Shown: piece after piece, positions 1-64,000 of the stretch
How positions within the stretch are numbered: position 1 is the stretch's first letter
How the letters are laid out: each line of letters opens with the position of its first letter
Origin: a virus
Reading direction: 5' to 3' (one strand)
DNA length: 64,000 nucleotides
Virus record (IMG/VR): IMGVR_UViG_3300017743_000002
Location: 38,381 to 102,380 of that record
Notes under the pieces: model-generated
What the model was told of the DNA's origin: nothing
Seen by the model: only the letters and a program-made list of their open reading frames with translations
Database searches by the model: none
Position numbers and translations under genes: made by a program

Positions 1-2602
1 ATTTATCTCTTAGGTAAACTAAGTTAGGAAACTGAGTATCAATAAAGTTTACAGTTTCTTCTTGAATTAAACTTCTATTTTCAACAATTAAATCGTATGT
101 TGATTGTATGATTGCTGATGCCGTTACGAATGTATCTTTAACAACTAATTTTTTAGATAAATCTCTTGCCCACTCTATACCATCTAATGTTGGTAATAGT
201 TGTGTTGTTGTAGCAGTTGATGGGTATAGGTAATAGAACTCACCAGCTATTCTACTTCGTTCATTACCACCATATCTTAAATCAGTTGAAACTGCATCTA
301 TAATATGTCCAACATCTCTTTTACATTTATCTTCATCATAATCAAAGTTTCTCCAAGAAGATGATACATAAGAAATTACCTGATTTTGTATAAATAATTT
401 ATTATTTGTTAATAAATCATATCCGTTTATAACATTTACAGATGGCTCTACATAGGTTACATCACCAATCACCCTTTCTGCTATTCCACCAGCATATCTA
501 ATAGCATCTAATGTTTGTTGTTTTTGTGATGATGTTGCTTCTGATGGATATAGGTAATAGAAATTTCCATTTAAAACGGATTCTTCATTACCACCATATA
601 ATAAGTCGTGAGCTGCACCACTTACAATATACCCTAAATCTCTTTTACAAGTTGTTTCATTATAATCAAATGTACTCCAAGATGAAGAAAGATATGCTAT
701 TGTTTCTTCTTGAATAAATGATAAATTACCTAATAATGCATTGTATCCATTTTGATAATCAATTGATGGATTTTCAAATGAAGAACTTTGAATAATACTA
801 GGTGCATAATCTGGACCTAATTCTAAAATTCTATAAACAGTTGCAAATGAAGAACTAATCTTATTTCTTACTTCTGCACTTGAAGAAATATCAGTAATAA
901 ATTGAGGTGTTTCAGTTATTTTTATATTACCAGCATTTGATGATGTAATTGGTGGTAATGGATTATCAGTATCATCCAGTCCAAACTCTACTATTCGTAA
1001 AACAGAATTATAATTTCTATTAATTATATCAACTTCAGTTTGAGTTGTTGCATCTGAAGTTATATAAGGAGTTTCATTTCCAACTTTTACTAAACCATCT
1101 ATATTATCTACTAAAGTATAACTAGCAGTTGCTCTAGCTCCAATTTCTAACGTTTCTTTTACTTTATCAAATCTATCTTCGATTATTGCTAATTCAGTAG
1201 AGGTTGCTGATGTTGAACCTGTTATTTGATTTCCAAATGATACATTCCAAACCGAACCAGTGTTATATCCTCTTGTTGCTGATTTAGCTAATAAAGATGG
1301 AATATTACTTATACCACTTGATACAATGTTTGAAACTAATCTATATTCTGATTTTGCCTGTTCTGCAACTTTATCAGATGAATTATTACTACTAAATTGT
1401 TGTAATTCATCAGTTACTTTGATACCATCATTTGTATTTGGTACAAATTCAGGTATTGCAGTTAACCCATCCTCAATTGTATCAATAATAATTGTATAAC
1501 CATCTCTTACTCTATTAAATGCTTCTAAGTTACCACCACTACCAGTAATAAACCTAGACCCACTAGCATACATACCAAAATCACCAAACGATGTGTTTGA
1601 GTTTAGAAGTACTGCTTGTCCACCATCTAATACCTTTACAGAATATGCTGAGAAGTTTGTAAAGAAGGATACCAACTGAATAAATCCTCTACCTACAACT
1701 TGACAACCCACACCATTAGGTGCGATTTGTGTATATGCATCCAATACCATTGAAGCAAGAGGTGAATCAGGATGGATTATATTTCCATCTACATTCAATC
1801 CACCACCACCAGCAGGAATATCCTCATATGCTTCTAAGAATGAGTTCTCCTGATTCGAAATCATCGAACAGTTCTGAACATAAGGAGATGTTGTAATAAA
1901 TGAGTTTGGTGCGAATGCAATTGCGAAACCACTTCGAGAGTTATCTACTGATGGAAATACTCTCAATCCAGCAAATGTCATCTCTGAAAGGTAACATCCA
2001 CTATTTACCCAAAATAAATCTTCGTTTTCGTTTTTAGCTACAATCTTAGTTACCCTTAAACCAGCTCCCCATACAGTTGTATTCTTTGGAAGTTCAATTG
2101 GGTTTTCTTCTAAGTAAGTTCCAGCAGATACTTCAATTGCAAAACCAGTAAATAAAGAACCAGTTGGTAACCCAAATCTACCATCATCTCCCGCAGTTGC
2201 TAATTCAGCAGCTCTTTTTACAGTTCTTAATGGAAATTGTGGTGTTCTACCATCATTTGTATCATCACCAGAAGTTGAAGATACATAAATAGTAGCATCC
2301 ATTGCTCCGAAATCTTCAGGTTTGATTCCACCAAATAATCTTGAATCTAACGATTCTAATGAAACGGATGATGTTAATTCTAATGCTTGGTCACCAACTA
2401 CATTAAGAGGTCCATCAATAGTAAGTGAACCACTTAATTCAACTGAACCAGTTATAGTAGATTTTTCAGAAGGGTCTGAACCTAAAGTAAAACTTTGAGA
2501 TACAAGTAAAGAGCCAGATATAGATACACCTTGCGCAAAGGAGGTATCCCTAATAAAATCCTGTATCTCTTCTACCTGTTTTCTGGATATTAATCTTGCC
2601 AT
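1..2602 (-). CDS. Partial tail/virion structural protein with beta-helix and ~110-residue repeats
   Basis: The frame is open from an ATG at 2602 to the left edge, so the C-terminus is missing (867 codons visible). After a short N-terminal part rich in Ser, Gly and hydrophobic residues typical of tail fibre shafts, residues about 105-350 look like a pectate-lyase-type beta-helix: a GDDTNDGRTP motif followed by an FPLRT segment and many short beta-strand repeats. From about residue 610 a unit of about 110 residues recurs (starts near 614, 726 and 834), each with an FIQ/LIQ helix, an SSSW segment, a CKRD motif and YGGNE/FYYLYPS. These repeats are known from marine T4-like phage structural proteins. 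It is the last gene of the neck/tail-fibre end of the minus-strand operon. A receptor-contacting or fibre role is inferred; the exact function is unknown. Confidence 0.75.
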   Translation of the reverse strand, partial: MARLISRKQVEEIQDFIRDTSFAQGVSISGSLLVSQSFTLGSDPSEKSTITGSVELSGSLTIDGPLNVVGDQALELTSSVSLESLDSRLFGGIKPEDFGAMDATIYVSSTSGDDTNDGRTPQFPLRTVKRAAELATAGDDGRFGLPTGSLFTGFAIEVSAGTYLEENPIELPKNTTVWGAGLRVTKIVAKNENEDLFWVNSGCYLSEMTFAGLRVFPSVDNSRSGFAIAFAPNSFITTSPYVQNCSMISNQENSFLEAYEDIPAGGGGLNVDGNIIHPDSPLASMVLDAYTQIAPNGVGCQVVGRGFIQLVSFFTNFSAYSVKVLDGGQAVLLNSNTSFGDFGMYASGSRFITGSGGNLEAFNRVRDGYTIIIDTIEDGLTAIPEFVPNTNDGIKVTDELQQFSSNNSSDKVAEQAKSEYRLVSNIVSSGISNIPSLLAKSATRGYNTGSVWNVSFGNQITGSTSATSTELAIIEDRFDKVKETLEIGARATASYTLVDNIDGLVKVGNETPYITSDATTQTEVDIINRNYNSVLRIVEFGLDDTDNPLPPITSSNAGNIKITETPQFITDISSSAEVRNKISSSFATVYRILELGPDYAPSIIQSSSFENPSIDYQNGYNALLGNLSFIQEETIAYLSSSWSTFDYNETTCKRDLGYIVSGAAHDLLYGGNEESVLNGNFYYLYPSEATSSQKQQTLDAIRYAGGIAERVIGDVTYVEPSVNVINGYDLLTNNKLFIQNQVISYVSSSWRNFDYDEDKCKRDVGHIIDAVSTDLRYGGNERSRIAGEFYYLYPSTATTTQLLPTLDGIEWARDLSKKLVVKDTFVTASAIIQSTYDLIVENRSLIQEETVNFIDTQFPNLVYLRDK

Positions 2603-2606
2603 TCCT

Positions 2607-3092
2607 TTATTCTATTTCTACTATTTTACCCTTAATTGTAAATGCGTTTGTTGGTACTTCCAACGGTACTCTTGTGATATCTTCATTAAATATCATTCTA
2701 ATTTCTTTTGAACCACTAGCGTATTGACCTGATAATAATTCAGTTCCCTCACCATCATATAACTTTACATTATATTTAGTTCTATCTTGCTTTACTCCAT
2801 AAAGAAATACATCTAAATAATCAAATGCGTTATCTACTTGTAAATCTTCATATACAAATCTATATCCTTCTATATCTACTCTATCCAATAAATCACCATC
2901 ATTGTTACCATCTTTAGAACCTAAAAATAAAGTAAATAATTTTTGAGTAGCAGAATCCAAAGATGATGAGGTTGGAGTAAACTCATTGATAAACGTATCT
3001 TCTATTACTTCCAATACAAAATTTTTGAAAGATTGTCTATCTCTCTTTTTTACTGTATTACCTGTGTATATGTTTGGAACCTTTCTACTCAT
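2607..3092 (-). CDS. Hypothetical phage structural protein, 161 aa
   Basis: I do not recognise this protein. It is 161 residues, acidic, with no membrane segment or signal peptide. The middle (about residues 75-125) is rich in aromatic and beta-type residues and the C-terminus alternates hydrophobic and charged residues (FTIKGKIVEIE), suggesting a small beta-sandwich such as a tail-completion or fibre-attachment protein. It overlaps the next upstream gene by one base and ends four bases before the beta-helix protein begins, so it belongs to the same transcription unit as the neck genes. A virion assembly role is inferred from position only. Confidence 0.6.
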   Translation of the reverse strand: MSRKVPNIYTGNTVKKRDRQSFKNFVLEVIEDTFINEFTPTSSSLDSATQKLFTLFLGSKDGNNDGDLLDRVDIEGYRFVYEDLQVDNAFDYLDVFLYGVKQDRTKYNVKLYDGEGTELLSGQYASGSKEIRMIFNEDITRVPLEVPTNAFTIKGKIVEIE

Positions 3093-3496
3093 TAGTTAAC
3101 TCTTTCAATATCACCTTTTATAAATATCCTATCATCAGTAGAGAAAGACCAAGGGTCTCCATTTCTATCTTCTAATGGAAAGTTTTCTTTTTTCATTTTT
3201 ACATAGAAATCATTTCCAACTTGTTCGTAAACATAATCTTGACTTCTAACGAATAATTCACCTTGAGAGTCATCTGTTAATAAATACATAAAAACATCAA
3301 ATCTTGCATGCGGTTTTCTTTTATCTTTTAATCTTGAATCTAAAGTTTTTATTCTCATATTTTCAACTTTAAAAATCCAATAAAGTGGATGATAAAATTC
3401 ATATCTATCTCCACCATTTTTATCAGAAGGAACACCTGAAAATGTATTAGGTGCGTTTACCTCTTTTAGAATATTTTTTAAAGTAAATATGTTCAT
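3092..3496 (-). CDS. Hypothetical phage structural protein, 134 aa
   Basis: This is an unrecognised 134-residue protein, basic in the middle (RLKDKRKPHAR) with a beta-rich C-terminal half ending in a DDRIFIKGDIERVN segment. That ending resembles the end of the neighbouring 161-residue protein (FTIKGKIVEIE), so the two may share a small beta fold; this is a weak visual resemblance. Its start lies inside the last codons of the upstream gp15-like gene and its stop overlaps the next start by one base, showing tight translational coupling in the neck/tail-completion operon. Confidence 0.6.
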   Translation of the reverse strand: MNIFTLKNILKEVNAPNTFSGVPSDKNGGDRYEFYHPLYWIFKVENMRIKTLDSRLKDKRKPHARFDVFMYLLTDDSQGELFVRSQDYVYEQVGNDFYVKMKKENFPLEDRNGDPWSFSTDDRIFIKGDIERVN

Positions 3497-4623
3497 AATT
3501 CAATAAATTTACCAGTTACAGAAACTTCATCTTGAGAATCCAAAATGTATGTAATTTCACCACCACTTTCAAAAGCTTGAGTATTATCCAATTTAAATAA
3601 TATTCTGTTTATACTACCATCAAATGTATAAGTGTATGCATTTGGTGTTATAAACACTCCATTAATATAGATTCTAAACCAACCTTTAGTATCAAATGTA
3701 CCTCTTAGTTCTTGTGGTAAAATAGGTAATTCAGAATTTTCTAAATAGAAATAAGAAAACTTATTTGTTACACCATCTGCTGTTTCATCAGGATATAAAC
3801 TCTTATTAATATTTGCATCTTTAGAACCCCTAATTGCTACAAAATCTATAACGTTCTGATACTCATTATAAATATTAGGATTTGAGAATCTCATACCTGT
3901 TAAGTCAGTTTCTATACCCCATACAACTTTTTTAGGAGTGAATGATTTTTTAACAGTTGGTTTCTCATCATATGTTTCTGGAAGTAGGTATGCATTAACT
4001 ACCATTGTAAAGGAAGTTCTAATGATTCTTTCTGAACCTTCTCCTACTTCTTGTTGGTTATCAAATGAATCAATACGAGTTCTAAATTTGAATCCCTTTT
4101 CACTTCCCCAATACCTATCAGTTGCATATTGAAATGCTTCGACTATGGTATTCATATGTTCGGTAAATGATGTCCAAATCATTACCTCATAAGTTACAGT
4201 TACATAATCAGGTACTGAAACTTCATATTGTTCAAATGCTTTTTGAGCATCTGGTTGTAATGAAAATCTTTCGTATCTATTCTTTTTAGAATATTTTCTA
4301 TAAGCTGGTAATGTATTTACATCTTTAAATTGTGCTAAGTTTGTATCTCTTTCGATAGAGTTTCTTTTGAACATTACTAATGGAATCTGAATCTTACCTC
4401 TTTGGTCTCTCAGATATCCTTTTGCTCTAGCATTATTCCATCGTTCAGCATTACCATATAATAAAGGAACTTTAACTTGATTACCATGTTCTTCAACATC
4501 AGGTATCACAGTATCCACCATATATTCAGCAATAGTAGTATCTACATCTAAAAGTTTAACACCTTTAGTGTACTCCTTATCTATACCTCTTTGTAATGCT
4601 CTATTTGTTTCTTTCTTATTCAT
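3493..4623 (-). CDS. Probable gp15-like tail terminator / sheath-stabilising protein
   Basis: The 376-residue protein follows the gp13-like and gp14-like neck genes, the same order as genes 13-14-15 in T4. Residues about 150-225 contain a pattern I associate with gp15-type tail completion proteins: an IWTSFTEHMNTIVEAF helix, a positively charged FKFRTRID strand, and a segment around RTSFTMVVNAYLLPE. In T4, gp15 caps the tail tube and sheath and joins the tail to the neck. It is longer than T4 gp15 (272 residues), with extra sequence after residue 230 ending in beta-rich segments. The assignment relies on gene order plus these short patterns; an alternative is another neck-joining protein. Confidence 0.5.
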   Translation of the reverse strand: MNKKETNRALQRGIDKEYTKGVKLLDVDTTIAEYMVDTVIPDVEEHGNQVKVPLLYGNAERWNNARAKGYLRDQRGKIQIPLVMFKRNSIERDTNLAQFKDVNTLPAYRKYSKKNRYERFSLQPDAQKAFEQYEVSVPDYVTVTYEVMIWTSFTEHMNTIVEAFQYATDRYWGSEKGFKFRTRIDSFDNQQEVGEGSERIIRTSFTMVVNAYLLPETYDEKPTVKKSFTPKKVVWGIETDLTGMRFSNPNIYNEYQNVIDFVAIRGSKDANINKSLYPDETADGVTNKFSYFYLENSELPILPQELRGTFDTKGWFRIYINGVFITPNAYTYTFDGSINRILFKLDNTQAFESGGEITYILDSQDEVSVTGKFIEL

Positions 4624-5078
4624 TATATAACTCTCATTTCAGTTTGAATAGAACTTCTTCTTGTCATAAATGTTGATGCAATGATTGAGAATTTCTCTCC
4701 ACTTTGTCCACCAATTAATTGGTCCTCTCTCACATTATCGATTTCAAAATATGCATCATTGTGTTTAATAATATCACCAATCTCTGGATAGAATCCTTTT
4801 CCTTTTAGAGTAACTCTATTAAATCTAAATTCTACGTTTTGTCCACTATCAGCACCAAATCCTTCATATGAAACCGAAGAATCATCTCTTTCAATTACAG
4901 CAGTACATTCAGTACCTTGATAATAAGATTTGTTTAGGGATTCACCATAAAGGTTTGTTGATATATCTTCAATAGAGAGCTTGAATAGAACTACTGTTGT
5001 TTCAATCACAGCATCTACTAATTCCTTTGAAATAGATTCAAAGAATCTTATATCTCTATCTAATGCGAATCTTGGCAT
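4623..5078 (-). CDS. gp14: gp14-like neck protein
   Basis: The 151-residue protein lies directly downstream of the gp13-like gene. It starts with an aromatic/acidic helix and has the two patterns expected of gp14: a strand around YYQGTECTAVIERDD and, near the C-terminus, an IGDIIKHNDAYFEIDNVRED segment that matches the gp14 region in which a loop is described as 'EGD-I-Y-x-FEI-x-W-V'. In T4, gp13 and gp14 form the neck that closes the DNA-filled head and receives the tail. It is shorter than T4 gp14 (256 residues). It overlaps the downstream gp15-like gene by one base (4623). Confidence 0.6.
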   Translation of the reverse strand: MPRFALDRDIRFFESISKELVDAVIETTVVLFKLSIEDISTNLYGESLNKSYYQGTECTAVIERDDSSVSYEGFGADSGQNVEFRFNRVTLKGKGFYPEIGDIIKHNDAYFEIDNVREDQLIGGQSGEKFSIIASTFMTRRSSIQTEMRVI

Positions 5079-5079
5079 T

Positions 5080-6228
5080 TTATCCGGTGTATATCGTTAG
5101 TGGAACTTTTCGTAACATTTCTTGCTGATAATTAGATTCGTTATTTCTAATTTCAAACTGATTTTTTCTACTTAACTCTTCTAAGTTTTCTCTGAGTTGT
5201 TCAATCAAAGCATCTTTTTCAGTTTGAGCCTCAGCTCTTAATGCTGCTCCATCCAACGATATTTCGGAACCAGGAATAGGTACTGAACTATATTTTTCTC
5301 TGATTGCTCCTAATAGTTCTTTAGCTAGAGCAAGTGAATATTTTCTAATCCATTGTTTACCAACATCATTTATTTTACTATATGGAATAAAATCATAGCC
5401 AACATTTGAGTAGTCAGAAACCACATCCGAAGTTACGTTTGTTGAGTTTTGAATAAATTCATTTCTAACAAAGTATTCAAACCATAATCTACCAGTAGTT
5501 GTTGGGATTGGGAAAATTTGTAATTTATTATTTACGATATTAAATGAGTGTGCTGATTTTCTGAACTGGTCATTAAATTCAATAGCTTGAATTCTTAATA
5601 AATCTTCATAAAGTGGCATCAATACAAATTGTGCTGCTGGTGAGAACGAACCAAATCCAAATTCATCAACTAAGTTAAGAGTTCCTTGTCCACTTACCGA
5701 GTAAGGGTCAAAGAATCTATTAATTGCTGGAGTTGCTTCGTGAAATACTTTTACTACATCAATTCTATTAGAACTCTCACTTACGTTTGCCCATAAAGTA
5801 TCTAAATCATAGTTTTGTTGTCCAGCTACTAAATCAATTGAACCTTTTTGAATATCGGTATTACCACCAACACCAGAAAGTGTACCATATGCATCTGAAA
5901 TGGCTACTAAATCAGGTAAATTTGAACCTTGAACTAATTGTCCACTGTAATTTGAACCCGTTGGGTTTCCTTTTAATGTATCTAAGTTATTTCTAATGTT
6001 AAACTGATTTACTTGCGAAGCATACTCTGAAGTAGCTTCTTCAAAACAAGCAAATAAACTTTCATCAACCAATTCTACATTTTGGACGGGGTATCCTAAT
6101 CGTTTTGCACACCAATTAGCTACTTTTGGGGCATCTACTGCGAATATTGCATCCGAATCAAAAGTTCCAAATGGAGTATCCCCTACTGAGAATGATGATG
6201 AACCAGGGTATATGTATTCTACTGCCAT
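5080..6228 (-). CDS. gp13: gp13-like neck (head completion) protein
   Basis: This 382-residue protein carries the gp13 hallmark near its N-terminus: residues about 38-75 read as a CAKRLGYPVQNVELVDE helix-strand followed by a FACFEEATSEYASQVNQF helix, corresponding to T4 gp13 (LRRLGAPVINIEVTEDQ followed by a helical segment). In T4, gp13 binds the portal vertex after packaging and with gp14 forms the neck. The ATG has an AGAGAGGA ribosome-binding-like sequence. It is the first gene after the major-capsid terminator and is preceded by a TATTTATA promoter-like element 29 bases upstream, so it probably opens its own late transcript. Confidence 0.72.
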   Translation of the reverse strand: MAVEYIYPGSSSFSVGDTPFGTFDSDAIFAVDAPKVANWCAKRLGYPVQNVELVDESLFACFEEATSEYASQVNQFNIRNNLDTLKGNPTGSNYSGQLVQGSNLPDLVAISDAYGTLSGVGGNTDIQKGSIDLVAGQQNYDLDTLWANVSESSNRIDVVKVFHEATPAINRFFDPYSVSGQGTLNLVDEFGFGSFSPAAQFVLMPLYEDLLRIQAIEFNDQFRKSAHSFNIVNNKLQIFPIPTTTGRLWFEYFVRNEFIQNSTNVTSDVVSDYSNVGYDFIPYSKINDVGKQWIRKYSLALAKELLGAIREKYSSVPIPGSEISLDGAALRAEAQTEKDALIEQLRENLEELSRKNQFEIRNNESNYQQEMLRKVPLTIYTG

Positions 6229-6256
6229 AAATTATTCCTCTCTTTAGTATCGTATC

Positions 6257-6264
6257 TATAAATA
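6257..6264 (-). promoter_or_regulatory. Candidate late promoter element before gp13
   Basis: Read on the coding strand this is TATTTATA within TATATTTATAG, 29 bases upstream of the gp13-like ATG and immediately downstream of the capsid terminator region. The same element recurs ahead of many structural operons in this window. Function is inferred from recurrence and position. Confidence 0.5.
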
Positions 6265-6301
6265 TAAAGAAATATAAGAATAGTATTTTTAGTGAGGACA
6301 T

Positions 6302-6333
6302 AAAAAAAGAGGGGAACTTTCGAACCCCTCTTT
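6302..6333 (-). terminator. Intrinsic terminator after the major capsid gene
   Basis: A nine-base-pair stem (AAAGAGGGG / CCCCTCTTT, plus-strand arms 6306-6314 and 6325-6333) with a ten-base loop is followed, in the minus direction, by a run of seven U residues. It lies about 30 bases after the gp23 stop codon and before the promoter-like element of gp13, so it would isolate the highly expressed scaffold-capsid transcript. Confidence 0.85.
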
Positions 6334-6362
6334 ATTCATTTTATATAAAGTTAAACTCTATC

Positions 6363-7964
6363 TTAGATAGATTGTAAATCTTTAACAAAAATCTTACCAT
6401 AGTACTCAGGTCTAACCATCTTCTTAGCGTATCTCGTCATTACTCCTCTTCTTGGAGTGAAGTTTTGAGGGTCATACACTAATGGAGTCATGATTAACGG
6501 TACATACGGAGCATATACAGCACCAGTTTCTAGGAAGTTGCTTCCTCTAAATCCTAACAAGATTTCATTTGAAGTCATGTAAGGGTTTTTGTAAACTGTG
6601 TATCTGTTAGCAATCGCACCTACTGAAGTTACACCAGCAGCGAAAGACATTGCATCTTTATCAGCTGATACACTAAATCCAGGGATTGATTCTAAGATAG
6701 TACATACATCAGGAGAAGCAACTACGAAGTTAGCTCCACCTCTTAAAGTCAATTGGTGAATCTTATTAGATACTTTGTTTAATTTAGTACCTAAAGTTTG
6801 GAACCAAGTGTTCTTTTGGTAAGCAACAGCAGAACTACCAGCTGACCAAGATGAACCATTGTACTCTTCACCTATTGTAGCTGACCAGTATTCAACAGTT
6901 AAAGCGTTAGATTTTAACATATCTAAGATTTCTAAATCAATCTCTAATGAGATGTAATCAGATAACATAGAAGTTAATTCAGCTTCAGCATCGATTGAGT
7001 GGTAAGCGTTAAGGTCTTGCGCCAACTCAGGAGTCCACACAGCCTTTAGTTTTCTAGTCTTAGCAACAATTGCTTCAGACTTCAACTCTAGGTCTACTTC
7101 AGGAATCTGAAGGTCATCACCAGTTGCTGGACCAGGAGATGTAAATGAAGATTGCTCAAAGTCACCTCTGTTATAATCAGCAGGGATATGAGAAAACTTA
7201 ACAGTTACAGCGTTTGCATCTACAGCAGCAGATGTTCCAACGAAGAATATAAGGTTATCACCATCAACTTTGTTGAATTGAGAGTAGTTTGCACCATTAA
7301 TATCAGTACCACTTACAGCGAAAGATGCAATTGCATCTACATCAGCAGTAGCTGAGATATCAGATTTAGCAATAGTTAATTTTTGGATATCACCAACTTC
7401 AACAGAAGCAGATAATGCACCATCAAATCCTATATCAGCATGTGAAGCAGAAGCCCAAGTTTGAGCACCAGTTGCTACACTTACAGAATCTTCATTGATA
7501 GAATATCCAAATGCACCATTACCATATAAACCACCAGCAGCTTCACCAGTTCTACCTGAACCTAATGAACCTGAGTTACCAAATAAAGATTCGTGCTTTA
7601 GTTTTCCACCATTTTCCGAACCATATTTGAAATCTAGATAGAATACAAGTCCTGAAGGTAAGTTCATTGGTTGTACACTAACGAATTCTTTAGAAGCAAT
7701 CTCACCAAAGATTCTTCTAACAAGAGGAAGGGCTACACCACTCCACTCTTCACTATTTGCGGCTGTCCCAGTCTGAGATGCCTCATCAAGCAATTGTTTT
7801 GCTTGGTTTTCTAAAAGAACAGACATTGCGCCTTGCTCTTTTTCATTTAAACCTTCTAGAAGTCCAGTTTGTTCCCATTTACCTTTTAGTTGTCTTGTTT
7901 CATTCAACATTACAGCTTGTGGGTTCTTTCCTTCCATTAGTTTAGATAAATCAAAATTTGCCAT
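6363..7964 (-). CDS. gp23: Major capsid protein (gp23 family)
   Basis: The 533-residue protein is a clear T4 gp23 homologue: residues about 75-115 contain the conserved stretch GVALPLVRRIFGEI followed by a SVQPMNLPSGL segment, and the C-terminus has the conserved block around RRGVMTRYAKK and RPEYYGKIFV. It forms the hexameric shell of the head. An L-x-E site at residues 59-61 (LDE, followed by Ala) is the predicted prohead-protease cleavage point, close to the Glu65 site of T4 gp23, which would remove a 61-residue N-terminal delta domain. The ATG has a good AAAGGA ribosome-binding sequence. Scaffold gene upstream, terminator downstream. Confidence 0.97.
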   Translation of the reverse strand: MANFDLSKLMEGKNPQAVMLNETRQLKGKWEQTGLLEGLNEKEQGAMSVLLENQAKQLLDEASQTGTAANSEEWSGVALPLVRRIFGEIASKEFVSVQPMNLPSGLVFYLDFKYGSENGGKLKHESLFGNSGSLGSGRTGEAAGGLYGNGAFGYSINEDSVSVATGAQTWASASHADIGFDGALSASVEVGDIQKLTIAKSDISATADVDAIASFAVSGTDINGANYSQFNKVDGDNLIFFVGTSAAVDANAVTVKFSHIPADYNRGDFEQSSFTSPGPATGDDLQIPEVDLELKSEAIVAKTRKLKAVWTPELAQDLNAYHSIDAEAELTSMLSDYISLEIDLEILDMLKSNALTVEYWSATIGEEYNGSSWSAGSSAVAYQKNTWFQTLGTKLNKVSNKIHQLTLRGGANFVVASPDVCTILESIPGFSVSADKDAMSFAAGVTSVGAIANRYTVYKNPYMTSNEILLGFRGSNFLETGAVYAPYVPLIMTPLVYDPQNFTPRRGVMTRYAKKMVRPEYYGKIFVKDLQSI

Positions 7965-7992
7965 TTTATTTTTCCTTTTTAATGTTAGTTAA

Positions 7993-9183
7993 TTATTTAA
8001 TATTAGCCAATTGTTTAAATCTTTCGGCTAACGTATTTGTGTTTTCAGAAATAATTTCTTTTGCAGGTGCAGTTGAAGCAACTGGTTTAGAAGCAGCTTC
8101 AGCTACAACTTTCTTAGTTCTCTTCTCAGTTCCTGTAAAATTCATTGATTCTGCCAACGTAGCGTAAACTAATTTTACTTCTCTAACAGATGATGTTCTG
8201 TCTAAGTTTTCAACAACTTTAGATTTTTGCTCATTGTTTAAGTTATAAGCTCTGAACAATCTATTAGCGTATAATAATTTTGCGTTAAGAAGGTTTACTT
8301 CGTTGATAGTAGATTTTAAAGATTTCACAGTATTGTAAGCTTCTTCTAACTCAGTTTGTAGTTTAACTACCTCTTCGTTAGCTTCTTCTTCAGCTACTAC
8401 TTCTTCTTCCATTTCTTCTTCTTCTCCGTATCCCATTTCTCTAAGGATTTCATCCAAGTCGATATCTTCTTCTTCATCCATTTCTTCTTCCTCTTCTGAG
8501 ATAGTTTCTTCAACTTCCTCTTCTTCGGATTCTTCCATTTCTGCTTCTTCAGATTCTTCTTCGTGAACTTCATCCTCTTCTTCTTCAGATACTTCTTCTT
8601 CAGAATCCATTTCCAATTCGGAAACTTCTTCTTCATCTTCCATATCCATTTCTAATTCTTTGATGATAGCTTCTAAATCTAACTCATCTTCTTCTTCCAT
8701 CTCTTCTTCTTCTTTGTAGTTTTCTTCTACTTCTTCTTCTTCGTCCATAGAATCTTCTTCACCTTCGTGAGAACCTTCTTCTACTTCTTCTTCTTCAGAA
8801 ACAGTTTCTTCTACCTCTTCTTCTTCAGAGACTTTAGCTTCTTCGATTTCGTCATCATCATGCCCTTCACCTTCTTCCAACTCATCACCTACTTCTGCAG
8901 TTTCTTCTTCAGATTCAGGTCCAAGTTCTGTGTGTGCGTCAGATGCAACATCTGATGGTTCAACTGGAGTTTCTTCATCACCACTACCAATATCACTTGA
9001 ATCTAATTCCTCTTCGATTTCTTCATCATCACCTTCCATTTCAGCTTGTAGCTTCTTTGATAGGATAGATTGTAATCTTGGAGTAAATGCTTCCTCAAGT
9101 GCAATCTTAGCGTTAGCGATAGCAGTTTCTCTTACAGCTTTAGCATCAGCAATTGCTTCTTTTAACAATTTTGAATTTGCCAT
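7993..9183 (-). CDS. gp22: Prohead core scaffold protein (gp22-like), glutamate-rich
   Basis: This 396-residue protein lies just upstream of the capsid gene, the position of gene 22. Residues about 50-270 are an extreme Glu/Asp tract broken by short Met, Ser, Val and Ile insertions; the C-terminal 120 residues form a predicted coiled coil with a LLNAKLLYANRLFRAYNL pattern that I know from gp22-type scaffolds of marine T4-like phages. The scaffold would fill the prohead and be digested by the gp21 protease before DNA packaging. The acidic tract is coded almost only by GAA with some GAT, giving long TTC repeats on the plus strand. It is preceded by a 5' leader of over 100 bases with a hairpin. 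Confidence 0.85.
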   Translation of the reverse strand: MANSKLLKEAIADAKAVRETAIANAKIALEEAFTPRLQSILSKKLQAEMEGDDEEIEEELDSSDIGSGDEETPVEPSDVASDAHTELGPESEEETAEVGDELEEGEGHDDDEIEEAKVSEEEEVEETVSEEEEVEEGSHEGEEDSMDEEEEVEENYKEEEEMEEEDELDLEAIIKELEMDMEDEEEVSELEMDSEEEVSEEEEDEVHEEESEEAEMEESEEEEVEETISEEEEEMDEEEDIDLDEILREMGYGEEEEMEEEVVAEEEANEEVVKLQTELEEAYNTVKSLKSTINEVNLLNAKLLYANRLFRAYNLNNEQKSKVVENLDRTSSVREVKLVYATLAESMNFTGTEKRTKKVVAEAASKPVASTAPAKEIISENTNTLAERFKQLANIK

Positions 9184-9297
9184 TTTACTTGTTACTTTTA
9201 AAATTTGCTGAAGTTATTTGAGGAACCTCAATATAGAATAGTGTAAATTGGTTGTTCGGTAACTAAACATTAAAAGTTAGTATTCATTAACCAACGG

Positions 9298-9317
9298 AAC
9301 CCACATAGACGTGGGTT
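9298..9317 (-). promoter_or_regulatory. Stem-loop near the 5' end of the scaffold/capsid transcript
   Basis: AACCCAC and GTGGGTT form a seven-pair stem with a six-base loop. There is no U-run after it in either direction, so it is not an intrinsic terminator. It starts about 8 bases after a TATATTTATT promoter-like element (9326-9335), which would place it at the very 5' end of the scaffold-capsid mRNA. A messenger-stabilising role is an inference. The rest of the 218-base gap (9184-9402) shows no gene. Confidence 0.5.
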
Positions 9318-9325
9318 ATTGTAAG

Positions 9326-9335
9326 AATAAATATA
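9326..9335 (-). promoter_or_regulatory. Candidate late promoter element before scaffold/capsid
   Basis: Coding-strand reading is TATATTTATT, one mismatch from the recurrent TATATTTATA element. It is the only such element in the gap ahead of the scaffold gene, about 140 bases upstream of the scaffold ATG and directly before the hairpin. Confidence 0.4.
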
Positions 9336-9402
9336 TAAAAATTTATAAAACAATAAAAAACTAAAGAAAATAATAAGTTTTTTATAGATTTGGTGTATAG
9401 GG

Positions 9403-10038
9403 TTATTTTTTAATCTTACCCCTTTTAATATCTCTTTGTAGTTCTGCACCTGCCCCCAATACATCATTAATTGATTGGTCTATTGGCACATTACGATATT
9501 TAGCAATCTTTCTAACTGCCATCATTACGATTCGTTTCTCTTCAGTAGAGTATCCTTCGTTTATTACTGATTCACCAAACATACCTACTATATCACCTTG
9601 ATATTTATTACCCGGCTTTCCAGCAATAGCAGTTACAAATGCCAGTCTATCTTTAAGTTTACCTTTTTTTACAAAGTTAAAAAGTTTTTTTGAATCTAAA
9701 TTATAATCATCAATGAATTTTTGTACGGCGATACCACGAGTACCAGTAAATCCAGCGATTCCCATTGCTTCTTTACTAGCAGCTTCGTTTACGGATTCTT
9801 CATTCATTTCAGAGATAGCTTTTTCTCTTAGTATCTCTCTTACGATTTTTCTAAGTTGTTCTTTCATCTTTGGTAATCCTTTATGTTTTGTTGCTGCAAA
9901 ATCTTCAATCTCTTTTTCACTCATTCTATCAGCGATATCTTTTATTTCATCCGAAACCTCTGAAGCAGGTACTTCACCTCTTTTGAATGCTAATGCCAAT
10001 CCAAATAACTTTTGTTGTTGTTGTGATTGTGCAGGCAT
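9403..10038 (-). CDS. Head-module protein with DUF3008-like N-terminus
   Basis: The 211-residue protein begins MPAQSQQQQKLFGLALAFKR, followed by a GEVPASEVSDEIKDIADRMS helix and ATKHKGLP; this is the pattern of the small bacterial/phage DUF3008 family (residues 1-55). The remainder is helical and basic. A region at residues about 95-165 (TGTRGIAVQKFIDDYNLDSK followed by a KLKDRLAFVTAIAG helix) looks like a second small domain. Biochemical function is unknown. It sits between gp21 and gp22, the place occupied in T4 by core proteins gp67/gp68, so a prohead-core or capsid-internal role is likely. Confidence 0.6.
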   Translation of the reverse strand: MPAQSQQQQKLFGLALAFKRGEVPASEVSDEIKDIADRMSEKEIEDFAATKHKGLPKMKEQLRKIVREILREKAISEMNEESVNEAASKEAMGIAGFTGTRGIAVQKFIDDYNLDSKKLFNFVKKGKLKDRLAFVTAIAGKPGNKYQGDIVGMFGESVINEGYSTEEKRIVMMAVRKIAKYRNVPIDQSINDVLGAGAELQRDIKRGKIKK

Positions 10039-10042
10039 CTTA

Positions 10043-10792
10043 TTACATTAATTTTTTTAAACTATGATTCTTAAATCCATTAGAAACGTTACCTTCAAAT
10101 ATTGATTGTATTTTAGCAGCTAGTTTCTTACTACCATTCATTTTCAAATCATATGCAATAGCATCTACTGATGTTTCACCTTCCCATCCAGATTGATTAG
10201 TTGCTAAATGTGCAATTTCATCAGTATCATCATCACCATCATAAAATTTAGAAGAGAATACTGTATTCTTTCTCCACTCATCATATTCCTTAGAGAATAC
10301 ATCTTTTGGTTTGTCTGGGTCATTCATTGGATTAGAATCCCATTCAGGTTTATCTTCTAATATTGAAATTAGTTTTCTTGCCTCAGAATGAAAGTTTGAA
10401 TCAGTTAGTGCTTCTACTGCAGCTATACTCATTTTTCTTTCGTATTCTTCTTTACCTAATTTTTGTGGAGTGATTCCTAAATCTTTTGCTTTCTCACGAA
10501 CATCTTTGTTTATTTTAGGATTACCAGCTCTACCACCAGACGAATCTTTTGGTTCTGATTTAGGTTCATCTTTAGGAGTATCAGGTGCATCGTACCCAGT
10601 ATCTTTAGAGAACATATTAGGTTTATCTTTCTTAGGGTTATCATCACCCTTATCATCTATCTTAGAATGAGTACCAGCCTTTACAGCAGCATCTCTACTA
10701 TCTTTTGATTTAAATACAGAAGTTTCACCACTCTTTTTAGATGTTGCAGTAAATGTTTCTTCTTCGTTTAGTAAGTCAGTTAGTTTAATCAT
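10043..10792 (-). CDS. Probable capsid-internal protein with capsid-targeting-like N-terminus
   Basis: This 249-residue hydrophilic protein begins MIKLTDLLNEEETF. The first ten residues form a short amphipathic helix ending in L-N-E, which fits the T4 capsid-targeting sequence plus gp21 cleavage site (L/I-x-E). Residues 15-110 are low-complexity, rich in Lys, Asp, Pro and Ser with repeated KPK/EPK-like pieces and are probably disordered. The C-terminal 130 residues are helical, around a KMSIAAVEALTDSNFHSEAR segment. Unrecognised otherwise. Gene order (between scaffold and protease) supports incorporation into the prohead core. Confidence 0.6.
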   Translation of the reverse strand: MIKLTDLLNEEETFTATSKKSGETSVFKSKDSRDAAVKAGTHSKIDDKGDDNPKKDKPNMFSKDTGYDAPDTPKDEPKSEPKDSSGGRAGNPKINKDVREKAKDLGITPQKLGKEEYERKMSIAAVEALTDSNFHSEARKLISILEDKPEWDSNPMNDPDKPKDVFSKEYDEWRKNTVFSSKFYDGDDDTDEIAHLATNQSGWEGETSVDAIAYDLKMNGSKKLAAKIQSIFEGNVSNGFKNHSLKKLM

Positions 10793-10796
10793 AGTA

Positions 10797-11342
10797 TTAT
10801 TTTTTACCTAATCTTTCTTTTGCCATATTTACATCAATATCAGCAATCTCATAGTATCTACCTAAAATATTACCCATATCTTCGTATAATGCATGTAACC
10901 TTTCATCTAAACTTCTTGCTTCAGTTGCAACTTTATCAAATGCTTTATCCATTTTTTCCAACTCACTCATATTTCTTTTGATGGTTACTTTATCGAACCA
11001 ATCATCGTTTTCTGAAAGAGTTAGTGTTTTAGCTGCTTCAACAATACCACCTAAAGTTTCTGCTACCTCAACGATATCAGATTGTCTTTTCATTTGTTCT
11101 TGAAATGCTTTATAAGTTGAGATAATTTCTAAGAAGTGTTTCTTAACTTCAGTTGATAATTTTTTCTCACCTTCTAATGATTCAGATAATGAAAACTTAC
11201 CATCTACGATTTTTACTTCGTTTATGTTAGTTTTTCTGATATCATTATATCCTTTAGATACTTTAGTACCTTTTTGTTCAACTTTCAAACTAAATTTGTT
11301 GTTGTGAACGTAATCGTATATGTCAAAATTCTTTTTACTCAT
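10797..11342 (-). CDS. Conserved head-module protein of unknown function, 181 aa
   Basis: The 181-residue protein is mostly predicted alpha-helix with coiled-coil character in its C-terminal half: a VTIKRNMSELEKMDKAFDKV segment followed by a LHALYEDMGNILGRYYEI helix. It has no membrane segment. It lies directly downstream of the protease, overlapping the gp21 stop by one base (ATG within AGGATAATGA), so the two are translationally coupled. The pattern is one I associate with hypothetical proteins found between gp21 and gp22 in marine T4-like phages; a prohead core role is plausible but not shown. Confidence 0.6.
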   Translation of the reverse strand: MSKKNFDIYDYVHNNKFSLKVEQKGTKVSKGYNDIRKTNINEVKIVDGKFSLSESLEGEKKLSTEVKKHFLEIISTYKAFQEQMKRQSDIVEVAETLGGIVEAAKTLTLSENDDWFDKVTIKRNMSELEKMDKAFDKVATEARSLDERLHALYEDMGNILGRYYEIADIDVNMAKERLGKK

Positions 11343-11929
11343 TATCCTAATTCCGTTATAATTTCTCTCATTAAGTCTTGTGCCTTACAAAAGTTCCCAC
11401 AAACATCAGTACCAATTTGTTTGGCTACTGATTCGTTCATTGGAGTCATAAATGCACCATGTGTAGATGGGTTGGAAACAAAATCCCAACCTATTAGTTC
11501 AAAATCTTCACCAACTAAAAGTTTGTTATCTTTCATTGGTTGAGTAGAACCCATACCTCTTGATGAGATACCTAAAAGGATTCCAGCTCTTAATAATTCT
11601 TTTAATATATTTCCAGAAGGAGTAGGTAAGATTTCAACTGTACCCATAACATCATTACCTTCCCAATGTACCTCTTTAATATTATGTGATACATTCTTTA
11701 GGTTAATAACTGAAGAATCTGGATGGTCTAATTCACCCAATGCTCTTCTTTCTTTAATTAAAGTTTGATATTTACTTATCTCTCTTTCTAATATTTCTTT
11801 TGGGTACACTCTACCATTTTGGTTTTCTGCACCTGAACGTTGAAGGACTCCTTTAACCAAAGTTCTACCTGATGAATCTTCGTTCACTCTTCCTTCAAAT
11901 AAGTTTGTTTCTATTAATAGATTCTTCAT
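11342..11929 (-). CDS. gp21: Prohead core protease (gp21 family)
   Basis: The 195-residue protein matches the T4 gp21 / herpesvirus-assemblin-like serine protease family: NGRVYPKEIL near residue 40, the His motif in a RALGELDHPDSS segment (His at about residue 68), a VMGTVEILPTPSGN strand-turn, and the catalytic Ser region LGISSRGMGS near residue 120. It would digest the scaffold and trim capsid and internal proteins at L/I-x-E sites. Its own N-terminus has MKNLLIET (L-I-E), a possible self-processing site. A good AAGGAT ribosome-binding sequence precedes the ATG. Confidence 0.92.
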   Translation of the reverse strand: MKNLLIETNLFEGRVNEDSSGRTLVKGVLQRSGAENQNGRVYPKEILEREISKYQTLIKERRALGELDHPDSSVINLKNVSHNIKEVHWEGNDVMGTVEILPTPSGNILKELLRAGILLGISSRGMGSTQPMKDNKLLVGEDFELIGWDFVSNPSTHGAFMTPMNESVAKQIGTDVCGNFCKAQDLMREIITELG

Positions 11930-11940
11930 AATGGTTATCC

Positions 11941-12894
11941 TTATTTATGTTTTTTTAGTAACTCAGTAAATTCTCTTTTTACACCAAATGATAATCTTTT
12001 GTGAATTCCTTCTTTTACTAATACATTAATTATATCTTTTACATTTGAATTTTCAAGTGTAATTTTATTTTTTGATAATATTGGTCTTTCTAAAAATGTA
12101 TTTATTTCAAACCTTAATTCTTCAGAAAGTTTAATTCCTTCATAAATTGATTTAAGATATTTGATAAAATCTTTATCGTTTTTCATATCCTTAAAGCTCT
12201 TATCTGAAAAAATATTCTTTACAAAATCTTTAGCATCTTTTGAATCTTGCTTTATTTGGTCAATTAAACCAAACATACCTTCATTTACTGATTCCATTAA
12301 ACCAATTGCAGTAGTTCCAACAATTCTTTCAGCTCCATCAGCGTATTTCTTATTTAAGATTGCTACTTTAGCACCACCTATATTAATTACATACATTGGT
12401 AACATACTTGTACTAAAGTGATAATCTTTGATTTTTGCTTTCTTTAATTCTTTACCTATATCCATAAAAGATTTAGCACCTTTTACGAGGTCAGCAAGTT
12501 TATCTAAAGTCTTATCATGTTTTCCTTCTGAGATATTAGTTGAACAACCACCTTCGGTTACTCCACCACATCCACATCCACAATCATGTGATTCTTCTAC
12601 TTTTTCACCAGCTCTTAGAGCTGCTAAATCAGATGCTTCAATTTCACCATCACCATCAATATCTAACTGCTTTTGTTTATCAGTTAACTCTTCATTCTTT
12701 TCACCCTTACCATCCCAAGCAGAATCAATCTTATTAAAGAATGCTTTCTTTTCTTCATCACTCATTGATGGAATAGATTTTCCTGCCTTTTCTAAAGCTT
12801 TTTTGAAAAACGCTTGATAGTCACTCTCTTCAGCCATAATAGCTTTAAGGGTTTCTTTGATAGTGTCTCTGGTAATATTCATATTAATTGCCAA
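11941..12894 (-). CDS. Head-module protein with EF-hand loop and Cys cluster
   Basis: This 317-residue protein has a canonical 12-residue EF-hand calcium loop at residues 78-89 (D-I-D-G-D-G-E-I, last ligand Asp89), followed by a CGCGCGG cluster at 105-111 and Cys117, which may bind metal. Residues about 20-75 are a helical segment like those found in hypothetical marine phage proteins that share the dockerin/EF-hand-like loop. The C-terminal half is basic and helical. The long frame starts with TTG at 12894, directly after the upstream stop; an in-frame ATG at 12882 (MNITRDTIKE) is an equally good start, and neither has a ribosome-binding sequence. Location between portal and protease suggests a virion-internal protein. 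Confidence 0.6.
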   Translation of the reverse strand: MAINMNITRDTIKETLKAIMAEESDYQAFFKKALEKAGKSIPSMSDEEKKAFFNKIDSAWDGKGEKNEELTDKQKQLDIDGDGEIEASDLAALRAGEKVEESHDCGCGCGGVTEGGCSTNISEGKHDKTLDKLADLVKGAKSFMDIGKELKKAKIKDYHFSTSMLPMYVINIGGAKVAILNKKYADGAERIVGTTAIGLMESVNEGMFGLIDQIKQDSKDAKDFVKNIFSDKSFKDMKNDKDFIKYLKSIYEGIKLSEELRFEINTFLERPILSKNKITLENSNVKDIINVLVKEGIHKRLSFGVKREFTELLKKHK

Positions 12895-13341
12895 TTATAA
12901 TTTACTAATCTGTGTTACAATAGTGTTCAATCTTTCTCTAATTTTGAACAAATTCTTTTGGGTTCTTTTCCAATATTGGTTTGAATTTAAATCACCTTCT
13001 TTTTTAATTCTACCATACCATCTTAGGAATGTTTCTATTTCAGAAAGTTGTTTATTAACTTGAGAAATTCCCCTACCAATTTTTTGCTTTGGAGAAGATT
13101 CATCTTTTTTTAATTCTAACCATCTATTTTCACTAACCCGTTTGTAACCATTTCCTTTATTTATGGCATCAACAAATTCATCATCATTTTCTTCTTCATC
13201 ATCAGTACCATCCGTATCTTTAAAAGCAATTGGAGTTTGGTATCCAGCCACATTAGATGTGGTGGTTGCTTCATCAACATCCAACTCTTCATTTTGGATT
13301 TCTTCAATTAAATCCTCAATAAGTTCTTTTAATTTAATCAT
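12895..13341 (-). CDS. Probable capsid-internal protein, 148 aa
   Basis: The protein begins MIKLKELIEDLIEEIQNEE, an amphipathic acidic helix with an L-I-E tripeptide that resembles T4 capsid-targeting peptides, followed by ATTTSNVAGYQTPIAF, a motif recurring in hypothetical proteins of marine T4-like phages. A very acidic stretch (DGTDDEEENDDE) is followed by a basic helical C-terminus with a WYGRIKKEGDLNSNQYWKR segment. There is no recognised domain. It directly abuts the next gene (stop then TTG), in the head operon. Confidence 0.55.
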   Translation of the reverse strand: MIKLKELIEDLIEEIQNEELDVDEATTTSNVAGYQTPIAFKDTDGTDDEEENDDEFVDAINKGNGYKRVSENRWLELKKDESSPKQKIGRGISQVNKQLSEIETFLRWYGRIKKEGDLNSNQYWKRTQKNLFKIRERLNTIVTQISKL

Positions 13342-14211
13342 TTATTTTTTGCTCTTCAATTCTTTAATTAATTCATAAGACATCATTAATGATGAAACAT
13401 GATTATCAGAAACAACTTTACCAATTTTAGTTTTAGCTAAAACAGAAACAGTTTCTGCTAATTTAATTTTGGTTACTTTATCTTTTATACCTTTGGATAA
13501 TGATTTTAACTCAGAAACAATAGAGGGTATTTGTTTTGAAATGTACGATTTAAAACCAGTAGTATTAGATAAGTTATTGATGTATTCTCTTAATAAGTTT
13601 TTTTGATTTTCATCTAAGTTAGAATACTTTTTGTTAAAAGTTTCTACTAATATCTTATAAGTAAGTAATCTTAAATCTTTATCTTGCTTTTTATAAGATT
13701 CTACAATCTGAGTATTAGTATCTTTTTTAGATGATAATGTAGATTGTTTAGATGTAATAGATTCAATAAGGGTAATTTTTGAATTGAATACATCCTTAAT
13801 ATCATAATTATCCATCTTCTTAGATTCAAAAATCTTATAGATAGATGCCAATACTCTATAATTAGATATTGGTGACGAAAGAAAATCATCCATATTGAAT
13901 GATTCATTAATCTTTTTAATTAGATTATACTTCTCTTTATGTAATTGTTTTTGGTCAATACGATTATGAGCTTCGTTAACAGTATCTATGAACTTCTCAG
14001 CTCTTGATTCTGAATTATACTTTTCCTTCATAAGAAGTTCGTATAATCGTAGCTCTTTATTTAACTCGGTTTTTGGACTAAAAAATTCACTAACGATTTT
14101 TTTAGCCTTCTCAGTAGCATCCCCATTGAGAACTTCTAACGTAATTTGTCTTACGAGAAGCTCAAATAGAATACCAGTATTCTTAAATTTTGAATGTTTT
14201 ACCCTCTTCAT
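13342..14211 (-). CDS. Conserved helical head-module protein, 289 aa
   Basis: This 289-residue, basic and almost wholly alpha-helical protein starts with MKRVKHSKFKNTGILFELLV. The KHSKFKNTGILFELLVRQIT pattern is familiar from proteins of unknown function next to the portal gene in marine T4-like phages. There are no membrane segments or enzymatic motifs. The ATG follows a clear AGGAT ribosome-binding sequence. The 84-base gap before it holds a TATTTATA promoter-like element and a nine-base inverted repeat, so it may start a transcript for the internal proteins and protease. Confidence 0.6.
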   Translation of the reverse strand: MKRVKHSKFKNTGILFELLVRQITLEVLNGDATEKAKKIVSEFFSPKTELNKELRLYELLMKEKYNSESRAEKFIDTVNEAHNRIDQKQLHKEKYNLIKKINESFNMDDFLSSPISNYRVLASIYKIFESKKMDNYDIKDVFNSKITLIESITSKQSTLSSKKDTNTQIVESYKKQDKDLRLLTYKILVETFNKKYSNLDENQKNLLREYINNLSNTTGFKSYISKQIPSIVSELKSLSKGIKDKVTKIKLAETVSVLAKTKIGKVVSDNHVSSLMMSYELIKELKSKK

Positions 14212-14239
14212 TGTGTTTTTATCCTATAATAATATATCA

Positions 14240-14264
14240 ATATACGATATAATACATCGTATAT
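14240..14264. repeat. Inverted repeat in the promoter region upstream of 14211
   Basis: ATATACGAT and ATCGTATAT are perfect nine-base inverted arms separated by seven bases. The right arm overlaps the TATAAATA element at 14262-14269. It could be an operator; the composition is AT-rich but the central CG steps make a chance match less likely. Confidence 0.4.
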
Positions 14265-14269
14265 AAATA
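14262..14269 (-). promoter_or_regulatory. Candidate late promoter element upstream of 14211
   Basis: TATTTATA on the coding strand (within TTATATTTATATACG), about 50 bases before the start of the 289-residue protein, between it and the portal gene. Confidence 0.4.
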
Positions 14270-14295
14270 TAAGTTAATTTTGATTTCCTAAAATT

Positions 14296-16053
14296 TTATT
14301 CATTAATCAAATTATCGTCATCTAAAAAGTCTCCGTTTTCACTCATTAACTTCCTTTTTGCCGAAACTCCGTTAACATATTCTTTAGCAACTTTTTGCGT
14401 AGTTTTACTAACTCTACCTTCAGTTTTCTTTAACGCTTTTTGATTTTCTTTTTTACCTAATGGGTCTCTCCCATAAGGATGTTTATCTTTACCATAGGTG
14501 TTTCCCTCTCTAGGTCTACCACCTTTGTTCTTTAATTCAGTTTTTAATTCTTCTAGTTCATCTTCAACATCAGTAGGTTCTTGCTCCATTGCTGGGTCAC
14601 TTCCTTCATCTTCAATTGAACGATATCTGAATCTATCTTTAAGGTCATTAACAAGTTGAACCTTTTGAAAGTCAACCTCATCATCACTAAAATTAAATAT
14701 ATTTTTATATGCCCAATCTTTAGATACCATATTTAATCCTTGAATATCAGAAACCAATCTAACTTTTTCACTCCATAAATTTACCTTTTCTTGCTCATAT
14801 ATAGTAGATGGATTAACTAAGTTTAGTTCAAAATCTACCATTTCTTTACCCTCAATACCTTGTGCAGCTAAATGAGTTACTGCTAACTTAGTTAATTCAG
14901 ATATTAAAGTTCTTTGGATTCTTTCGATTGTTCTTGCAAATCTTACATCTTCTGCAGCAAGAGTTGCTTTACCATTTACATTCTCATCATATCCCAAATA
15001 TGCTTTTGGAATCTTTAGAGCTGCAAACATTTTATTCTTTAAGTAATCAATATCATCAATTGCAGTATATTCTAAACCACCTAATGAATCTATTTGAGTA
15101 CCACTATCACCACCCCTAACAGGTAAGAAGAAATCTTCAGTTAGGTTTTGGATGTTATACTTTAAGTTATAATCACCAGTATTTTTATCTACAAATGGAG
15201 TTTTTTTCATTTTGTTGATAATTCTCTGCATATAGTTATCAACTTCTTGTGGTGGAATATTACCAATATCAATTTTGAAAACTCTCTTATCAGGTGCTCT
15301 CATAATTCTATGAATTAACATTGCATCTTCCATAAGAGAAACTTGTTTCCAAATTCTTCTACCATTCTCAATCATTGCTTTACCATAAGGTAAGAAGTTT
15401 GTATCTGATAATAATCTGAAATGTACTATTTCGTAGTTCTCATATTCACCTTTACCATTTGGGTCATGATTTACTTTGAACTTAATGTAGTTTGCATTGT
15501 TTGGGTCAGTATTTTCTAATCTTTCAGTTTCATAAACTGGAAGTGGTCTTACATTTATAATACCAACACCTGGCTGAATTTCTTGTAATAAAAAGAAATC
15601 ACCATACTTAACCATATTTCGTGTCCAAGACCATAGGTTAAATTCTATATTAAGAATATCATAGAAAAGATTCTCTAATATTTCTTTTATTTTTTCGTTT
15701 TTCGATTTAATTTGTACAACATCTCCAAATTCATTTTTTAATGTTGATTCATCTGCGTAGATATCTAATGCTGATGAAATAATCGGGTCATTATCCATTG
15801 CATCATAATCTCTGAAAAGTTCTCTTCTGACTTGATGGTATGCCATCGATTGAGCTGCCATCTGGTCTCCATAAAAAGACCTTTGTAGTTTGGTGTACCT
15901 ATCTCTTAAATTCATTAAGTTAGTACCACCCCTCTGTCTATCATCAGTATCAACTACCTTTCTCTTTCCATCTTTATCAACCTTTACGATTGCTTGAGTA
16001 GAAAAAAGTTTAGTTAACCTTTCAAAAAATGAACTATTATTTTGTTCTGCCAT
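14296..16053 (-). CDS. gp20: Portal vertex protein (gp20 family)
   Basis: The 585-residue protein has the gp20 landmarks: an N-terminal region before RRELFRDYDAMDNDPIISSA (residues about 75-95), an ALDIYADEST segment, the stem/clip region with MVKYGDFFLLQE, and the conserved KMFAALKIPKAYLGYDENVN followed by KATLAAEDVRFARTIERIQR. The C-terminal 80 residues are a basic, charged tail (KNKGGRPREGN). It forms the dodecameric portal through which DNA is packaged and the head is joined to the neck. Length is close to T4 gp20 (524). It lies downstream of terminase, as expected for the head module. Confidence 0.95.
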   Translation of the reverse strand: MAEQNNSSFFERLTKLFSTQAIVKVDKDGKRKVVDTDDRQRGGTNLMNLRDRYTKLQRSFYGDQMAAQSMAYHQVRRELFRDYDAMDNDPIISSALDIYADESTLKNEFGDVVQIKSKNEKIKEILENLFYDILNIEFNLWSWTRNMVKYGDFFLLQEIQPGVGIINVRPLPVYETERLENTDPNNANYIKFKVNHDPNGKGEYENYEIVHFRLLSDTNFLPYGKAMIENGRRIWKQVSLMEDAMLIHRIMRAPDKRVFKIDIGNIPPQEVDNYMQRIINKMKKTPFVDKNTGDYNLKYNIQNLTEDFFLPVRGGDSGTQIDSLGGLEYTAIDDIDYLKNKMFAALKIPKAYLGYDENVNGKATLAAEDVRFARTIERIQRTLISELTKLAVTHLAAQGIEGKEMVDFELNLVNPSTIYEQEKVNLWSEKVRLVSDIQGLNMVSKDWAYKNIFNFSDDEVDFQKVQLVNDLKDRFRYRSIEDEGSDPAMEQEPTDVEDELEELKTELKNKGGRPREGNTYGKDKHPYGRDPLGKKENQKALKKTEGRVSKTTQKVAKEYVNGVSAKRKLMSENGDFLDDDNLINE

Positions 16054-16080
16054 TTTATTTACTTTATGTTATAATCTAAC

Positions 16081-16110
16081 TAAGATACAAAAAAATTTTG
16101 ATATATCCTA
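16081..16110 (-). promoter_or_regulatory. Weak host-type promoter-like site before the portal gene
   Basis: Coding-strand TATCTTAG about 28 bases before the portal ATG, with an AT-rich 20-base upstream segment that resembles three stronger sites in this window. The expected TTG is TAG here, so the match is partial. Confidence 0.3.
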
Positions 16111-16116
16111 ATTTTA

Positions 16117-16524
16117 TTACCATGCTTTACAACTCCAATACCTAGCTTTGTGTCTTGGTCCCGGCGTATCACAATTGTGTCTAGCTCTAAAAGCTTTTCT
16201 TCTTGATGGAATATCTTTCTGAATCTGCATTGTCTTTTCACCTGCTTTTTTAGCCGATGTTCCACCATGTCCGAAGTTTACCTTTACAACATTTCCTTTT
16301 GGATTTTTAACATATACTTTAAACTTTTTAACATCTCCCCTCATAGGTTTGTTTAGTTTAACGTTTCTACCCTGATATTCAGCTTCGTTGATATCTTCTT
16401 TTACATCTTTTAGAAAGCTAACAAACTCCTTTAAATCATAATAATTTTCTACATCGTATTCTTCGATGTTTTCATCTAAAACTGATTTAAATTCTTTGTA
16501 AAGTTCTTCCGAATAATTTTCCAT
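16117..16524 (-). CDS. Conserved small head-module protein ending in an ARYWSCKAW motif
   Basis: The 135-residue protein has an acidic helical N-terminal half and a basic C-terminal half, LNKPMRGDVKKFKVYVKNPK then RKAFRARHNCDTPGPRHKAR followed by YWSCKAW. That C-terminal signature, with its two cysteines, is widespread in hypothetical T4-like phage proteins found near terminase or portal; no activity is known to me. It sits between terminase and portal. An AGGA ribosome-binding-like sequence precedes the ATG and a TATTTATA element lies 29 bases upstream. Confidence 0.65.
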   Translation of the reverse strand: MENYSEELYKEFKSVLDENIEEYDVENYYDLKEFVSFLKDVKEDINEAEYQGRNVKLNKPMRGDVKKFKVYVKNPKGNVVKVNFGHGGTSAKKAGEKTMQIQKDIPSRRKAFRARHNCDTPGPRHKARYWSCKAW

Positions 16525-16552
16525 GCTTAATTCCTATAATTAACCTATACTA

Positions 16553-16560
16553 TATAAATA
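16553..16560 (-). promoter_or_regulatory. Candidate late promoter element upstream of 16524
   Basis: TATTTATA on the coding strand, exactly 29 bases before the start codon, the same distance as for the gp13 and nucleotidyltransferase-ligase genes. Confidence 0.5.
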
Positions 16561-16573
16561 TAAAATTTTTATT

Positions 16574-18157
16574 TTATAACCATTTAGTTAAATCTTCAAC
16601 ATCATCACCAACATTCATTTGCCAAGGATTTTCCTCATTATCATTACCACCATATATCCCACTATAAGTATGAGATGAGATACCATCAATCGCTCTTTTA
16701 GTTAAATCGATACCTTCCTGTCTTAATCGCAAAGCAGTATCTCTAACCCACAACGAAATTGCTAAACTCATTGTTAAATCATCATTATAACCCCTCATAG
16801 CTTCAGCTCTACCATGCATCCATATAAATGTGAATAATTCATCAATAGTTCTAACTGAACGTATTATAATTGATTTCTCTCTAACATACTCTTCTAACTT
16901 AGAAATAATCAAAGGTCTAGTTCTTGAAGTAGTTGAAAATCCAGCTACCATACTTTTATCTTGAGAACGATATCTATTTGAGTGTTGATGTTCTATATCT
17001 ACATATTTTAAATCCTTACTCATGTAATATAAGTTAGGATAATTTCTATCAATAACTTGTTGAATAGTTGCCCAACCGATATTTGCGTTTTCAATAACCA
17101 ACAATGCGTTGTTATATTCAGTTGATAGAGATACTAAGAAATTACCAAAATCTTTGGTATCTAACTTACCTCTATATTCAGCTACTTGTTCCGATGCTTC
17201 AACATCAATAACGTGAGCAGCAGAGTAATCCGAAGAATCACCTCTAGCAACATCCGCTACAACTATATAAGTTTTTGTATAATCAGGAAATTGCCATTTC
17301 CATAAGTTTCCGTCAAAACCACCCCTTTCAACTGGTTCTTGTACATAAGTTTCTTTGTAAAATTGAAGTATTTGTGGGTCAATAACCGAATCACCAGAAG
17401 ATACAAAATCACAATCACATTCTTGTGCTGCTCCTTTTGGTCCTAATAGAGTTTCTTGCTCATCTCTCCAACTTTGGTCTCTTTCGGGATGAACACTCCA
17501 ATGTAATCTAATATTATTAAATCCATTTGTACCATCTTCAGAACCTACCCAAGTTTTGTGAAAGAAGTTACCTACACCATTTGGAGTAGATAAAATAATT
17601 GCATTACCACCCGTTGATAATGTAGATTGAGCCGATACCCAAATCTCTTCAATCTTATCAATGAATGCCGCTTCATCAAATACCAAAAGGGATAATGCTT
17701 CAGAACGTCCAGCATCTCCAGCAGCTGAAGTTGCTTTTATTTGGGAACCATTTGAATATCTTAAAGATAGTTTGTTATCTTCAACTGTTGTTAGTTTTAA
17801 CCAAGATGGTAGATAGTGATTCATTACCCTAACCTTAGTTACTAAGTTCTTTGCTACTTCTTGCTTTGTTGCAATTACCAAACAATTAAAATCATCATTG
17901 AATAACATTTTCCACAAAGAAAATCCTGCAGTTAATGTTGATATACCAGTTTGTCTGGATTTAAGAATAACATTATATCTATGATTTTTAAAATCAACTA
18001 ATGTTTCTTCTTGAAAAGGATATAAGTGAAAAGGAATCTTACCCCTAACAGGATGTTGAATCATACAATACTTTCGCATGAAGTAAATAGGGTCAGATGC
18101 ACACTTTTTGTACTCTACCGCTATAATTTCTTTTAATGATGCCTTTTTTTTAGCCAA
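16574..18157 (-). CDS. gp17: Terminase large subunit (gp17 family)
   Basis: This 527-residue packaging motor protein has an ATPase domain with Walker A SRQTGIST (residues 67-74) and Walker B LLVFDEA (157-163, catalytic Glu162), a coupling motif around LSTPNG, and a C-terminal RNase H-like nuclease with acidic residues in VVADVARGDSSDY, LVIENANIG and GYNDDLTMS. It cuts concatemeric DNA and pumps it into the prohead through the portal. The reading frame starts with TTG at 18157; no in-frame ATG occurs before residue 27, so TTG is the likely start. It is 8 bases from the upstream stop. Confidence 0.97.
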   Translation of the reverse strand: MAKKKASLKEIIAVEYKKCASDPIYFMRKYCMIQHPVRGKIPFHLYPFQEETLVDFKNHRYNVILKSRQTGISTLTAGFSLWKMLFNDDFNCLVIATKQEVAKNLVTKVRVMNHYLPSWLKLTTVEDNKLSLRYSNGSQIKATSAAGDAGRSEALSLLVFDEAAFIDKIEEIWVSAQSTLSTGGNAIILSTPNGVGNFFHKTWVGSEDGTNGFNNIRLHWSVHPERDQSWRDEQETLLGPKGAAQECDCDFVSSGDSVIDPQILQFYKETYVQEPVERGGFDGNLWKWQFPDYTKTYIVVADVARGDSSDYSAAHVIDVEASEQVAEYRGKLDTKDFGNFLVSLSTEYNNALLVIENANIGWATIQQVIDRNYPNLYYMSKDLKYVDIEHQHSNRYRSQDKSMVAGFSTTSRTRPLIISKLEEYVREKSIIIRSVRTIDELFTFIWMHGRAEAMRGYNDDLTMSLAISLWVRDTALRLRQEGIDLTKRAIDGISSHTYSGIYGGNDNEENPWQMNVGDDVEDLTKWL

Positions 18158-18164
18158 ACTAAAT

Positions 18165-18848
18165 TTATTTTTTTCCTATCTTCCAATACATACCACCAGT
18201 AATAAATGGTGCTAATTGTGAGGTATTAGAGTTATTCTGAATACCTAAACCTAATTGAAATAAATTATTCTTTTTATTTTTTAGGATTAACCCAGCTCCA
18301 ACATTACTGATTATATCTTCTTTGTTGAAACCACCATTTAATCCCCAATAAAATTCATTCTTTGGTAATTCTTTCACAATCGTTGTATTATAAACAGTTG
18401 GTATCTTAAAAAACCAATCTATTTCTCTAGATTCAATTGAGTTTTGTGAAATGACATCAGTTAGAATACCAAAGCCTAAATCTCCATTTGGTTTGTTACC
18501 TAATGAATCAGTAACTACATCTGGGAAATCATATGTTAAATTTAATGTATCTTTAACTGTTACTTTTGAAAAGTAATCTTTGATAATTGCAAGTGAATCT
18601 ACATCTACTGGTATCTCCACTTCTTTAATTACTTCTTTTGTAATATACTTTGGTACATACTTTGTTACCTTAACTTCTTTTTCTACATATATGGTATCTG
18701 TTTTTTGTTCTAACAGTTCGTAATCTTTACCATCTACGTTTATTATTTCTTTTTCTTCTTCTTCACCACCACAACTTCTTAATAACAATACCACACATAG
18801 TATCATTATCATTATTGTTTTTAAATCAAATTTCTTTAACAAGTTCAT
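18165..18848 (-). CDS. Phage lipoprotein / membrane-anchored protein with acidic export-like signal
   Basis: The 227-residue protein starts with a short basic stretch, a hydrophobic segment TIMIMILCVVLLL (residues about 11-23) and then RSCGGEEEEKE. The Cys with a preceding L-L-R-S is a plausible, if imperfect, lipobox, and the acidic run right after it resembles lipoprotein export signals described in Bacteroidota surface lipoproteins. Residues 45-85 are rich in KYVPKYITKEV-type repeats; the C-terminal 100 residues alternate polar and hydrophobic residues like outer-membrane beta strands and end in GGMYWKIGKK. It could be a spanin-like lysis protein or a surface protein that blocks other phages; I cannot tell. 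It overlaps the upstream gene by 23 bases. Confidence 0.6.
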   Translation of the reverse strand: MNLLKKFDLKTIMIMILCVVLLLRSCGGEEEEKEIINVDGKDYELLEQKTDTIYVEKEVKVTKYVPKYITKEVIKEVEIPVDVDSLAIIKDYFSKVTVKDTLNLTYDFPDVVTDSLGNKPNGDLGFGILTDVISQNSIESREIDWFFKIPTVYNTTIVKELPKNEFYWGLNGGFNKEDIISNVGAGLILKNKKNNLFQLGLGIQNNSNTSQLAPFITGGMYWKIGKK

Positions 18849-19497
18849 AATTCATAGGTTTTAACTTTTCGTAGGCAGCATTTCTTTTTTCTATAACATC
18901 GATAAGTTCTTTTCTACCATTATCAATATCAGCTTCTATTTGTTTTTTTAGATTTTGAACATCTTCGTTTGATGACCACTTTTCAATAGAACCATCATCA
19001 TTTACATATTTATGAATATTAGTAACTTCATTTAATGCTTGGTTCCATTTTTCTAAAACATCGGTTCCATATGCTGCCATATTAGAGTATATCTTATAAT
19101 CCTCATACTCTTTCCATAATCCATCGACTTTTATTTGCGTTTCTCTTTCAGCTAAACAAGTTGCACAAAATCCAGTTTTATTTATTAATTTTTTATCTGC
19201 GGCTGAATACTTTTTGTTTTTGCTATCATCTCCCTTACACTTAGTTTGTTCTGCTAAGTATTTTCTTACTTTACTAAGTTCATTAGATAATTTAGATTGT
19301 TTTACCTTACCATATGATTTTTGCTCATAAACAACACCATTTTCTTCCCAAATATCACCAACTTCTCGTTTTGTTGTTTCTTTGATATCCGATAAAGATA
19401 TTTGACTATCTTTTTGGTATTCACCGGTTTGAATCATATTTACCAACTTTCTACGAGTTGGGTGCATATATTTTTTATTGAATTTTTTCTCAGCCAT
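18826..19497 (-). CDS. Conserved phage protein with Cys-x2-Cys motif (possible small terminase position)
   Basis: This 223-residue protein contains a cysteine set CKGDD...GFCATCLAERE (residues about 88-120) that may bind zinc, an N-terminal basic segment KYMHPTRRKLVNMIQTG, and a helical C-terminus. I know the pattern from unannotated marine T4-like phage genes. It lies two genes upstream of the large terminase, where T4 has gp16, and could be the small terminase, but no gp16 signature is evident. The 45-base gap upstream holds a ten-base inverted repeat and no good ribosome-binding sequence. Confidence 0.55.
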   Translation of the reverse strand: MAEKKFNKKYMHPTRRKLVNMIQTGEYQKDSQISLSDIKETTKREVGDIWEENGVVYEQKSYGKVKQSKLSNELSKVRKYLAEQTKCKGDDSKNKKYSAADKKLINKTGFCATCLAERETQIKVDGLWKEYEDYKIYSNMAAYGTDVLEKWNQALNEVTNIHKYVNDDGSIEKWSSNEDVQNLKKQIEADIDNGRKELIDVIEKRNAAYEKLKPMNYELVKEI

Positions 19498-19505
19498 ATT
19501 TTGTA

Positions 19506-19529
19506 ACTTATATATTCATATATATAAGT
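19506..19529. repeat. Perfect ten-base inverted repeat upstream of 19497
   Basis: ACTTATATAT and ATATATAAGT are perfect inverted arms separated by four bases, 9 bases before the start codon. Similar ACTTATATAT units occur before the gene at 28242. It may be a promoter/operator; AT-rich chance is possible. Confidence 0.35.
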
Positions 19530-19542
19530 ATTGGGTTTTTTA

Positions 19543-22500
19543 CTATTCGTAAAATAAACCGAGTATTTGATTAAGGGGTGCAAATGTTCCTGTTAGTTTG
19601 AAAGTCTTTCCACCATATACAAATACGATTCCTTCGTTTGGAACTATTTTATTCTTTCCTCCGATAGAAGTTAATCTTTCCAATTCTAATTTTAGTTTTT
19701 TTACTTTCTTAACATCACCTAATTTTTGAACATCTTTTATTGTCTTGTCCAATCTTTTTTTCATATCCCTAACTGCCTTATCAGGATTTACAGTTAGTGC
19801 TGAACTCATAAATGAAAGTACTTCAGCCCCTAAACCTAAGAAGATATTTTCAAATGGTCTTATATTATCCTTAGCCATCTTAGCGTGGTCATTCTTATCA
19901 ATTCCCTTTGCCCATTCTAATGTTTTTTCATCAGATAAATTTTTCTTATCCAATCTAAATGATTTATCGTAGAATGCCCATCTCTTAACTAACCCCATTA
20001 GAGTTTTGTTATCTAATTTAGATGGTGATTTCTTATTTACAAAATCCATCCAAAAAGCTTGATGGTAATCAGCGATTCCATCATTATCTTTTAATTTAAA
20101 TTTCTTTTGTAATTTTGATATTTGTGAATTATACTTTCCTTTAGTTGATGAAAGATTTTTTGATTTTGGTAATTGAACAACTGGTGGTCCTTGAATCGTA
20201 TATGCTGATTGGACTTGTTGATTAACTTGTTTAATCATACCAGCTAATATTCTTGCGGCGTCTTGGTTTTCACCAATAGCAACACCATCTTCATTATACT
20301 CCATTGTTCCGTGGAATACTAATAGTGCTTGTCCGTAAGGTATTACATTAACAGAAGTTGGATAGATTACCTCCAAATTCATAAAACATGCTCCTCCTTT
20401 GAAAATCTTATCTCTCTGCTTTTCACTCAACTTAGATATTGCCTTCGTTAAATCTTTCATTGCGAAGTTATACGCCTTTTCCAATTCTCCTCTTCCAGCA
20501 AACTTCACAGCCACCCCATTAATATCTAATGCACCTTCTCCTTTGTTTTTCAAATGTCCTTTATTTCTCGCTGCAACCAATCTCCCATCTCTCCAACTAA
20601 CTGCCAATGCTTGTCCATCTGTTTTTTCTCTAGTGAGTTCTAAATTACCCTCTAAAGCTTTTTGTACTATATCTTTTAATTGTCCAAAAGTTAAATTGAT
20701 TTCTGTATCGAATGGGTGATTCATATGTCCATAAGCACCTCCTTCCAAAATCAATGATTCAGTAATACCACCACCTAATGCGTATGGTTCATTATACTGA
20801 AGTTTTTCTTTATCAAATTTCTTTCTTAGTTTTTTGATTTCTTTTTCATGTTTATCCATCCACTTTTGGTCTGGATATCCATGCCCTAATCCTTCTTTAA
20901 CTCTTTTATCCTTTATTAACATCTTTAATAATTCACCACCCTTACCTTTGATATCTTTATGTACCATTCTTGAAGTTGGGCCTTGAAATAATTTGATGTA
21001 AAGTTTTTCTAAGTATTCACCCTTTTGTTTATCTGATAGATTCTTAAATACTTTACTTATTTCTCCTCTTCTTTTGTAAACATATGATTTTAAATCATCA
21101 TAGTAAAAGGAGTTGATTTTTTCAGTTACAGGTTCATAACCTTTTTTCTTAGTATTTTTATCGTTTGCTTGATGACCGGGGCTTTTACCATCATCATCAA
21201 AATCAATTGTATCTGGCTCAGCCATTGAACCTCTCTTTGCATATGATGAATATGTATGGTGGTCATTGAAATCCTTTTCAGCTTCTGAAGAAGGTTTACC
21301 ACTTTTTACAGCTTTAAACTTATCAGTAACTTTAGTTGGTAATGATTCAAATTTATATTCTGGGTCTGATGTTTTAAAATCATCCTTTCTCATTATGGTT
21401 TTAGCGATTACTTTATTCGCTTGTTTCATAAATGGAATATTGATTTTACTTCTACTATCTTTTGCTACAATCTGTCCATATAAATCTAAGAAGTTTACAA
21501 AATCTTTTTTCTTCTTTCCTAATCTTTTAAAGAATCCAATTAATTCAGCTTGTGATATTTCTTTTTTATTTCTTGGGTCAGTTAACCTATCGAAGAAATG
21601 TTTATCAGTTAGAACTATATCTACTGGATTAAGTTGTTTATCAGCATACTTATCAATCTTCACCAAATCAGCCATTGGGATTTCATTAACAGTACCTTCT
21701 TTAACAATTCTAAAGTTTACTACCTTTCTACCATTTATAGTTGGCATCCCATGCTCATCTTTACCAATTGTTTTGATGATTGTTTTTTTGTTTTTAAATC
21801 TACCAGTTAGAATTGTATCTCCTATTTTTACTGGAAGTTTTATATCTTCACTTACCACATTACCTTGTGGTTTCTTTTCGTTAGATAAATCTTTAGTTGA
21901 TTGTTTTTTATCATCCTTTAATTCATCAAAATTTATTATAGAATACCCTACCAATCCAGCAATTCTAGTTACATGTCTAAACCATTTATTATAAGCATCA
22001 GTACCATAAAAATCCTTTTGGTTAGTTGCGGTTGTTTTACCAGCAACACCTGCGGGATATGGAGTTACTGCTTTTACAGGTCCTTCAGGATAAATTGGAT
22101 GTGGGTCTATATCAGTAAGTTCATCACTCATAATTTGTGATAAAACAGTATATCCTACCGCCTCTGCTCTTTTCTTAGAAACTCTATCGAATGTATTATA
22201 ATTTGGAAAAATATAATTAGGTCCATCATCAACTGCAGTTTTACCCATAGTGGCTGATGCCTCCTTAATTAAATCATTTCCATAACTAATTAACCAATTT
22301 TCTAATACTTCTTTTGAAATAGTAAAATCTTCGTTTAATGTATTTGTTATAAAATCAAATATCTTTTTATCAAACTTTGGATATGCTCTTTTTGTAAAAA
22401 AGTTTTTCTTATCTTCTTCTGAACCTGATGATAATCCCTTACGAACTTCAGTTCCACTTACACCACCAGCACCTTCAGGTGCTACATAAACGTATCCCTT

Positions 22501-22932
22501 ATCTTCATATCCTTCGAAATCTAAGTTATCTTTGTAAGGGGTAAAGAACTTACCTCTACTACCTAATCTACCAGCATCTTTCTTACCCACAACAGTAATG
22601 AATGCAGTTGTATCTTTATCAAACTTCGTTAGTACCTCAGTTGGTACATACGGATTTTTTACTTGAACAATTTTGTTTTTTGGAATCCCAAACATTTTGG
22701 TAATAATCATTACCTTTTCTTTGAAGTTGAATGGGGATTTATTATTATCGGTTTTATTGGATGTACCGATATACACATTATTCTTTCCGAACTTTTTTAC
22801 TAAGTGGGAATAGGTTGCGTAATGACCTTTATGAAAAGGTTGAAAGCGGCCAGCATAGACTACAACTTTGTTGTCTACACCCTCCGCTTCTCCTAAAATA
22901 CTTTCTATTAAGAATTGAGATAATTCGTTCAT
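19543..22932 (-). CDS. NMNAT-like nucleotidyltransferase fused to a ligase-like nucleotidyltransferase, with capsid-targeting-like N-terminus
   Basis: The 1129-residue protein has at least three parts. Residues 1-10 (MNELSQFLIE) look like a T4 capsid-targeting peptide ending in an L-I-E protease site. Residues 23-200 are an HxGH-superfamily nucleotidyltransferase: GRFQPFHKGH at 28-37, TSNKTDNNKSPF, and a GVSGTEVRKGL segment (157-167) in the place of the ISSTxxR motif, as in NMN/pantetheine adenylyltransferases. The middle (370-680) has a GDTILTGRFKNKKTIIKTIG segment and basic helical regions. Residues 730-1129 carry ordered motifs of covalent nucleotidyltransferases (nucleic-acid ligases/capping enzymes): EKTDG at 769-773 (candidate nucleophile Lys770), FMNLEVIY at 850-857, EGIVF at 1100-1104, FKLTG at 1111-1115. 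Substrates are unknown. A second I-L-E/GG site at 730 just precedes the ligase-like domain. Confidence 0.85.
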   Translation of the reverse strand: MNELSQFLIESILGEAEGVDNKVVVYAGRFQPFHKGHYATYSHLVKKFGKNNVYIGTSNKTDNNKSPFNFKEKVMIITKMFGIPKNKIVQVKNPYVPTEVLTKFDKDTTAFITVVGKKDAGRLGSRGKFFTPYKDNLDFEGYEDKGYVYVAPEGAGGVSGTEVRKGLSSGSEEDKKNFFTKRAYPKFDKKIFDFITNTLNEDFTISKEVLENWLISYGNDLIKEASATMGKTAVDDGPNYIFPNYNTFDRVSKKRAEAVGYTVLSQIMSDELTDIDPHPIYPEGPVKAVTPYPAGVAGKTTATNQKDFYGTDAYNKWFRHVTRIAGLVGYSIINFDELKDDKKQSTKDLSNEKKPQGNVVSEDIKLPVKIGDTILTGRFKNKKTIIKTIGKDEHGMPTINGRKVVNFRIVKEGTVNEIPMADLVKIDKYADKQLNPVDIVLTDKHFFDRLTDPRNKKEISQAELIGFFKRLGKKKKDFVNFLDLYGQIVAKDSRSKINIPFMKQANKVIAKTIMRKDDFKTSDPEYKFESLPTKVTDKFKAVKSGKPSSEAEKDFNDHHTYSSYAKRGSMAEPDTIDFDDDGKSPGHQANDKNTKKKGYEPVTEKINSFYYDDLKSYVYKRRGEISKVFKNLSDKQKGEYLEKLYIKLFQGPTSRMVHKDIKGKGGELLKMLIKDKRVKEGLGHGYPDQKWMDKHEKEIKKLRKKFDKEKLQYNEPYALGGGITESLILEGGAYGHMNHPFDTEINLTFGQLKDIVQKALEGNLELTREKTDGQALAVSWRDGRLVAARNKGHLKNKGEGALDINGVAVKFAGRGELEKAYNFAMKDLTKAISKLSEKQRDKIFKGGACFMNLEVIYPTSVNVIPYGQALLVFHGTMEYNEDGVAIGENQDAARILAGMIKQVNQQVQSAYTIQGPPVVQLPKSKNLSSTKGKYNSQISKLQKKFKLKDNDGIADYHQAFWMDFVNKKSPSKLDNKTLMGLVKRWAFYDKSFRLDKKNLSDEKTLEWAKGIDKNDHAKMAKDNIRPFENIFLGLGAEVLSFMSSALTVNPDKAVRDMKKRLDKTIKDVQKLGDVKKVKKLKLELERLTSIGGKNKIVPNEGIVFVYGGKTFKLTGTFAPLNQILGLFYE

Positions 22933-22960
22933 CTGATATAGTACTATTTCCTTTGTACTA

Positions 22961-22968
22961 TATAAATA
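22961..22968 (-). promoter_or_regulatory. Candidate late promoter element upstream of 22932
   Basis: TATTTATA on the coding strand (CTATATTTATATAG), exactly 29 bases before the ATG of the nucleotidyltransferase-ligase fusion. Confidence 0.5.
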
Positions 22969-22990
22969 TAGAATTTATTACTTTTACCAA

Positions 22991-23395
22991 TTATACTTTA
23001 ACAAATGGAGAATCTACAACTTCGCCACCGTCAACGCCGTTGTTTCCACCTCGTCCACCTTGTTGTGCCTGTTGTTCCATTTGTTCTTTAATAGCTGGGT
23101 TATAAGTAACTGTACCCTTTTCTAAATCTAATTGACCTCTTGGGTAATCTCTTTCTAACTTATTCAACTCTTTTCTAAGCTCAGCGTTAACTTCTTTGAA
23201 GTTAGTTTCAGCTTGAGTGAATGCCTCATCAATTCTTTCTAAATCAGAATGTAATTGATTTTTTCTAATATGCAACTCACCAATTTGACCCATTAGTTGT
23301 TGTAACTGTCCATTATATCCTTTGATTTCTTTGACCTTATCTTCTGATAATTCAGCCGTTCTTAAATCAATCGATGTTTTTTGTTCTTTTGCCAT
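22991..23395 (-). CDS. Small coiled-coil protein, paralogue of 27964-28242
   Basis: The 134-residue protein is a long predicted coiled coil (residues 10-95) followed by YPRGQLDLEKGTVTYNP and a Gly/Asn-rich tail with RGGNNGVDGG. Its YPRGQLDLEKGTVT segment matches YKNGQIDLDKGTIT in the 92-residue protein at 27964-28242, so the two are paralogues. Similar small coiled-coil proteins are found in other marine T4-like phages; function unknown. The two copies bracket the glycosylation operon. Confidence 0.65.
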   Translation of the reverse strand: MAKEQKTSIDLRTAELSEDKVKEIKGYNGQLQQLMGQIGELHIRKNQLHSDLERIDEAFTQAETNFKEVNAELRKELNKLERDYPRGQLDLEKGTVTYNPAIKEQMEQQAQQGGRGGNNGVDGGEVVDSPFVKV

Positions 23396-23431
23396 ATGAC
23401 TATAAATTAATTAATTTGTTTTGAATTCGTA

Positions 23432-23439
23432 TATAAATA
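23432..23439 (-). promoter_or_regulatory. Candidate late promoter element upstream of 23395
   Basis: TATTTATA on the coding strand (ATATATTTATATACG), 37 bases before the start codon, between the coiled-coil gene and the end of the glycosylation operon. Confidence 0.45.
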
Positions 23440-23445
23440 TATAAA

Positions 23446-24201
23446 TTATAAGTTTTCGTAATCTATTGTTGTAACACCTCTCTTTTGTACTACTTGTGCT
23501 GAACAACGATTTCCGAACTGTATTGATTTTGGAATATCATCAGTATCTAATAACATTTTAACAAACCCTGCTACAAATGTATCACCAGCTCCTGAGATAT
23601 CCATTATCTCTACTTTTTCGGTTGGATATGATATACCTTTGTACATACATCCATCCTTATCTAATGTAATTATTAGCTTTTCTAAAATCCAATCGTTTTT
23701 TTCAATAAATTCTTTATTATTTTCAAACTCTGAACGATTTAGTTTTATGAATCGTAAATCCTTACACCAATTACCCAATTGCTTCTTTGTATCACAAATT
23801 ACATTTGGATGTTTGAATCCGATATATGCTATATCTTCTTCGGTTAGGAATCCCTTATTGTAATCAGAAACTACAATCATTTGGTATTCCCAATAATCTA
23901 TATCGGTAAGTAGTTTGTTACCTATCCTATCGATATTTTTTTCTTCATCAATTCTTAATAATAAAGTGTTTGATGATTCGTGAATATGTCTTGTCTTTGT
24001 AATGGGAGATTTTTGATGATGAAAATCCACATCAATACTCAATGATGTTAAGTTAGCTAATACATTCATTCCCATTCCACCATTGAAAACTTCTCTTTTT
24101 GGAATAAATACAGGAGCAGGTCCTTCGGGTGAAAGACGGGGTGTATCTCCATAAATGAAGATATCATCACATTGTTCTCCTATTAATAAAACTTTACTCA
24201 T
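23446..24201 (-). CDS. hldA: PfkB-family heptose-7-phosphate kinase-like protein (HldE kinase domain / HldA)
   Basis: This 251-residue protein follows the PfkB sugar-kinase pattern of the N-terminal half of HldE/RfaE: RLSPEGPAPVF at residues 22-32 (substrate loop), GGMGMNVLANL at 41-51, VSDYNKGFLT at 111-120, and the catalytic GAGDTF at 204-209 with Asp207 as base. The family phosphorylates D-glycero-beta-D-manno-heptose 7-phosphate at C1. It is shorter than typical (about 310 residues), mainly through short loops, but all core motifs remain. It overlaps the next upstream gene by eight bases in a four-gene operon with the nucleotidyltransferase and the heptosyltransferase, so heptose is the likely substrate; another sugar phosphate is possible. 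Confidence 0.8.
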   Translation of the reverse strand: MSKVLLIGEQCDDIFIYGDTPRLSPEGPAPVFIPKREVFNGGMGMNVLANLTSLSIDVDFHHQKSPITKTRHIHESSNTLLLRIDEEKNIDRIGNKLLTDIDYWEYQMIVVSDYNKGFLTEEDIAYIGFKHPNVICDTKKQLGNWCKDLRFIKLNRSEFENNKEFIEKNDWILEKLIITLDKDGCMYKGISYPTEKVEIMDISGAGDTFVAGFVKMLLDTDDIPKSIQFGNRCSAQVVQKRGVTTIDYENL

Positions 24202-24577
24202 CTAATAATCCAGTTGTTGAGAATCCTTCTACTTTAGGGAAGTATTCTATTTTCTTAGCATGTTTTCTACCAATAATACCTTTCGTTTTGTATTCTTCTC
24301 CAATTACAAAAATATCTGGTTGGTATTCTTTTATAGCATCAGATAATTCTTTATCGGTATCAAATACCACAATACCATTAACTCCATTAATTTGAAGTAG
24401 ATTATATATTCTTTGTTTTTCATTATGAAAAGGTCTATTATCTCCCTTTGATTCTTTTACTCTTCTATCAGAATCAATTCCTATCATTAATTTTTCTCCC
24501 AATGATTTTGCATGTGCAATTAATTGAAAGTGTCCGTGATGAAGAACATCGAAACAACCATTAATCCAAATCTTCAT
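24194..24577 (-). CDS. hldC: Heptose-phosphate nucleotidyltransferase-like protein (HldE C-domain / HldC)
   Basis: The 127-residue protein is a minimal cytidylyltransferase-like enzyme: GCFDVLHHGHFQLI at residues 7-20 with the HxGH signature at 13-16, an ESKGDNRPF segment, QRIYNLLQINGV, and a late VEGFSTTGLLDE that fits the ISTT motif position. This matches the C-terminal half of HldE, which makes ADP-D-glycero-D-manno-heptose, though glycerol-3-phosphate cytidylyltransferases share the motifs. The kinase gene overlaps its 3' end by eight bases, giving a split HldE. GmhA and GmhB are absent here, so the host would have to supply upstream heptose phosphates and the intermediate dephosphorylation. 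Confidence 0.8.
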   Translation of the reverse strand: MKIWINGCFDVLHHGHFQLIAHAKSLGEKLMIGIDSDRRVKESKGDNRPFHNEKQRIYNLLQINGVNGIVVFDTDKELSDAIKEYQPDIFVIGEEYKTKGIIGRKHAKKIEYFPKVEGFSTTGLLDE

Positions 24578-25723
24578 TTATAAAAACTTTTTTAATTCAC
24601 TTATTACCATATCTGAAGTAATCTCCTTAGTACACTCAAATTGTCTGTTAGTACCCTTATGGTCAGGACACCAATCCCAATCACCAGCATCTAATCCTAA
24701 TCGGTTAAAACATCCACTACACTTTCCTTTAGGTGAACCGATTCTTACACAATCTTTCATTTCTGCCCAAAGCTCTGAGAATCCACTAATCAAAACTGTC
24801 TTTGTTCCTAACGCCCAACTTAACCAACTCAATCCACTACCAATACCAATGAATGCTTTTGATTTAGCCATTTCATCCATAACTGATTCTAATGGTCCTT
24901 CTGGGTGTTTTATTATTCCCTTTGGGTGTGTGTTACCCATATAGTTATCACCCTCTTTTGAAAGTAATTTAACTTTATAGCCTTTATCATTTAACCAATC
25001 TACTACATCCTGCCAACCAGTTGGGTTGTTCCAATATTTTGGTTGAGCAGTTCCATGTATTGCTATTGTGATTAGTTTATCATCTTTCTCAACATTTCTA
25101 TCTTTTAACTTTGGTTTTATTTCTTTATATTCCAATCCTAATATGTCAGTTGCCATTTTTTGCATAGTAACTTCTTTTGGGTCTGTTGGATTTTTAAAGT
25201 AATCAATACTACCATCATTATAAAATAATCCCAAATTGTACATAGCATATAAATTAGGAACAACATCACCTGGCTTCACAAACTCAATATTAGGATATTG
25301 TTTTTTTAACATATCATTATGAAATGTAGATGTAACTATTTTACAATTATGTTGTTTACCAAACTCCTCAACATATGGAAACCATGCCAATGTATCTCCC
25401 AATGCTTTTGAATCTAGTGCAATATAAACTCGCTTATTAGTTGCATTATAATTTTTTTCAACTACAAGTTTATCGTTTTGCCAAACTCTAATTGTCCAAT
25501 CTACGAAATATCTAATATTAGATTTAGCCCAATGATTTGTTTTTAGTTCAGTTTCATAATGTATAAAATTTGTTTTTTTATCTATAAATTCAACTCTATA
25601 TGTTAAATTCTCTGAACCTAATATTTCAACACATGCACCATTTACATAATCTACTTTTACATAATCTTTTATTTCAACTATGTTATTATTATTTCTTTTT
25701 ATATTATCGTAAATCATTTCCAA
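24578..25723 (-). CDS. TibC/AAH-type protein O-heptosyltransferase
   Basis: This 381-residue protein matches the bacterial autotransporter heptosyltransferase family (GT9-like). The N-terminal 90 residues are a beta domain (YVNGACVEILGS, then RYFVDWTIRVWQN); the catalytic part begins at VYIALDSKALGDTLAWFPYVEEF near residue 100, and the nucleotide-sugar region has GLSWLSWALGTKTVLISGFSE. The C-terminus has the family's cysteine finger: Cys335-x2-Cys338, Cys352 and Cys364, within GDWDWCPDHKG and FECTKEIT. In TibC this finger binds iron and the enzyme moves heptose from ADP-heptose to Ser residues of autotransporter beta-helices. Here the likely acceptor is a phage fibre. It abuts the nucleotidyltransferase gene and overlaps the upstream gene by ten bases. 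Confidence 0.88.
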   Translation of the reverse strand: MEMIYDNIKRNNNNIVEIKDYVKVDYVNGACVEILGSENLTYRVEFIDKKTNFIHYETELKTNHWAKSNIRYFVDWTIRVWQNDKLVVEKNYNATNKRVYIALDSKALGDTLAWFPYVEEFGKQHNCKIVTSTFHNDMLKKQYPNIEFVKPGDVVPNLYAMYNLGLFYNDGSIDYFKNPTDPKEVTMQKMATDILGLEYKEIKPKLKDRNVEKDDKLITIAIHGTAQPKYWNNPTGWQDVVDWLNDKGYKVKLLSKEGDNYMGNTHPKGIIKHPEGPLESVMDEMAKSKAFIGIGSGLSWLSWALGTKTVLISGFSELWAEMKDCVRIGSPKGKCSGCFNRLGLDAGDWDWCPDHKGTNRQFECTKEITSDMVISELKKFL

Positions 25724-27897
25724 CTTTTATTTGTATTATCTAATAATGATAATCCTTCAGCTTGTTTTGAAAAAGGATAGTTTGTTGTGTATCTTAATCT
25801 TTTGTGATGATAGAATACATGATTGTACCATAAATCAGCTACATCCCATTCACAATCTTCAATCCTATCCATATACCATTGTTTATCTCTATTTGGTATT
25901 AAATAAGCATGAGCCCAATCTTGATTGTAATCAGTTTTTCTAAATGTTTCATCAACTTCCCATCTAGTCCAAGATGGATTATCTCCAAAACTAATAAATG
26001 GAACATCATCTTTTTCTGAGATAAAACATGCTTTGTTAACTACATCTACAAAATCTATTAGATTAGAATAAATAAACGCATCTGCCTCAAATATCAAAGT
26101 ATAATCGTAATTATCGGTATCTATTTCTTTTAATGCATTTATATGAGCTAAATAACAACCATAATGTCTGCCTGTAATGTTTCCTATACCTTGCTCACCT
26201 TTATAGATTGGAGTATCGGATATATCATCAGGTCTCCTACAAAACTCTGAAGGTGGTGTTCCATTATACACTTCATTAACCATAGGTTTGTAATCAAATC
26301 CCCAACGTTGAAGTTGTTTTAGTGATTTCTCACTAATTCTCTCTCTAATATCATTTGGGTTTGTCATCATATGGATAATTTGAATACGAGGTCTTTTTCT
26401 ATACCAAACCCAACCCTCTTTTGTTTCTACTTGTCCATAAAAATATTCATCAACTGCTTTAGTTAATCCCTCAAACAAATTAGTTCCAAAATCATCTCCA
26501 CCAATTATACCACCTGGTTTAACTTTATAAAACCAATTGTTTATATCATTTTTAACATCATCATATTCATGTCCAGCATCAACCATTATGAAATCTTGTG
26601 AATTGTTTAGGAAAAGATTTTTAGCATTATCTGATGTATCCTTTATTATTTGTATATCATCGAAGTTATTTGATATAATTGAATTATTAGAAAACTCAGT
26701 ATATAAATCATTATCAAATGGTTTTAACATTGTTCTATGTAATAAGTTATCATATCCAACCGAACCCTTAAATGTATCAATAGCAGTAAATCTTACATTC
26801 TTATTTGTTTCTTTTAGTTTAGTTGCAAAATAGTTAGTTGATTTTCCCATCCAAGAACCAAGCTCTATTACGTTTGAATTATTTGGTAATTTTTCAATTA
26901 CTTCATCATATAATTTTTGATAAGAGAACCAACCAGGAATTTCATTGAACTCTGGTTGTAAGGTTTCTAATAATAAATTTTTTGTTTTATGAATATCATC
27001 ATCGATATAAGTTACCAAATCAGTATTATCATATGTATCTAAAAATGTATGTAATCTTCTAAATATAGATGGTAAGCCGTATGAAAGGGCTTCTTTGATT
27101 GAAAGTGGATTAAGTTCTAATGTTGAACTAAAGTAAAATAAATCAGATGCTTTATAGAATTTATCAGTATCATTTCGTTCACCCCATACAACACAATTTT
27201 TAGGTTTGAAATCCATAAGTGGTTTCCAATAATCTTCAAAATTAATTGCTTGATTTCCTACAAAGTGAAATTTAATTTTATACTTCTCTAATAATCTAGC
27301 TACATCAAATATTTCACTTTGGTTTTTACCAACTGAAAATAAACCAACCATAAGAACATGTTTCCAATCTTTTTCAAAACCTAGTTCTTCTTTGGCTTTA
27401 TCTTTATCATATTTAAAATCTTCAATAGGATATTGCCAAACTTTAGTATCTATTCCCAAATGTTCGAATCTTTGTCTACTCCACTCTGATACTAAAATGT
27501 ATCTATCTGGATGATATTTAATTTTATCCGGATTTGTAAAAGAACCATGTGTTGAACAAACTATATCAAACTTTCTCTTTTTGTTTCCAAAAATTTTATC
27601 TAATGTTGAATGGTCTATGAAATGTTCTGGTATTTCAGTAAAATGAATAATATCGGGCTTTATATCATCTATAAGCTTTATAAATGAATTTCCTTTATCT
27701 TCATATAAAGTATGAAGAGTTACTAAATCACCGATTTGATTTTTTTGAACTACAAATACACCACCACTATGGTCATTGTATTCTACAACTTGAATATCAA
27801 ACTCATTATTAAAAGTTTGTATTTGTTTAAGAAGATATTGTGGCATTCCACCCGTTGAAAGATGAGATGCTACATAAAGTAGTTTTTTCTTTACCAT
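25714..27897 (-). CDS. Glycosyltransferase-methyltransferase-glycosyltransferase fusion
   Basis: Three domains are visible in 727 residues. Residues about 1-315 are a GT-B (GT4-like) glycosyltransferase: LYVASHLSTGGMPQYLLKQI at the start, VLMVGLFSVGKNQSE mid-domain and a late ELNPLSIKEALSYGLPSI, the usual acidic nucleotide-sugar motif. Residues about 320-500 are a class I SAM methyltransferase (VIELGSWMGKSTNYFA, then FIMVDAGHEYDDV and GGIIGGDDF), as in sugar or surface-polymer methyltransferases. Residues about 505-727 resemble GT25-type GT-A enzymes (IQIIHMMTNPNDIRERI, GCYLAHINALKE, then FEADAF in place of the E-D-D metal motif). It heads the glycosylation operon behind a host-type promoter-like site and probably extends or caps the glycan. 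Confidence 0.82.
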   Translation of the reverse strand: MVKKKLLYVASHLSTGGMPQYLLKQIQTFNNEFDIQVVEYNDHSGGVFVVQKNQIGDLVTLHTLYEDKGNSFIKLIDDIKPDIIHFTEIPEHFIDHSTLDKIFGNKKRKFDIVCSTHGSFTNPDKIKYHPDRYILVSEWSRQRFEHLGIDTKVWQYPIEDFKYDKDKAKEELGFEKDWKHVLMVGLFSVGKNQSEIFDVARLLEKYKIKFHFVGNQAINFEDYWKPLMDFKPKNCVVWGERNDTDKFYKASDLFYFSSTLELNPLSIKEALSYGLPSIFRRLHTFLDTYDNTDLVTYIDDDIHKTKNLLLETLQPEFNEIPGWFSYQKLYDEVIEKLPNNSNVIELGSWMGKSTNYFATKLKETNKNVRFTAIDTFKGSVGYDNLLHRTMLKPFDNDLYTEFSNNSIISNNFDDIQIIKDTSDNAKNLFLNNSQDFIMVDAGHEYDDVKNDINNWFYKVKPGGIIGGDDFGTNLFEGLTKAVDEYFYGQVETKEGWVWYRKRPRIQIIHMMTNPNDIRERISEKSLKQLQRWGFDYKPMVNEVYNGTPPSEFCRRPDDISDTPIYKGEQGIGNITGRHYGCYLAHINALKEIDTDNYDYTLIFEADAFIYSNLIDFVDVVNKACFISEKDDVPFISFGDNPSWTRWEVDETFRKTDYNQDWAHAYLIPNRDKQWYMDRIEDCEWDVADLWYNHVFYHHKRLRYTTNYPFSKQAEGLSLLDNTNKSWK

Positions 27898-27931
27898 AAC
27901 CTATTTAGATGCTTAGATGCACTTTACAATG

Positions 27932-27962
27932 TAAAGATACGAAAATAATTTTAATTATCCAA
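27932..27962 (-). promoter_or_regulatory. Host-type (Bacteroidota-like) promoter of the glycosylation operon
   Basis: Coding strand: TTG, 20 bases, TATCTTTA, located 35 bases before the start of the glycosyltransferase fusion. The TTGGATAATTAAAA block and spacing are shared with sites at 44110-44140 and 44370-44400. It fits the Bacteroidota TTG/TAnnTTTG promoter with A for the final G. A CTTTAC-AAT-GTAAAG inverted repeat (27922-27936) overlaps the -7 element and could be an operator. Confidence 0.6.
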
Positions 27963-27963
27963 A

Positions 27964-28242
27964 TTATTCTTCAACAGTTATCGTACCTTTATCTAGGTCA
28001 ATCTGTCCATTCTTGTACTTTTTATCTAATTCTCCCAATTTTTCTTCTAATTCGTATATGTACTTATCATTCATTGCTCCGTACTTTTCCTCATTATCAG
28101 AAATCTCATTTAGTTTTTTATTGAGAGCTCTTTTCTGAACAGCCATTTGTCCTAAAAAGATTACAATCTTATCAGTTTCATCTCTAAGGAATTTTAATCT
28201 TTCTAAAATTTCCTTATCTAAGTTTTCTGTTTTTTGTGCCAT
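27964..28242 (-). CDS. Small coiled-coil protein, paralogue of 22991-23395
   Basis: The 92-residue protein is nearly all coiled coil with the C-terminal signature YKNGQIDLDKGTITVEE. It shares the C-terminal beta-like segment and helical layout with the 134-residue protein at 22991-23395. It is the last gene of the fibre unit in transcription order and lies just upstream of the glycosylation operon promoter. Function unknown; a structural or assembly-helper role is a guess. Confidence 0.65.
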   Translation of the reverse strand: MAQKTENLDKEILERLKFLRDETDKIVIFLGQMAVQKRALNKKLNEISDNEEKYGAMNDKYIYELEEKLGELDKKYKNGQIDLDKGTITVEE

Positions 28243-28256
28243 TGTATTTCTTTGTT

Positions 28257-28276
28257 TATATATAAGTATATATAAG
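28257..28276. repeat. Tandem TATATATAAG repeat before 28242
   Basis: Two exact copies of the ten-base unit TATATATAAG stand head to tail, 15 bases before the start codon of the coiled-coil gene. The unit also makes up most of one arm of the inverted repeat at 19506-19529. Possible operator or promoter of a class different from TATTTATA. Confidence 0.4.
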
Positions 28277-28296
28277 TTTTGTTTTACGAAAAATTA

Positions 28297-28563
28297 TTAC
28301 CAATTTGGTGGTGTATCTAAAGATGATGTAGGCCAGTATGCTTTTAACTCATCAAGTGTTGAAAATGAATCTAAAGTAATGGTAGATGGAAAATTTCTTA
28401 AAGTATTTTTTTGTAAAGTTATAGAATGTTGAGTATCCGTATCATACGTTTCTAATGCACGCATAAATTCTATATCCAATTGTTTGAATTTTCGTTCTCT
28501 ATGTTCACGAAAAACTTTTAAAAAGTTTTCCAATGCTTTTGTTTTATCTAATGACCAACTCAT
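28297..28563 (-). CDS. Small protein resembling tail-fibre assembly chaperones
   Basis: The 88-residue protein has a helical N-terminal half (KALENFLKVFREHRERKFKQ) then LDIEFMRALETYDTDTQHSI and a QKNTLRNFPSTI segment ending in a WPTSSLDTPPNW tail. The helix-then-LRNFP layout recalls small phage tail-assembly chaperones of the XkdW type (residue pattern LRDxP), found next to fibre genes. That assignment is tentative. It overlaps its upstream neighbour by four bases and lies immediately downstream of the giant fibre gene. Confidence 0.5.
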   Translation of the reverse strand: MSWSLDKTKALENFLKVFREHRERKFKQLDIEFMRALETYDTDTQHSITLQKNTLRNFPSTITLDSFSTLDELKAYWPTSSLDTPPNW

Positions 28564-28853
28564 AATGATGTATTTTCTGTTAAAAACTCATCCCAACTTT
28601 GAGTAAATGAATTTTGTAAACCAATACCATCATTGTTGGTGTAATCCCAAGCATAATTATCAAAATCAGGTGGGAATTGGGATTCTGATATTATTTGGTA
28701 TCTACAATTTTCAGAAACTGATTTTTTAGCACACCAATTAATTCTATTTCTATAAACATCATTTGATTCACTTACTTTTTGTTCGGTAATTGAACCAATT
28801 CCCGTATCAGAAAGTGATTGTGAAGTTTCAAATATAAAATACAACTTATCCAT
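28560..28853 (-). CDS. Hypothetical small protein next to the giant fibre gene, 97 aa
   Basis: An unrecognised 97-residue acidic protein with two cysteines in a RINWCAKKSVSENCRYQI segment and an aromatic SQFPPDFDNYAWDYTN stretch. It starts 18 bases after the giant fibre gene stop and overlaps the next gene by four bases. A fibre chaperone or small attachment protein is possible from position. Confidence 0.5.
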   Translation of the reverse strand: MDKLYFIFETSQSLSDTGIGSITEQKVSESNDVYRNRINWCAKKSVSENCRYQIISESQFPPDFDNYAWDYTNNDGIGLQNSFTQSWDEFLTENTSL

Positions 28854-28870
28854 AATTTTTCTTTTAATTA

Positions 28871-31800
28871 TTAATCTGAGAATAAAACAAAATATACAAT
28901 ATTTGGGTCTCTATCCTGGTCTCCGTTATTATCTTTAACATTTATTTCAACATTAGAAGTTTTTACCTTTACACCAGTATTAAAAGAGAACTCATTATCT
29001 CCCAAATTTGTTCCAGGTCCATTATCAGTACTACCATTTCTACCATATCCATTTGCAAATCCCAATCCACTTGATAAACTAAAACCAGTTGTACTAGTAA
29101 GTGTTACCGTAAATTCTCCCTTTGATGCCCTAGTTACACTCGAAACATTATGGTCATTGTAAGGTCCTTCAATATTTCCAGATGTACTTACACCAAAATA
29201 ACATGCTGCAACTAATTGCATTGTACCAATTGGAGTTCCATTTAATTCTCGCATCCACCCCTCTCTAAAATAGTTAGAGCTGGCACCTAAGTTCCATCCA
29301 GATGTATCTCCATATGCAGCGTGAGGTGTAGGTTTAATATTACCAGCTATTGAAAGAGCCATTTTATCATTAGTGCTTGTACCACCTGATATTTGATTTC
29401 TTGATTCTATTTTTATAGCACCATCAACTACTTCTACTAATTCAACTTCAGTTGCATCTTGGTCTCTTCTATGTAGTCTAGTGAATCTACCTGTACCAGA
29501 TACTACTTGTATTCCCGCAGGAAGTATTTCAATAAAATTATTATTTTTTTGAATACTAATAGTATCTTGGTATGGAACAACAGTACTTTTGCTTCCATTG
29601 TTTAAATAACCCTTTGCACTGGTGTTATCTGAATCAAAGACAAAATTGGATACACCATAAGTTGTAGTTGTAGTTGCACTAGAATTAGCAGATACTGTTA
29701 CACTTGTTGATGCTCTTGACCTAAGATTAATTCTAAATCTAACTTTATAATTACCAGTATTAGGTATTTCTACATCGAAATTGCTAGTACCTCCAGCTAC
29801 AGTACGAAGTCCTTGATTTGACTGACCATAACTGAAATTTTGCTGATTCCATGATAAAGAACCAAATACGTTGTGAGAAATAATATTATTTGAAATATAG
29901 TTTACATAGTTTGGTACAGTAAAAGTTATTACCTCTTCTTCTTTTTCAATTTTTCTAATATTAGTTATAGCAACTTTCTTTTTAGAATCACCATCCTTAA
30001 CCCACAATTTTAAATGATCTTGTGTCATTGGATTGCCAGCTAATTTATATTTATATAATTCTGATACTATTATTTGACCTGAATTTTTTTGATTACCAAA
30101 CAACCAAAATTTATGAGAATCTGATACTTCAATTTCGTTACCATCAATAGTTACTTTATAAATTTCACTTACATTTGATTTTTTAATCTTAGATATTCTT
30201 GCCGATACCCACTTATCAGTATCACTATCCCATGCTAAAATTTTATCATCTAAAGTAATATCTTTTGCTAACTTTGTATTACCATCTTCTAAAGTAATTT
30301 CAGTAGTACCAACTACGGAATTAATTCCCCCACCACCACTACTTGAGGCTTGCCAAAAATAGAATGCTTCGTTAGCTCCATATACATTTAAAGCGCTTAA
30401 ATATTTGGTAGCTACTAATGTACTTGTATCATCATTCCATAATTCCAAATACTGATATATTGCTCTAGACCCATATGAATTTCCACCGAAAATTTGATTT
30501 CCACCATGAACTTGGCCTTCAACTGATGGTGAATAATTTGGTGATGGTGAATTAAATTCTCCTTCAACAATACCAGTAGCATCTAAATGCAATGATGGAT
30601 AATCAATATCAGTAAGTAAAACTGGTCCTGCATCTAATGCCACATTGGCTGAGAAAATTGAATTTTGGTCCTCACTAGCATTTTCTAAAAAACCATATTG
30701 ACTAGTAGTACTAATTCCAATCACATTTTTATAAAAATGCTGTGAGGTCGATTGTGCAAATGTAAATGTACCGCCACCAGCATCAGTCTCTGTAAATGCA
30801 TCTTGGCTTCCAATTGTTACTCTTTCAGTATATTCAGGAACACCATCATATGCAAAACCATCATTATAGATATAGGTTCTATTACCCATACCAACGTGGT
30901 TTTCACAATAGTACCAAAATTCCATTGAGGATGGGTCTCCAACTAATCCGTTACCACCAGCCCACGGAGATTCCATACTAGCAGATGGAATAATTTGAAT
31001 ATATGCACCAGCATTACCAGGATCAGCACTACTTGTTATAATTAAGAAAGGTTGCTGATATTCAGATGTAGTCAATGTTGTTGATTTATTGTATCTTCCA
31101 CCATATGTACCTATTCCATTTTCCCTCATTGAAAAACTAAATTCATGAGTATCCAATGATGAATCTGATAAATCAAAGTAGTATCCTCTATTTTGAACTG
31201 TACCACCAGTACCAGTATCTCCATATGCACTTCTTTCCAAATAAATTACTGGTGCCTCTTCTGCACCATCACCATAATCTATATAAAATTTACTATTTTG
31301 AACTGTAACTGAGGATGTTGCTGGATAATCTAAACTTTGAGTAACAAGAGATGCACTATAAATTTGGATTTCCCCTACGTTAGGGTCAAATCGTATTTCA
31401 CCATCATCATCTTGCAAGATACCACCAGTTCCATCAATTGGGTTACCATTAGAATCTAACTCACGTGGTGTAATTACCCACTGTCCTATGTTACCATCAT
31501 TAGCATCTATTGTTCCTTTTATAAATGCATCAACTGCATTTACAATACCATCTTTAGTAACGGTGAAATTATATGAACGATTATCAACTTCAGTATATTG
31601 TGTAGTTAAATCATATCCTATTTGAAGACCGGGTCCTCTTATTATTGAATTTGAACCTGTACCTAACAGTGCTGCATTTGATAATGCAATTACACCATCA
31701 TTATATATCATAAAATCTGAACCACTTACCAGTGATAATACAGGCGCAGCTGAGCCACTTGGGTATCCTATGAAGATACCATCTTCTTCAAATGATTGAG

Positions 31801-34800
31801 TTGCCTGTCCAATTGAAATAAATGGAGAAGCACTACCATTTTCAGTATCAGCGTTAAGTGATATAACAGGTTTATTATTTTCACCCGTACCAACATTTAT
31901 TGTTCTATTAGCATAAACATCTTCAGCAAAAAGGATATCAGTTGCAACTGAAGTAAATTGTGCTCCAAATATTGCGAATGCATCATCACCATCTAATTGT
32001 AATCCACCACCACCATTCATAGGTACTAAGTTTGATGCAGCACCTAAAGAAGTCCAAAGAGAGCTTGCTTGTGGGTTTGTTGTTCTTGATTGTCCAGTTA
32101 TTGAACTATTAGCCACATAATATGTATTATCAGAACCATTTGTACCTACTGGGTTAAATATGATATCATTTATAGCATAATCTTGTGTGTTTGCAACCCA
32201 ATCTCCTCTATGATAGTGTTCTATTTCCGTAGTATAAAACCTATCCCCGCTTCCATCATTATATTTAACTACATATTTTAAATCACCAGAAAGATATTCG
32301 GTTGGATTATTATAAGTGTTATTTGTACCAACTTTCCAAGCCCCAGCATATACAATACCAGATGCATCCCCATCAGCACCATCTGTACCATCTTTTACTT
32401 TGGTTAAAGTTTGTGTTGTTGTTGCTGTAAACGCATCTCCTAAAAGTCTTATACCTGAAATATTATAAGTTATGGTAACTGTATCTTCATTGTTATCCAT
32501 AGAAGTAAAATCAGCAACCGTTGCAGTAGTTGTACCACCACCACCAAAAGATGGTGTATTCATAGTAGATGCTGGACTTTGAGTAGCCGTAATTGTATAT
32601 ACACCTGTACCAGCTCCAATTGAGGATACTTTTGTTAGTGCAGTTACACCTTCAAATACTCGTATCTCCGTACCACTATTAGTATATGATGAAACCACAC
32701 CAGCAGATGAAGCTGGTAATGAGTGTGCTTGGTTTGTATTAATTACAGTAATTCCATCAACACCATCTGCTCCATCAGATATAATATAGAATGTTTCGTT
32801 TATTGTGGTTGTTTGAGAAGTAGCAGGGTCAGTAAATACTGCAGTTACTACAACATCTTTAGTATCGGTATAATTTGTATCTCCAAGAGTCATTGAAGTA
32901 CCATCCCCATCATCGGCTGTAATTGTAATTTGAGATGCACCCGTTGCAGTACCTATTTTCATTTGGTCTACTGTACCACTCCAATTTGGTGTTATTGTTA
33001 CGTTCTTTGTATATTCAGTTCCAGACGTATCATAGAAAGATGCCTGAACAGTTAATGTAGTTGGGGTATAGATATTAGTTATCGAGTCTCTTGATGTTTT
33101 TAAGTTTGATGCGATAAATGAACCACCACCTAATCCATCGGTTACATCCAATAATGTTATTGAATCTAATACCTGTGGAGTTGGGGTACTGCCATCTTTT
33201 AGTAAAAGTGTTTTAGTTCCATTAATGAAGTCTTTGTCAATGGTTGGATTATAAACTACACCATTACCAGCATCAGTAACACCAGTTTGTACAGCAAGTA
33301 ATGTATTACCATCATAAATTCGTGCATCAGTACCAGATGTTATATTAGCTACTCCATTTAAATCTGCTTTTTGAACTTGTAGTGTAATATTACCACTACT
33401 ATTTTTTATTTGAGTACCACCAGCAGTTGGAGTAATAAAGAAATTTGGCTCAGTATCCGAACCTGGTTTAACACCAAATATGTTAATTACATCACTAATT
33501 AGTTCGGTTTGGTCTTGTCCACTTAATCCACCATCAGCTACACCAACTCTAAATTGAAGAGGCATATCTGATATTGTTGTTCCACTTAAATCAATACTAC
33601 TTACAATATCATTGTTAGTATCAGAACCATCAGTAAATGTAGTTTCATCAGTAAAGTTAGTACCACCACCAGTAAATTTAAAATAAGGGTCTATGAAGTT
33701 AGATGATGATGCAAATACGTTAATTGAAGATGGTGATGGATTGTTACCATTTTGGTCATATGCAATTACAAAAGTATTAGCTGATAATGAAACAGTCTTA
33801 CCAGTTCCAGATGCAGCAGTCCAAGGACCTACTGCTGGAGGTCCATCGGTAGCATCACCACTTACATCAGATGTATGTGCTGAATTTGCTGTCCAACTTT
33901 GTCCGTTATAGATAACCAAATCATCAGCGGCATAAACTGTAGCAGTAGCCCATATACCTCTTAATGTTGGTTCTGTAGCACCAGCAGATGTTTGTCTTAT
34001 GGAACCTCTAATTGTTAAAGTTTCACCATCCCATTTTAATTGGTTATAACTTCCACCATTATTTGTACCCGTTAGTGAAAGTATCCCAGATGTACTATTG
34101 GTTCCAGCACCTGCTCCACCCATATCATTGGTTACTCCTAAGAATGCACCCGGCTGTCCGAATCCTTGAGTACCAGTTTGTCCAACCGCTATGTAAGGTT
34201 CATCCGTTCCACCAACAATTGCTATATTTGCGTTAACGTTTCCAGGAGGTGGTTCACCAACATTGATTGTATTTTTTACAAATGATTCTTCGAAGATTGC
34301 TAACTTAGCAGCAACGAAGAAATCTTGTTGACCTAAATATTGCCATCCCCCAGCATCAATATCACCTTCTTGAGTTGCAGGTGGTCCAGCAGAGTAAACA
34401 GGTTGAGCAGTATAAATACCATCATCATTACCCAATCCATCAGATTCTTCAGTATATTCTGATTTGTTTATTAATTCTTCAGTAGTTGCCCAATAGTGAA
34501 CCTCATCACTAATTTCTCTAAATACAGCATCTCTTCTTTTTTGAGTTAAATCGAATATATATGCTATTTCCTCATCCCATTCACCCCTCACAACAATACC
34601 AGGTCCAGTTGCTCCTTCAAAAACAGTTGAGAATGATTGTTGTACAAATTGTTCACCCCTACCATTTTCAAAATCAATTTTAAATACAATAAATCCTTGT
34701 GTATTTTGTTGAGGTGAATTCCAATTAGTTACAGCAGATGAACTAGCATATAATTCACCAGAAGAAGATACTATTTCTTTTGAATCTCTTAAAGTACCTT

Positions 34801-37800
34801 GTGTTAAAAATGATGATATCTCATGTATAGATGCTGAAAATTGTCCGAATGTACCTATTGGTAAAAATGTTACTGGGTCAACTGCTTGTTCATTATATTG
34901 TTCAACATATTGTAATTCCGTTCCACCTTTGTATGCTCTGAGTAAAGTTCCAGCATTATCAAAATAAGTTGTACCATCAACTTCAACAGTTACTGAAGAT
35001 GCTGGATTTGATAATACTACTGAGTATGCAGCTGAACCTTCTGCTATACCAGATAGAGTTACACTATCAGTATCCACTATTGTTCCAGCAGAGTTACCAT
35101 CTCTTAATTCAACTGTAAATGTTTTTGTTGAACCAGTAGCTGGTAAATCACCAACAGTTGCTGTATTATTTGTAGATGATGCCTGTACCGTAGAACCATC
35201 AACATTTAAGAATTTAAAGAAAGCAGAACCAGTTACATTTATTGCGGTTGCTGATAATACAATATCACCCGAAGGTGCTACTTTAACACCATCACCATCA
35301 TAAATAACAGTATCACTACTAGCTACTAAACTAACCTTTCTTGCAGCAGTTCCATCATTTACTTTTGAAAATGTTTGTGTTTTTGAAACTATTCTCGGAA
35401 CACCAGCTACACCAGCAGTCAATGAATAAGGATAAACCTTAAAGTTATATGTAATACTAGCAGATGGTTGGTTGTTTGCCAATCCACCAAATCCTTTAAA
35501 GTGTAATACTTCTCCACCAGATGAAGATATACTACCAGATACACTTAAATCTCTAAATGAAGATGATAGTTCACTAAATTCTATGTTTGATGCTGATATG
35601 GATGCAGTTACGAATGTACCTGGTCTACCACCATCGTATTCATCATAGAAGAAGAACTCATCGTCTTGTTTTATAAATACTTCAGTTGTTGCGCTTGAAT
35701 AATCAGAAACAAATCCTATTTCATCTGCATTTAATGCGTTAGCAATTGGGTCTAATGTTACTTCAATTGGACCACCACCATCTACTATCTTTGTAAACTT
35801 TTGTATTTTACTTGCAGTTACTAATGATGCAGTAAAGTATGGAAATATATTAAAATCAAATTGTACACTTGCACTTAGTGCTGACATTGTTTCGAATCCA
35901 GACAAACTCATTGTTGTTGTTGAATCACCAACTAAGGTTTCGAAAACTATATTAGTAGGTACAACCGATGTTGTTGTAAATGTACCAGGATTACCACTAC
36001 CAGTATTTATTAAAAATAAATCACCTTGTGTTATTTGTACATCGGTATCAGCTAATCCATAGTTGTAAACATCACCTTTATGATTTGAACCCAATGCTAT
36101 TGGATTTGGGTCTATATCAATAACAATAGAATCTTGACCAGGTAAACCATCAGGCGTAATAAAGAATGTTTTATTTGCAGTTACAGATGCTGAAGTAATT
36201 GGTTCAGTATATGTAAATTCAAAGTTTAATTGTTTTGTTTGAGTAGCAGTATAATATGGAACACTATCTCCAGGTACACCACTATCTATTGAATCACCAA
36301 CAACATTAGTAACAGCTACTGTTATTGTATCATCAAATGCACCAGTATCATAAAATACAAATAACTCAGGTAGTTCAGTTAAAGGTTGAATCGATGCCGA
36401 TGGTTTTACAACCAAACTAGCAGTTAACGGATTCAACGTACTACCTCTTTGTTGGAATGATGATGTTACAATTATCTGAGTCGGGTCAAATGAGAATGCT
36501 TCTCTTGGTTTATACTTTATATTAAATTGGTCTGCGGTTGAGGTTACCAAACCAGGATTCAAACCATCTTTTAAATCAGTTAGAATTTCAGATGTTAAAA
36601 TAGATTCGGTTGTTGGTCCATCCATAAGATAAACTGTCAACTCATTATCAATTGCATCTCTATCAAAGATAGCATTATAATCAATTTCACCACTACCAGT
36701 TTCACCAGCGGTTACACCTTCTAAGAAATCAGGATTTGTGATTGCTTGTGAAAGTGATACATATGTATTTACTTCAGTTAATCCATCTAATGAAGATGAA
36801 AGTACATGAAGTTTAGCTTCAGAAAAATCTTTTTCTAATCCACTTCTTAAATTTATACGATTTATACCATCAACCCTTACTGCTTGAATCTCTAATGTTT
36901 TTGATTCTTTGTTTTTAATTTGTAATCCTCTAAATGGTACTATCTCAAAACTAACTCCACCTTTACCATCTTCAACTCTACTAATTATGAAGGTATCAGA
37001 AACACCTTCTATGGCACCAGTATATCTAATAAATTGTACTGAGATATCATCTCTTGAACCTGTGAAATCTTCTACTCTCAAAAATGGTTCTCTACCACCA
37101 TCTACATCCCAATTAGTTAAGTAACCAGGATAAATACCACCAACATATTGTGATGATGATAATAAGTTACCAAATGAATCAAACGCACCAGATGTATAAG
37201 TTATAGAACCAGTTACCAATGTAGTCTCAACATCAATTGCTATTGTTAGAGGTGGTACTGCGTTAGCTGGATTTGATGCTGAATCAAATGAGAAATATAA
37301 ATTATCAGGTGTAATTTCTATATCCTTTTCAAATAAGTTTGTGTTACCACCACTAAATGTTTTTGTATCTTCAACTCTAACAGGAATAAAATTATTATTG
37401 ATATCATAAAATTCAAATCGATAATCAAATGTTTCGGTTACTAAGAATTTTGGTACTTGTTGAACGAATGTAATTTCATCAGGCGAAAATGAAGTTTCTT
37501 GAGATGCTTTTAAACTAACATTGTTTACATACCAATCACTACCACTTACTTCAAAGTATAATCGTGCAGAATCAAAAGTATCTGCTATAATATTTTCATT
37601 GATATTTGTTTTTTGTAAAATACCATTTGATGAATTAATTGTTGTTATTGTTTGTGATGTTGGTGTACTACCATTAGAACCACTTAAAAATACTTTTAAA
37701 TAATCACCAGAAGTATTTTCTCCTTTTCTTACATTAAAATCTAAAGTATATTCTACACCATTCTGAATTGAAAAACTTTCAGTAGTAAAGAAAAAGTTAT

Positions 37801-38944
37801 CAGGTGATGAATTTAATTTTGCTGAGTTATATAATACATCTTGATTAAATGTTACATTAAAATCATTTGATGATGTTACCCAATATTCATCTATTACTGG
37901 TTGTGTGAAGAATCCATAAGGTTCTTCTTTTTTAGCGAAGGTTGTTATATCTCTTAATACCTCATTTGATTCTAATTGTATTTCTTGCACAAATTCGAAA
38001 TCAGTTAAGTTTGATTGAGACCTTCTAAATACTTTTACTCTTGCAGCATCACCTACAAAAGTTTTCATATCAGTAATACTAATCTTAGCAAATGAACCAG
38101 TTAGTGCAGTTGCTAAATCAGCTACATTTTCTATATATGGAAATTCTAATGAATAACTTTCATTTGTAAATGATGTTACAATATTGTTTTCCGCATATGG
38201 AGGAGATACAATTATTTCATTTTCATTTACAATTTCTTTAATTTTTGGAGCATAATTAATATTATCAAATGTAATGATTTCCTCATCAATTGAACCTGTC
38301 CATTTATTTCCACTCTTAATTTTTAATCTATAATTTGTAGGTAATGTAAAATTACTTAAATCAGTTCCTGCGTTTGGAACCAATGGAATACCATCTACTA
38401 CTCCAGTTTGTGTTACTACTGGTGGATTATCACTAAAGATTGGTTTTACTATTTCATCTATGGTAACCTCAGGTCTACGATAGAATCTAACTTTATCTTC
38501 GTTAGCTAATAGTTTATTGATTTGAAAGGTTCTTTCCCACTTAACATTATAGGCACCTTTCCATTGATTTGGAACTTCTCGTTTTACACCATTATCATCA
38601 TACTCCTTTAGTTCACCTAAAACAGTAATCTTACCCAATCCAATTGGAGTATCATTATAAATGTAAACAGCTATTAGTTTAGATATACCCTCATAGTATT
38701 CTGGAATACCATTACCTGGTTCAAAATAGATTGGGTTTCCAGCAACATCTAAAAGTTCAATCTTTATTTCAGTTGATTCTTTTAGGTATTCTGAACCCTC
38801 TATTAAAAATCCATTCTTACCACCAGTAAATGTATCCTTAAATTCGGTTATTCTAAAGTAATCCGAATTTGGAGTTTCATCTTCTATGAATGTCTGAAAT
38901 GATGATAAGTTTTGTTCGGGTGAATATTTTTTTATTCTTGCCAT
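28871..38944 (-). CDS. Giant tail-fibre-like protein (3357 aa) with embedded Hint domain
   Basis: This very long, Ser/Thr/Gly-rich protein resembles marine T4-like phage fibre proteins at its N-terminus (MARIKKYSPEQNLSSFQTFI, then YNDTPIGLGKITVLGELKEY). The shaft holds many beta-sandwich/Ig-like segments, including two tandem ~125-residue modules at about 940-1195 (both with a TFVTAS/TFTTTS segment and ending in KVNDG or KIVDGG) and a related one near 2068. Around 2450-2520 is a fibre-like IGQWVITPRELDSNG region. Residues 2876-3025 are a Hint domain, and a final ~330-residue region (WNQQNFSYGQSNQG, later FREGWMRELNGTPIG) is probably the receptor-binding tip. It is the neighbour of the glycosylation operon. 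Start ATG at 38944; a TATTTATA element lies 26 bases upstream. Confidence 0.85.
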   Translation of the reverse strand: MARIKKYSPEQNLSSFQTFIEDETPNSDYFRITEFKDTFTGGKNGFLIEGSEYLKESTEIKIELLDVAGNPIYFEPGNGIPEYYEGISKLIAVYIYNDTPIGLGKITVLGELKEYDDNGVKREVPNQWKGAYNVKWERTFQINKLLANEDKVRFYRRPEVTIDEIVKPIFSDNPPVVTQTGVVDGIPLVPNAGTDLSNFTLPTNYRLKIKSGNKWTGSIDEEIITFDNINYAPKIKEIVNENEIIVSPPYAENNIVTSFTNESYSLEFPYIENVADLATALTGSFAKISITDMKTFVGDAARVKVFRRSQSNLTDFEFVQEIQLESNEVLRDITTFAKKEEPYGFFTQPVIDEYWVTSSNDFNVTFNQDVLYNSAKLNSSPDNFFFTTESFSIQNGVEYTLDFNVRKGENTSGDYLKVFLSGSNGSTPTSQTITTINSSNGILQKTNINENIIADTFDSARLYFEVSGSDWYVNNVSLKASQETSFSPDEITFVQQVPKFLVTETFDYRFEFYDINNNFIPVRVEDTKTFSGGNTNLFEKDIEITPDNLYFSFDSASNPANAVPPLTIAIDVETTLVTGSITYTSGAFDSFGNLLSSSQYVGGIYPGYLTNWDVDGGREPFLRVEDFTGSRDDISVQFIRYTGAIEGVSDTFIISRVEDGKGGVSFEIVPFRGLQIKNKESKTLEIQAVRVDGINRINLRSGLEKDFSEAKLHVLSSSLDGLTEVNTYVSLSQAITNPDFLEGVTAGETGSGEIDYNAIFDRDAIDNELTVYLMDGPTTESILTSEILTDLKDGLNPGLVTSTADQFNIKYKPREAFSFDPTQIIVTSSFQQRGSTLNPLTASLVVKPSASIQPLTELPELFVFYDTGAFDDTITVAVTNVVGDSIDSGVPGDSVPYYTATQTKQLNFEFTYTEPITSASVTANKTFFITPDGLPGQDSIVIDIDPNPIALGSNHKGDVYNYGLADTDVQITQGDLFLINTGSGNPGTFTTTSVVPTNIVFETLVGDSTTTMSLSGFETMSALSASVQFDFNIFPYFTASLVTASKIQKFTKIVDGGGPIEVTLDPIANALNADEIGFVSDYSSATTEVFIKQDDEFFFYDEYDGGRPGTFVTASISASNIEFSELSSSFRDLSVSGSISSSGGEVLHFKGFGGLANNQPSASITYNFKVYPYSLTAGVAGVPRIVSKTQTFSKVNDGTAARKVSLVASSDTVIYDGDGVKVAPSGDIVLSATAINVTGSAFFKFLNVDGSTVQASSTNNTATVGDLPATGSTKTFTVELRDGNSAGTIVDTDSVTLSGIAEGSAAYSVVLSNPASSVTVEVDGTTYFDNAGTLLRAYKGGTELQYVEQYNEQAVDPVTFLPIGTFGQFSASIHEISSFLTQGTLRDSKEIVSSSGELYASSSAVTNWNSPQQNTQGFIVFKIDFENGRGEQFVQQSFSTVFEGATGPGIVVRGEWDEEIAYIFDLTQKRRDAVFREISDEVHYWATTEELINKSEYTEESDGLGNDDGIYTAQPVYSAGPPATQEGDIDAGGWQYLGQQDFFVAAKLAIFEESFVKNTINVGEPPPGNVNANIAIVGGTDEPYIAVGQTGTQGFGQPGAFLGVTNDMGGAGAGTNSTSGILSLTGTNNGGSYNQLKWDGETLTIRGSIRQTSAGATEPTLRGIWATATVYAADDLVIYNGQSWTANSAHTSDVSGDATDGPPAVGPWTAASGTGKTVSLSANTFVIAYDQNGNNPSPSSINVFASSSNFIDPYFKFTGGGTNFTDETTFTDGSDTNNDIVSSIDLSGTTISDMPLQFRVGVADGGLSGQDQTELISDVINIFGVKPGSDTEPNFFITPTAGGTQIKNSSGNITLQVQKADLNGVANITSGTDARIYDGNTLLAVQTGVTDAGNGVVYNPTIDKDFINGTKTLLLKDGSTPTPQVLDSITLLDVTDGLGGGSFIASNLKTSRDSITNIYTPTTLTVQASFYDTSGTEYTKNVTITPNWSGTVDQMKIGTATGASQITITADDGDGTSMTLGDTNYTDTKDVVVTAVFTDPATSQTTTINETFYIISDGADGVDGITVINTNQAHSLPASSAGVVSSYTNSGTEIRVFEGVTALTKVSSIGAGTGVYTITATQSPASTMNTPSFGGGGTTTATVADFTSMDNNEDTVTITYNISGIRLLGDAFTATTTQTLTKVKDGTDGADGDASGIVYAGAWKVGTNNTYNNPTEYLSGDLKYVVKYNDGSGDRFYTTEIEHYHRGDWVANTQDYAINDIIFNPVGTNGSDNTYYVANSSITGQSRTTNPQASSLWTSLGAASNLVPMNGGGGLQLDGDDAFAIFGAQFTSVATDILFAEDVYANRTINVGTGENNKPVISLNADTENGSASPFISIGQATQSFEEDGIFIGYPSGSAAPVLSLVSGSDFMIYNDGVIALSNAALLGTGSNSIIRGPGLQIGYDLTTQYTEVDNRSYNFTVTKDGIVNAVDAFIKGTIDANDGNIGQWVITPRELDSNGNPIDGTGGILQDDDGEIRFDPNVGEIQIYSASLVTQSLDYPATSSVTVQNSKFYIDYGDGAEEAPVIYLERSAYGDTGTGGTVQNRGYYFDLSDSSLDTHEFSFSMRENGIGTYGGRYNKSTTLTTSEYQQPFLIITSSADPGNAGAYIQIIPSASMESPWAGGNGLVGDPSSMEFWYYCENHVGMGNRTYIYNDGFAYDGVPEYTERVTIGSQDAFTETDAGGGTFTFAQSTSQHFYKNVIGISTTSQYGFLENASEDQNSIFSANVALDAGPVLLTDIDYPSLHLDATGIVEGEFNSPSPNYSPSVEGQVHGGNQIFGGNSYGSRAIYQYLELWNDDTSTLVATKYLSALNVYGANEAFYFWQASSSGGGGINSVVGTTEITLEDGNTKLAKDITLDDKILAWDSDTDKWVSARISKIKKSNVSEIYKVTIDGNEIEVSDSHKFWLFGNQKNSGQIIVSELYKYKLAGNPMTQDHLKLWVKDGDSKKKVAITNIRKIEKEEEVITFTVPNYVNYISNNIISHNVFGSLSWNQQNFSYGQSNQGLRTVAGGTSNFDVEIPNTGNYKVRFRINLRSRASTSVTVSANSSATTTTTYGVSNFVFDSDNTSAKGYLNNGSKSTVVPYQDTISIQKNNNFIEILPAGIQVVSGTGRFTRLHRRDQDATEVELVEVVDGAIKIESRNQISGGTSTNDKMALSIAGNIKPTPHAAYGDTSGWNLGASSNYFREGWMRELNGTPIGTMQLVAACYFGVSTSGNIEGPYNDHNVSSVTRASKGEFTVTLTSTTGFSLSSGLGFANGYGRNGSTDNGPGTNLGDNEFSFNTGVKVKTSNVEINVKDNNGDQDRDPNIVYFVLFSD
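29870..30319 (-). other. Hint (intein-like) domain within the giant fibre
   Basis: Residues 2876-3025 carry the intein/Hedgehog block order. Block A is SVVGTTEITLEDGN with Ser at position 1 instead of the usual Cys; block B is EVSDSHKFWLF with the His; blocks F/G are NYVNYISNNIISHN with the penultimate His and terminal Asn. The next residue is Val, not Cys/Ser/Thr, so ordinary splicing is unlikely; cleavage at the Asn or at the Ser is possible. The upstream flank is a GGGG hinge (SSSGGGGIN). There is no homing endonuclease insert (150 residues). Confidence 0.82.
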
Positions 38945-38969
38945 TAAGAAATAGTTCCGTTAATTCCAT

Positions 38970-38977
38970 TATAAATA
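38970..38977 (-). promoter_or_regulatory. Candidate late promoter element upstream of the giant fibre
   Basis: TATTTATA on the coding strand, 26 bases before the fibre ATG. It shares a 90-base intergenic region with the divergent ribbon-helix-helix gene. Confidence 0.45.
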
Positions 38978-39006
38978 TTTGAAAAAATTAATTTAGAATA
39001 TTTATT

Positions 39007-39032
39007 CTAAAGAAAACTAAAGAGTTCTAAAG
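39007..39032 (+). promoter_or_regulatory. Phased CTAAAG repeats: candidate operator of the RHH gene
   Basis: CTAAAG occurs at 39007, 39017 and 39027, exactly ten bases apart. The first and third lie in identical TTCTAAAGAA boxes (39005-39014 and 39025-39034); the last box ends directly before the ATG. One-helical-turn spacing of repeated half-sites is what MetJ/Arc-type proteins use, so autoregulation is a strong inference. Confidence 0.6.
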
Positions 39033-39034
39033 AA

Positions 39035-39202
39035 ATGAATAAAAAATATGCAATGTTACAAATTGATGCTGAAGTTCATCAATTATTAAAGTCCTTTTGT
39101 AGAGATAAAGGATACAAAATGAATGGGTTAGTAGAATCTCTTATAAAAGAAAAAGTATCACCAAAACAAACTCAACCACAAAACATTTTAAGGTCTAGCT
39201 AA
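39035..39202 (+). CDS. Ribbon-helix-helix (Arc/CopG-like) regulator, 55 aa, only plus-strand gene
   Basis: A 55-residue open frame on the plus strand starts MNKKYAMLQIDAEVHQLLKS, then FCRDKGYKMNGLVESLIKEK and a short polar tail. A beta strand (YAMLQIDA) followed by two helices with a GYKMN turn is the standard ribbon-helix-helix layout, a dimeric DNA-binding fold. It is transcribed divergently from the giant fibre and its stop overlaps the end of the dehydrogenase gene by eight bases. The ten-base-phased CTAAAG boxes directly upstream suggest self-control and possibly control of the fibre gene. No strong ribosome-binding sequence. Confidence 0.75.
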   Translation: MNKKYAMLQIDAEVHQLLKSFCRDKGYKMNGLVESLIKEKVSPKQTQPQNILRSS

Positions 39203-40025
39203 CCGCTCTACCTTTCATTTGTTCCCAATCTCTATTATTTCTAACCTTATCATTTGTTTGTTTGACTGCTTCTAAAACATTTGTAGTTGTTTTAAATCTA
39301 TTTGCTAAATGAATTAGTGCAGATAAATCTTTTGGGAAACAATGCCCACCATAACCAAAATCACCATCGTGACCAGGAACCATCCAATGTGATTTTCCTA
39401 ATCTTTCATCATAAGTTGCATATTCTACAACCTTATCATAATCTATATTTACCTTTTCACATAATTGATAAATTTCATTAGCAAATGATACTTTAGTTGA
39501 GAGGAATGTATTAGTTAAATATTTTACCATCTCAGCGTGGGTTGAATCGGTTTTAATTATATCTGCTTTAGGAAATACTTTTGAAAAGATTCGTTTTAAA
39601 GTTGTTGTTGCTGGTCTTGGTCCACCCAATATAATTCTTTTTTGATTATTATAATCTTCAACTGCATTTCTTTCAGTTAAAAACTCTGGATTAAATACGA
39701 CTTGTATATGTTTAGGTGTTATCTTATTAAAAGATGCAACTGTTAATGGTGGTACTGTTGATTTGATTACAACCACCTTTCGTTGGTTTAAGTTAATTAT
39801 TTTTCCTAAGATACTTGCTACAATTGAAATATCACATTCACCTGTTCCCATATGCATAGGTGTTGGTAAACAAAGGAATAGTACATTACAACTTAATACT
39901 TCTTCTTCGGTTGCTGTTGCTTTTGTTTCATCTAAATCATATGTTAATATTTGATAATATTTTTTAAACTTCTGATAAACTGCATTACCAACAAACCCTT
40001 GTCCTATTATTCCTATTTTATTCAT
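39195..40025 (-). CDS. ugd: Compact UDP-glucose/GDP-mannose dehydrogenase family enzyme
   Basis: The 276-residue protein has the N-terminal Rossmann motif GIIGQGFVGNA (residues 5-15), the FNPEFLTER substrate motif at 111-119 and the catalytic GGHCFPKD with Cys229 at 226-233. These are the signatures of NAD-dependent UDP-glucose 6-dehydrogenases that make UDP-glucuronate. Family members are about 390-450 residues; this one ends at the central helix (EAVKQTNDKVR) and lacks the C-terminal UDP-binding domain, so substrate binding must differ or it is partial in function. It could supply uronic acid for the glycan made by the nearby glycosyltransferases. It overlaps the convergent plus-strand regulator gene by eight bases. 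Confidence 0.85.
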   Translation of the reverse strand: MNKIGIIGQGFVGNAVYQKFKKYYQILTYDLDETKATATEEEVLSCNVLFLCLPTPMHMGTGECDISIVASILGKIINLNQRKVVVIKSTVPPLTVASFNKITPKHIQVVFNPEFLTERNAVEDYNNQKRIILGGPRPATTTLKRIFSKVFPKADIIKTDSTHAEMVKYLTNTFLSTKVSFANEIYQLCEKVNIDYDKVVEYATYDERLGKSHWMVPGHDGDFGYGGHCFPKDLSALIHLANRFKTTTNVLEAVKQTNDKVRNNRDWEQMKGRAVS

Positions 40026-40027
40026 TA

Positions 40028-43000
40028 CTAAAATTTAATGTTACTGAATCCATTTACTTTTTTAATTTCCATAAGGGAATCTACTACATCTCTCATTGAA
40101 TCAATATGTGATATAATCATCACAAAATCAAATTGTGTTTTCAAATATGCAAACAACATATACAATGATGTTAGATTCTCATTATCTAATGTTCCAAACC
40201 CTTCATCAATTACTAAGAAGTTAGGGCGAGGAAGATTACATACATTGATTAGAGCGATTCTAATGGCTAATCCACTAATGAACCTCTCCATACCACTACA
40301 CATCTCTAAACTCCATTTCTGGTCATCATAAACGATGTTAGCGTTAACGTTCTTACCATCCATCTCTAATTGTAATCCAAACTCTACGATTTGACCTAAG
40401 ATATTGTTTACTTCACCTTCAATCATTGGTAATGCTTTGGAAATCAGTTCATACGATACACCATCTTTTCCTAAAGCGTTCAGATAATATTCGTACAATC
40501 CAAATTGTTCTTCTAACTTAGATACTTCATCTATTCTATCTTCGATAGTTTTCTTTTGATTCTTTAAAGAAGATACTGAACCATTTAGTACTAATATATC
40601 TGCTTCACTATTTGATAAGATTTGTTTTGATTTGCCTAACTTATGTCTTACATCAACAATCTCATCTCTAAGTTCTTTATTCTTATTAATTTGTTTTTCA
40701 TTATCCAAATAATCCTCAATAAGTTGTGTAACTTGAAGAAGTTCGTTATTTAGTTTGATTTCTTGAGTTTCGAATGTTGATAACTTGTTGATAAGTATGT
40801 TAATATCTCTACTTACTTTGTTTTCATCTTCTTTAAGTTTATTCAACTTTTTATATTCTAACTCAAATGGAGCTAACTCTTTTCGTTTAGATACCAACTC
40901 AGATTGTTTGTTTTCTAAATCACTTAGTTCTGATTTGATGGTTTCCAATTCACTCTCTACCTTTTCTTTTTGCTCTAAGATAGTTTGTGAGTTCTCCATA
41001 CAAATATCACAATCTTCATTGTATTTGTGGGAATCCAAATGTTGTTTTCTCTCATTAAAGGATTCACTCTTTATAAGGTGTTTTTCAATATTGTTTTCAA
41101 CGAGTGTAAGTTCATATCCCACCTCATTATATTCCGCTAGACCCTCATCAATTTTATCCTCATCAAATGAATCTATTTTTTCTTCTAATTGGATTTGGGT
41201 TTCCTCAAACTCTCCAATCTTAGATTGTATCTTATCTCTTTGAGATAACAATTCGGTTAACGAAGTTTCCGAAGTCGATTTTTTGTTTTGTAATTCTTCT
41301 AAAGAATAGTTATCGGATTTAACTTTTACAATCTTTTCGTTGAGAGAGATTAATTTCTGATTGTGCTTTTCTACTACTTCTTTAGCAGTAGTTAAACTAA
41401 CTTCTTCTAATTTGTATTCAGCTTCTGCTCTCTTTAAATCAATTTGTATATCAGCTAATTGTTGAGTAAAATCATCTCTCTTAAACTTTCGTATTAAGGA
41501 AGCGTTATCTCTATTCTCATTATAAGCATGTGAGTAAAGTTTATCAAAGATATCCACACCCATAAATTGAGCAAGGATTTCTTTTCTCTCACTTTGTGAT
41601 TTATCAATGAATAGGGAATTGTTACCTTGAAGTGAAAGTGTAGTTAGTACAAAATCTTCATACGTTCCTAAGTATTGTTGAATGATGGAGTTGGTATCCC
41701 TCCGTTGCTCTCCATTCAAGGAGTGGATACCACCCTCATCCTCTCTCCAAAAGGATACATCTACTTTTAGATTTTTCCCTTTGTTGATTAACTTTGCTCT
41801 TCTCTCAATAAAGTAATCTACATCTTCTATTTGAAAGTGTAATTTACAATAGAAGTTACCCTTTCTATTATTAAGAATGTTCTTTGCTATATAGGTTCTA
41901 CTTGTTTTGTCGAATATAAAAAAGGATAGTGCATCGAATAAAGATGATTTACCTGAAGCATTAGGAGCGAATATACCTACTATACCATTAGTGTTTTCAA
42001 ATCTTATCTTATTGTTCTCACCATAGGAAAACATATTAGAAAATTCAAATTGCTTAGGAACCCATTGTATATTAGGTGTTACATCATCATCAACTAACTT
42101 TGTGTTGATTTGTCTGTTGATTTGTTTTATCTTATCAATAGTATCATCATCTGCCAAATATTGTCTTTCCAAATAATCTTTAATCAGTTCATTTTGGAAT
42201 TCAACATCTCTCACATTTCCAATTGCTAACTTATCATCAAAGTTACCAGTCTTTTGTTTAGATAAAGTATCCATTCGAGTAACAGTGAACTCTTGTACTT
42301 TATATTGTTTTTTAATTTTTGTTAATGCCTTTTTAATCTGAGAAGGGTCAGTATTTGAAACTCTAACTCTTAATCTAGGTTTCTTTGGCATATTAGTAAC
42401 TGTTGGAACTACACCATTGTTTACATCTAATGTATAGAAACCATAATCGTTTGGTAAATCAACCTCTTCGAATGTTCTACTTTCAACATCCCATAATAGA
42501 TAACCATGCTTCTCTAATGATTCGCCGTGGTTTTGTTGAATCATAGAACCAGCATATGCAATGGTTGATGAACCTAATGTTTGTCTTTTATGGATATCAC
42601 CTAACATCACCATATCGAATCCTTCAAACATATCAGTTGTGAAAGAGTTAGATGATACAGTATATCCTATATCAGTTTGTGCTAAATTAACGGGTCCGTG
42701 GAATAAACAAATAGTATTCTCACCTTCTACCACTTCTGCCTTTGGCCAATTCTCTTTGTTATCGAGTATCGAATAAACCACAAAAGTAATGTTATGGAAG
42801 GGATACACACCAGTATCTTTGAGGTAGTGGATTCTATCATTTTCTAAGTTTTCTACAATTGGAGTGAGTACATCCAATCTATAATTGTTGTTTAAGTTAC
42901 AATCGTGATTACCAGTGATTAAGAATGTATGTTTTCTATTTGCACACTCAGTTAAGAACCAACTGATTTCTCTGATTAACTCAGGACTCATTTCAGTTTT

Positions 43001-43159
43001 TGCATGTGCAATATCACCAGCTAAATAGATAACTGAATTCTCAATGTTATCTTTATCTACGTTGTTTAAGAATTTTTGGAATACTTCTCTATATTCCTTA
43101 TGTCTTTTTAGATTACGAATATGTAAATCCGCTAAATGGTAGATTTTTTCTACTATCAT
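40028..43159 (-). CDS. Mre11-Rad50-type recombination nuclease fused in one chain (gp47-gp46)
   Basis: This 1043-residue protein joins both subunits of the SbcCD/gp47-gp46 complex. Residues 1-330 are the Mre11-like phosphoesterase: D11-L-H13, GD at 48-49, GNHD at 83-86, His154 and GDIH at 187-190. Residues 365-1043 are the Rad50-like ATPase: Walker A GIFAPNASGKSS at 395-406, two long coiled coils around a zinc hook CDIC (717-720), a signature near 955 (SGMERFISGLA), Walker B FLVIDEG (Asp985, Glu986) and a late ISHID. The T4 proteins are separate (339 and 560 residues) and process DNA ends for recombination-dependent replication. The start codon overlaps the primase stop (ATGA). Confidence 0.93.
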   Translation of the reverse strand: MIVEKIYHLADLHIRNLKRHKEYREVFQKFLNNVDKDNIENSVIYLAGDIAHAKTEMSPELIREISWFLTECANRKHTFLITGNHDCNLNNNYRLDVLTPIVENLENDRIHYLKDTGVYPFHNITFVVYSILDNKENWPKAEVVEGENTICLFHGPVNLAQTDIGYTVSSNSFTTDMFEGFDMVMLGDIHKRQTLGSSTIAYAGSMIQQNHGESLEKHGYLLWDVESRTFEEVDLPNDYGFYTLDVNNGVVPTVTNMPKKPRLRVRVSNTDPSQIKKALTKIKKQYKVQEFTVTRMDTLSKQKTGNFDDKLAIGNVRDVEFQNELIKDYLERQYLADDDTIDKIKQINRQINTKLVDDDVTPNIQWVPKQFEFSNMFSYGENNKIRFENTNGIVGIFAPNASGKSSLFDALSFFIFDKTSRTYIAKNILNNRKGNFYCKLHFQIEDVDYFIERRAKLINKGKNLKVDVSFWREDEGGIHSLNGEQRRDTNSIIQQYLGTYEDFVLTTLSLQGNNSLFIDKSQSERKEILAQFMGVDIFDKLYSHAYNENRDNASLIRKFKRDDFTQQLADIQIDLKRAEAEYKLEEVSLTTAKEVVEKHNQKLISLNEKIVKVKSDNYSLEELQNKKSTSETSLTELLSQRDKIQSKIGEFEETQIQLEEKIDSFDEDKIDEGLAEYNEVGYELTLVENNIEKHLIKSESFNERKQHLDSHKYNEDCDICMENSQTILEQKEKVESELETIKSELSDLENKQSELVSKRKELAPFELEYKKLNKLKEDENKVSRDINILINKLSTFETQEIKLNNELLQVTQLIEDYLDNEKQINKNKELRDEIVDVRHKLGKSKQILSNSEADILVLNGSVSSLKNQKKTIEDRIDEVSKLEEQFGLYEYYLNALGKDGVSYELISKALPMIEGEVNNILGQIVEFGLQLEMDGKNVNANIVYDDQKWSLEMCSGMERFISGLAIRIALINVCNLPRPNFLVIDEGFGTLDNENLTSLYMLFAYLKTQFDFVMIISHIDSMRDVVDSLMEIKKVNGFSNIKF

Positions 43160-44094
43160 ATATTATTTAGTTTTGAAAGGATTAAATCATCCCAACCGGT
43201 TTCTTCGGTTTCTTTTAACAAATTATTGATTTTATCAAATCCCAAATCTCCAGCATCACCACCTTCAGGTATAACATTCTTTACCTTTATACCATTTTTG
43301 ATAAAATAGTTTGCATGTTTGGTAGAATCATCTACTGCATCGGAATCTAACAATATGTTGATTTCCTTTACACCCTTCTCTTTAATTTTGTTTTGTAAAC
43401 TTCGAGGTATAAACTTTCCTAAAATAGGAATCACATTTCGTTTAACTGAGAATGAATCAAAAACACCTTCTACTAATGTAATAGGTTCTTTCCAATCGAT
43501 TTGATTATCAAATACAATTACATTCCTACTAACAGGTGGATTCTTATATTTCATCTTCTCATCTTCATAAAAAGAACGAGCAATAAAATAGTTTAATTCA
43601 CCATCTTCATTATAAGATGGAATAATTATTCTACCACTATACAATCCTTCCTCACAATAACCAATGTTATATTTCAAAACCTCATCCATAGAAATACTTC
43701 TTTGTTTGAGATAATGAATTGCTTGATTATAAATCGGATTAATTGATTTAGGTTTTTTAGAAAGTGTTTTGAATTCTTTTGGAAGTCTGAGAACTATCTT
43801 CTCTACTTCTAATTCGTTTCGTTTTGGTTTATACTCACCATATATAGAATGAATTCTTGCTAATTCACTCTTATCAACATTTAGTTTATAAAGTAAGGAT
43901 TGAATACTCCTACCCTTAGAATCACATACCCAACAATGCCAATATTGAGATTCTAAATTTATTTGGAGTTTCTTCTTATGGTGATGACAAAAAGGACAAT
44001 GATGTGCTTGTTCATTTCCTTTCATTGATGTACCAACACCTAATGTAGAATCCAATACGTTTATAACAACTAACTTATTTCTTGCGGAGAGCAT
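43156..44094 (-). CDS. DNA primase (zinc finger + TOPRIM, DnaG/gp61-like)
   Basis: The 312-residue protein starts with a CHC2-type zinc finger (Cys33, Cys36, Cys54, Cys57 in HHCPFCHHH and WHCWVC) and continues to a TOPRIM domain with the acidic residue Glu209 in ITLVEGVFD and the DxD pair Asp250/Asp252 in INILLDSDAVDD, followed by GGDAGD. This is the minimal arrangement for making RNA primers at the replication fork; T4 gp61 is similar in size (342 residues). It lies just upstream of the recombination nuclease and is preceded by a host-type promoter-like site, as expected for an early replication gene. No helicase gene is in the window. Confidence 0.9.
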   Translation of the reverse strand: MLSARNKLVVINVLDSTLGVGTSMKGNEQAHHCPFCHHHKKKLQINLESQYWHCWVCDSKGRSIQSLLYKLNVDKSELARIHSIYGEYKPKRNELEVEKIVLRLPKEFKTLSKKPKSINPIYNQAIHYLKQRSISMDEVLKYNIGYCEEGLYSGRIIIPSYNEDGELNYFIARSFYEDEKMKYKNPPVSRNVIVFDNQIDWKEPITLVEGVFDSFSVKRNVIPILGKFIPRSLQNKIKEKGVKEINILLDSDAVDDSTKHANYFIKNGIKVKNVIPEGGDAGDLGFDKINNLLKETEETGWDDLILSKLNNI

Positions 44095-44109
44095 AAATTA
44101 AATTTTAAG

Positions 44110-44140
44110 TAAATATACGAAAAATTTTTTAATTATCCAA
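44110..44140 (-). promoter_or_regulatory. Host-type promoter-like site before the primase
   Basis: Coding strand: TTG, 20 bases, TATATTTA, beginning 16 bases before the primase ATG. It shares the TTGGATAATTAAAAAATT block with the sites at 44370-44400 and 27932-27962. It overlaps the 3' end of the upstream small gene. Confidence 0.55.
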
Positions 44141-44336
44141 TTTTTGAATTAGAAACTTCGTTTAAAAAATTTCCTAACTTCTTTGTTGCTTCAATAAAAT
44201 CAGTGTCAACTTTTCTATCTTCCATACCCTTTACTAGTTGTTGGATAGATTTTACAGCTACTTTTATTGCATCATCTTTTGCGTTTAACGAATTTTTGTT
44301 TATGCCATATCTTTTGGCTATTTGGTCTAAAGTCAT
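44133..44336 (-). CDS. Small helical protein, 67 aa
   Basis: The 67-residue protein starts MTLDQIAKRYGINKNSLNAK, which has the look of a helix-turn-helix, then a long amphipathic helix. Small proteins with this opening occur in T4-like phages, but I cannot name the family. It is next to replication genes and flanked on both sides by host-type promoter-like sites, so an early regulatory or DNA-binding role is plausible. Confidence 0.55.
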   Translation of the reverse strand: MTLDQIAKRYGINKNSLNAKDDAIKVAVKSIQQLVKGMEDRKVDTDFIEATKKLGNFLNEVSNSKIG

Positions 44337-44369
44337 AATATTATTTTTTATGTATATACAATTTGAGTA

Positions 44370-44400
44370 CTAATATACAAATAATTTTTTAATTATCCAA
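44370..44400 (-). promoter_or_regulatory. Host-type promoter-like site before the 67-aa gene
   Basis: Coding strand: TTG, 20 bases, TATATTAG, 34 bases before the ATG. The first 18 bases (TTGGATAATTAAAAAATT) are identical to the site before the primase. Confidence 0.6.
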
Positions 44401-44853
44401 ATCTTTTTTATAAAATTTTCCTAAAATATTACCATTTAAACAATTTTCATCGGAAAGTACATCATATTTGAACTGATATTGTACTTCATAATAAGATAAG
44501 GATTTTTTTGAATAGCAGAATTGTAATACACTTCTTTTAAACTCATCTTCTTTACCTTCTGAGATTTGTTCTTTAATCCAATCGTTTGATGAGTAGTATT
44601 TCTGCCAGTCAGAAGATTTTCTAACTTTTTTCTTTTTGGGTAGTGAACCTCGTATACCAGCTAACTTTCGTTCTTCTTTAATACGTTGTAATTCCCTTTT
44701 TCCAATTTTTACATTACGAACACTTTGTAAGGATTTCTTACCAATGTAGTATTTGCCAGTTGGAATATGTTCTATTAGATAAACAAATCCTACGGCATTT
44801 TCGGGTATAACATCTTCGGTAACATCGTTACCATTCCATAACCAATTTAGCAT
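44389..44853 (-). CDS. GIY-YIG-like endonuclease family protein
   Basis: The 154-residue protein has GFVYLIEHIPTGKYYIGKK near residues 22-40, the two beta strands of the GIY-YIG nuclease fold (G-F-V-Y and Y-Y-I-G), then a basic helical linker, SDWQKYYSSNDWIKEQI and SVLQFCYSKKSLSYYEVQYQ, whose Glu is the usual metal ligand position. This pattern is common in marine T4-like phage proteins annotated as putative GIY-YIG nucleases; whether it acts as a homing enzyme, a repair nuclease or neither is unknown. It lies between replication and tail modules, with no intron or intein nearby. Confidence 0.65.
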   Translation of the reverse strand: MLNWLWNGNDVTEDVIPENAVGFVYLIEHIPTGKYYIGKKSLQSVRNVKIGKRELQRIKEERKLAGIRGSLPKKKKVRKSSDWQKYYSSNDWIKEQISEGKEDEFKRSVLQFCYSKKSLSYYEVQYQFKYDVLSDENCLNGNILGKFYKKDLDN

Positions 44854-44859
44854 TAAATC

Positions 44860-45066
44860 TTATTTAAATGTATCAGAGTAAGGTTTTCCTGGTTTGAATC
44901 CTGCACTACCTTGTCCTAACTTTCCACCACCAGCTTTTTCGATAGCCTTCTGGTCTTTAGATAAATCCAATCCACCATCTGCTTCTAATTTAGTTTTATC
45001 TCCACCTTTAAGGTTTGCCTTTGATTGAGCAGGTGCGTTATTTTTTAATCTTTCTTCTAAAGTCAT
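44860..45066 (-). CDS. Small basic hydrophilic protein, 68 aa
   Basis: An unrecognised 68-residue, Lys/Gly-rich, probably disordered protein (MTLEERLKNNAPAQSKANLK, ending in FKPGKPYSDTFK). Its first residues resemble the start of the nearby 67-residue protein only in the MTLxE/Q beginning. It is preceded by a TATTTATA element 21 bases upstream and lies at the border between the tail and replication modules. Confidence 0.45.
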   Translation of the reverse strand: MTLEERLKNNAPAQSKANLKGGDKTKLEADGGLDLSKDQKAIEKAGGGKLGQGSAGFKPGKPYSDTFK

Positions 45067-45086
45067 AATTGTGTTCCTTTATATAT

Positions 45087-45094
45087 TATAAATA
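45087..45094 (-). promoter_or_regulatory. Candidate late promoter element upstream of 45066
   Basis: TATTTATA on the coding strand, 21 bases before the ATG of the 68-residue protein. Confidence 0.4.
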
Positions 45095-45099
45095 TAACC

Positions 45100-46038
45100 C
45101 TATGTATCAAAACGAACTATGAAGTTCACTGGATAATCGGGTAATGATTTAATTGGTTGAGGTAACTTTGCTACACCCACCATATTGTTATCATTATCAT
45201 ATAAACCTATTGTTGTAATAAATGGTGCTAAATAAGAACCTGTTTGGTCAGTTGAACCACTTACTTCATAATCATCAAAACTTCCTACACTTACACCATC
45301 TATTGATGATACGATAGGATGTGATTTTCCTTTTACATATTTAGAACCTGGTTGATAAAATGATTGAGAAACATATTCTTGGTCTATCAATCTACTACCT
45401 GGCTTTGTAATACTAATAGTATTTTTTACACCACCAACTTCATGCACTGCCGTTGGGTTTTGTGATACGTTAAATTCGTTTTCATTTACTGATAGGAATA
45501 TTTCATTTTCGTAAATAGTCATTGTAGACCTATATGAAATATCAAAAGTTGTTAAAGATGTATTATCAACAATACCATCAGTTAAAACTATTAACCCCCT
45601 ATCGTAAAAAATATTTCCTTTTATATTAGATGCAGAATCTATTAGATTAGAATTACCATCATCTGTTAAATCAATTGTACCATATTCAACTTGTAATGAA
45701 CCTATCTTAACCCCCTCACCAAAATATTGTTGTGGAATTGAAAGTACTCCTATTGTATCACCAATAACTCTTTCATTAGTTGATGCATATGATTCTCTTT
45801 TCCCAACCTCCGTTAAAATAGATGATGTAGCTGGGTTTAGGTAGAATTGTGCTTTTACCGAATCATATAAAGTTCTTTTAGAGATTCCATTTGAATTTTT
45901 TACATCAGTATTCACATCATACAAGTCCGTTTGATTCGTACCATATAATGGTGTAATATCATCCTCATCCAAAGTCCATTCTTTATAAACTTTGAAAGGT
46001 CTTACTACAATATCCGATTTTGGAATTTCTTTTAGCAT
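45100..46038 (-). CDS. Virion structural protein, paralogue of 46119-47315
   Basis: The 312-residue protein is beta-rich with Gly/Ser/Asn-rich loops. Its later half matches the neighbouring 398-residue protein: IFLSVNENEFNVSQNPT here versus FFVRATNREFNYSNNPT, and the C-terminal ITTIGLYDNDNNMVGVAKLP versus ITTVGLLNDANELIAVAKTS. The two are therefore paralogues. Similar proteins are found in tail regions of marine T4-like phages. It follows an intrinsic terminator and a TATTTATA element, so it may be expressed separately from its paralogue. Exact position in the virion is unknown. Confidence 0.7.
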   Translation of the reverse strand: MLKEIPKSDIVVRPFKVYKEWTLDEDDITPLYGTNQTDLYDVNTDVKNSNGISKRTLYDSVKAQFYLNPATSSILTEVGKRESYASTNERVIGDTIGVLSIPQQYFGEGVKIGSLQVEYGTIDLTDDGNSNLIDSASNIKGNIFYDRGLIVLTDGIVDNTSLTTFDISYRSTMTIYENEIFLSVNENEFNVSQNPTAVHEVGGVKNTISITKPGSRLIDQEYVSQSFYQPGSKYVKGKSHPIVSSIDGVSVGSFDDYEVSGSTDQTGSYLAPFITTIGLYDNDNNMVGVAKLPQPIKSLPDYPVNFIVRFDT

Positions 46039-46053
46039 ACAGAAATACTTTTA

Positions 46054-46061
46054 TATAAATA
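46054..46061 (-). promoter_or_regulatory. Candidate late promoter element upstream of 46038
   Basis: TATTTATA on the coding strand, 16 bases before the start codon, in the short gap after the terminator hairpin. A second copy at 46098-46105 lies before the terminator. Confidence 0.35.
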
Positions 46062-46070
46062 TTAAGAAAC

Positions 46071-46095
46071 AAAAAACCCCACATTTAGTGGGGTT
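46071..46095 (-). terminator. Intrinsic terminator after the 398-aa structural gene
   Basis: An eight-pair stem (AACCCCAC / GTGGGGTT, arms 46075-46082 and 46088-46095) with a five-base loop is followed in the minus direction by a run of six U residues. It ends the transcript of the 46119-47315 gene; the only comparable terminator in the window follows the major capsid gene. Confidence 0.88.
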
Positions 46096-46118
46096 CTTAT
46101 AAATATAAGTCTATTTGA

Positions 46119-47315
46119 TTAGAATGAAAGTTTAACTTTAATTAGAACTTCCTTATCAAATGATTTTTCAATAGGTTGTGAAGTTTTTGCTACTGCAATC
46201 AATTCATTTGCATCGTTCAATAAACCAACCGTTGTAATATAAACTTTCGGGTCAGTTTCAAATGATGTTTCTGCAAACGTTCCGTTAGCATTTACATACG
46301 TTGGATTGTTTGAGTAGTTAAATTCTCTATTCGTTGCTCTTACGAAGAAGTGTCTTGTAGATACATTTTCAGTTCTTCTTGCTTGGAAATCAGCACCTAA
46401 ATCAATTGAGTTATATAATAACTTATGATTTTCTTCCTCAACCGTTACTAATAGTGAACCTGATACATTACCTTGTCCATCAATATCTCCAACAGTTTCT
46501 CCAATTGCATCTGGGTTAAGAACTATAATTCCTTTATCAGGGTAAAATAATCCAAATCCTTTATCATCCGATGAAGTTGTACTATTAATAATTGCTGCGC
46601 TTTCAGTACCTAAGTTAAGTGAACCACTTACTACTTTAAATACTCTACCAGCTTTTCCTAAAGTATCTCCAAACTTCTTACCACTATCATCAATGAATTG
46701 ATACAATCCTTTAGAACCTGATAGATTTAATGACCAGTTTCCTGGATCCATTTTTTCTCTATATCTAGCTCTATTGATGTTAACAGCGTAAATAGCATTT
46801 GAATCAGCTGCTATACCAGCTCCATTCTCAAAAGAGAACTTAGAATCAGTTGGGTCTAAAAGAACTGATTTGTACTGAGCGTAAGTTGCTTTTGAAGCAA
46901 GTAGTGCATCATCTGAGTTTTGTAATGATACCGAACCACTTCCGTTTACGTGTCCGTATGCTACACCAAACTGAACTTCTGCTGAAGTATCAGATGCTGG
47001 GTTAGCGTTATATACATTGTAGTAATAATCACCACTGGTAGCTGCTACCTGAGTTGATGAGGTGAATGCTGCAGTTAAAGAACCAGTATCACCAGTCCAT
47101 AAACCAGTTGTTACTACTTCTACTTTTGCATTTACTTTATCAAATTCACCAAATCTTTTATAGATACCAGATGATACTCCGGTTGTTGATGAAATTTGTT
47201 GTCCTGCAGGAAGTGCTGAATTTAAAAGGGCTACAACATCACTACTGTCGATTGTTCCGCCACTAGCTAAATCTTGTAGTTGAGCGGTTATGTCTGCGTT
47301 ATTTATAATTGCCAT
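46119..47315 (-). CDS. Virion structural protein, probably abundant
   Basis: This 398-residue protein is Ser/Gly/Ala-rich and beta-structured: MAIINNADITAQLQDLASGG at the start, YREKMDPGNWSLNLSGSKGL around residues 190-210, and a C-terminal block shared with the paralogue at 45100-46038. It is not a recognisable tail sheath or tube protein, but proteins of this kind occur in marine T4-like tail modules. An intrinsic terminator directly after it suggests high, independent expression as for the capsid gene, so it may be a major tail or decoration component. Confidence 0.7.
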   Translation of the reverse strand: MAIINNADITAQLQDLASGGTIDSSDVVALLNSALPAGQQISSTTGVSSGIYKRFGEFDKVNAKVEVVTTGLWTGDTGSLTAAFTSSTQVAATSGDYYYNVYNANPASDTSAEVQFGVAYGHVNGSGSVSLQNSDDALLASKATYAQYKSVLLDPTDSKFSFENGAGIAADSNAIYAVNINRARYREKMDPGNWSLNLSGSKGLYQFIDDSGKKFGDTLGKAGRVFKVVSGSLNLGTESAAIINSTTSSDDKGFGLFYPDKGIIVLNPDAIGETVGDIDGQGNVSGSLLVTVEEENHKLLYNSIDLGADFQARRTENVSTRHFFVRATNREFNYSNNPTYVNANGTFAETSFETDPKVYITTVGLLNDANELIAVAKTSQPIEKSFDKEVLIKVKLSF

Positions 47316-47330
47316 ATCTAATATCCTTTA

Positions 47331-47963
47331 TTAATTGTTGCTTCTATAAGTTACAGTTACAGGAATAGTTTGTGAACCACCTGTTTCATTTCCATATACC
47401 GTTATTGTAGAAGAAACATTAGATGTTAACGCTGGATTAGGAGTAAATGTAAATGCTAAACCACTAACAACTTGTGCCGTAGTTGTGATTTCCTCTCCCA
47501 AGAAAACAGGAACCGAACCGGCTGCTGTTGCTCCTTGCGTTACTGCTAATGTACCAGCTCTCTGGTCTGCTAATACAACAGTGTATCCAGCATTTGTATT
47601 TCCTTGCGGTGAAGTTGTTGGTGAGAGAGCAACTTGCCCCTCATCTTGAAAAACTCCTACACCTCCAGTAATACCCAATGCTACCACTGGAATCTGAGTT
47701 GTACCTTTTGGTAATGTAACTATCTTGTATCTTAATACTTGAGTTTCGTCTGGACTAGCTTCCAGAATTGGTATCGCCTTAATTGCCGAATCATAATACG
47801 CTGAACCCTTTGGGTGCGCTGGTTCGTACAATGTATAATCAATCTCATCATCTCCTAATGCGAATTTGGAAATGCCGAGAGCTTGACCAGATGCCAACTT
47901 CTGTCTACCTTTTTTGGTTAGGATGGCATCGACTGTAATTGATGTATTGTCTAAATATCCCAT
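47331..47963 (-). CDS. Virion structural protein with Ig-like C-terminus
   Basis: The 210-residue protein starts MGYLDNTSITVDAILTKKGR, then SKFALGDDEIDYTLYEPAHP, a pattern well represented among structural proteins of marine T4-like phages. The C-terminal 80 residues are Thr/Val/Gly-rich and alternate like a beta sandwich (SSTITVYGNETGGSQTIPVT). It is first in a three-gene run ending at the terminator. A position in the tail or baseplate is inferred from neighbours. A one-mismatch TATTTATT element lies about 40 bases upstream. Confidence 0.7.
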   Translation of the reverse strand: MGYLDNTSITVDAILTKKGRQKLASGQALGISKFALGDDEIDYTLYEPAHPKGSAYYDSAIKAIPILEASPDETQVLRYKIVTLPKGTTQIPVVALGITGGVGVFQDEGQVALSPTTSPQGNTNAGYTVVLADQRAGTLAVTQGATAAGSVPVFLGEEITTTAQVVSGLAFTFTPNPALTSNVSSTITVYGNETGGSQTIPVTVTYRSNN

Positions 47964-48027
47964 AATTTGTTTTAATTTGCCCTTTTGTTTATTATGTACT
48001 AATAAATATAACTATTTTAAAATTTAA

Positions 48028-51000
48028 TTAATCTACCTCTAAGATTGGTTCTCCACTTCCTCTACCAGTATCCGCAACTCTTAAAATGTTTGGATTAGTA
48101 GTAAATATTTCAACAGGTGATAACCCATCTGGGGTTGTATCAGCTGATTGTTTTGAACCTTCAAAGAATGAATTCTTCAATCCTTGTGATAAATTATTTT
48201 TGAATCTATAATGGGTTGGGAAATATCCATTTAATGGAATAACTTCAGTTATTTCATTCCCAACCGATGGTGGTGTTGAACCAATCGGAAGTATAGTAAC
48301 TTTACTTCTTGTTCTAATTACATCTTGCAATTCATATTCAACTTGTTCGTTATTTGAAGTTGCAGGGTATCCTTTGGTTTGAACACTAATTTTTTCTATG
48401 TACTCTTCTTTAGTTTTAAATATTAACTTTCTGGATGAAGTTACATTTCCTCTATAATCAATTGTATTTAATGAACCAGTTCCAGCTATTGGTGCGTATA
48501 ATCCAAATCCAGCATTTGATAATGAATTCGGGTCCATACCAACCTGTTGGAATGAATCACCCTCTACTAATGCTTCTAGTTTAGAACCATCAGGTACAAT
48601 TATTTCACTAAGATACGTTGGATAGTTTCCAACTAAGTTTGTATCCTCATCTACATCTATTGATGAATCATATTGTGGGTTGGTAGATGTTAATACTATT
48701 TCTTCCTCTTCATTAATAATTGCATCGTAGTTATCATATTGATGTGAAAGGTTTGCATCCTTTTCTACATCCAATGTTACACTAAATTGATTATTATCTC
48801 CAACTAAGTTTGTAGTTTCATCTACATCTATTGTAATATCTATACCTCGATTTACTGATTTTGGTTGTTTCCACTTAGTTTTACTTCTTTCTAAATAATG
48901 TGGTTCAATTAATAAACCTTTAGAAACCTTTGCTCTAGCAGGAACTAAATCTTCTAATACATCGAATAAAGATTTATCAATGTATCTGATTAATCTGATA
49001 TATTCGTAGATATCTCTATTTAATCTTTGGAAGTAATAATCTCTTACATCTTTTAATTCAGTATATTCATCTTTGTATTCATCAGCAGGTGCTCCAATAT
49101 AATTATCTATATTAAAGTTACCAAGTGATTTGATAATATCCATATTCAACTCTTTAATTGGTGAGAAGAATAATCCTAATCTAGATGAATCAATTGGTGC
49201 TCTATCTAATGATTTTTTAGTTGCCCTTACTTTGTATGATAAATCACTAACTAATGTTTGAGATTCAAATCTAATTTTATCAGCTTGATTAAATCCTAAT
49301 GAAGGAACCTGAGCCGTTACACTTCTTTCATATACCTCATAATTATAAGGATATGTGGATTGATTACTGAATCCAAATAGGGATGCCGATGGTAAATCAT
49401 ATTCACTACTAATAGCAACATTTAATATAGAAGAATCTACAAATCTATTCTTTGGATATTCAAAGTCAAATCTAACTAACATATCTTCAGATGAAGCAGT
49501 ATAGTTATTTCCTACGATTGAATCAGGCTGTTTTGTATGAGTTGTAATAATATTATCATCCAATGAATCTTTCCAAATTCTAAACTCATCTAAACTAATA
49601 TAAGATGAACTACCAACTAATAAAGTATCAAACGAATCCCATTGTAGTGATTCACTAATTATTGATGATGTATAATCATTTATTATTAATCTATTGTTTA
49701 AAGATTCTTTTACATACAAACCTAAAGATGCTGATGAGTTTGTATCCAATTCATTAGTTAATGCTATTGTTTTATAATTTTCATCAAATAATTTTATTTC
49801 GGATGATTCGATTTCATAGGTATTTGAACTTGATGATACAAATACTTTAATTTTACCAAATGAACCTGTTGTTTGTGTTGCTTCTAATTCAAAGAACGTA
49901 GTTACACCATCCCAACCTTTAACTAAATGTTGATTTCCAGTTGAATTGAATTTAACATTCATTTCAATAGTTTCTAAAGAATCAGATATTTCAGTTTCTT
50001 TCCATGGAAGTGTAATGTATTGGCCTCCTTCAAATTTTAAAGCAGATGTTCTATCTTCAAAGGTAAATGGTTGTGTACCCCCATCAGTTGGGTCAGTTGG
50101 TCCTCCAAACTCCATAATTGTAAGGAGTGATTGTGGAACACCATAACAAGCCATTACTGCCTTTAGTGAACGAGAAGTACCTTTATGTTTTAGTAAATAA
50201 GGTAAGTTATTAAGTATCCTTCTCCAAATTTCTTCGTTTGCAGATTTAAGTGATTGTTGATATTTTTGAGTACCATCTTTATGTTGTCCTAATGCGTATT
50301 CCCAAAGGAACTGAGAATCATAAGCTTTTTTACCATCCCATCCTAAAGATTCTAACATCGTAGAAACTAATTCATTTGAAAAACCTTTATTTGATTTATG
50401 TTTTGGATTTCTTAATTCATTCAATGTATTTATGTATGCCCAAATAACATCGAAATGATGTCCTAACATATCCATAAACAACATAAAGTCCTCATTCTGA
50501 TAATCTTCCGTAATAAATTCTGGTAGATTATTATTCATATAATCAACATTGTTTCTATCAAATATTGCTCCAGCATTTACAGCTCCATTATACCAAGAAA
50601 TAGCAGTTGAATCAGTTGTTGCTACGATTGAATTACCAACTTTTGGATATGCTAAATCATCGGTTGATGTATATAAGAAGTTTTCAAATCCATCAAATGA
50701 GCCAATTAAATTGTTAATGTTGTTTAATTGTTTGTTAGCTTGAATAGTGGTTATAGCAGTTACAACAGTTCCATCTAATTGTATATTATCATCATCTTCA
50801 GATATGATAACATAACCATCTTGCCCAGCACCTTCTGCTAAAACATATCCTAATTCAATATCAGTAGTTGTAAGTTCGGTATATTTAGATTGATACGATT
50901 CTAATAGTTCTATCTTATACCAAAAGTTTTTAATTCTTTCTTCAGCTGAACCAAAGTGTATATAGTTTTGGAAAGTGTAATCAGAACCTGTTACATACTC

Positions 51001-52176
51001 TATGTTTAATTTTTCAGTATTGATACCATTTTGATTTGCATACTTTCTAATTAAATCAGTATTGGTAGCTGAACCACTAGCTAATAAATCTTCATACATT
51101 TGGTAACCAATACCAGTATCAACCTCTAAAGAGAAGTTAGGTCCTTGTAATGGTGGGCAATATTTTTCATCACCACCAAATATGTTTATCGTATCAATAA
51201 TTGGTTTAGATTGAATTTTCGTAATCCAAACCTTTTGATTTGTTGTTACACTGGTAGGTAATGGTTCATATAGTTTTAAAATTAAACTATCTTCACTACC
51301 TAACCAAGTTGTAATTACTTTGTTATCACCATCACCTAAATGTAATAAGTGAGTTAAAAAATTTGATTCATCAAATTCACAATTTGAAAACTGAGATATA
51401 AACCCTTCTGCAAATCTATTGATTGCTACTTGTCTTGGTATATTTAAATCACCTTTATCAAATAAGATAGGTATATTTTCAGTTAATCCCTCAACAACTT
51501 TTTGGCCTTCTGTGTTTACTGGAATTAATTTTAGTGGTATTTTTACTTTATCACCTTCATCAAATACTTCAACATTATATCTCTCAATTAAATCTTTTAC
51601 ATTGAATGATTGTGTTCCTCTTACTGATAATTGTACAAAATCAGTAGAATTACCTACAAATAGTTTTACATAATTTGCATGTATTGAATCCCAACCAATA
51701 TTGAAATCAACATCATATCCTATAAAATCAGCACCTCTAACTACTTTAGGATATTCTATACTTCTAATATCAGGTGTTGTTACTGATACCTCATCAACAA
51801 CATTAATTACTAAATCAATAGCTCTATCTAATACATTTACAGTTTCCGAATCTTGTGCTCCTTCATTTAATTTTGTTACAATATCTTTTTGTTCCTCATT
51901 AACTTTAGCTTTATCAGATACGGATTCTTTTGGTAAATTAGATTTTAAACCTAATTCATTTACTGATACCTTTGGTTTGGTTTCATTGTTAATTGGTTTA
52001 GTAATATCAAACTTTGGCTGAACTCTACCTTTTTCTTTTTTTAGATTTTTTAATCCACGTCTAGCAAACGCATTTAAAGGACTTGCGTTTCTATTACGAT
52101 TACGATTATCCGCACGTCTTTTTAGGTTAGCTCTTAACCTAGCAAATATACCTCTTCTTTTTCTTCTTTCAGCCAT
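48028..52176 (-). CDS. Large baseplate/tail structural protein with LamG-like domain (gp7-like position)
   Basis: This 1382-residue protein begins with a very basic segment (RRKRRGIFARLRANLKRR), then Ig/beta regions. Around residues 560-700 a helical part has DYQNEDFMLFMDMLGHHFDV and a NNLPYLLKHKGTSRSLKAVM helix, typical of large baseplate proteins of marine T4-like phages. Residues about 705-870 look like a concanavalin/LamG carbohydrate-binding sandwich (ALKFEGGQYITLPW to LDEFRIWKDSL). At about 1110-1200, short acidic repeats with DVDExTNLVG recur. Size and place (downstream of gp6) recall T4 gp7 (1032 residues), a baseplate wedge protein, but homology is not certain. Confidence 0.65.
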   Translation of the reverse strand: MAERRKRRGIFARLRANLKRRADNRNRNRNASPLNAFARRGLKNLKKEKGRVQPKFDITKPINNETKPKVSVNELGLKSNLPKESVSDKAKVNEEQKDIVTKLNEGAQDSETVNVLDRAIDLVINVVDEVSVTTPDIRSIEYPKVVRGADFIGYDVDFNIGWDSIHANYVKLFVGNSTDFVQLSVRGTQSFNVKDLIERYNVEVFDEGDKVKIPLKLIPVNTEGQKVVEGLTENIPILFDKGDLNIPRQVAINRFAEGFISQFSNCEFDESNFLTHLLHLGDGDNKVITTWLGSEDSLILKLYEPLPTSVTTNQKVWITKIQSKPIIDTINIFGGDEKYCPPLQGPNFSLEVDTGIGYQMYEDLLASGSATNTDLIRKYANQNGINTEKLNIEYVTGSDYTFQNYIHFGSAEERIKNFWYKIELLESYQSKYTELTTTDIELGYVLAEGAGQDGYVIISEDDDNIQLDGTVVTAITTIQANKQLNNINNLIGSFDGFENFLYTSTDDLAYPKVGNSIVATTDSTAISWYNGAVNAGAIFDRNNVDYMNNNLPEFITEDYQNEDFMLFMDMLGHHFDVIWAYINTLNELRNPKHKSNKGFSNELVSTMLESLGWDGKKAYDSQFLWEYALGQHKDGTQKYQQSLKSANEEIWRRILNNLPYLLKHKGTSRSLKAVMACYGVPQSLLTIMEFGGPTDPTDGGTQPFTFEDRTSALKFEGGQYITLPWKETEISDSLETIEMNVKFNSTGNQHLVKGWDGVTTFFELEATQTTGSFGKIKVFVSSSSNTYEIESSEIKLFDENYKTIALTNELDTNSSASLGLYVKESLNNRLIINDYTSSIISESLQWDSFDTLLVGSSSYISLDEFRIWKDSLDDNIITTHTKQPDSIVGNNYTASSEDMLVRFDFEYPKNRFVDSSILNVAISSEYDLPSASLFGFSNQSTYPYNYEVYERSVTAQVPSLGFNQADKIRFESQTLVSDLSYKVRATKKSLDRAPIDSSRLGLFFSPIKELNMDIIKSLGNFNIDNYIGAPADEYKDEYTELKDVRDYYFQRLNRDIYEYIRLIRYIDKSLFDVLEDLVPARAKVSKGLLIEPHYLERSKTKWKQPKSVNRGIDITIDVDETTNLVGDNNQFSVTLDVEKDANLSHQYDNYDAIINEEEEIVLTSTNPQYDSSIDVDEDTNLVGNYPTYLSEIIVPDGSKLEALVEGDSFQQVGMDPNSLSNAGFGLYAPIAGTGSLNTIDYRGNVTSSRKLIFKTKEEYIEKISVQTKGYPATSNNEQVEYELQDVIRTRSKVTILPIGSTPPSVGNEITEVIPLNGYFPTHYRFKNNLSQGLKNSFFEGSKQSADTTPDGLSPVEIFTTNPNILRVADTGRGSGEPILEVD

Positions 52177-52179
52177 TTA

Positions 52180-53553
52180 TTAAAGGTAATTTAAGTTTCT
52201 ATTAGGTCTGCCTGGTTCTTCACCAGCGTTTGGTCCACCAAATCTATCGATGTAATCAAATGAATCATCAGAAATAATTTCTTCTCGGCCTCCACCGCCT
52301 CCTCCTCCACCACGTGGTGGGTTATATGGATTCTTTACAGGTTTTGGTTTATCAACTGGTTTTTCTGTTTCGATACCCTCAAATTTTGGTTTAACTTCTT
52401 TTGGTTTTATTGTAATAGGTTCTTCCGCTTCTCTAACTTGATTTTCATAATCATTAAATGAGAATGGGAATAATTTTATATTATATTGTCCTATCTTACT
52501 AAATACTTTGTGTGGTATTGTTATACCAATGATATCCGAATCATCTAATTCATCAAACTCTAAGATATCATCACCAACGATGATTGTTATAGCTTGTACA
52601 TCTTTATTCTTTTGTATAAGTAATGGAACACCAGATTTTTCATTTATGTTATATTTTCTTGGGTCAGTTTTTACTAAAGATATTTGTGGGTCTAAGTCAG
52701 CATCAGGTACAGGAATTTGTTGTATTGTAATTGATACTTCATAATCAGTATTTAAAGTTATAGTTGTTTCTAATGTTTCATTAGCATCTGCTTCTAACAC
52801 CGTTGGAGTATTACCATCCTTACTTATTGTCATACCACTAATTCTATATAGAGTGGTATCTGATGACCTTATTAGATATTTTGTATTATCTAAATCTTCA
52901 TATACAGATTGTCCTGTTTTTGGAAAAAATTCTGCTGAAGTTTTTGAATTCTTAACAACACTAACAGGCGCCCCTTCTACTTCCCCTATATTGAATTTAA
53001 TTGTAAATAAAGAAGTTCCTACTGAAACTTCACCCTTTGTTAAGTTAAATGTTAAAGTTTTTGATGTTATATTTCTAATAGATACTGGAAGTTGTTCTTC
53101 ACCATTTACGAATTTTTTAAGTACAATATCTTTAGTAGATATTCCTAATGGTGTATCACTAACATTTTTATTTTTTATAAGTGGTAAATCATCATCAACC
53201 ATTGTAACTACATAATACTCATCACACTTATATCCTTTCTTAGCTATTTTTATAAGTTTATCTTCGGTTGCTAATGATTCTCTTGATATCCTAACACTTT
53301 GATTTGTAGGAACAGGAACATTATTTACCGAAGTTGTAAATCCAGTTTCGTTTGATGTTATTGTAAAAACAAAAGTATTAGTTGTTGTTGGAGTTACTAC
53401 ACTTCCACCAGAGGATGAACCACCTCCAGTTCCACCAGCATCGATAAAAACATCACCACTTTCTGGTCCACCAGGTCCACCACCTAAATTCTCATTTTGG
53501 TTTTGGTTATTGTACCCCCCTTGCTCATCAAATCCTTTTATTTTTACTGGCAT
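52180..53553 (-). CDS. Tail-module structural protein with glycine-rich ends, 457 aa
   Basis: The 457-residue protein starts with Gly/Asn-rich low complexity (YNNQNQNENLGGGPGGP), continues into several beta-sandwich-like segments (FVFTITSNETGFTTSVNNVP and similar), and ends in a Pro/Gly-rich stretch (PRGGGGGGGGREE). I do not recognise the family. It sits between two baseplate-module genes with gaps of 2-3 bases. A linker or fibre-attachment protein is plausible. Confidence 0.6.
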   Translation of the reverse strand: MPVKIKGFDEQGGYNNQNQNENLGGGPGGPESGDVFIDAGGTGGGSSSGGSVVTPTTTNTFVFTITSNETGFTTSVNNVPVPTNQSVRISRESLATEDKLIKIAKKGYKCDEYYVVTMVDDDLPLIKNKNVSDTPLGISTKDIVLKKFVNGEEQLPVSIRNITSKTLTFNLTKGEVSVGTSLFTIKFNIGEVEGAPVSVVKNSKTSAEFFPKTGQSVYEDLDNTKYLIRSSDTTLYRISGMTISKDGNTPTVLEADANETLETTITLNTDYEVSITIQQIPVPDADLDPQISLVKTDPRKYNINEKSGVPLLIQKNKDVQAITIIVGDDILEFDELDDSDIIGITIPHKVFSKIGQYNIKLFPFSFNDYENQVREAEEPITIKPKEVKPKFEGIETEKPVDKPKPVKNPYNPPRGGGGGGGGREEIISDDSFDYIDRFGGPNAGEEPGRPNRNLNYL

Positions 53554-53555
53554 TG

Positions 53556-54752
53556 TTATAGTGTTTTTGGTTTTTGATTAAAATAATCATCTAATCCATC
53601 TAATGGTAATCTTGAAATATCTTTATTTCTAAACATATCTATAAATCTATCTTTATTAAAACTCTTAATTGGATTTGGTAATTTAAAATCAGGAATAGGA
53701 AGTTCTATTGGAACTTCTTTTTTAATTGCTATATCTAATTTCTTTTTCTCTTCTTCAACTTTTAGTTTTTCCTTTTTTACAGTTACTTCAGGAACTTTAG
53801 CTCTAATTATAACATCCGATTCTCTACTTTGAATTACTGTATTTACTTTATCTACACTAGCATCAAACTCTTTATCAACTTCAGTTTCAGTTTGAATAGT
53901 TCTTTTAGGAAGATAAATTTCAACCAACTCTATAATGATTTTCTGAGATACTTTATAAACATCTTCTTTTGAAAATGCTAAAGATGGTTTAGTCTTTTTT
54001 GGTTTACCATAGTTTACACTTGTTACAGATGATTCCCTATTTGCAAATTCATTGTAAACTGCTTTTGTAAATTCGTTATATATTTTGGTTACTAATGTTT
54101 CAAATCCACCTATACCAAATTCCGATACAAAATTATTGTACCACTTTTCACTATATGTTTTTTTAATAAAAAAACTAACCTCTTCGGGTTTTACTGTTTC
54201 TACAAAATTAGCAACATATGGAACAACATCATCTCTAAAATTTGAACCCCTTTTAAATAAATCATATCTTTGTAATAAATCAGTTTTTTTCGATACTTCA
54301 TTTCTAATTGGTAATAATCTTATTTCAGTTCTTGATGGTGATATTTCTTGAATCCATAATTTTTCATTTGGATTATCATACCCAACTCTTTTATTAAGAA
54401 GAGTAATTTCAGTTTTAAAAATACCATTGTTATACCCAGCTTCTCTAATCAATCTTTCCGCATCTATAAAATACTCATTTGGAAATTGAAACGCTTGAAG
54501 TTTAGTACCATCTGCTATTAAAAAATAATCTTTTATATTTTGTGAATTTAATGGTACATATCTAACTAACTTACCATCATCACCTTGAGGTAGTTGATTT
54601 TCATTAGCATCATAAACAATAAATTCAATCATATCAGAATCAGAGAATCCGAAAAATGATTGCAGGTTTCCTTCTTCGAAAATCTCTCTATCTTTAGTAG
54701 AGATTCGATACCCTTTGTTATCTATTATTTCTTTAAATGTTTTAATTGCCAT
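53556..54752 (-). CDS. Tail-module structural protein, 398 aa
   Basis: The protein starts MAIKTFKEIIDNKGYRISTK and continues with mixed alpha/beta segments; an FFGFSDSDMIEFIVYDANEN region, a PNEYFIDAERLIREAGYNNG segment and a basic coiled-coil-like region at about 320-350 (KKEKLKVEEEKKKLDIAIKK). Similar proteins occur in marine T4-like baseplate clusters but I cannot give a T4 counterpart. It is packed between the neighbours without gaps larger than three bases. Confidence 0.6.
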   Translation of the reverse strand: MAIKTFKEIIDNKGYRISTKDREIFEEGNLQSFFGFSDSDMIEFIVYDANENQLPQGDDGKLVRYVPLNSQNIKDYFLIADGTKLQAFQFPNEYFIDAERLIREAGYNNGIFKTEITLLNKRVGYDNPNEKLWIQEISPSRTEIRLLPIRNEVSKKTDLLQRYDLFKRGSNFRDDVVPYVANFVETVKPEEVSFFIKKTYSEKWYNNFVSEFGIGGFETLVTKIYNEFTKAVYNEFANRESSVTSVNYGKPKKTKPSLAFSKEDVYKVSQKIIIELVEIYLPKRTIQTETEVDKEFDASVDKVNTVIQSRESDVIIRAKVPEVTVKKEKLKVEEEKKKLDIAIKKEVPIELPIPDFKLPNPIKSFNKDRFIDMFRNKDISRLPLDGLDDYFNQKPKTL

Positions 54753-54754
54753 TA

Positions 54755-55828
54755 TTAACCTTTTCTATTTTTTCTTAAATCGGTAGTAAGTTTTACTTCA
54801 TCAGTTGAACCATCAGCAAACGTAACTTTAACTTTTAGTGCCAAGTCAGTATAGTTTCTAGCTTTTCCTTTCCAACCAATTCTTCTTCGTCTTGGTTGAA
54901 TACCACCACGTTTTCCTGCTTCTGTTCCACTTCCTCCAATTTTCCTTTGGTTATATTCACATTGATATGTTTCAGAAGTTTCAGGTTCAATTGAAGTTGC
55001 TCCTGATTTAACTGTGAACCATGCTGGTTTACCTTCAAATACAAATGCAATATCAGTTATTTTATTATCAGTAGTAACATTACTTACTTCTATTGTATTT
55101 GTCATTTTTCTATTACCACCTTGATTATGACTTGTTTTAGCCCATAAGTTTGCAGATTGTTGTCCAGCATCCCCATCTCCATTATTTACTTTAACAGTAA
55201 ATCCATTATCACCTCCACTAATAGCACCTTCACCAGTTTTAGCAGATAATCCAAATAATTGTTCTCTTAATGATTCATTCTCTTGCAACAATGCTTCAAC
55301 TCTAGCAGTTAATGATACTCTTTGAATTGCTTCATTAATTGAGTTCTGAATTGCGTTTTGTAAATCAATTGTTGTTTCACCGATTTGTACATTTGCTATA
55401 TCAGCTTGTTCTCTAGCTATATCAGCTTTTAACTTTTCATTATCAACTTCAATTTTTAGTACGTCTACTACACTTTCTAATTCAGCTATAATACTATTTA
55501 AATCACCTATTGTAAGATTAGCTTGTTCTAATTGTTTTGTTAAATCATCAATTCTAGCTAATGCCTCATTATACGTTGAACGAAGAACTGTATCAGGTAA
55601 ATCAGGTGCTAAATTTGGTAGAAGTTCAAATATATCAGTATCAATTGATTTCTTTAACTCTTTTGTATTGTATTTAGGTCTTATTAATTTACCACTAATA
55701 ATACCATCAGTTAAATCGGATTCTTGAAAAAGACGTATCCCACTTTGGTTAGGTGCTTGTATAGCATCTGAACCACTTACAAAGATTTTTGCAACTTGTG
55801 CTTCGTTTTTTAATCCGCTGTTTTTCAT
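54755..55828 (-). CDS. Coiled-coil tail protein with beta C-terminus (whisker/fibre-like)
   Basis: Residues about 85-200 of this 357-residue protein are a continuous coiled coil (NEALARIDDLTKQLEQANLT and later VEALLQENESLREQL). A Gly-rich turn (GEGAISGGDNG) follows, and then a beta domain (NTIEVSNVTTDNKITDIAFV ...) with a basic PRRRRIGWKGKARN patch and a VKVTFADGSTDEVKLTT end. This plan recalls fibritin-like or other trimeric attachment proteins. No closer assignment is possible. Neighbours on both sides are 2-3 bases away. Confidence 0.6.
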   Translation of the reverse strand: MKNSGLKNEAQVAKIFVSGSDAIQAPNQSGIRLFQESDLTDGIISGKLIRPKYNTKELKKSIDTDIFELLPNLAPDLPDTVLRSTYNEALARIDDLTKQLEQANLTIGDLNSIIAELESVVDVLKIEVDNEKLKADIAREQADIANVQIGETTIDLQNAIQNSINEAIQRVSLTARVEALLQENESLREQLFGLSAKTGEGAISGGDNGFTVKVNNGDGDAGQQSANLWAKTSHNQGGNRKMTNTIEVSNVTTDNKITDIAFVFEGKPAWFTVKSGATSIEPETSETYQCEYNQRKIGGSGTEAGKRGGIQPRRRRIGWKGKARNYTDLALKVKVTFADGSTDEVKLTTDLRKNRKG

Positions 55829-55831
55829 TAT

Positions 55832-56914
55832 TTATGAAATTAAACTAAATGTGTAATCGTTATCAAAGAAATAATCAACTCCACCAATAGTAATCTTAAA
55901 TTCTATATTGTACACCCTATCAACTTCCCAATTAGATAAATTCAAATTGAAATAGTTACCATCGGTATCACAACTTAATTTTGTGTAATTACTAAATGGA
56001 ATAATTGTTTCACCTGAATGATAATCACATATTTGGTAGTATGATGTTGTTGGTAAAAATTTACTAATACCATATTGTGCCGTAGATGAGAATGTTTTTG
56101 TAGGATATAAATCTCTACCAACTACTCTCAACTTAGGTGTTGTATTTACTTTGTAATGCTTTTTAAAGTTTCTAATTCCAACTTTTATTTCTTCCGATGT
56201 TAGTTCAGTTAACGAACCAGTTGAAAATGATACATCATTCCATGCAATTCTAACTTTTGGTTGGTGAATAGTATTGGTTTCTTTACTAAAGAATTTTAAC
56301 ATACCATAATCATTTGAATCTTCCTCAGATGAATTTTCGTGCTTTACTATCAATCCTTCATTTTCAATTGAACCACTTAACCAACTTTGGAAAATTGTAG
56401 TTATATCTGCGTTTATATCTTCTGTTTTGTATGAGAATACTTGTGAACCACTTAAATTAGAATGCCAAACTCCTCCTCTACCAGCAAACGAGCCAGTTGA
56501 GTTAGTAGCAAATACAATATTACCACCTACTACGTTGTTTACCCATCTAAGTGATGAATCACCTTCTCTATAATTCCAAGTTACACCAGCGGTTTCTATT
56601 TCATCAAATCGAGTACCTTTACCCATTTCCCAACTTTGAGATACTGGATAAATTTCAATATTGAACTCTAAGGGTATTTCTTCAGATTCAGTTTCTCTCA
56701 TTATAAGTTTGGCCTCTTCAAACCCTACACTACCAGCTGATAGTGATGATGAGAAGTTCATTACGTCAAATTTAAGGAGTGCTCTGGATACATCTTTGAT
56801 ATTACCATAGTAAACCTTACTAACCTCTAATACCTCATCTAAACCAGCGTTTTGGTCAGGTTGTTGTAAGTACACCGATGCATCTTTTGATGCTGTTAAA
56901 AAATAGTATGCCAT
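55832..56914 (-). CDS. Baseplate-module structural protein with DNRLRE-like domain
   Basis: The 360-residue protein begins MAYYFLTASKDASVYLQQPD and has a beta-sandwich pattern SRALLKFDVMNFSS, EAKLIMRETESEEIPLEFNI, then SQSWEMGKGTRFDEIETAGV with a WNYREGDSSLRW segment. This is the layout of DNRLRE-type adhesion/structural domains, seen in tail proteins of marine T4-like phages. The final third (from about residue 240) is a further beta domain. It overlaps the gp6 stop by one base. Confidence 0.7.
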   Translation of the reverse strand: MAYYFLTASKDASVYLQQPDQNAGLDEVLEVSKVYYGNIKDVSRALLKFDVMNFSSSLSAGSVGFEEAKLIMRETESEEIPLEFNIEIYPVSQSWEMGKGTRFDEIETAGVTWNYREGDSSLRWVNNVVGGNIVFATNSTGSFAGRGGVWHSNLSGSQVFSYKTEDINADITTIFQSWLSGSIENEGLIVKHENSSEEDSNDYGMLKFFSKETNTIHQPKVRIAWNDVSFSTGSLTELTSEEIKVGIRNFKKHYKVNTTPKLRVVGRDLYPTKTFSSTAQYGISKFLPTTSYYQICDYHSGETIIPFSNYTKLSCDTDGNYFNLNLSNWEVDRVYNIEFKITIGGVDYFFDNDYTFSLIS

Positions 56915-58947
56915 TATCTTGCCCTTCCTTTTATATCCGAATCTGGAAATTTAATTTCGAAAACCGATGGGTCTAAAGATGGATATAAAATCTTATCTTT
57001 AATCGCCGCTTCTATATTGTATGAATTGTTTGCATATTGCCCACCACACTTATTTATAATTTTTAATTTTGGTACTGAACTAACTCCATCAACATTTGCT
57101 ATAATTAATTCTAATTCAGAAATGTTAACTGTGTTATTAAATGTAAAATTATCTATATCAAAATATTCTTTTAGTTCAGATATACAATCAGATAATACTT
57201 CACTCTTATTGTAATTTTTTAATGTAATGATTTCAAACTCAAGTCCTATGTTAATAATAAAACCATCATTTATGTTTATACCATCAGTTAAAATTTTGTA
57301 TTCTGAAAGATATGTTTTTAAATTTTCTTTTATTGCTCTATTTAGATTTGATAATTTTTTATTTGAATCATATCCTAATAAATAAAGATTAATAGCAAAT
57401 GGATTATTCTTTTCATTATTATTAGAAGTTTTACCTAATAAGAATTTTTGAAGTTCATCTTTTATTGCTTTTCTATTTGGTTCTTCCTCTTCAGGTTTGT
57501 TAACAAATGATTCTACTAAATCAGTAAACTCATTAAGAACGTTAGGTGAAGCTAATATAGAAGCTGGTGAGTTATTATCCAACTTACCATCTGCCGTAGC
57601 GTATGCTTTTGCAATCGAACCAAATTTGGTTGGCATTGATAGAGCTCTTACTTGATAATCTTTAGCAGTTACTGCTCTATTTTGTGAACCAAAGTTAGCC
57701 AAAGCATTTTGTCTAATCTCTTCCATTGTATCACCACCCTTACCACCAGTTGCAGGAACCTCATTATCTACTGCGATAGAGTTTTTAGCTGCATTGTATA
57801 ATCCTAATTGGGTATCTGAGAATTTTGTTGTATCTTCTTCATACTCTACCCCATTGATTTGAGTAATACTACCTTTCTTTACATTTGATTCTACACCACC
57901 ACCAACTAAATACTTTACAGTTATAGTTGTATTAGATGGAGAGGTTCCATATGTTTTAGTTTTTAAGAAGTTCGTAGGGTCGAAAGATTCTTCTAATTTA
58001 GAAATAGAATTAGGTAATCCTAATCCAACATTTTTAAATGAAGGAATAATTGTTTCTTCACTAACTGTTGGGTCACCACTACCAAACTGAATAGTTGTTG
58101 TACTATCTGGATTTACTTGCTTAACAAATCTACGAGATGTTTTAAGTGTATTTAAAATATATGGAGTTGTTTCTTTAAATTGAAATAAATCAGGATCATT
58201 ATTTTCAGTATTTGGATAATCAACAAACACCAACTCTTGTGCTAAATAAGGTACTTCATAAAATTTGTTTCCATCCGAATCTCTTACATCGTAAATATCA
58301 ATAATATTAGTATCACCTAATTCAATACTTTGAAATTCTTTATATGACCCAAAAGTTTCTTCTTCAATTTTTACATCAGCTGAAATAGCTTGTACAAATT
58401 TCTTTACTAAATAAAAAGTTGCTTCTCCACTAATAGAATCAGTTTGATATATTGTTACTTCTCTATCAGACTCATCTGAAAAATCAACAACATCTTGTGT
58501 AACAAATTGTACACCATTTGTTGATTCAGCTCTCATACCTTCTTTGATTCTTAAAAAATAAGTTTCATCAAACGTATTATCAGCGCCAGTTCCAATTGAT
58601 GGAACTAATTGATAAACCGAAAGTGTTGTTACTGATGGAGATGTTACTTTTGGTTTGTATCCTAAATATTGTGAAAGTGCTATTACATTTTCAATATCAT
58701 CGGCATGAACCATTAATGATTCTTTTAAAGTATCATCAACATAATATGAAAGTGAATCACCAATATAAGATGCCATTTCAATGAACATCATACCTGGTGA
58801 TGATTCATTAAAGTCTGAATATGTTTGTGGGAAATAAGTTTTAGCAAACTCAATAAGATTACCTCTGAATTGTGTAAAATCCTTATTAAGGTACTTTATA
58901 TCTTTACCCTTATTTTTAAAGTTCTTTGATGTTTTTGTTATTGCCAT
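56914..58947 (-). CDS. gp6: Baseplate wedge protein (gp6 family)
   Basis: The 677-residue protein opens with the gp6 signature: DIKYLNKDFTQFRGNLIEFA, then YFPQTYSDFNESSPGMMFIE and MASYIGDSLSYYVDDTLKES. Mid-protein it has the J/gp6-type region GGDTMEEIRQNALANFGSQN followed by RAVTAKDYQVRALSMP. Length is close to T4 gp6 (660). gp6 dimers form the continuous ring of the baseplate and with gp25 and gp53 transmit contraction to the sheath. It lies immediately downstream of gp25, as in many contractile tails. Confidence 0.95.
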   Translation of the reverse strand: MAITKTSKNFKNKGKDIKYLNKDFTQFRGNLIEFAKTYFPQTYSDFNESSPGMMFIEMASYIGDSLSYYVDDTLKESLMVHADDIENVIALSQYLGYKPKVTSPSVTTLSVYQLVPSIGTGADNTFDETYFLRIKEGMRAESTNGVQFVTQDVVDFSDESDREVTIYQTDSISGEATFYLVKKFVQAISADVKIEEETFGSYKEFQSIELGDTNIIDIYDVRDSDGNKFYEVPYLAQELVFVDYPNTENNDPDLFQFKETTPYILNTLKTSRRFVKQVNPDSTTTIQFGSGDPTVSEETIIPSFKNVGLGLPNSISKLEESFDPTNFLKTKTYGTSPSNTTITVKYLVGGGVESNVKKGSITQINGVEYEEDTTKFSDTQLGLYNAAKNSIAVDNEVPATGGKGGDTMEEIRQNALANFGSQNRAVTAKDYQVRALSMPTKFGSIAKAYATADGKLDNNSPASILASPNVLNEFTDLVESFVNKPEEEEPNRKAIKDELQKFLLGKTSNNNEKNNPFAINLYLLGYDSNKKLSNLNRAIKENLKTYLSEYKILTDGININDGFIINIGLEFEIITLKNYNKSEVLSDCISELKEYFDIDNFTFNNTVNISELELIIANVDGVSSVPKLKIINKCGGQYANNSYNIEAAIKDKILYPSLDPSVFEIKFPDSDIKGRAR

Positions 58948-58953
58948 ATCTTA

Positions 58954-59382
58954 TTATCCCTGTACTGTAAATGTTAGAGTTTCTAAATTAATATCTTCTC
59001 CTATTCTGAATTTAATTGAAACATTTAATTTATTGTTATCTCTTAATTCATCAGTTGATTCAATATCAATCTCCTCTGCTGTAACATAAGGTAGCCATTG
59101 TTCTAAACTTTCGTTTATAGTATCTTCTATTCTACCTTCTAAATCATCTACGTTTTGTTCAAACAATAATGATTGTAAACCACTACCAAATTGAGGTTGT
59201 AAAATACGTTCCCCCTTTTTAGTAAGTAGAAGATTTTTAATATTTGATTTAACTTGGTCTTTGGTTTGGAAAGATTGCTCGAATGTATTCTCACCAAATG
59301 TTAATGGTAAGGTAATACCAATTGCATAACTTGCAAACTCTTTGGTATCTTTTACAATTCTTCTTCCTAACTCAATTGCCAT
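58954..59382 (-). CDS. gp25: Baseplate wedge protein (gp25 family)
   Basis: The 142-residue protein is a GPW/gp25 member: NIKNLLLTKKGERILQPQFG at residues about 47-66, SGLQSLLFEQ and an acidic-amphipathic C-terminal beta part (NNKLNVSIKFRIGED). This small domain, found in all contractile systems, starts sheath assembly on the baseplate. T4 gp25 is 132 residues. It directly precedes gp6 in the transcript. Confidence 0.93.
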   Translation of the reverse strand: MAIELGRRIVKDTKEFASYAIGITLPLTFGENTFEQSFQTKDQVKSNIKNLLLTKKGERILQPQFGSGLQSLLFEQNVDDLEGRIEDTINESLEQWLPYVTAEEIDIESTDELRDNNKLNVSIKFRIGEDINLETLTFTVQG

Positions 59383-59388
59383 CTTTTA

Positions 59389-59874
59389 TTACATTCCTGG
59401 TCTCCAAGGACCTTTCTTTTTATCTACCGCTTTCATTAATTGTCTATAATCTTTACTTAACAATTTATTCATTCCAGCGTTTCCAGTTTGAACTGGTTGT
59501 GTGTAACCCATATTTTGTTGGATACTTTGTGCACCCAATGTATGTGTATCATTAGTGTTAAAGTTCATAGTTCTATAATCTTCGCCACTTGTTGCTTGTC
59601 TTTGTTGTGAGTTAAAAGGTTGTGTTTGTGCCAATACCTCATTTAGTGCTGCATTCTTGCTAAATGTTTTTTGTGGTTGAACTGGTTCTTCCACAACATT
59701 TGAATCCATAAATGTTGGTTCTTTTGGTGTAATAGCTTCTTTAAGTTTTTTGTTTTCTTTCAATAACTTAGCCATTTCTTTCTTAACACCCTCTTTAACG
59801 AGTTTGGGAAGAATCACTTTGATTTCCTCCTTAACTATTATTTGTATTGCTTTTACTAATTTATCAGTGTCCAT
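59389..59874 (-). CDS. Tail-module protein with helical N-terminus, 161 aa
   Basis: The protein has a Lys/Glu-rich amphipathic helix at residues 4-47 (IKVILPKLVKEGVKKEMAKL and so on), then a Gln/Asn/Thr-rich, probably disordered middle and a KDYRQLMKAVDKKKGPWRPG end. I do not recognise it, though a hydrophilic gene of this type is usual next to gp25 in marine T4-like phages. A TATTTATA element lies 24 bases before the ATG. Confidence 0.55.
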   Translation of the reverse strand: MDTDKLVKAIQIIVKEEIKVILPKLVKEGVKKEMAKLLKENKKLKEAITPKEPTFMDSNVVEEPVQPQKTFSKNAALNEVLAQTQPFNSQQRQATSGEDYRTMNFNTNDTHTLGAQSIQQNMGYTQPVQTGNAGMNKLLSKDYRQLMKAVDKKKGPWRPGM

Positions 59875-59897
59875 TGTATAAAATGTTTTCCTTTCTA

Positions 59898-59905
59898 TAT
59901 AAATA
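59898..59905 (-). promoter_or_regulatory. Candidate late promoter element upstream of 59874
   Basis: TATTTATA on the coding strand, 24 bases before the start codon, in the 54-base gap between the gp25 cluster and the upstream gene. Confidence 0.45.
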
Positions 59906-59928
59906 TTTGTTTTAGGTTTTTTCGTTTT

Positions 59929-60777
59929 TTACTTACACTTTGTTCCACCCATTTCTAATTGTGATATAAAATCAGGTAGAATATTTTCTAAATCATCATC
60001 TAATACATCCGATGGTATGGTTGTATCAATAACATTTTGAAGTGATGTATCTCCTTGAATTAGAGATGTTCCATCAGAATCCCCACTTTCATCATTTTCA
60101 TATTCTTGAATAGGTCCTAACTGAGATATAGGTTCATCATCTTCTTCTAATAACATTGCTGGTTCACTTCCATCTTCAGATGGGAAGTTTATATTTGGTA
60201 TAGGAATAGCTGGTGGGATTAGATATGCTGTCCAAGCTATTACTGCTGGAGCTGGTACTGGTGATGGTGCTGATGGATATAATGATGTTGTTTGTATAAA
60301 CCCACCTACTGAAAATAAATGTACAATAGCCGCAAGTATAAACATATTAACCATTATCTCTTGCTTAGATGCAGGTTTTATAGGTGGATACATAGGCCAA
60401 GTACCAACATTACTAGCTATATTTGAATTAACTGCTATGTTTTGAATTGTACCTGGTGCTGGTATAAGTGGGATTGGGAATGGGTTCATTTGAGCACCAG
60501 CCCAATATGCCTTTACACCATTTCCAAATTCATTTACCAAAGAAAAGTTTTGACCCGGTGGAGTTGCTAATCCTTTTAATAATGCTACTTTAAAAAGAGT
60601 TTCCATTATTGGTTTATTACCTCTATTGATTGATTCTTGATTTAGTAAATCCCTACCCCTCTTAACACACGCATCATATTCATCGGCCCAAATCTTTGCA
60701 ACTTTATTTACATCTAAAGTGTTATAGTTTGGATTTGTTTTCCTTAGTATGTTTCTTTTGAATAATCCCCAAGACAT
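59929..60777 (-). CDS. Baseplate/tail protein with hydrophobic segment, 282 aa
   Basis: The start is placed at ATG 60777 (MSWGLFKRNILRKTNPNYNT), one base after the upstream stop; the open frame continues further upstream but that part overlaps the preceding gene. The protein has a basic N-terminus with a helix (KVAKIWADEYDACVKRG), a Pro/Ile-rich middle, a hydrophobic segment MVNMFILAAIVHLFSVGGFI (about residues 140-160) and an acidic C-terminus ending in LEMGGTKCK. Similar proteins occur in marine T4-like baseplate clusters. The hydrophobic stretch could be buried in the baseplate hub or contact the membrane; function unknown. Confidence 0.6.
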   Translation of the reverse strand: MSWGLFKRNILRKTNPNYNTLDVNKVAKIWADEYDACVKRGRDLLNQESINRGNKPIMETLFKVALLKGLATPPGQNFSLVNEFGNGVKAYWAGAQMNPFPIPLIPAPGTIQNIAVNSNIASNVGTWPMYPPIKPASKQEIMVNMFILAAIVHLFSVGGFIQTTSLYPSAPSPVPAPAVIAWTAYLIPPAIPIPNINFPSEDGSEPAMLLEEDDEPISQLGPIQEYENDESGDSDGTSLIQGDTSLQNVIDTTIPSDVLDDDLENILPDFISQLEMGGTKCK

Positions 60778-60778
60778 T

Positions 60779-61144
60779 TTATGTAAGTGTTGAAATTGGT
60801 GAAGGTGGAATTTTTGGTAATCCTTTTTTTCTTTTTGGATTTTCTTCCAGCTTCTTTTTTCTAAATTTTGGAAGAGATGGTAATTTAGGTAATTTGATTT
60901 TAGGTAGCTTTGGTGGTTCTTTTGGCAATTCAAGTGTTTTAATAGGTATTCTTTGTGAATACCCACCAAGATCTTGAGAATTAACAACATCACCAACGTT
61001 TCCAGTAACATTAGATAGATTACTAACAACATTACCAGCTGCACTGGCTACCCCACTTACAGCACCAGTGGCTGAAGCTGCAGTAGTACCAGCAGTATCT
61101 TTTACTGAACCCAATCTTCCTTTTAAATCATTGTTTATTGCCAT
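60779..61144 (-). CDS. Low-complexity tail-module protein, 121 aa
   Basis: The first 60 residues are Ala/Gly/Val/Ser-rich (TTAASATGAVSGVASAAGNV), the rest Pro/Lys/Leu-rich (KLPKIKLPKLPSLPKFRKKK). There is no recognisable fold; it is probably extended and may be proline-rich linker or a small tail-tip component. It stops one base before the following gene and is one base downstream of the spike gene. Confidence 0.55.
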   Translation of the reverse strand: MAINNDLKGRLGSVKDTAGTTAASATGAVSGVASAAGNVVSNLSNVTGNVGDVVNSQDLGGYSQRIPIKTLELPKEPPKLPKIKLPKLPSLPKFRKKKLEENPKRKKGLPKIPPSPISTLT

Positions 61145-61145
61145 A

Positions 61146-62360
61146 CTATTTTAATTGAACATTATTACTTAACATTGTATTTAGTTTACTTTTTAATGTT
61201 GTAAATTGTGCTACATTAGTTGGACCAGGTGAAGATGGACCAGCTGGTGTTAAGTATATTTGTTGTGCTATTAAATCTATCATCTCACTCAACAATTCAA
61301 CCAATGTTTCACCTTTAGGAGCTGCTTCCAATGTACCATCCGTTCCTAATGCTATTGTACCATTACCAATATCAATATTAAAATCTCTATTTTTAGTATC
61401 AACAAATATGTGGTCATTGACTGTTAAATTCATTCCTCTATTACTATCTAATGAAAATTGACCATCGGTTATCATACCAATATCACCCTTACTAGCTAAA
61501 ATCATTTGAGATGTTTTTGCTGAAAGGATAATTCTATCAGAATTTAATAATATTTGATTACCCCTTAATTCATTTGGATAATCGAAAAAAGATTCTTTTT
61601 TGTTTTCTACTGGTAGTGTGTATTCTAGTAAAGCGTTTCCTCCACCCAAGAATATAATATTACCATCACCATTAATATCTTCTTCTACCAATACACCATC
61701 TTCTTTCTGCCTATTTTCTGGTGATTCTCCATTTCTTAAAATTAAAGAAGGAGAAAATTCGTTATCAGTATTATTGTACGCACTAAGTCTAATTGATTGT
61801 CCAAATCTACCTTGAAATAAAGTATCTCCTTCATATAATTTAAGTTTGTGAATACCTTCTTCAATACCAAAGTAATCACCAAAACCATCAAAATCATTTA
61901 CACTATTTGTGTTTGAACGAGTAATCCCAGTACTACTTACTTTAGAATAATTTTTTGATTTATTTCCAGTATCAGTTTCTTGAGTAGCTGGAAATAAACT
62001 TGATATTAAGTTTTCAGCGTTAGATGTATTTGGTGATAATCCTTTTGAAATCTGAGTATAAATGTATTCACTACCTAACTTTTGAATAAAAACAGTTTGA
62101 TTTCTAAGTGGTAGTATGGTAACTGATGAATCTAATGGTCTAGCAAATATTAATTCATTATTCTGAATATCACTTACTAATCTACATTGAATAGAACCAA
62201 CATCTGCTATTGTTCTTCTACCCTCTTTTATTTCAGGATGGTTTTCATCTAAAATAACAGAATATACAACAGCTATATCGCTCTGCTTTTCAAATGCATC
62301 AGCAACAGAAGAAGCTGCTTTAGCTACATTCCATAATAAGTTACCACCAAAAAAACTCAT
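61146..62360 (-). CDS. Baseplate spike/hub protein (gp5-like without visible lysozyme domain)
   Basis: The 404-residue protein begins with a helix and an OB-fold-like beta region (AVVYSVILDENHPEIKEGRR and ARPLDSSVTILPLRNQTVFI, residues 28-95). After a linker there is a conserved LYEGDTLFQGRFGQSIRLSA block and, from about residue 265, a strand-rich ladder of short repeats (NQILLNSDRIILSAKTSQMI, LASKGDIGMITDGQFSLDSN) like the triple beta-helix of gp5/VgrG needles. A C-terminal helix follows. No lysozyme catalytic domain is seen between the OB and helix parts, unlike T4 gp5. It lies in the gp25-gp6 cluster. Confidence 0.65.
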   Translation of the reverse strand: MSFFGGNLLWNVAKAASSVADAFEKQSDIAVVYSVILDENHPEIKEGRRTIADVGSIQCRLVSDIQNNELIFARPLDSSVTILPLRNQTVFIQKLGSEYIYTQISKGLSPNTSNAENLISSLFPATQETDTGNKSKNYSKVSSTGITRSNTNSVNDFDGFGDYFGIEEGIHKLKLYEGDTLFQGRFGQSIRLSAYNNTDNEFSPSLILRNGESPENRQKEDGVLVEEDINGDGNIIFLGGGNALLEYTLPVENKKESFFDYPNELRGNQILLNSDRIILSAKTSQMILASKGDIGMITDGQFSLDSNRGMNLTVNDHIFVDTKNRDFNIDIGNGTIALGTDGTLEAAPKGETLVELLSEMIDLIAQQIYLTPAGPSSPGPTNVAQFTTLKSKLNTMLSNNVQLK

Positions 62361-62756
62361 TTAACTTTCTATTTTTTGTTTTACTTCTTCTATTTCATTT
62401 TGTAAATCATCTACCCTACTAACTTCATCTTGAACTTGTTCAATCTCTGAAAGTAATTGTTCTCTTTCTTTATCAGTAAGGAAACCAGTATCTCCTTCTG
62501 ATTTTTGACTTGATGCTATAATTCTTTGTGCGATAGTTGCTAACTTAACCAATTGGTCATCATTACGAACTGATGTATCAATTAAGTCTTTGATGACTGG
62601 ACCTAAGATTCCCATATCACCATTGTGTCTTATCATTTTTCTGATTTCAAAGATGACTTCAGAAATATGTTTCTTTTTATTTATTTGATTATTATAGATA
62701 TCCTCAAACAACCCACTAAGGTTTTTGCCTGGGAATAATTCGAAATCTGTTGACAT
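62361..62756 (-). CDS. Conserved helical baseplate-module protein, 131 aa
   Basis: The 131-residue protein is helical: SGLFEDIYNNQINKKKHISE, then FEIRKMIRHNGDMGILGPVI and a C-terminal coiled coil (LLSEIEQVQDEVSRVDDLQN). Similar small proteins appear in marine T4-like tail clusters; the function is not known to me. It abuts the spike gene. A TATTTATA element is 25 bases upstream. Confidence 0.6.
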   Translation of the reverse strand: MSTDFELFPGKNLSGLFEDIYNNQINKKKHISEVIFEIRKMIRHNGDMGILGPVIKDLIDTSVRNDDQLVKLATIAQRIIASSQKSEGDTGFLTDKEREQLLSEIEQVQDEVSRVDDLQNEIEEVKQKIES

Positions 62757-62780
62757 AGTTTATTGGTATTGCGTTCAATA

Positions 62781-62788
62781 TATAAATA
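62781..62788 (-). promoter_or_regulatory. Candidate late promoter element upstream of 62756
   Basis: TATTTATA on the coding strand (GATATTTATATATTG), 25 bases before the start codon. Confidence 0.45.
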
Positions 62789-62811
62789 TCAATAAACAAA
62801 AAAGTATAGGA

Positions 62812-62946
62812 TTACCTACCCTGTCCTCTATATGCCTTTTTGTAGTTTCTACTATTTTTAGATTTTGAGGTCTTACACTTAGAGTGAATTCCTGGTCTCT
62901 TTTTTTTAGAAGTTCCAAAACGATTTGATGTAATTACTTTTGCCAT
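62812..62946 (-). CDS. Small basic protein, 44 aa
   Basis: A 44-residue frame from an ATG at 62946 reads MAKVITSNRFGTSKKKRPGI, then HSKCKTSKSKNSRNYKKAYR and a GQGR end. It is strongly basic and without hydrophobic core; the pattern (basic, SKKKRPGxHSK) recalls short conserved proteins in T4-like phages. It stops 55 bases before the 131-residue gene and begins 53 bases after the 176-residue gene. It could bind nucleic acid or be a virion minor protein; I cannot say which. Confidence 0.6.
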   Translation of the reverse strand: MAKVITSNRFGTSKKKRPGIHSKCKTSKSKNSRNYKKAYRGQGR

Positions 62947-62999
62947 AATATATTTAGATTATACCAATAAGTATATTATACCAACCCAAACAAAAACAA

Positions 63000-63530
63000 T
63001 CACTTATTCTTATAAAAAAATTCTAATATATCTCTTTCTAAAGTAACATCCATTACGAAGTTGTTACCATACATAATGCTGGTAAAGGTTTCTTCCTCTT
63101 CTTCTGCTATTTCAATAACATAATCTATCTCATCAAATGTTACTTTATAACTTTCACTTTTTTTGATTCTTTGTATGTTCTTATGTTCTGTTGTTCTTTC
63201 TATAACTTCCTTACCACTTATATCAGGTACATTTAAGAGTTGAGTTACACATTTAGCATAGTTTGTTTTAAGGGTATCTATAAAGAAGATATCATCCATC
63301 TTACTCATTAGATACAATCGTTGTTTTTTATCCAAACCACCCGCTTTAAAATCACCAGTGTATTGTACGATTGGTAAAGATAGTATTGCTTTTTGGGAAT
63401 CTTCTTTTAATTTTTTAAAATTTACTTTAGATTTTATTTGATGTGGATGATTAATATCTTTATCACATGGTAGTGCTAAAATATCATAGAATGTATTTGT
63501 ACCAAAGTGTTCTTGTATTAGAGGACTCAT
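63000..63530 (-). CDS. Unrecognised baseplate-module protein, 176 aa
   Basis: The 176-residue protein begins MSPLIQEHFGTNTFYDILAL and contains a GGLDKKQRLYLMSKMDDIFF segment and an acidic C-terminus with EEEEETF. Its place upstream of the gp5/gp25/gp6 cluster fits hub-assembly proteins such as T4 gp26, gp28 or gp51, but I see no clear signature. It starts two bases after the upstream gene ends. Confidence 0.55.
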   Translation of the reverse strand: MSPLIQEHFGTNTFYDILALPCDKDINHPHQIKSKVNFKKLKEDSQKAILSLPIVQYTGDFKAGGLDKKQRLYLMSKMDDIFFIDTLKTNYAKCVTQLLNVPDISGKEVIERTTEHKNIQRIKKSESYKVTFDEIDYVIEIAEEEEETFTSIMYGNNFVMDVTLERDILEFFYKNK

Positions 63531-63532
63531 CG

Positions 63533-64000
63533 TTATTCTTTTTCAGTAGCATATTTTACACCCATAATTGTACCAACGATTGAGAATGCGTTAGTAAGGA
63601 GAATACCAAACATATTACTCCAAGTAGAACCAATGATTTGAGTATCAGTACCAGACATAAGTGCTAATCCATACATAACAGTTGTAAGAACACCAACACC
63701 AACAATTACATAAAGTGCAACTTTTACAATTGTACTGATTAATTCGAATTGGGTTTTCTTTTGCATTACTTCCAAATCTTCCAATGCCTTATCCTTACCT
63801 TTTTCAGCTTCTTCTCTTAACTGATTGGATTCTTCCAATGCTATTTGGAGTTCTTCCATCAATTCATCATTTTCTTTTTGTTTATTAACAAGTTCTTTAT
63901 TTTGTTGTTGAACTTGTTTAGTTACCTTTAATCTTTTTCTTCTTGATTCGGAATCCTTTTCCTTACAAAGTTTTAGATACTCTTCGAACTCAGTATCACC
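63533..64000 (-). CDS. Partial membrane protein with coiled coil and two hydrophobic segments
   Basis: The frame is open from the stop at 63533 to the right edge, so the N-terminus is missing; a TTG/ATG pair at 63857-63862 is internal. The visible N-terminal part is charged coiled coil (TKQVQQQNKELVNKQKENDE, later REEAEKGKDKALEDLEVMQK). Then come two hydrophobic segments, IVKVALYVIVGVGVLTTVMY and a second around NMFGILLTNAFSIVGTIMGV, and a charged end (YATEKE). It may be a holin-like or membrane-anchored protein, or a phage membrane protein of unknown role. Confidence 0.6.
   Translation of the reverse strand, partial: GDTEFEEYLKLCKEKDSESRRKRLKVTKQVQQQNKELVNKQKENDELMEELQIALEESNQLREEAEKGKDKALEDLEVMQKKTQFELISTIVKVALYVIVGVGVLTTVMYGLALMSGTDTQIIGSTWSNMFGILLTNAFSIVGTIMGVKYATEKE

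Follow-up and report, generated by a model that had tools for sequence, protein, structure and literature searches.

A Ser1 Hint domain close to the tip of a giant phage tail fibre: a probable self-processing module

In an uncultured phage of the T4-like kind, a giant tail-fibre protein hosts a Hint (intein-like) domain near its distal end. Such a domain is found in roughly one in four of the related fibres, which points to a module that is probably working, optional and self-processing. Our preferred reading, to which we give somewhat better than even odds, is that of a single-turnover module resembling type A bacterial intein-like (BIL) domains, in which cutting dominates over rejoining. The 102-kb virus record encodes T4-type genes (major capsid gp23, portal gp20, terminase gp17 and a baseplate wedge protein). 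The features of the fibre, in coordinates of the window (the whole 64,000-nucleotide stretch of DNA analysed), are as follows.

28871..38944, minus strand: giant fibre ORF, 3357 aa (ORF call; conserved N-terminus)
33821..33952, minus strand: CBM_5_12-like carbohydrate-binding module in the shaft, residues 1665-1708 (Pfam PF02839, E 2.6e-6, over cut-off)
30326..30652, minus strand: N-extein domain, about residues 2765-2873, hypervariable, predicted all-beta (profile E 1e-27)
30320..30346, minus strand: Gly/Ser-rich linker SSSGGGGIN (approximate) preceding Ser1, from the sequence
29870..30319, minus strand: Hint domain, Ser2876-Asn3025, 150 aa (Pfam, alignment, AlphaFold, Foldseek, family profile)
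30317..30319, minus strand: Ser1 (Ser2876), putative nucleophile of the N junction, conserved as Ser in 26/26 aligned copies and likewise in the 6 others
30113..30124, minus strand: block B motif S2941-D-S-H2944 (TxxH-like), Ser and His invariant in 26/26
29870..29875, minus strand: block G, His3024-Asn3025, invariant in 26/26
29867..29869, minus strand: +1 residue Val3026 (not C/S/T), from the sequence
29372..29860, minus strand: C-extein domain, about residues 3029-3191, hypervariable, predicted mainly beta (profile E 2e-40)
28874..29371, minus strand: distal tip, about residues 3192-3357, no match in a Pfam search

The two extein profiles were made from the 115 residues preceding and the 165 residues following each of 26 Hint domains, the window copy included. 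At the other end of the fibre, the N-terminus (MARIKKYSP...) is common to 114 IMG/VR stretches. The distal tip varies: the place of the unnamed tip of the window fibre is taken in relatives by a Gp53-like_C tip (L004 and L007; L008 falls just under the cut-off) or by an S74-type tip (L012, assigned from sequence, and L031, assigned by its match to many phage fibres). Pfam found no Peptidase S74 domain in the window fibre. The fibre has only two cysteines (2680 and 3248) among its 3357 residues, which may be why position 1 of the Hint domain is Ser rather than Cys. A glycosyltransferase/methyltransferase fusion protein (25714-27897) adjoins the fibre in the window and is kept beside it in relatives L002-L004, L007, L008 and L010.

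The domain was recognized by several means. Pfam PF14890 (Intein_splicing) matches residues 2883-3025 with an E value of 1.1e-6, at 29 bits against a cut-off of 35.8; in the search of the whole record the match passes the cut-off, with 36.4 bits including neighbours. A family profile built from 26 relatives, including the window copy, gives this place an E value of 1.6e-64 and found no second Hint domain in the 102-kb record. The AlphaFold model, built from the 26 relatives, is confident (pLDDT 89.3, pTM 0.84), and a Foldseek search with it retrieved a mixture of BIL and intein structures with E values from 1e-10 to 3e-8, headed by BIL2 of Tetrahymena, DnaB inteins and the Clostridium thermocellum BIL 2lwy. 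With its predicted fold and blocks A, B, F and G, the fibre domain thus has what defines the Hint superfamily, and chance is excluded as the source of the match. At the block F position, the window copy has Val where some relatives have His. In profile comparisons, inteins (E 5e-9) scored somewhat better than the bacterial BIL 2lwy (E 4.6e-6), the sequence profile of the fibre domain being closer to DnaB/DnaX inteins. A three-domain model of the Hint domain with both flanks reached a pTM of 0.47, too weak for domain contacts. An earlier note made from the sequence alone had placed a 150-residue Hint domain at exactly these coordinates, with Ser at position 1, Val after the terminal Asn and about 330 residues of tip beyond it in a 3357-residue fibre; all of this is borne out by the ORF, Pfam, AlphaFold and Foldseek results, and 332 residues remain C-terminal to the domain. 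It had also proposed a comparison with bacterial intein-like domains; the best solved matches of the model are BIL domains and DnaB inteins.

We searched for the family by scanning IMG/VR with the Hint domain, the C-extein domain and the fibre N-terminus. This yielded 32 distinct Ser1 Hint domains (26 aligned and 6 more), all of which reside in fibre-like ORFs of uncultured phages. Among the 26 aligned copies, identity to the window domain falls to 31%, and only 11 columns are invariant: S1, V2, V65, S66, H69, F71, V130, N140, Y141, H149 and N150 (Hint numbering). These columns include the catalytic residues at the two junctions, which therefore rank among the best-conserved positions. No relatives were found in sequenced phages when four Hint regions were compared by tblastn with 50,697 phage records, nor in prokaryote genomes by a profile scan of GTDB genomes, and searching with the N-extein profile by itself added no new fibre. 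Two candidate relatives were set aside. The record of Microcystis phage Mel-JY01, considered as a cultured relative, has only the fibre N-terminus, at its end. The Hint domains of the 484-kb uncultured phage LR756508 lie in a different protein, portal-like by visual inspection. As S and T stand at +1 there, these are more likely to be ordinary inteins; this portal-like ORF (L145, 26044-28456) has three Hint/intein stretches.

Other kinds of Hint domain occur in and around the related fibres. In six relatives (L033, L036, L039, L040, L047 and L049), an ORF of 235-252 aa just after the fibre encodes a second Hint protein, in which an N-terminal domain (MALQTSGAISL..DFDDFYG) is joined through a Gly/Ser linker to a Cys1 Hint domain at the C-terminal side (CLVYGTLI..AEGFLTHN) that is followed by 8-26 residues. 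The fibre ORFs of L051-L059 carry tandem domains, a Cys1 Hint (ILTHN|VKLESFV) followed directly by a Ser1 Hint (IISHN|D). The fibres of L123, L186 and L190 have in their distal part a Cys1 Hint (CVLPGTKI..ILSHN) that belongs to another lineage and has M or T at +1, and tandem Cys1 Hints (..HNK stop) end a viral protein of 755-775 aa in L013, L015, L016 and L017.

The residue that follows the terminal Asn varies widely. Across the 26 copies it is Pro in ten, Val in five, Thr in four, Ile and Ser in two each, and Ala, Asp and Phe in one each. A Cys, Ser or Thr is thus present in 6/26 (23%), equal to the background of 23.7% over the following 150 residues, and hence nothing points to a nucleophile being selected for; including the six further copies, the count is 7/32. 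When the nucleophile label is mapped on the Hint tree, it requires four changes, three of them forced by well-supported branches, and the near-identical pair L041/L035 has Ser and Pro, respectively, differing by one inserted residue. Pro at +1 far exceeds its background of 2.7% (binomial 8e-10, kinship ignored), and its frequent presence there is, to our knowledge, unusual for Hint domains. Across the family, the canonical splicing step is therefore not the conserved one.

Next, we compared fibres with and without the domain. Among 48 distinct complete fibres sharing the N-terminus (that is, with both N-terminus and stop codon, counted as deposited contigs rather than independent events), 13 carry a Hint domain and 35 do not; twelve of the 13 are of the Ser1 kind and one (L123) is of the Cys1 kind. 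The clearest direct joins of both flanking domains in Hint-less fibres are those of L101, where the N-extein profile stops one residue before the C-extein profile starts, and L071, which is 67% identical to the window fibre over 2530 residues. In L071, L128 and L143, the C-extein domain (E 2e-17 to 3e-12) comes directly after a similar strand, with the N-extein profile below significance. Conversely, all 16 distinct loci newly found with the C-extein domain alone as query carry a Hint domain. The direct junctions and the newly found loci thus show an optional module, which some fibres have and others lack at one fixed site between two beta-rich domains.

The domain is better conserved than its surroundings. 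Between the window and L002, amino acid identity is 94% in the Hint domain, 51% in the N-extein and 61% in the C-extein, and a sliding comparison dips on both sides of the Hint domain and recovers further out. In all eight pairs compared, the dN of the Hint domain was lower than that of the flanks, except against one C-extein. We dropped dN/dS as proof of constraint, since the dS of the Hint domain is low as well as its dN: for the window and L002, dS is 0.07 in the Hint domain and about 0.5 in the flanking domains. The contrast may therefore partly reflect exchange or fast change of the flanks, besides constraint on the Hint domain. By these comparisons, the Hint domain is an island of conservation, with a hypervariable beta-rich domain on either side.

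A route for self-processing can be drawn from the predicted fold and the conserved residues. Once the fibre folds, the Hint domain would bring its own two ends together. Cyclisation of Asn3025, aided by His3024, would sever the chain ahead of Val3026 and release the tip chain of 332 residues. Ser2876, aided by His2944, would turn the peptide bond between shaft and Hint domain into an ester, which would undergo either hydrolysis or attack by the amino end newly exposed on the tip. Some fibres would then be cut and others rejoined minus the Hint domain, with cut products expected to predominate, in line with the type A BILs characterised so far. A reaction at the N junction as well is probable, since Ser1 is invariant and a reaction confined to the C junction would not require it. 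That a domain in the distal part of the fibre has the chemistry to break both junctions agrees with the earlier note, and such a cut may act as the maturation switch that the note proposed. The invariance of Ser1, the optional and recurrent presence of the module and its place between hypervariable domains go beyond that note. Ser1 would give an oxoester, which reacts less readily than the thioester formed by Cys in published BILs, and the change of the block F His to Val in the window copy could slow Asn cyclisation. Since the domain is optional and flanked by fast-changing domains, the module would separate a replaceable distal part from the shaft. Against this route, a cut fibre would lose its tip unless ligation or tight binding kept it in place; the somewhat better profile scores of inteins than of 2lwy and the abundance of Pro at +1 also weigh against it.

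Type A BILs offer the nearest published scheme: they have a His-Asn end, lack a +1 nucleophile, lie in hypervariable surroundings and mostly cleave (PMC4031507; PMC7765530; PMC7664689), although they can also splice by aminolysis (PMC4031507). The fibre domain shares the His-Asn end (26/26 copies) and the location in a hypervariable region of a large protein; a +1 nucleophile is absent from the window copy, which has Val, but not from the whole family, where 6/26 have Thr or Ser. It matches 2lwy in fold (Foldseek E 2.6e-8, TMt 0.81). Type A BILs differ in having Cys1 and residing in bacterial proteins, whereas here Ser1 stands in a phage tail fibre and Pro is common at +1. The best structural match, BIL2 of the Tetrahymena BUBL1 locus (6y75, 6tmm; E 1e-10), likewise has the block B His as a key residue, but has Cys1 and forms an isopeptide bond between ubiquitin-like domains (PMC8616854). 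Self-cleavage of YscU/FlhB (NPTH) takes place between Asn and Pro and leaves the pieces together (PMC3504009), a precedent for the copies ending in His-Asn-Pro, although its fold is unrelated and it serves as a secretion switch. Finally, the Peptidase S74 chaperone resembles the fibre Hint as an autoproteolytic module (putatively so in the Hint domain) near the C end of a trimeric fibre, but its fold and chemistry are unrelated and it sits at the very C end.

Several other explanations may account for the domain, and of these a splicing-dominant one is a real, if doubtful, possibility. Here, the amino group of the freed tip would attack the Ser1 ester, leaving a continuous Hint-less fibre without the use of a +1 nucleophile. 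The invariance of Ser1, which pure C-terminal cutting does not need, speaks for it, as do the flanking domains directly joined in L101 and L071, which make the ligated product a plausible fibre, and the capacity of type A BILs for the same route (PMC4031507). Published type A BILs nevertheless yield mostly cleavage products (PMC4031507), a Ser ester is a weak acceptor, and the Pro found at +1 in ten copies would be a poor attacking amine. The view of the earlier note that the domain probably cleaves rather than splices therefore stands in part: cleavage is favoured and the +1 nucleophile shows no selection across the family, but the exclusion of splicing is not upheld, given that type A BILs splice without that residue (PMC4031507). 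It is quite improbable, though conceivable, that the Ser1 ester of the shaft is rejoined to the freed tip of another fibre or to another protein. A transferase-like module that passes the ester to an amine on another fibre chain, another virion protein or the host surface, much as BIL2 hands a ubiquitin-like domain to a lysine, is very unlikely; the closest solved structures are those of BIL2, which makes its isopeptide bond with lysine (PMC8616854), and the N junction is invariant, yet we found no conserved Lys in either flanking domain and no partner is known.

The remaining explanations would deny the domain a special activity or make it an ordinary intein. An inert structural insert, or a decayed intein retained as a fold, would suit a window copy that has neither the block F His nor a +1 nucleophile, but it is improbable: the residues invariant in 26 divergent copies are the catalytic ones of both junctions, which argues against a dead remnant or mere scaffold, and the dN of the domain lies below that of its flanks with the one exception given above. 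A class 1 intein is barely tenable. Class 1 mini-inteins (Ssp/Npu DnaB) share the fold, the block order, Ser/Cys1 and His-Asn with the fibre domain, block B is in place, and some relatives do have Thr or Ser at +1. However, these inteins require Cys, Ser or Thr at +1 and occupy conserved enzyme sites; the Val of the window contradicts the canonical branched intermediate, a +1 nucleophile is no commoner in the family than in the background, 150 aa leave no room for an endonuclease domain, and the insertion lies in a poorly conserved part of the protein. Class 2 and class 3 inteins were rejected on account of the Ser1 in every aligned copy.

None of the open-access papers searched describes a Hint domain located in a phage tail fibre, a negative qualified by the several phage proteins that BFVD names "Hint domain." If active, the module would add a second self-processing chemistry to phage fibres, next to that of the S74 chaperone. 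It lies in a rapidly changing part of the fibre and is combined with an S74-type tip in some phages (L012, L031). The natural set, with Ser1 fixed and P, V, I, A, T, S, D or F at +1, forms a panel for Hint domains without a selected splicing nucleophile, and the copies with Pro at +1 are candidates for cutting at Asn-Pro bonds. Were freed tips instead exchanged between fibres or joined to other proteins, one phage would make mosaic or covalently cross-linked fibres, and protein splicing would be used to assemble a receptor-binding organ.
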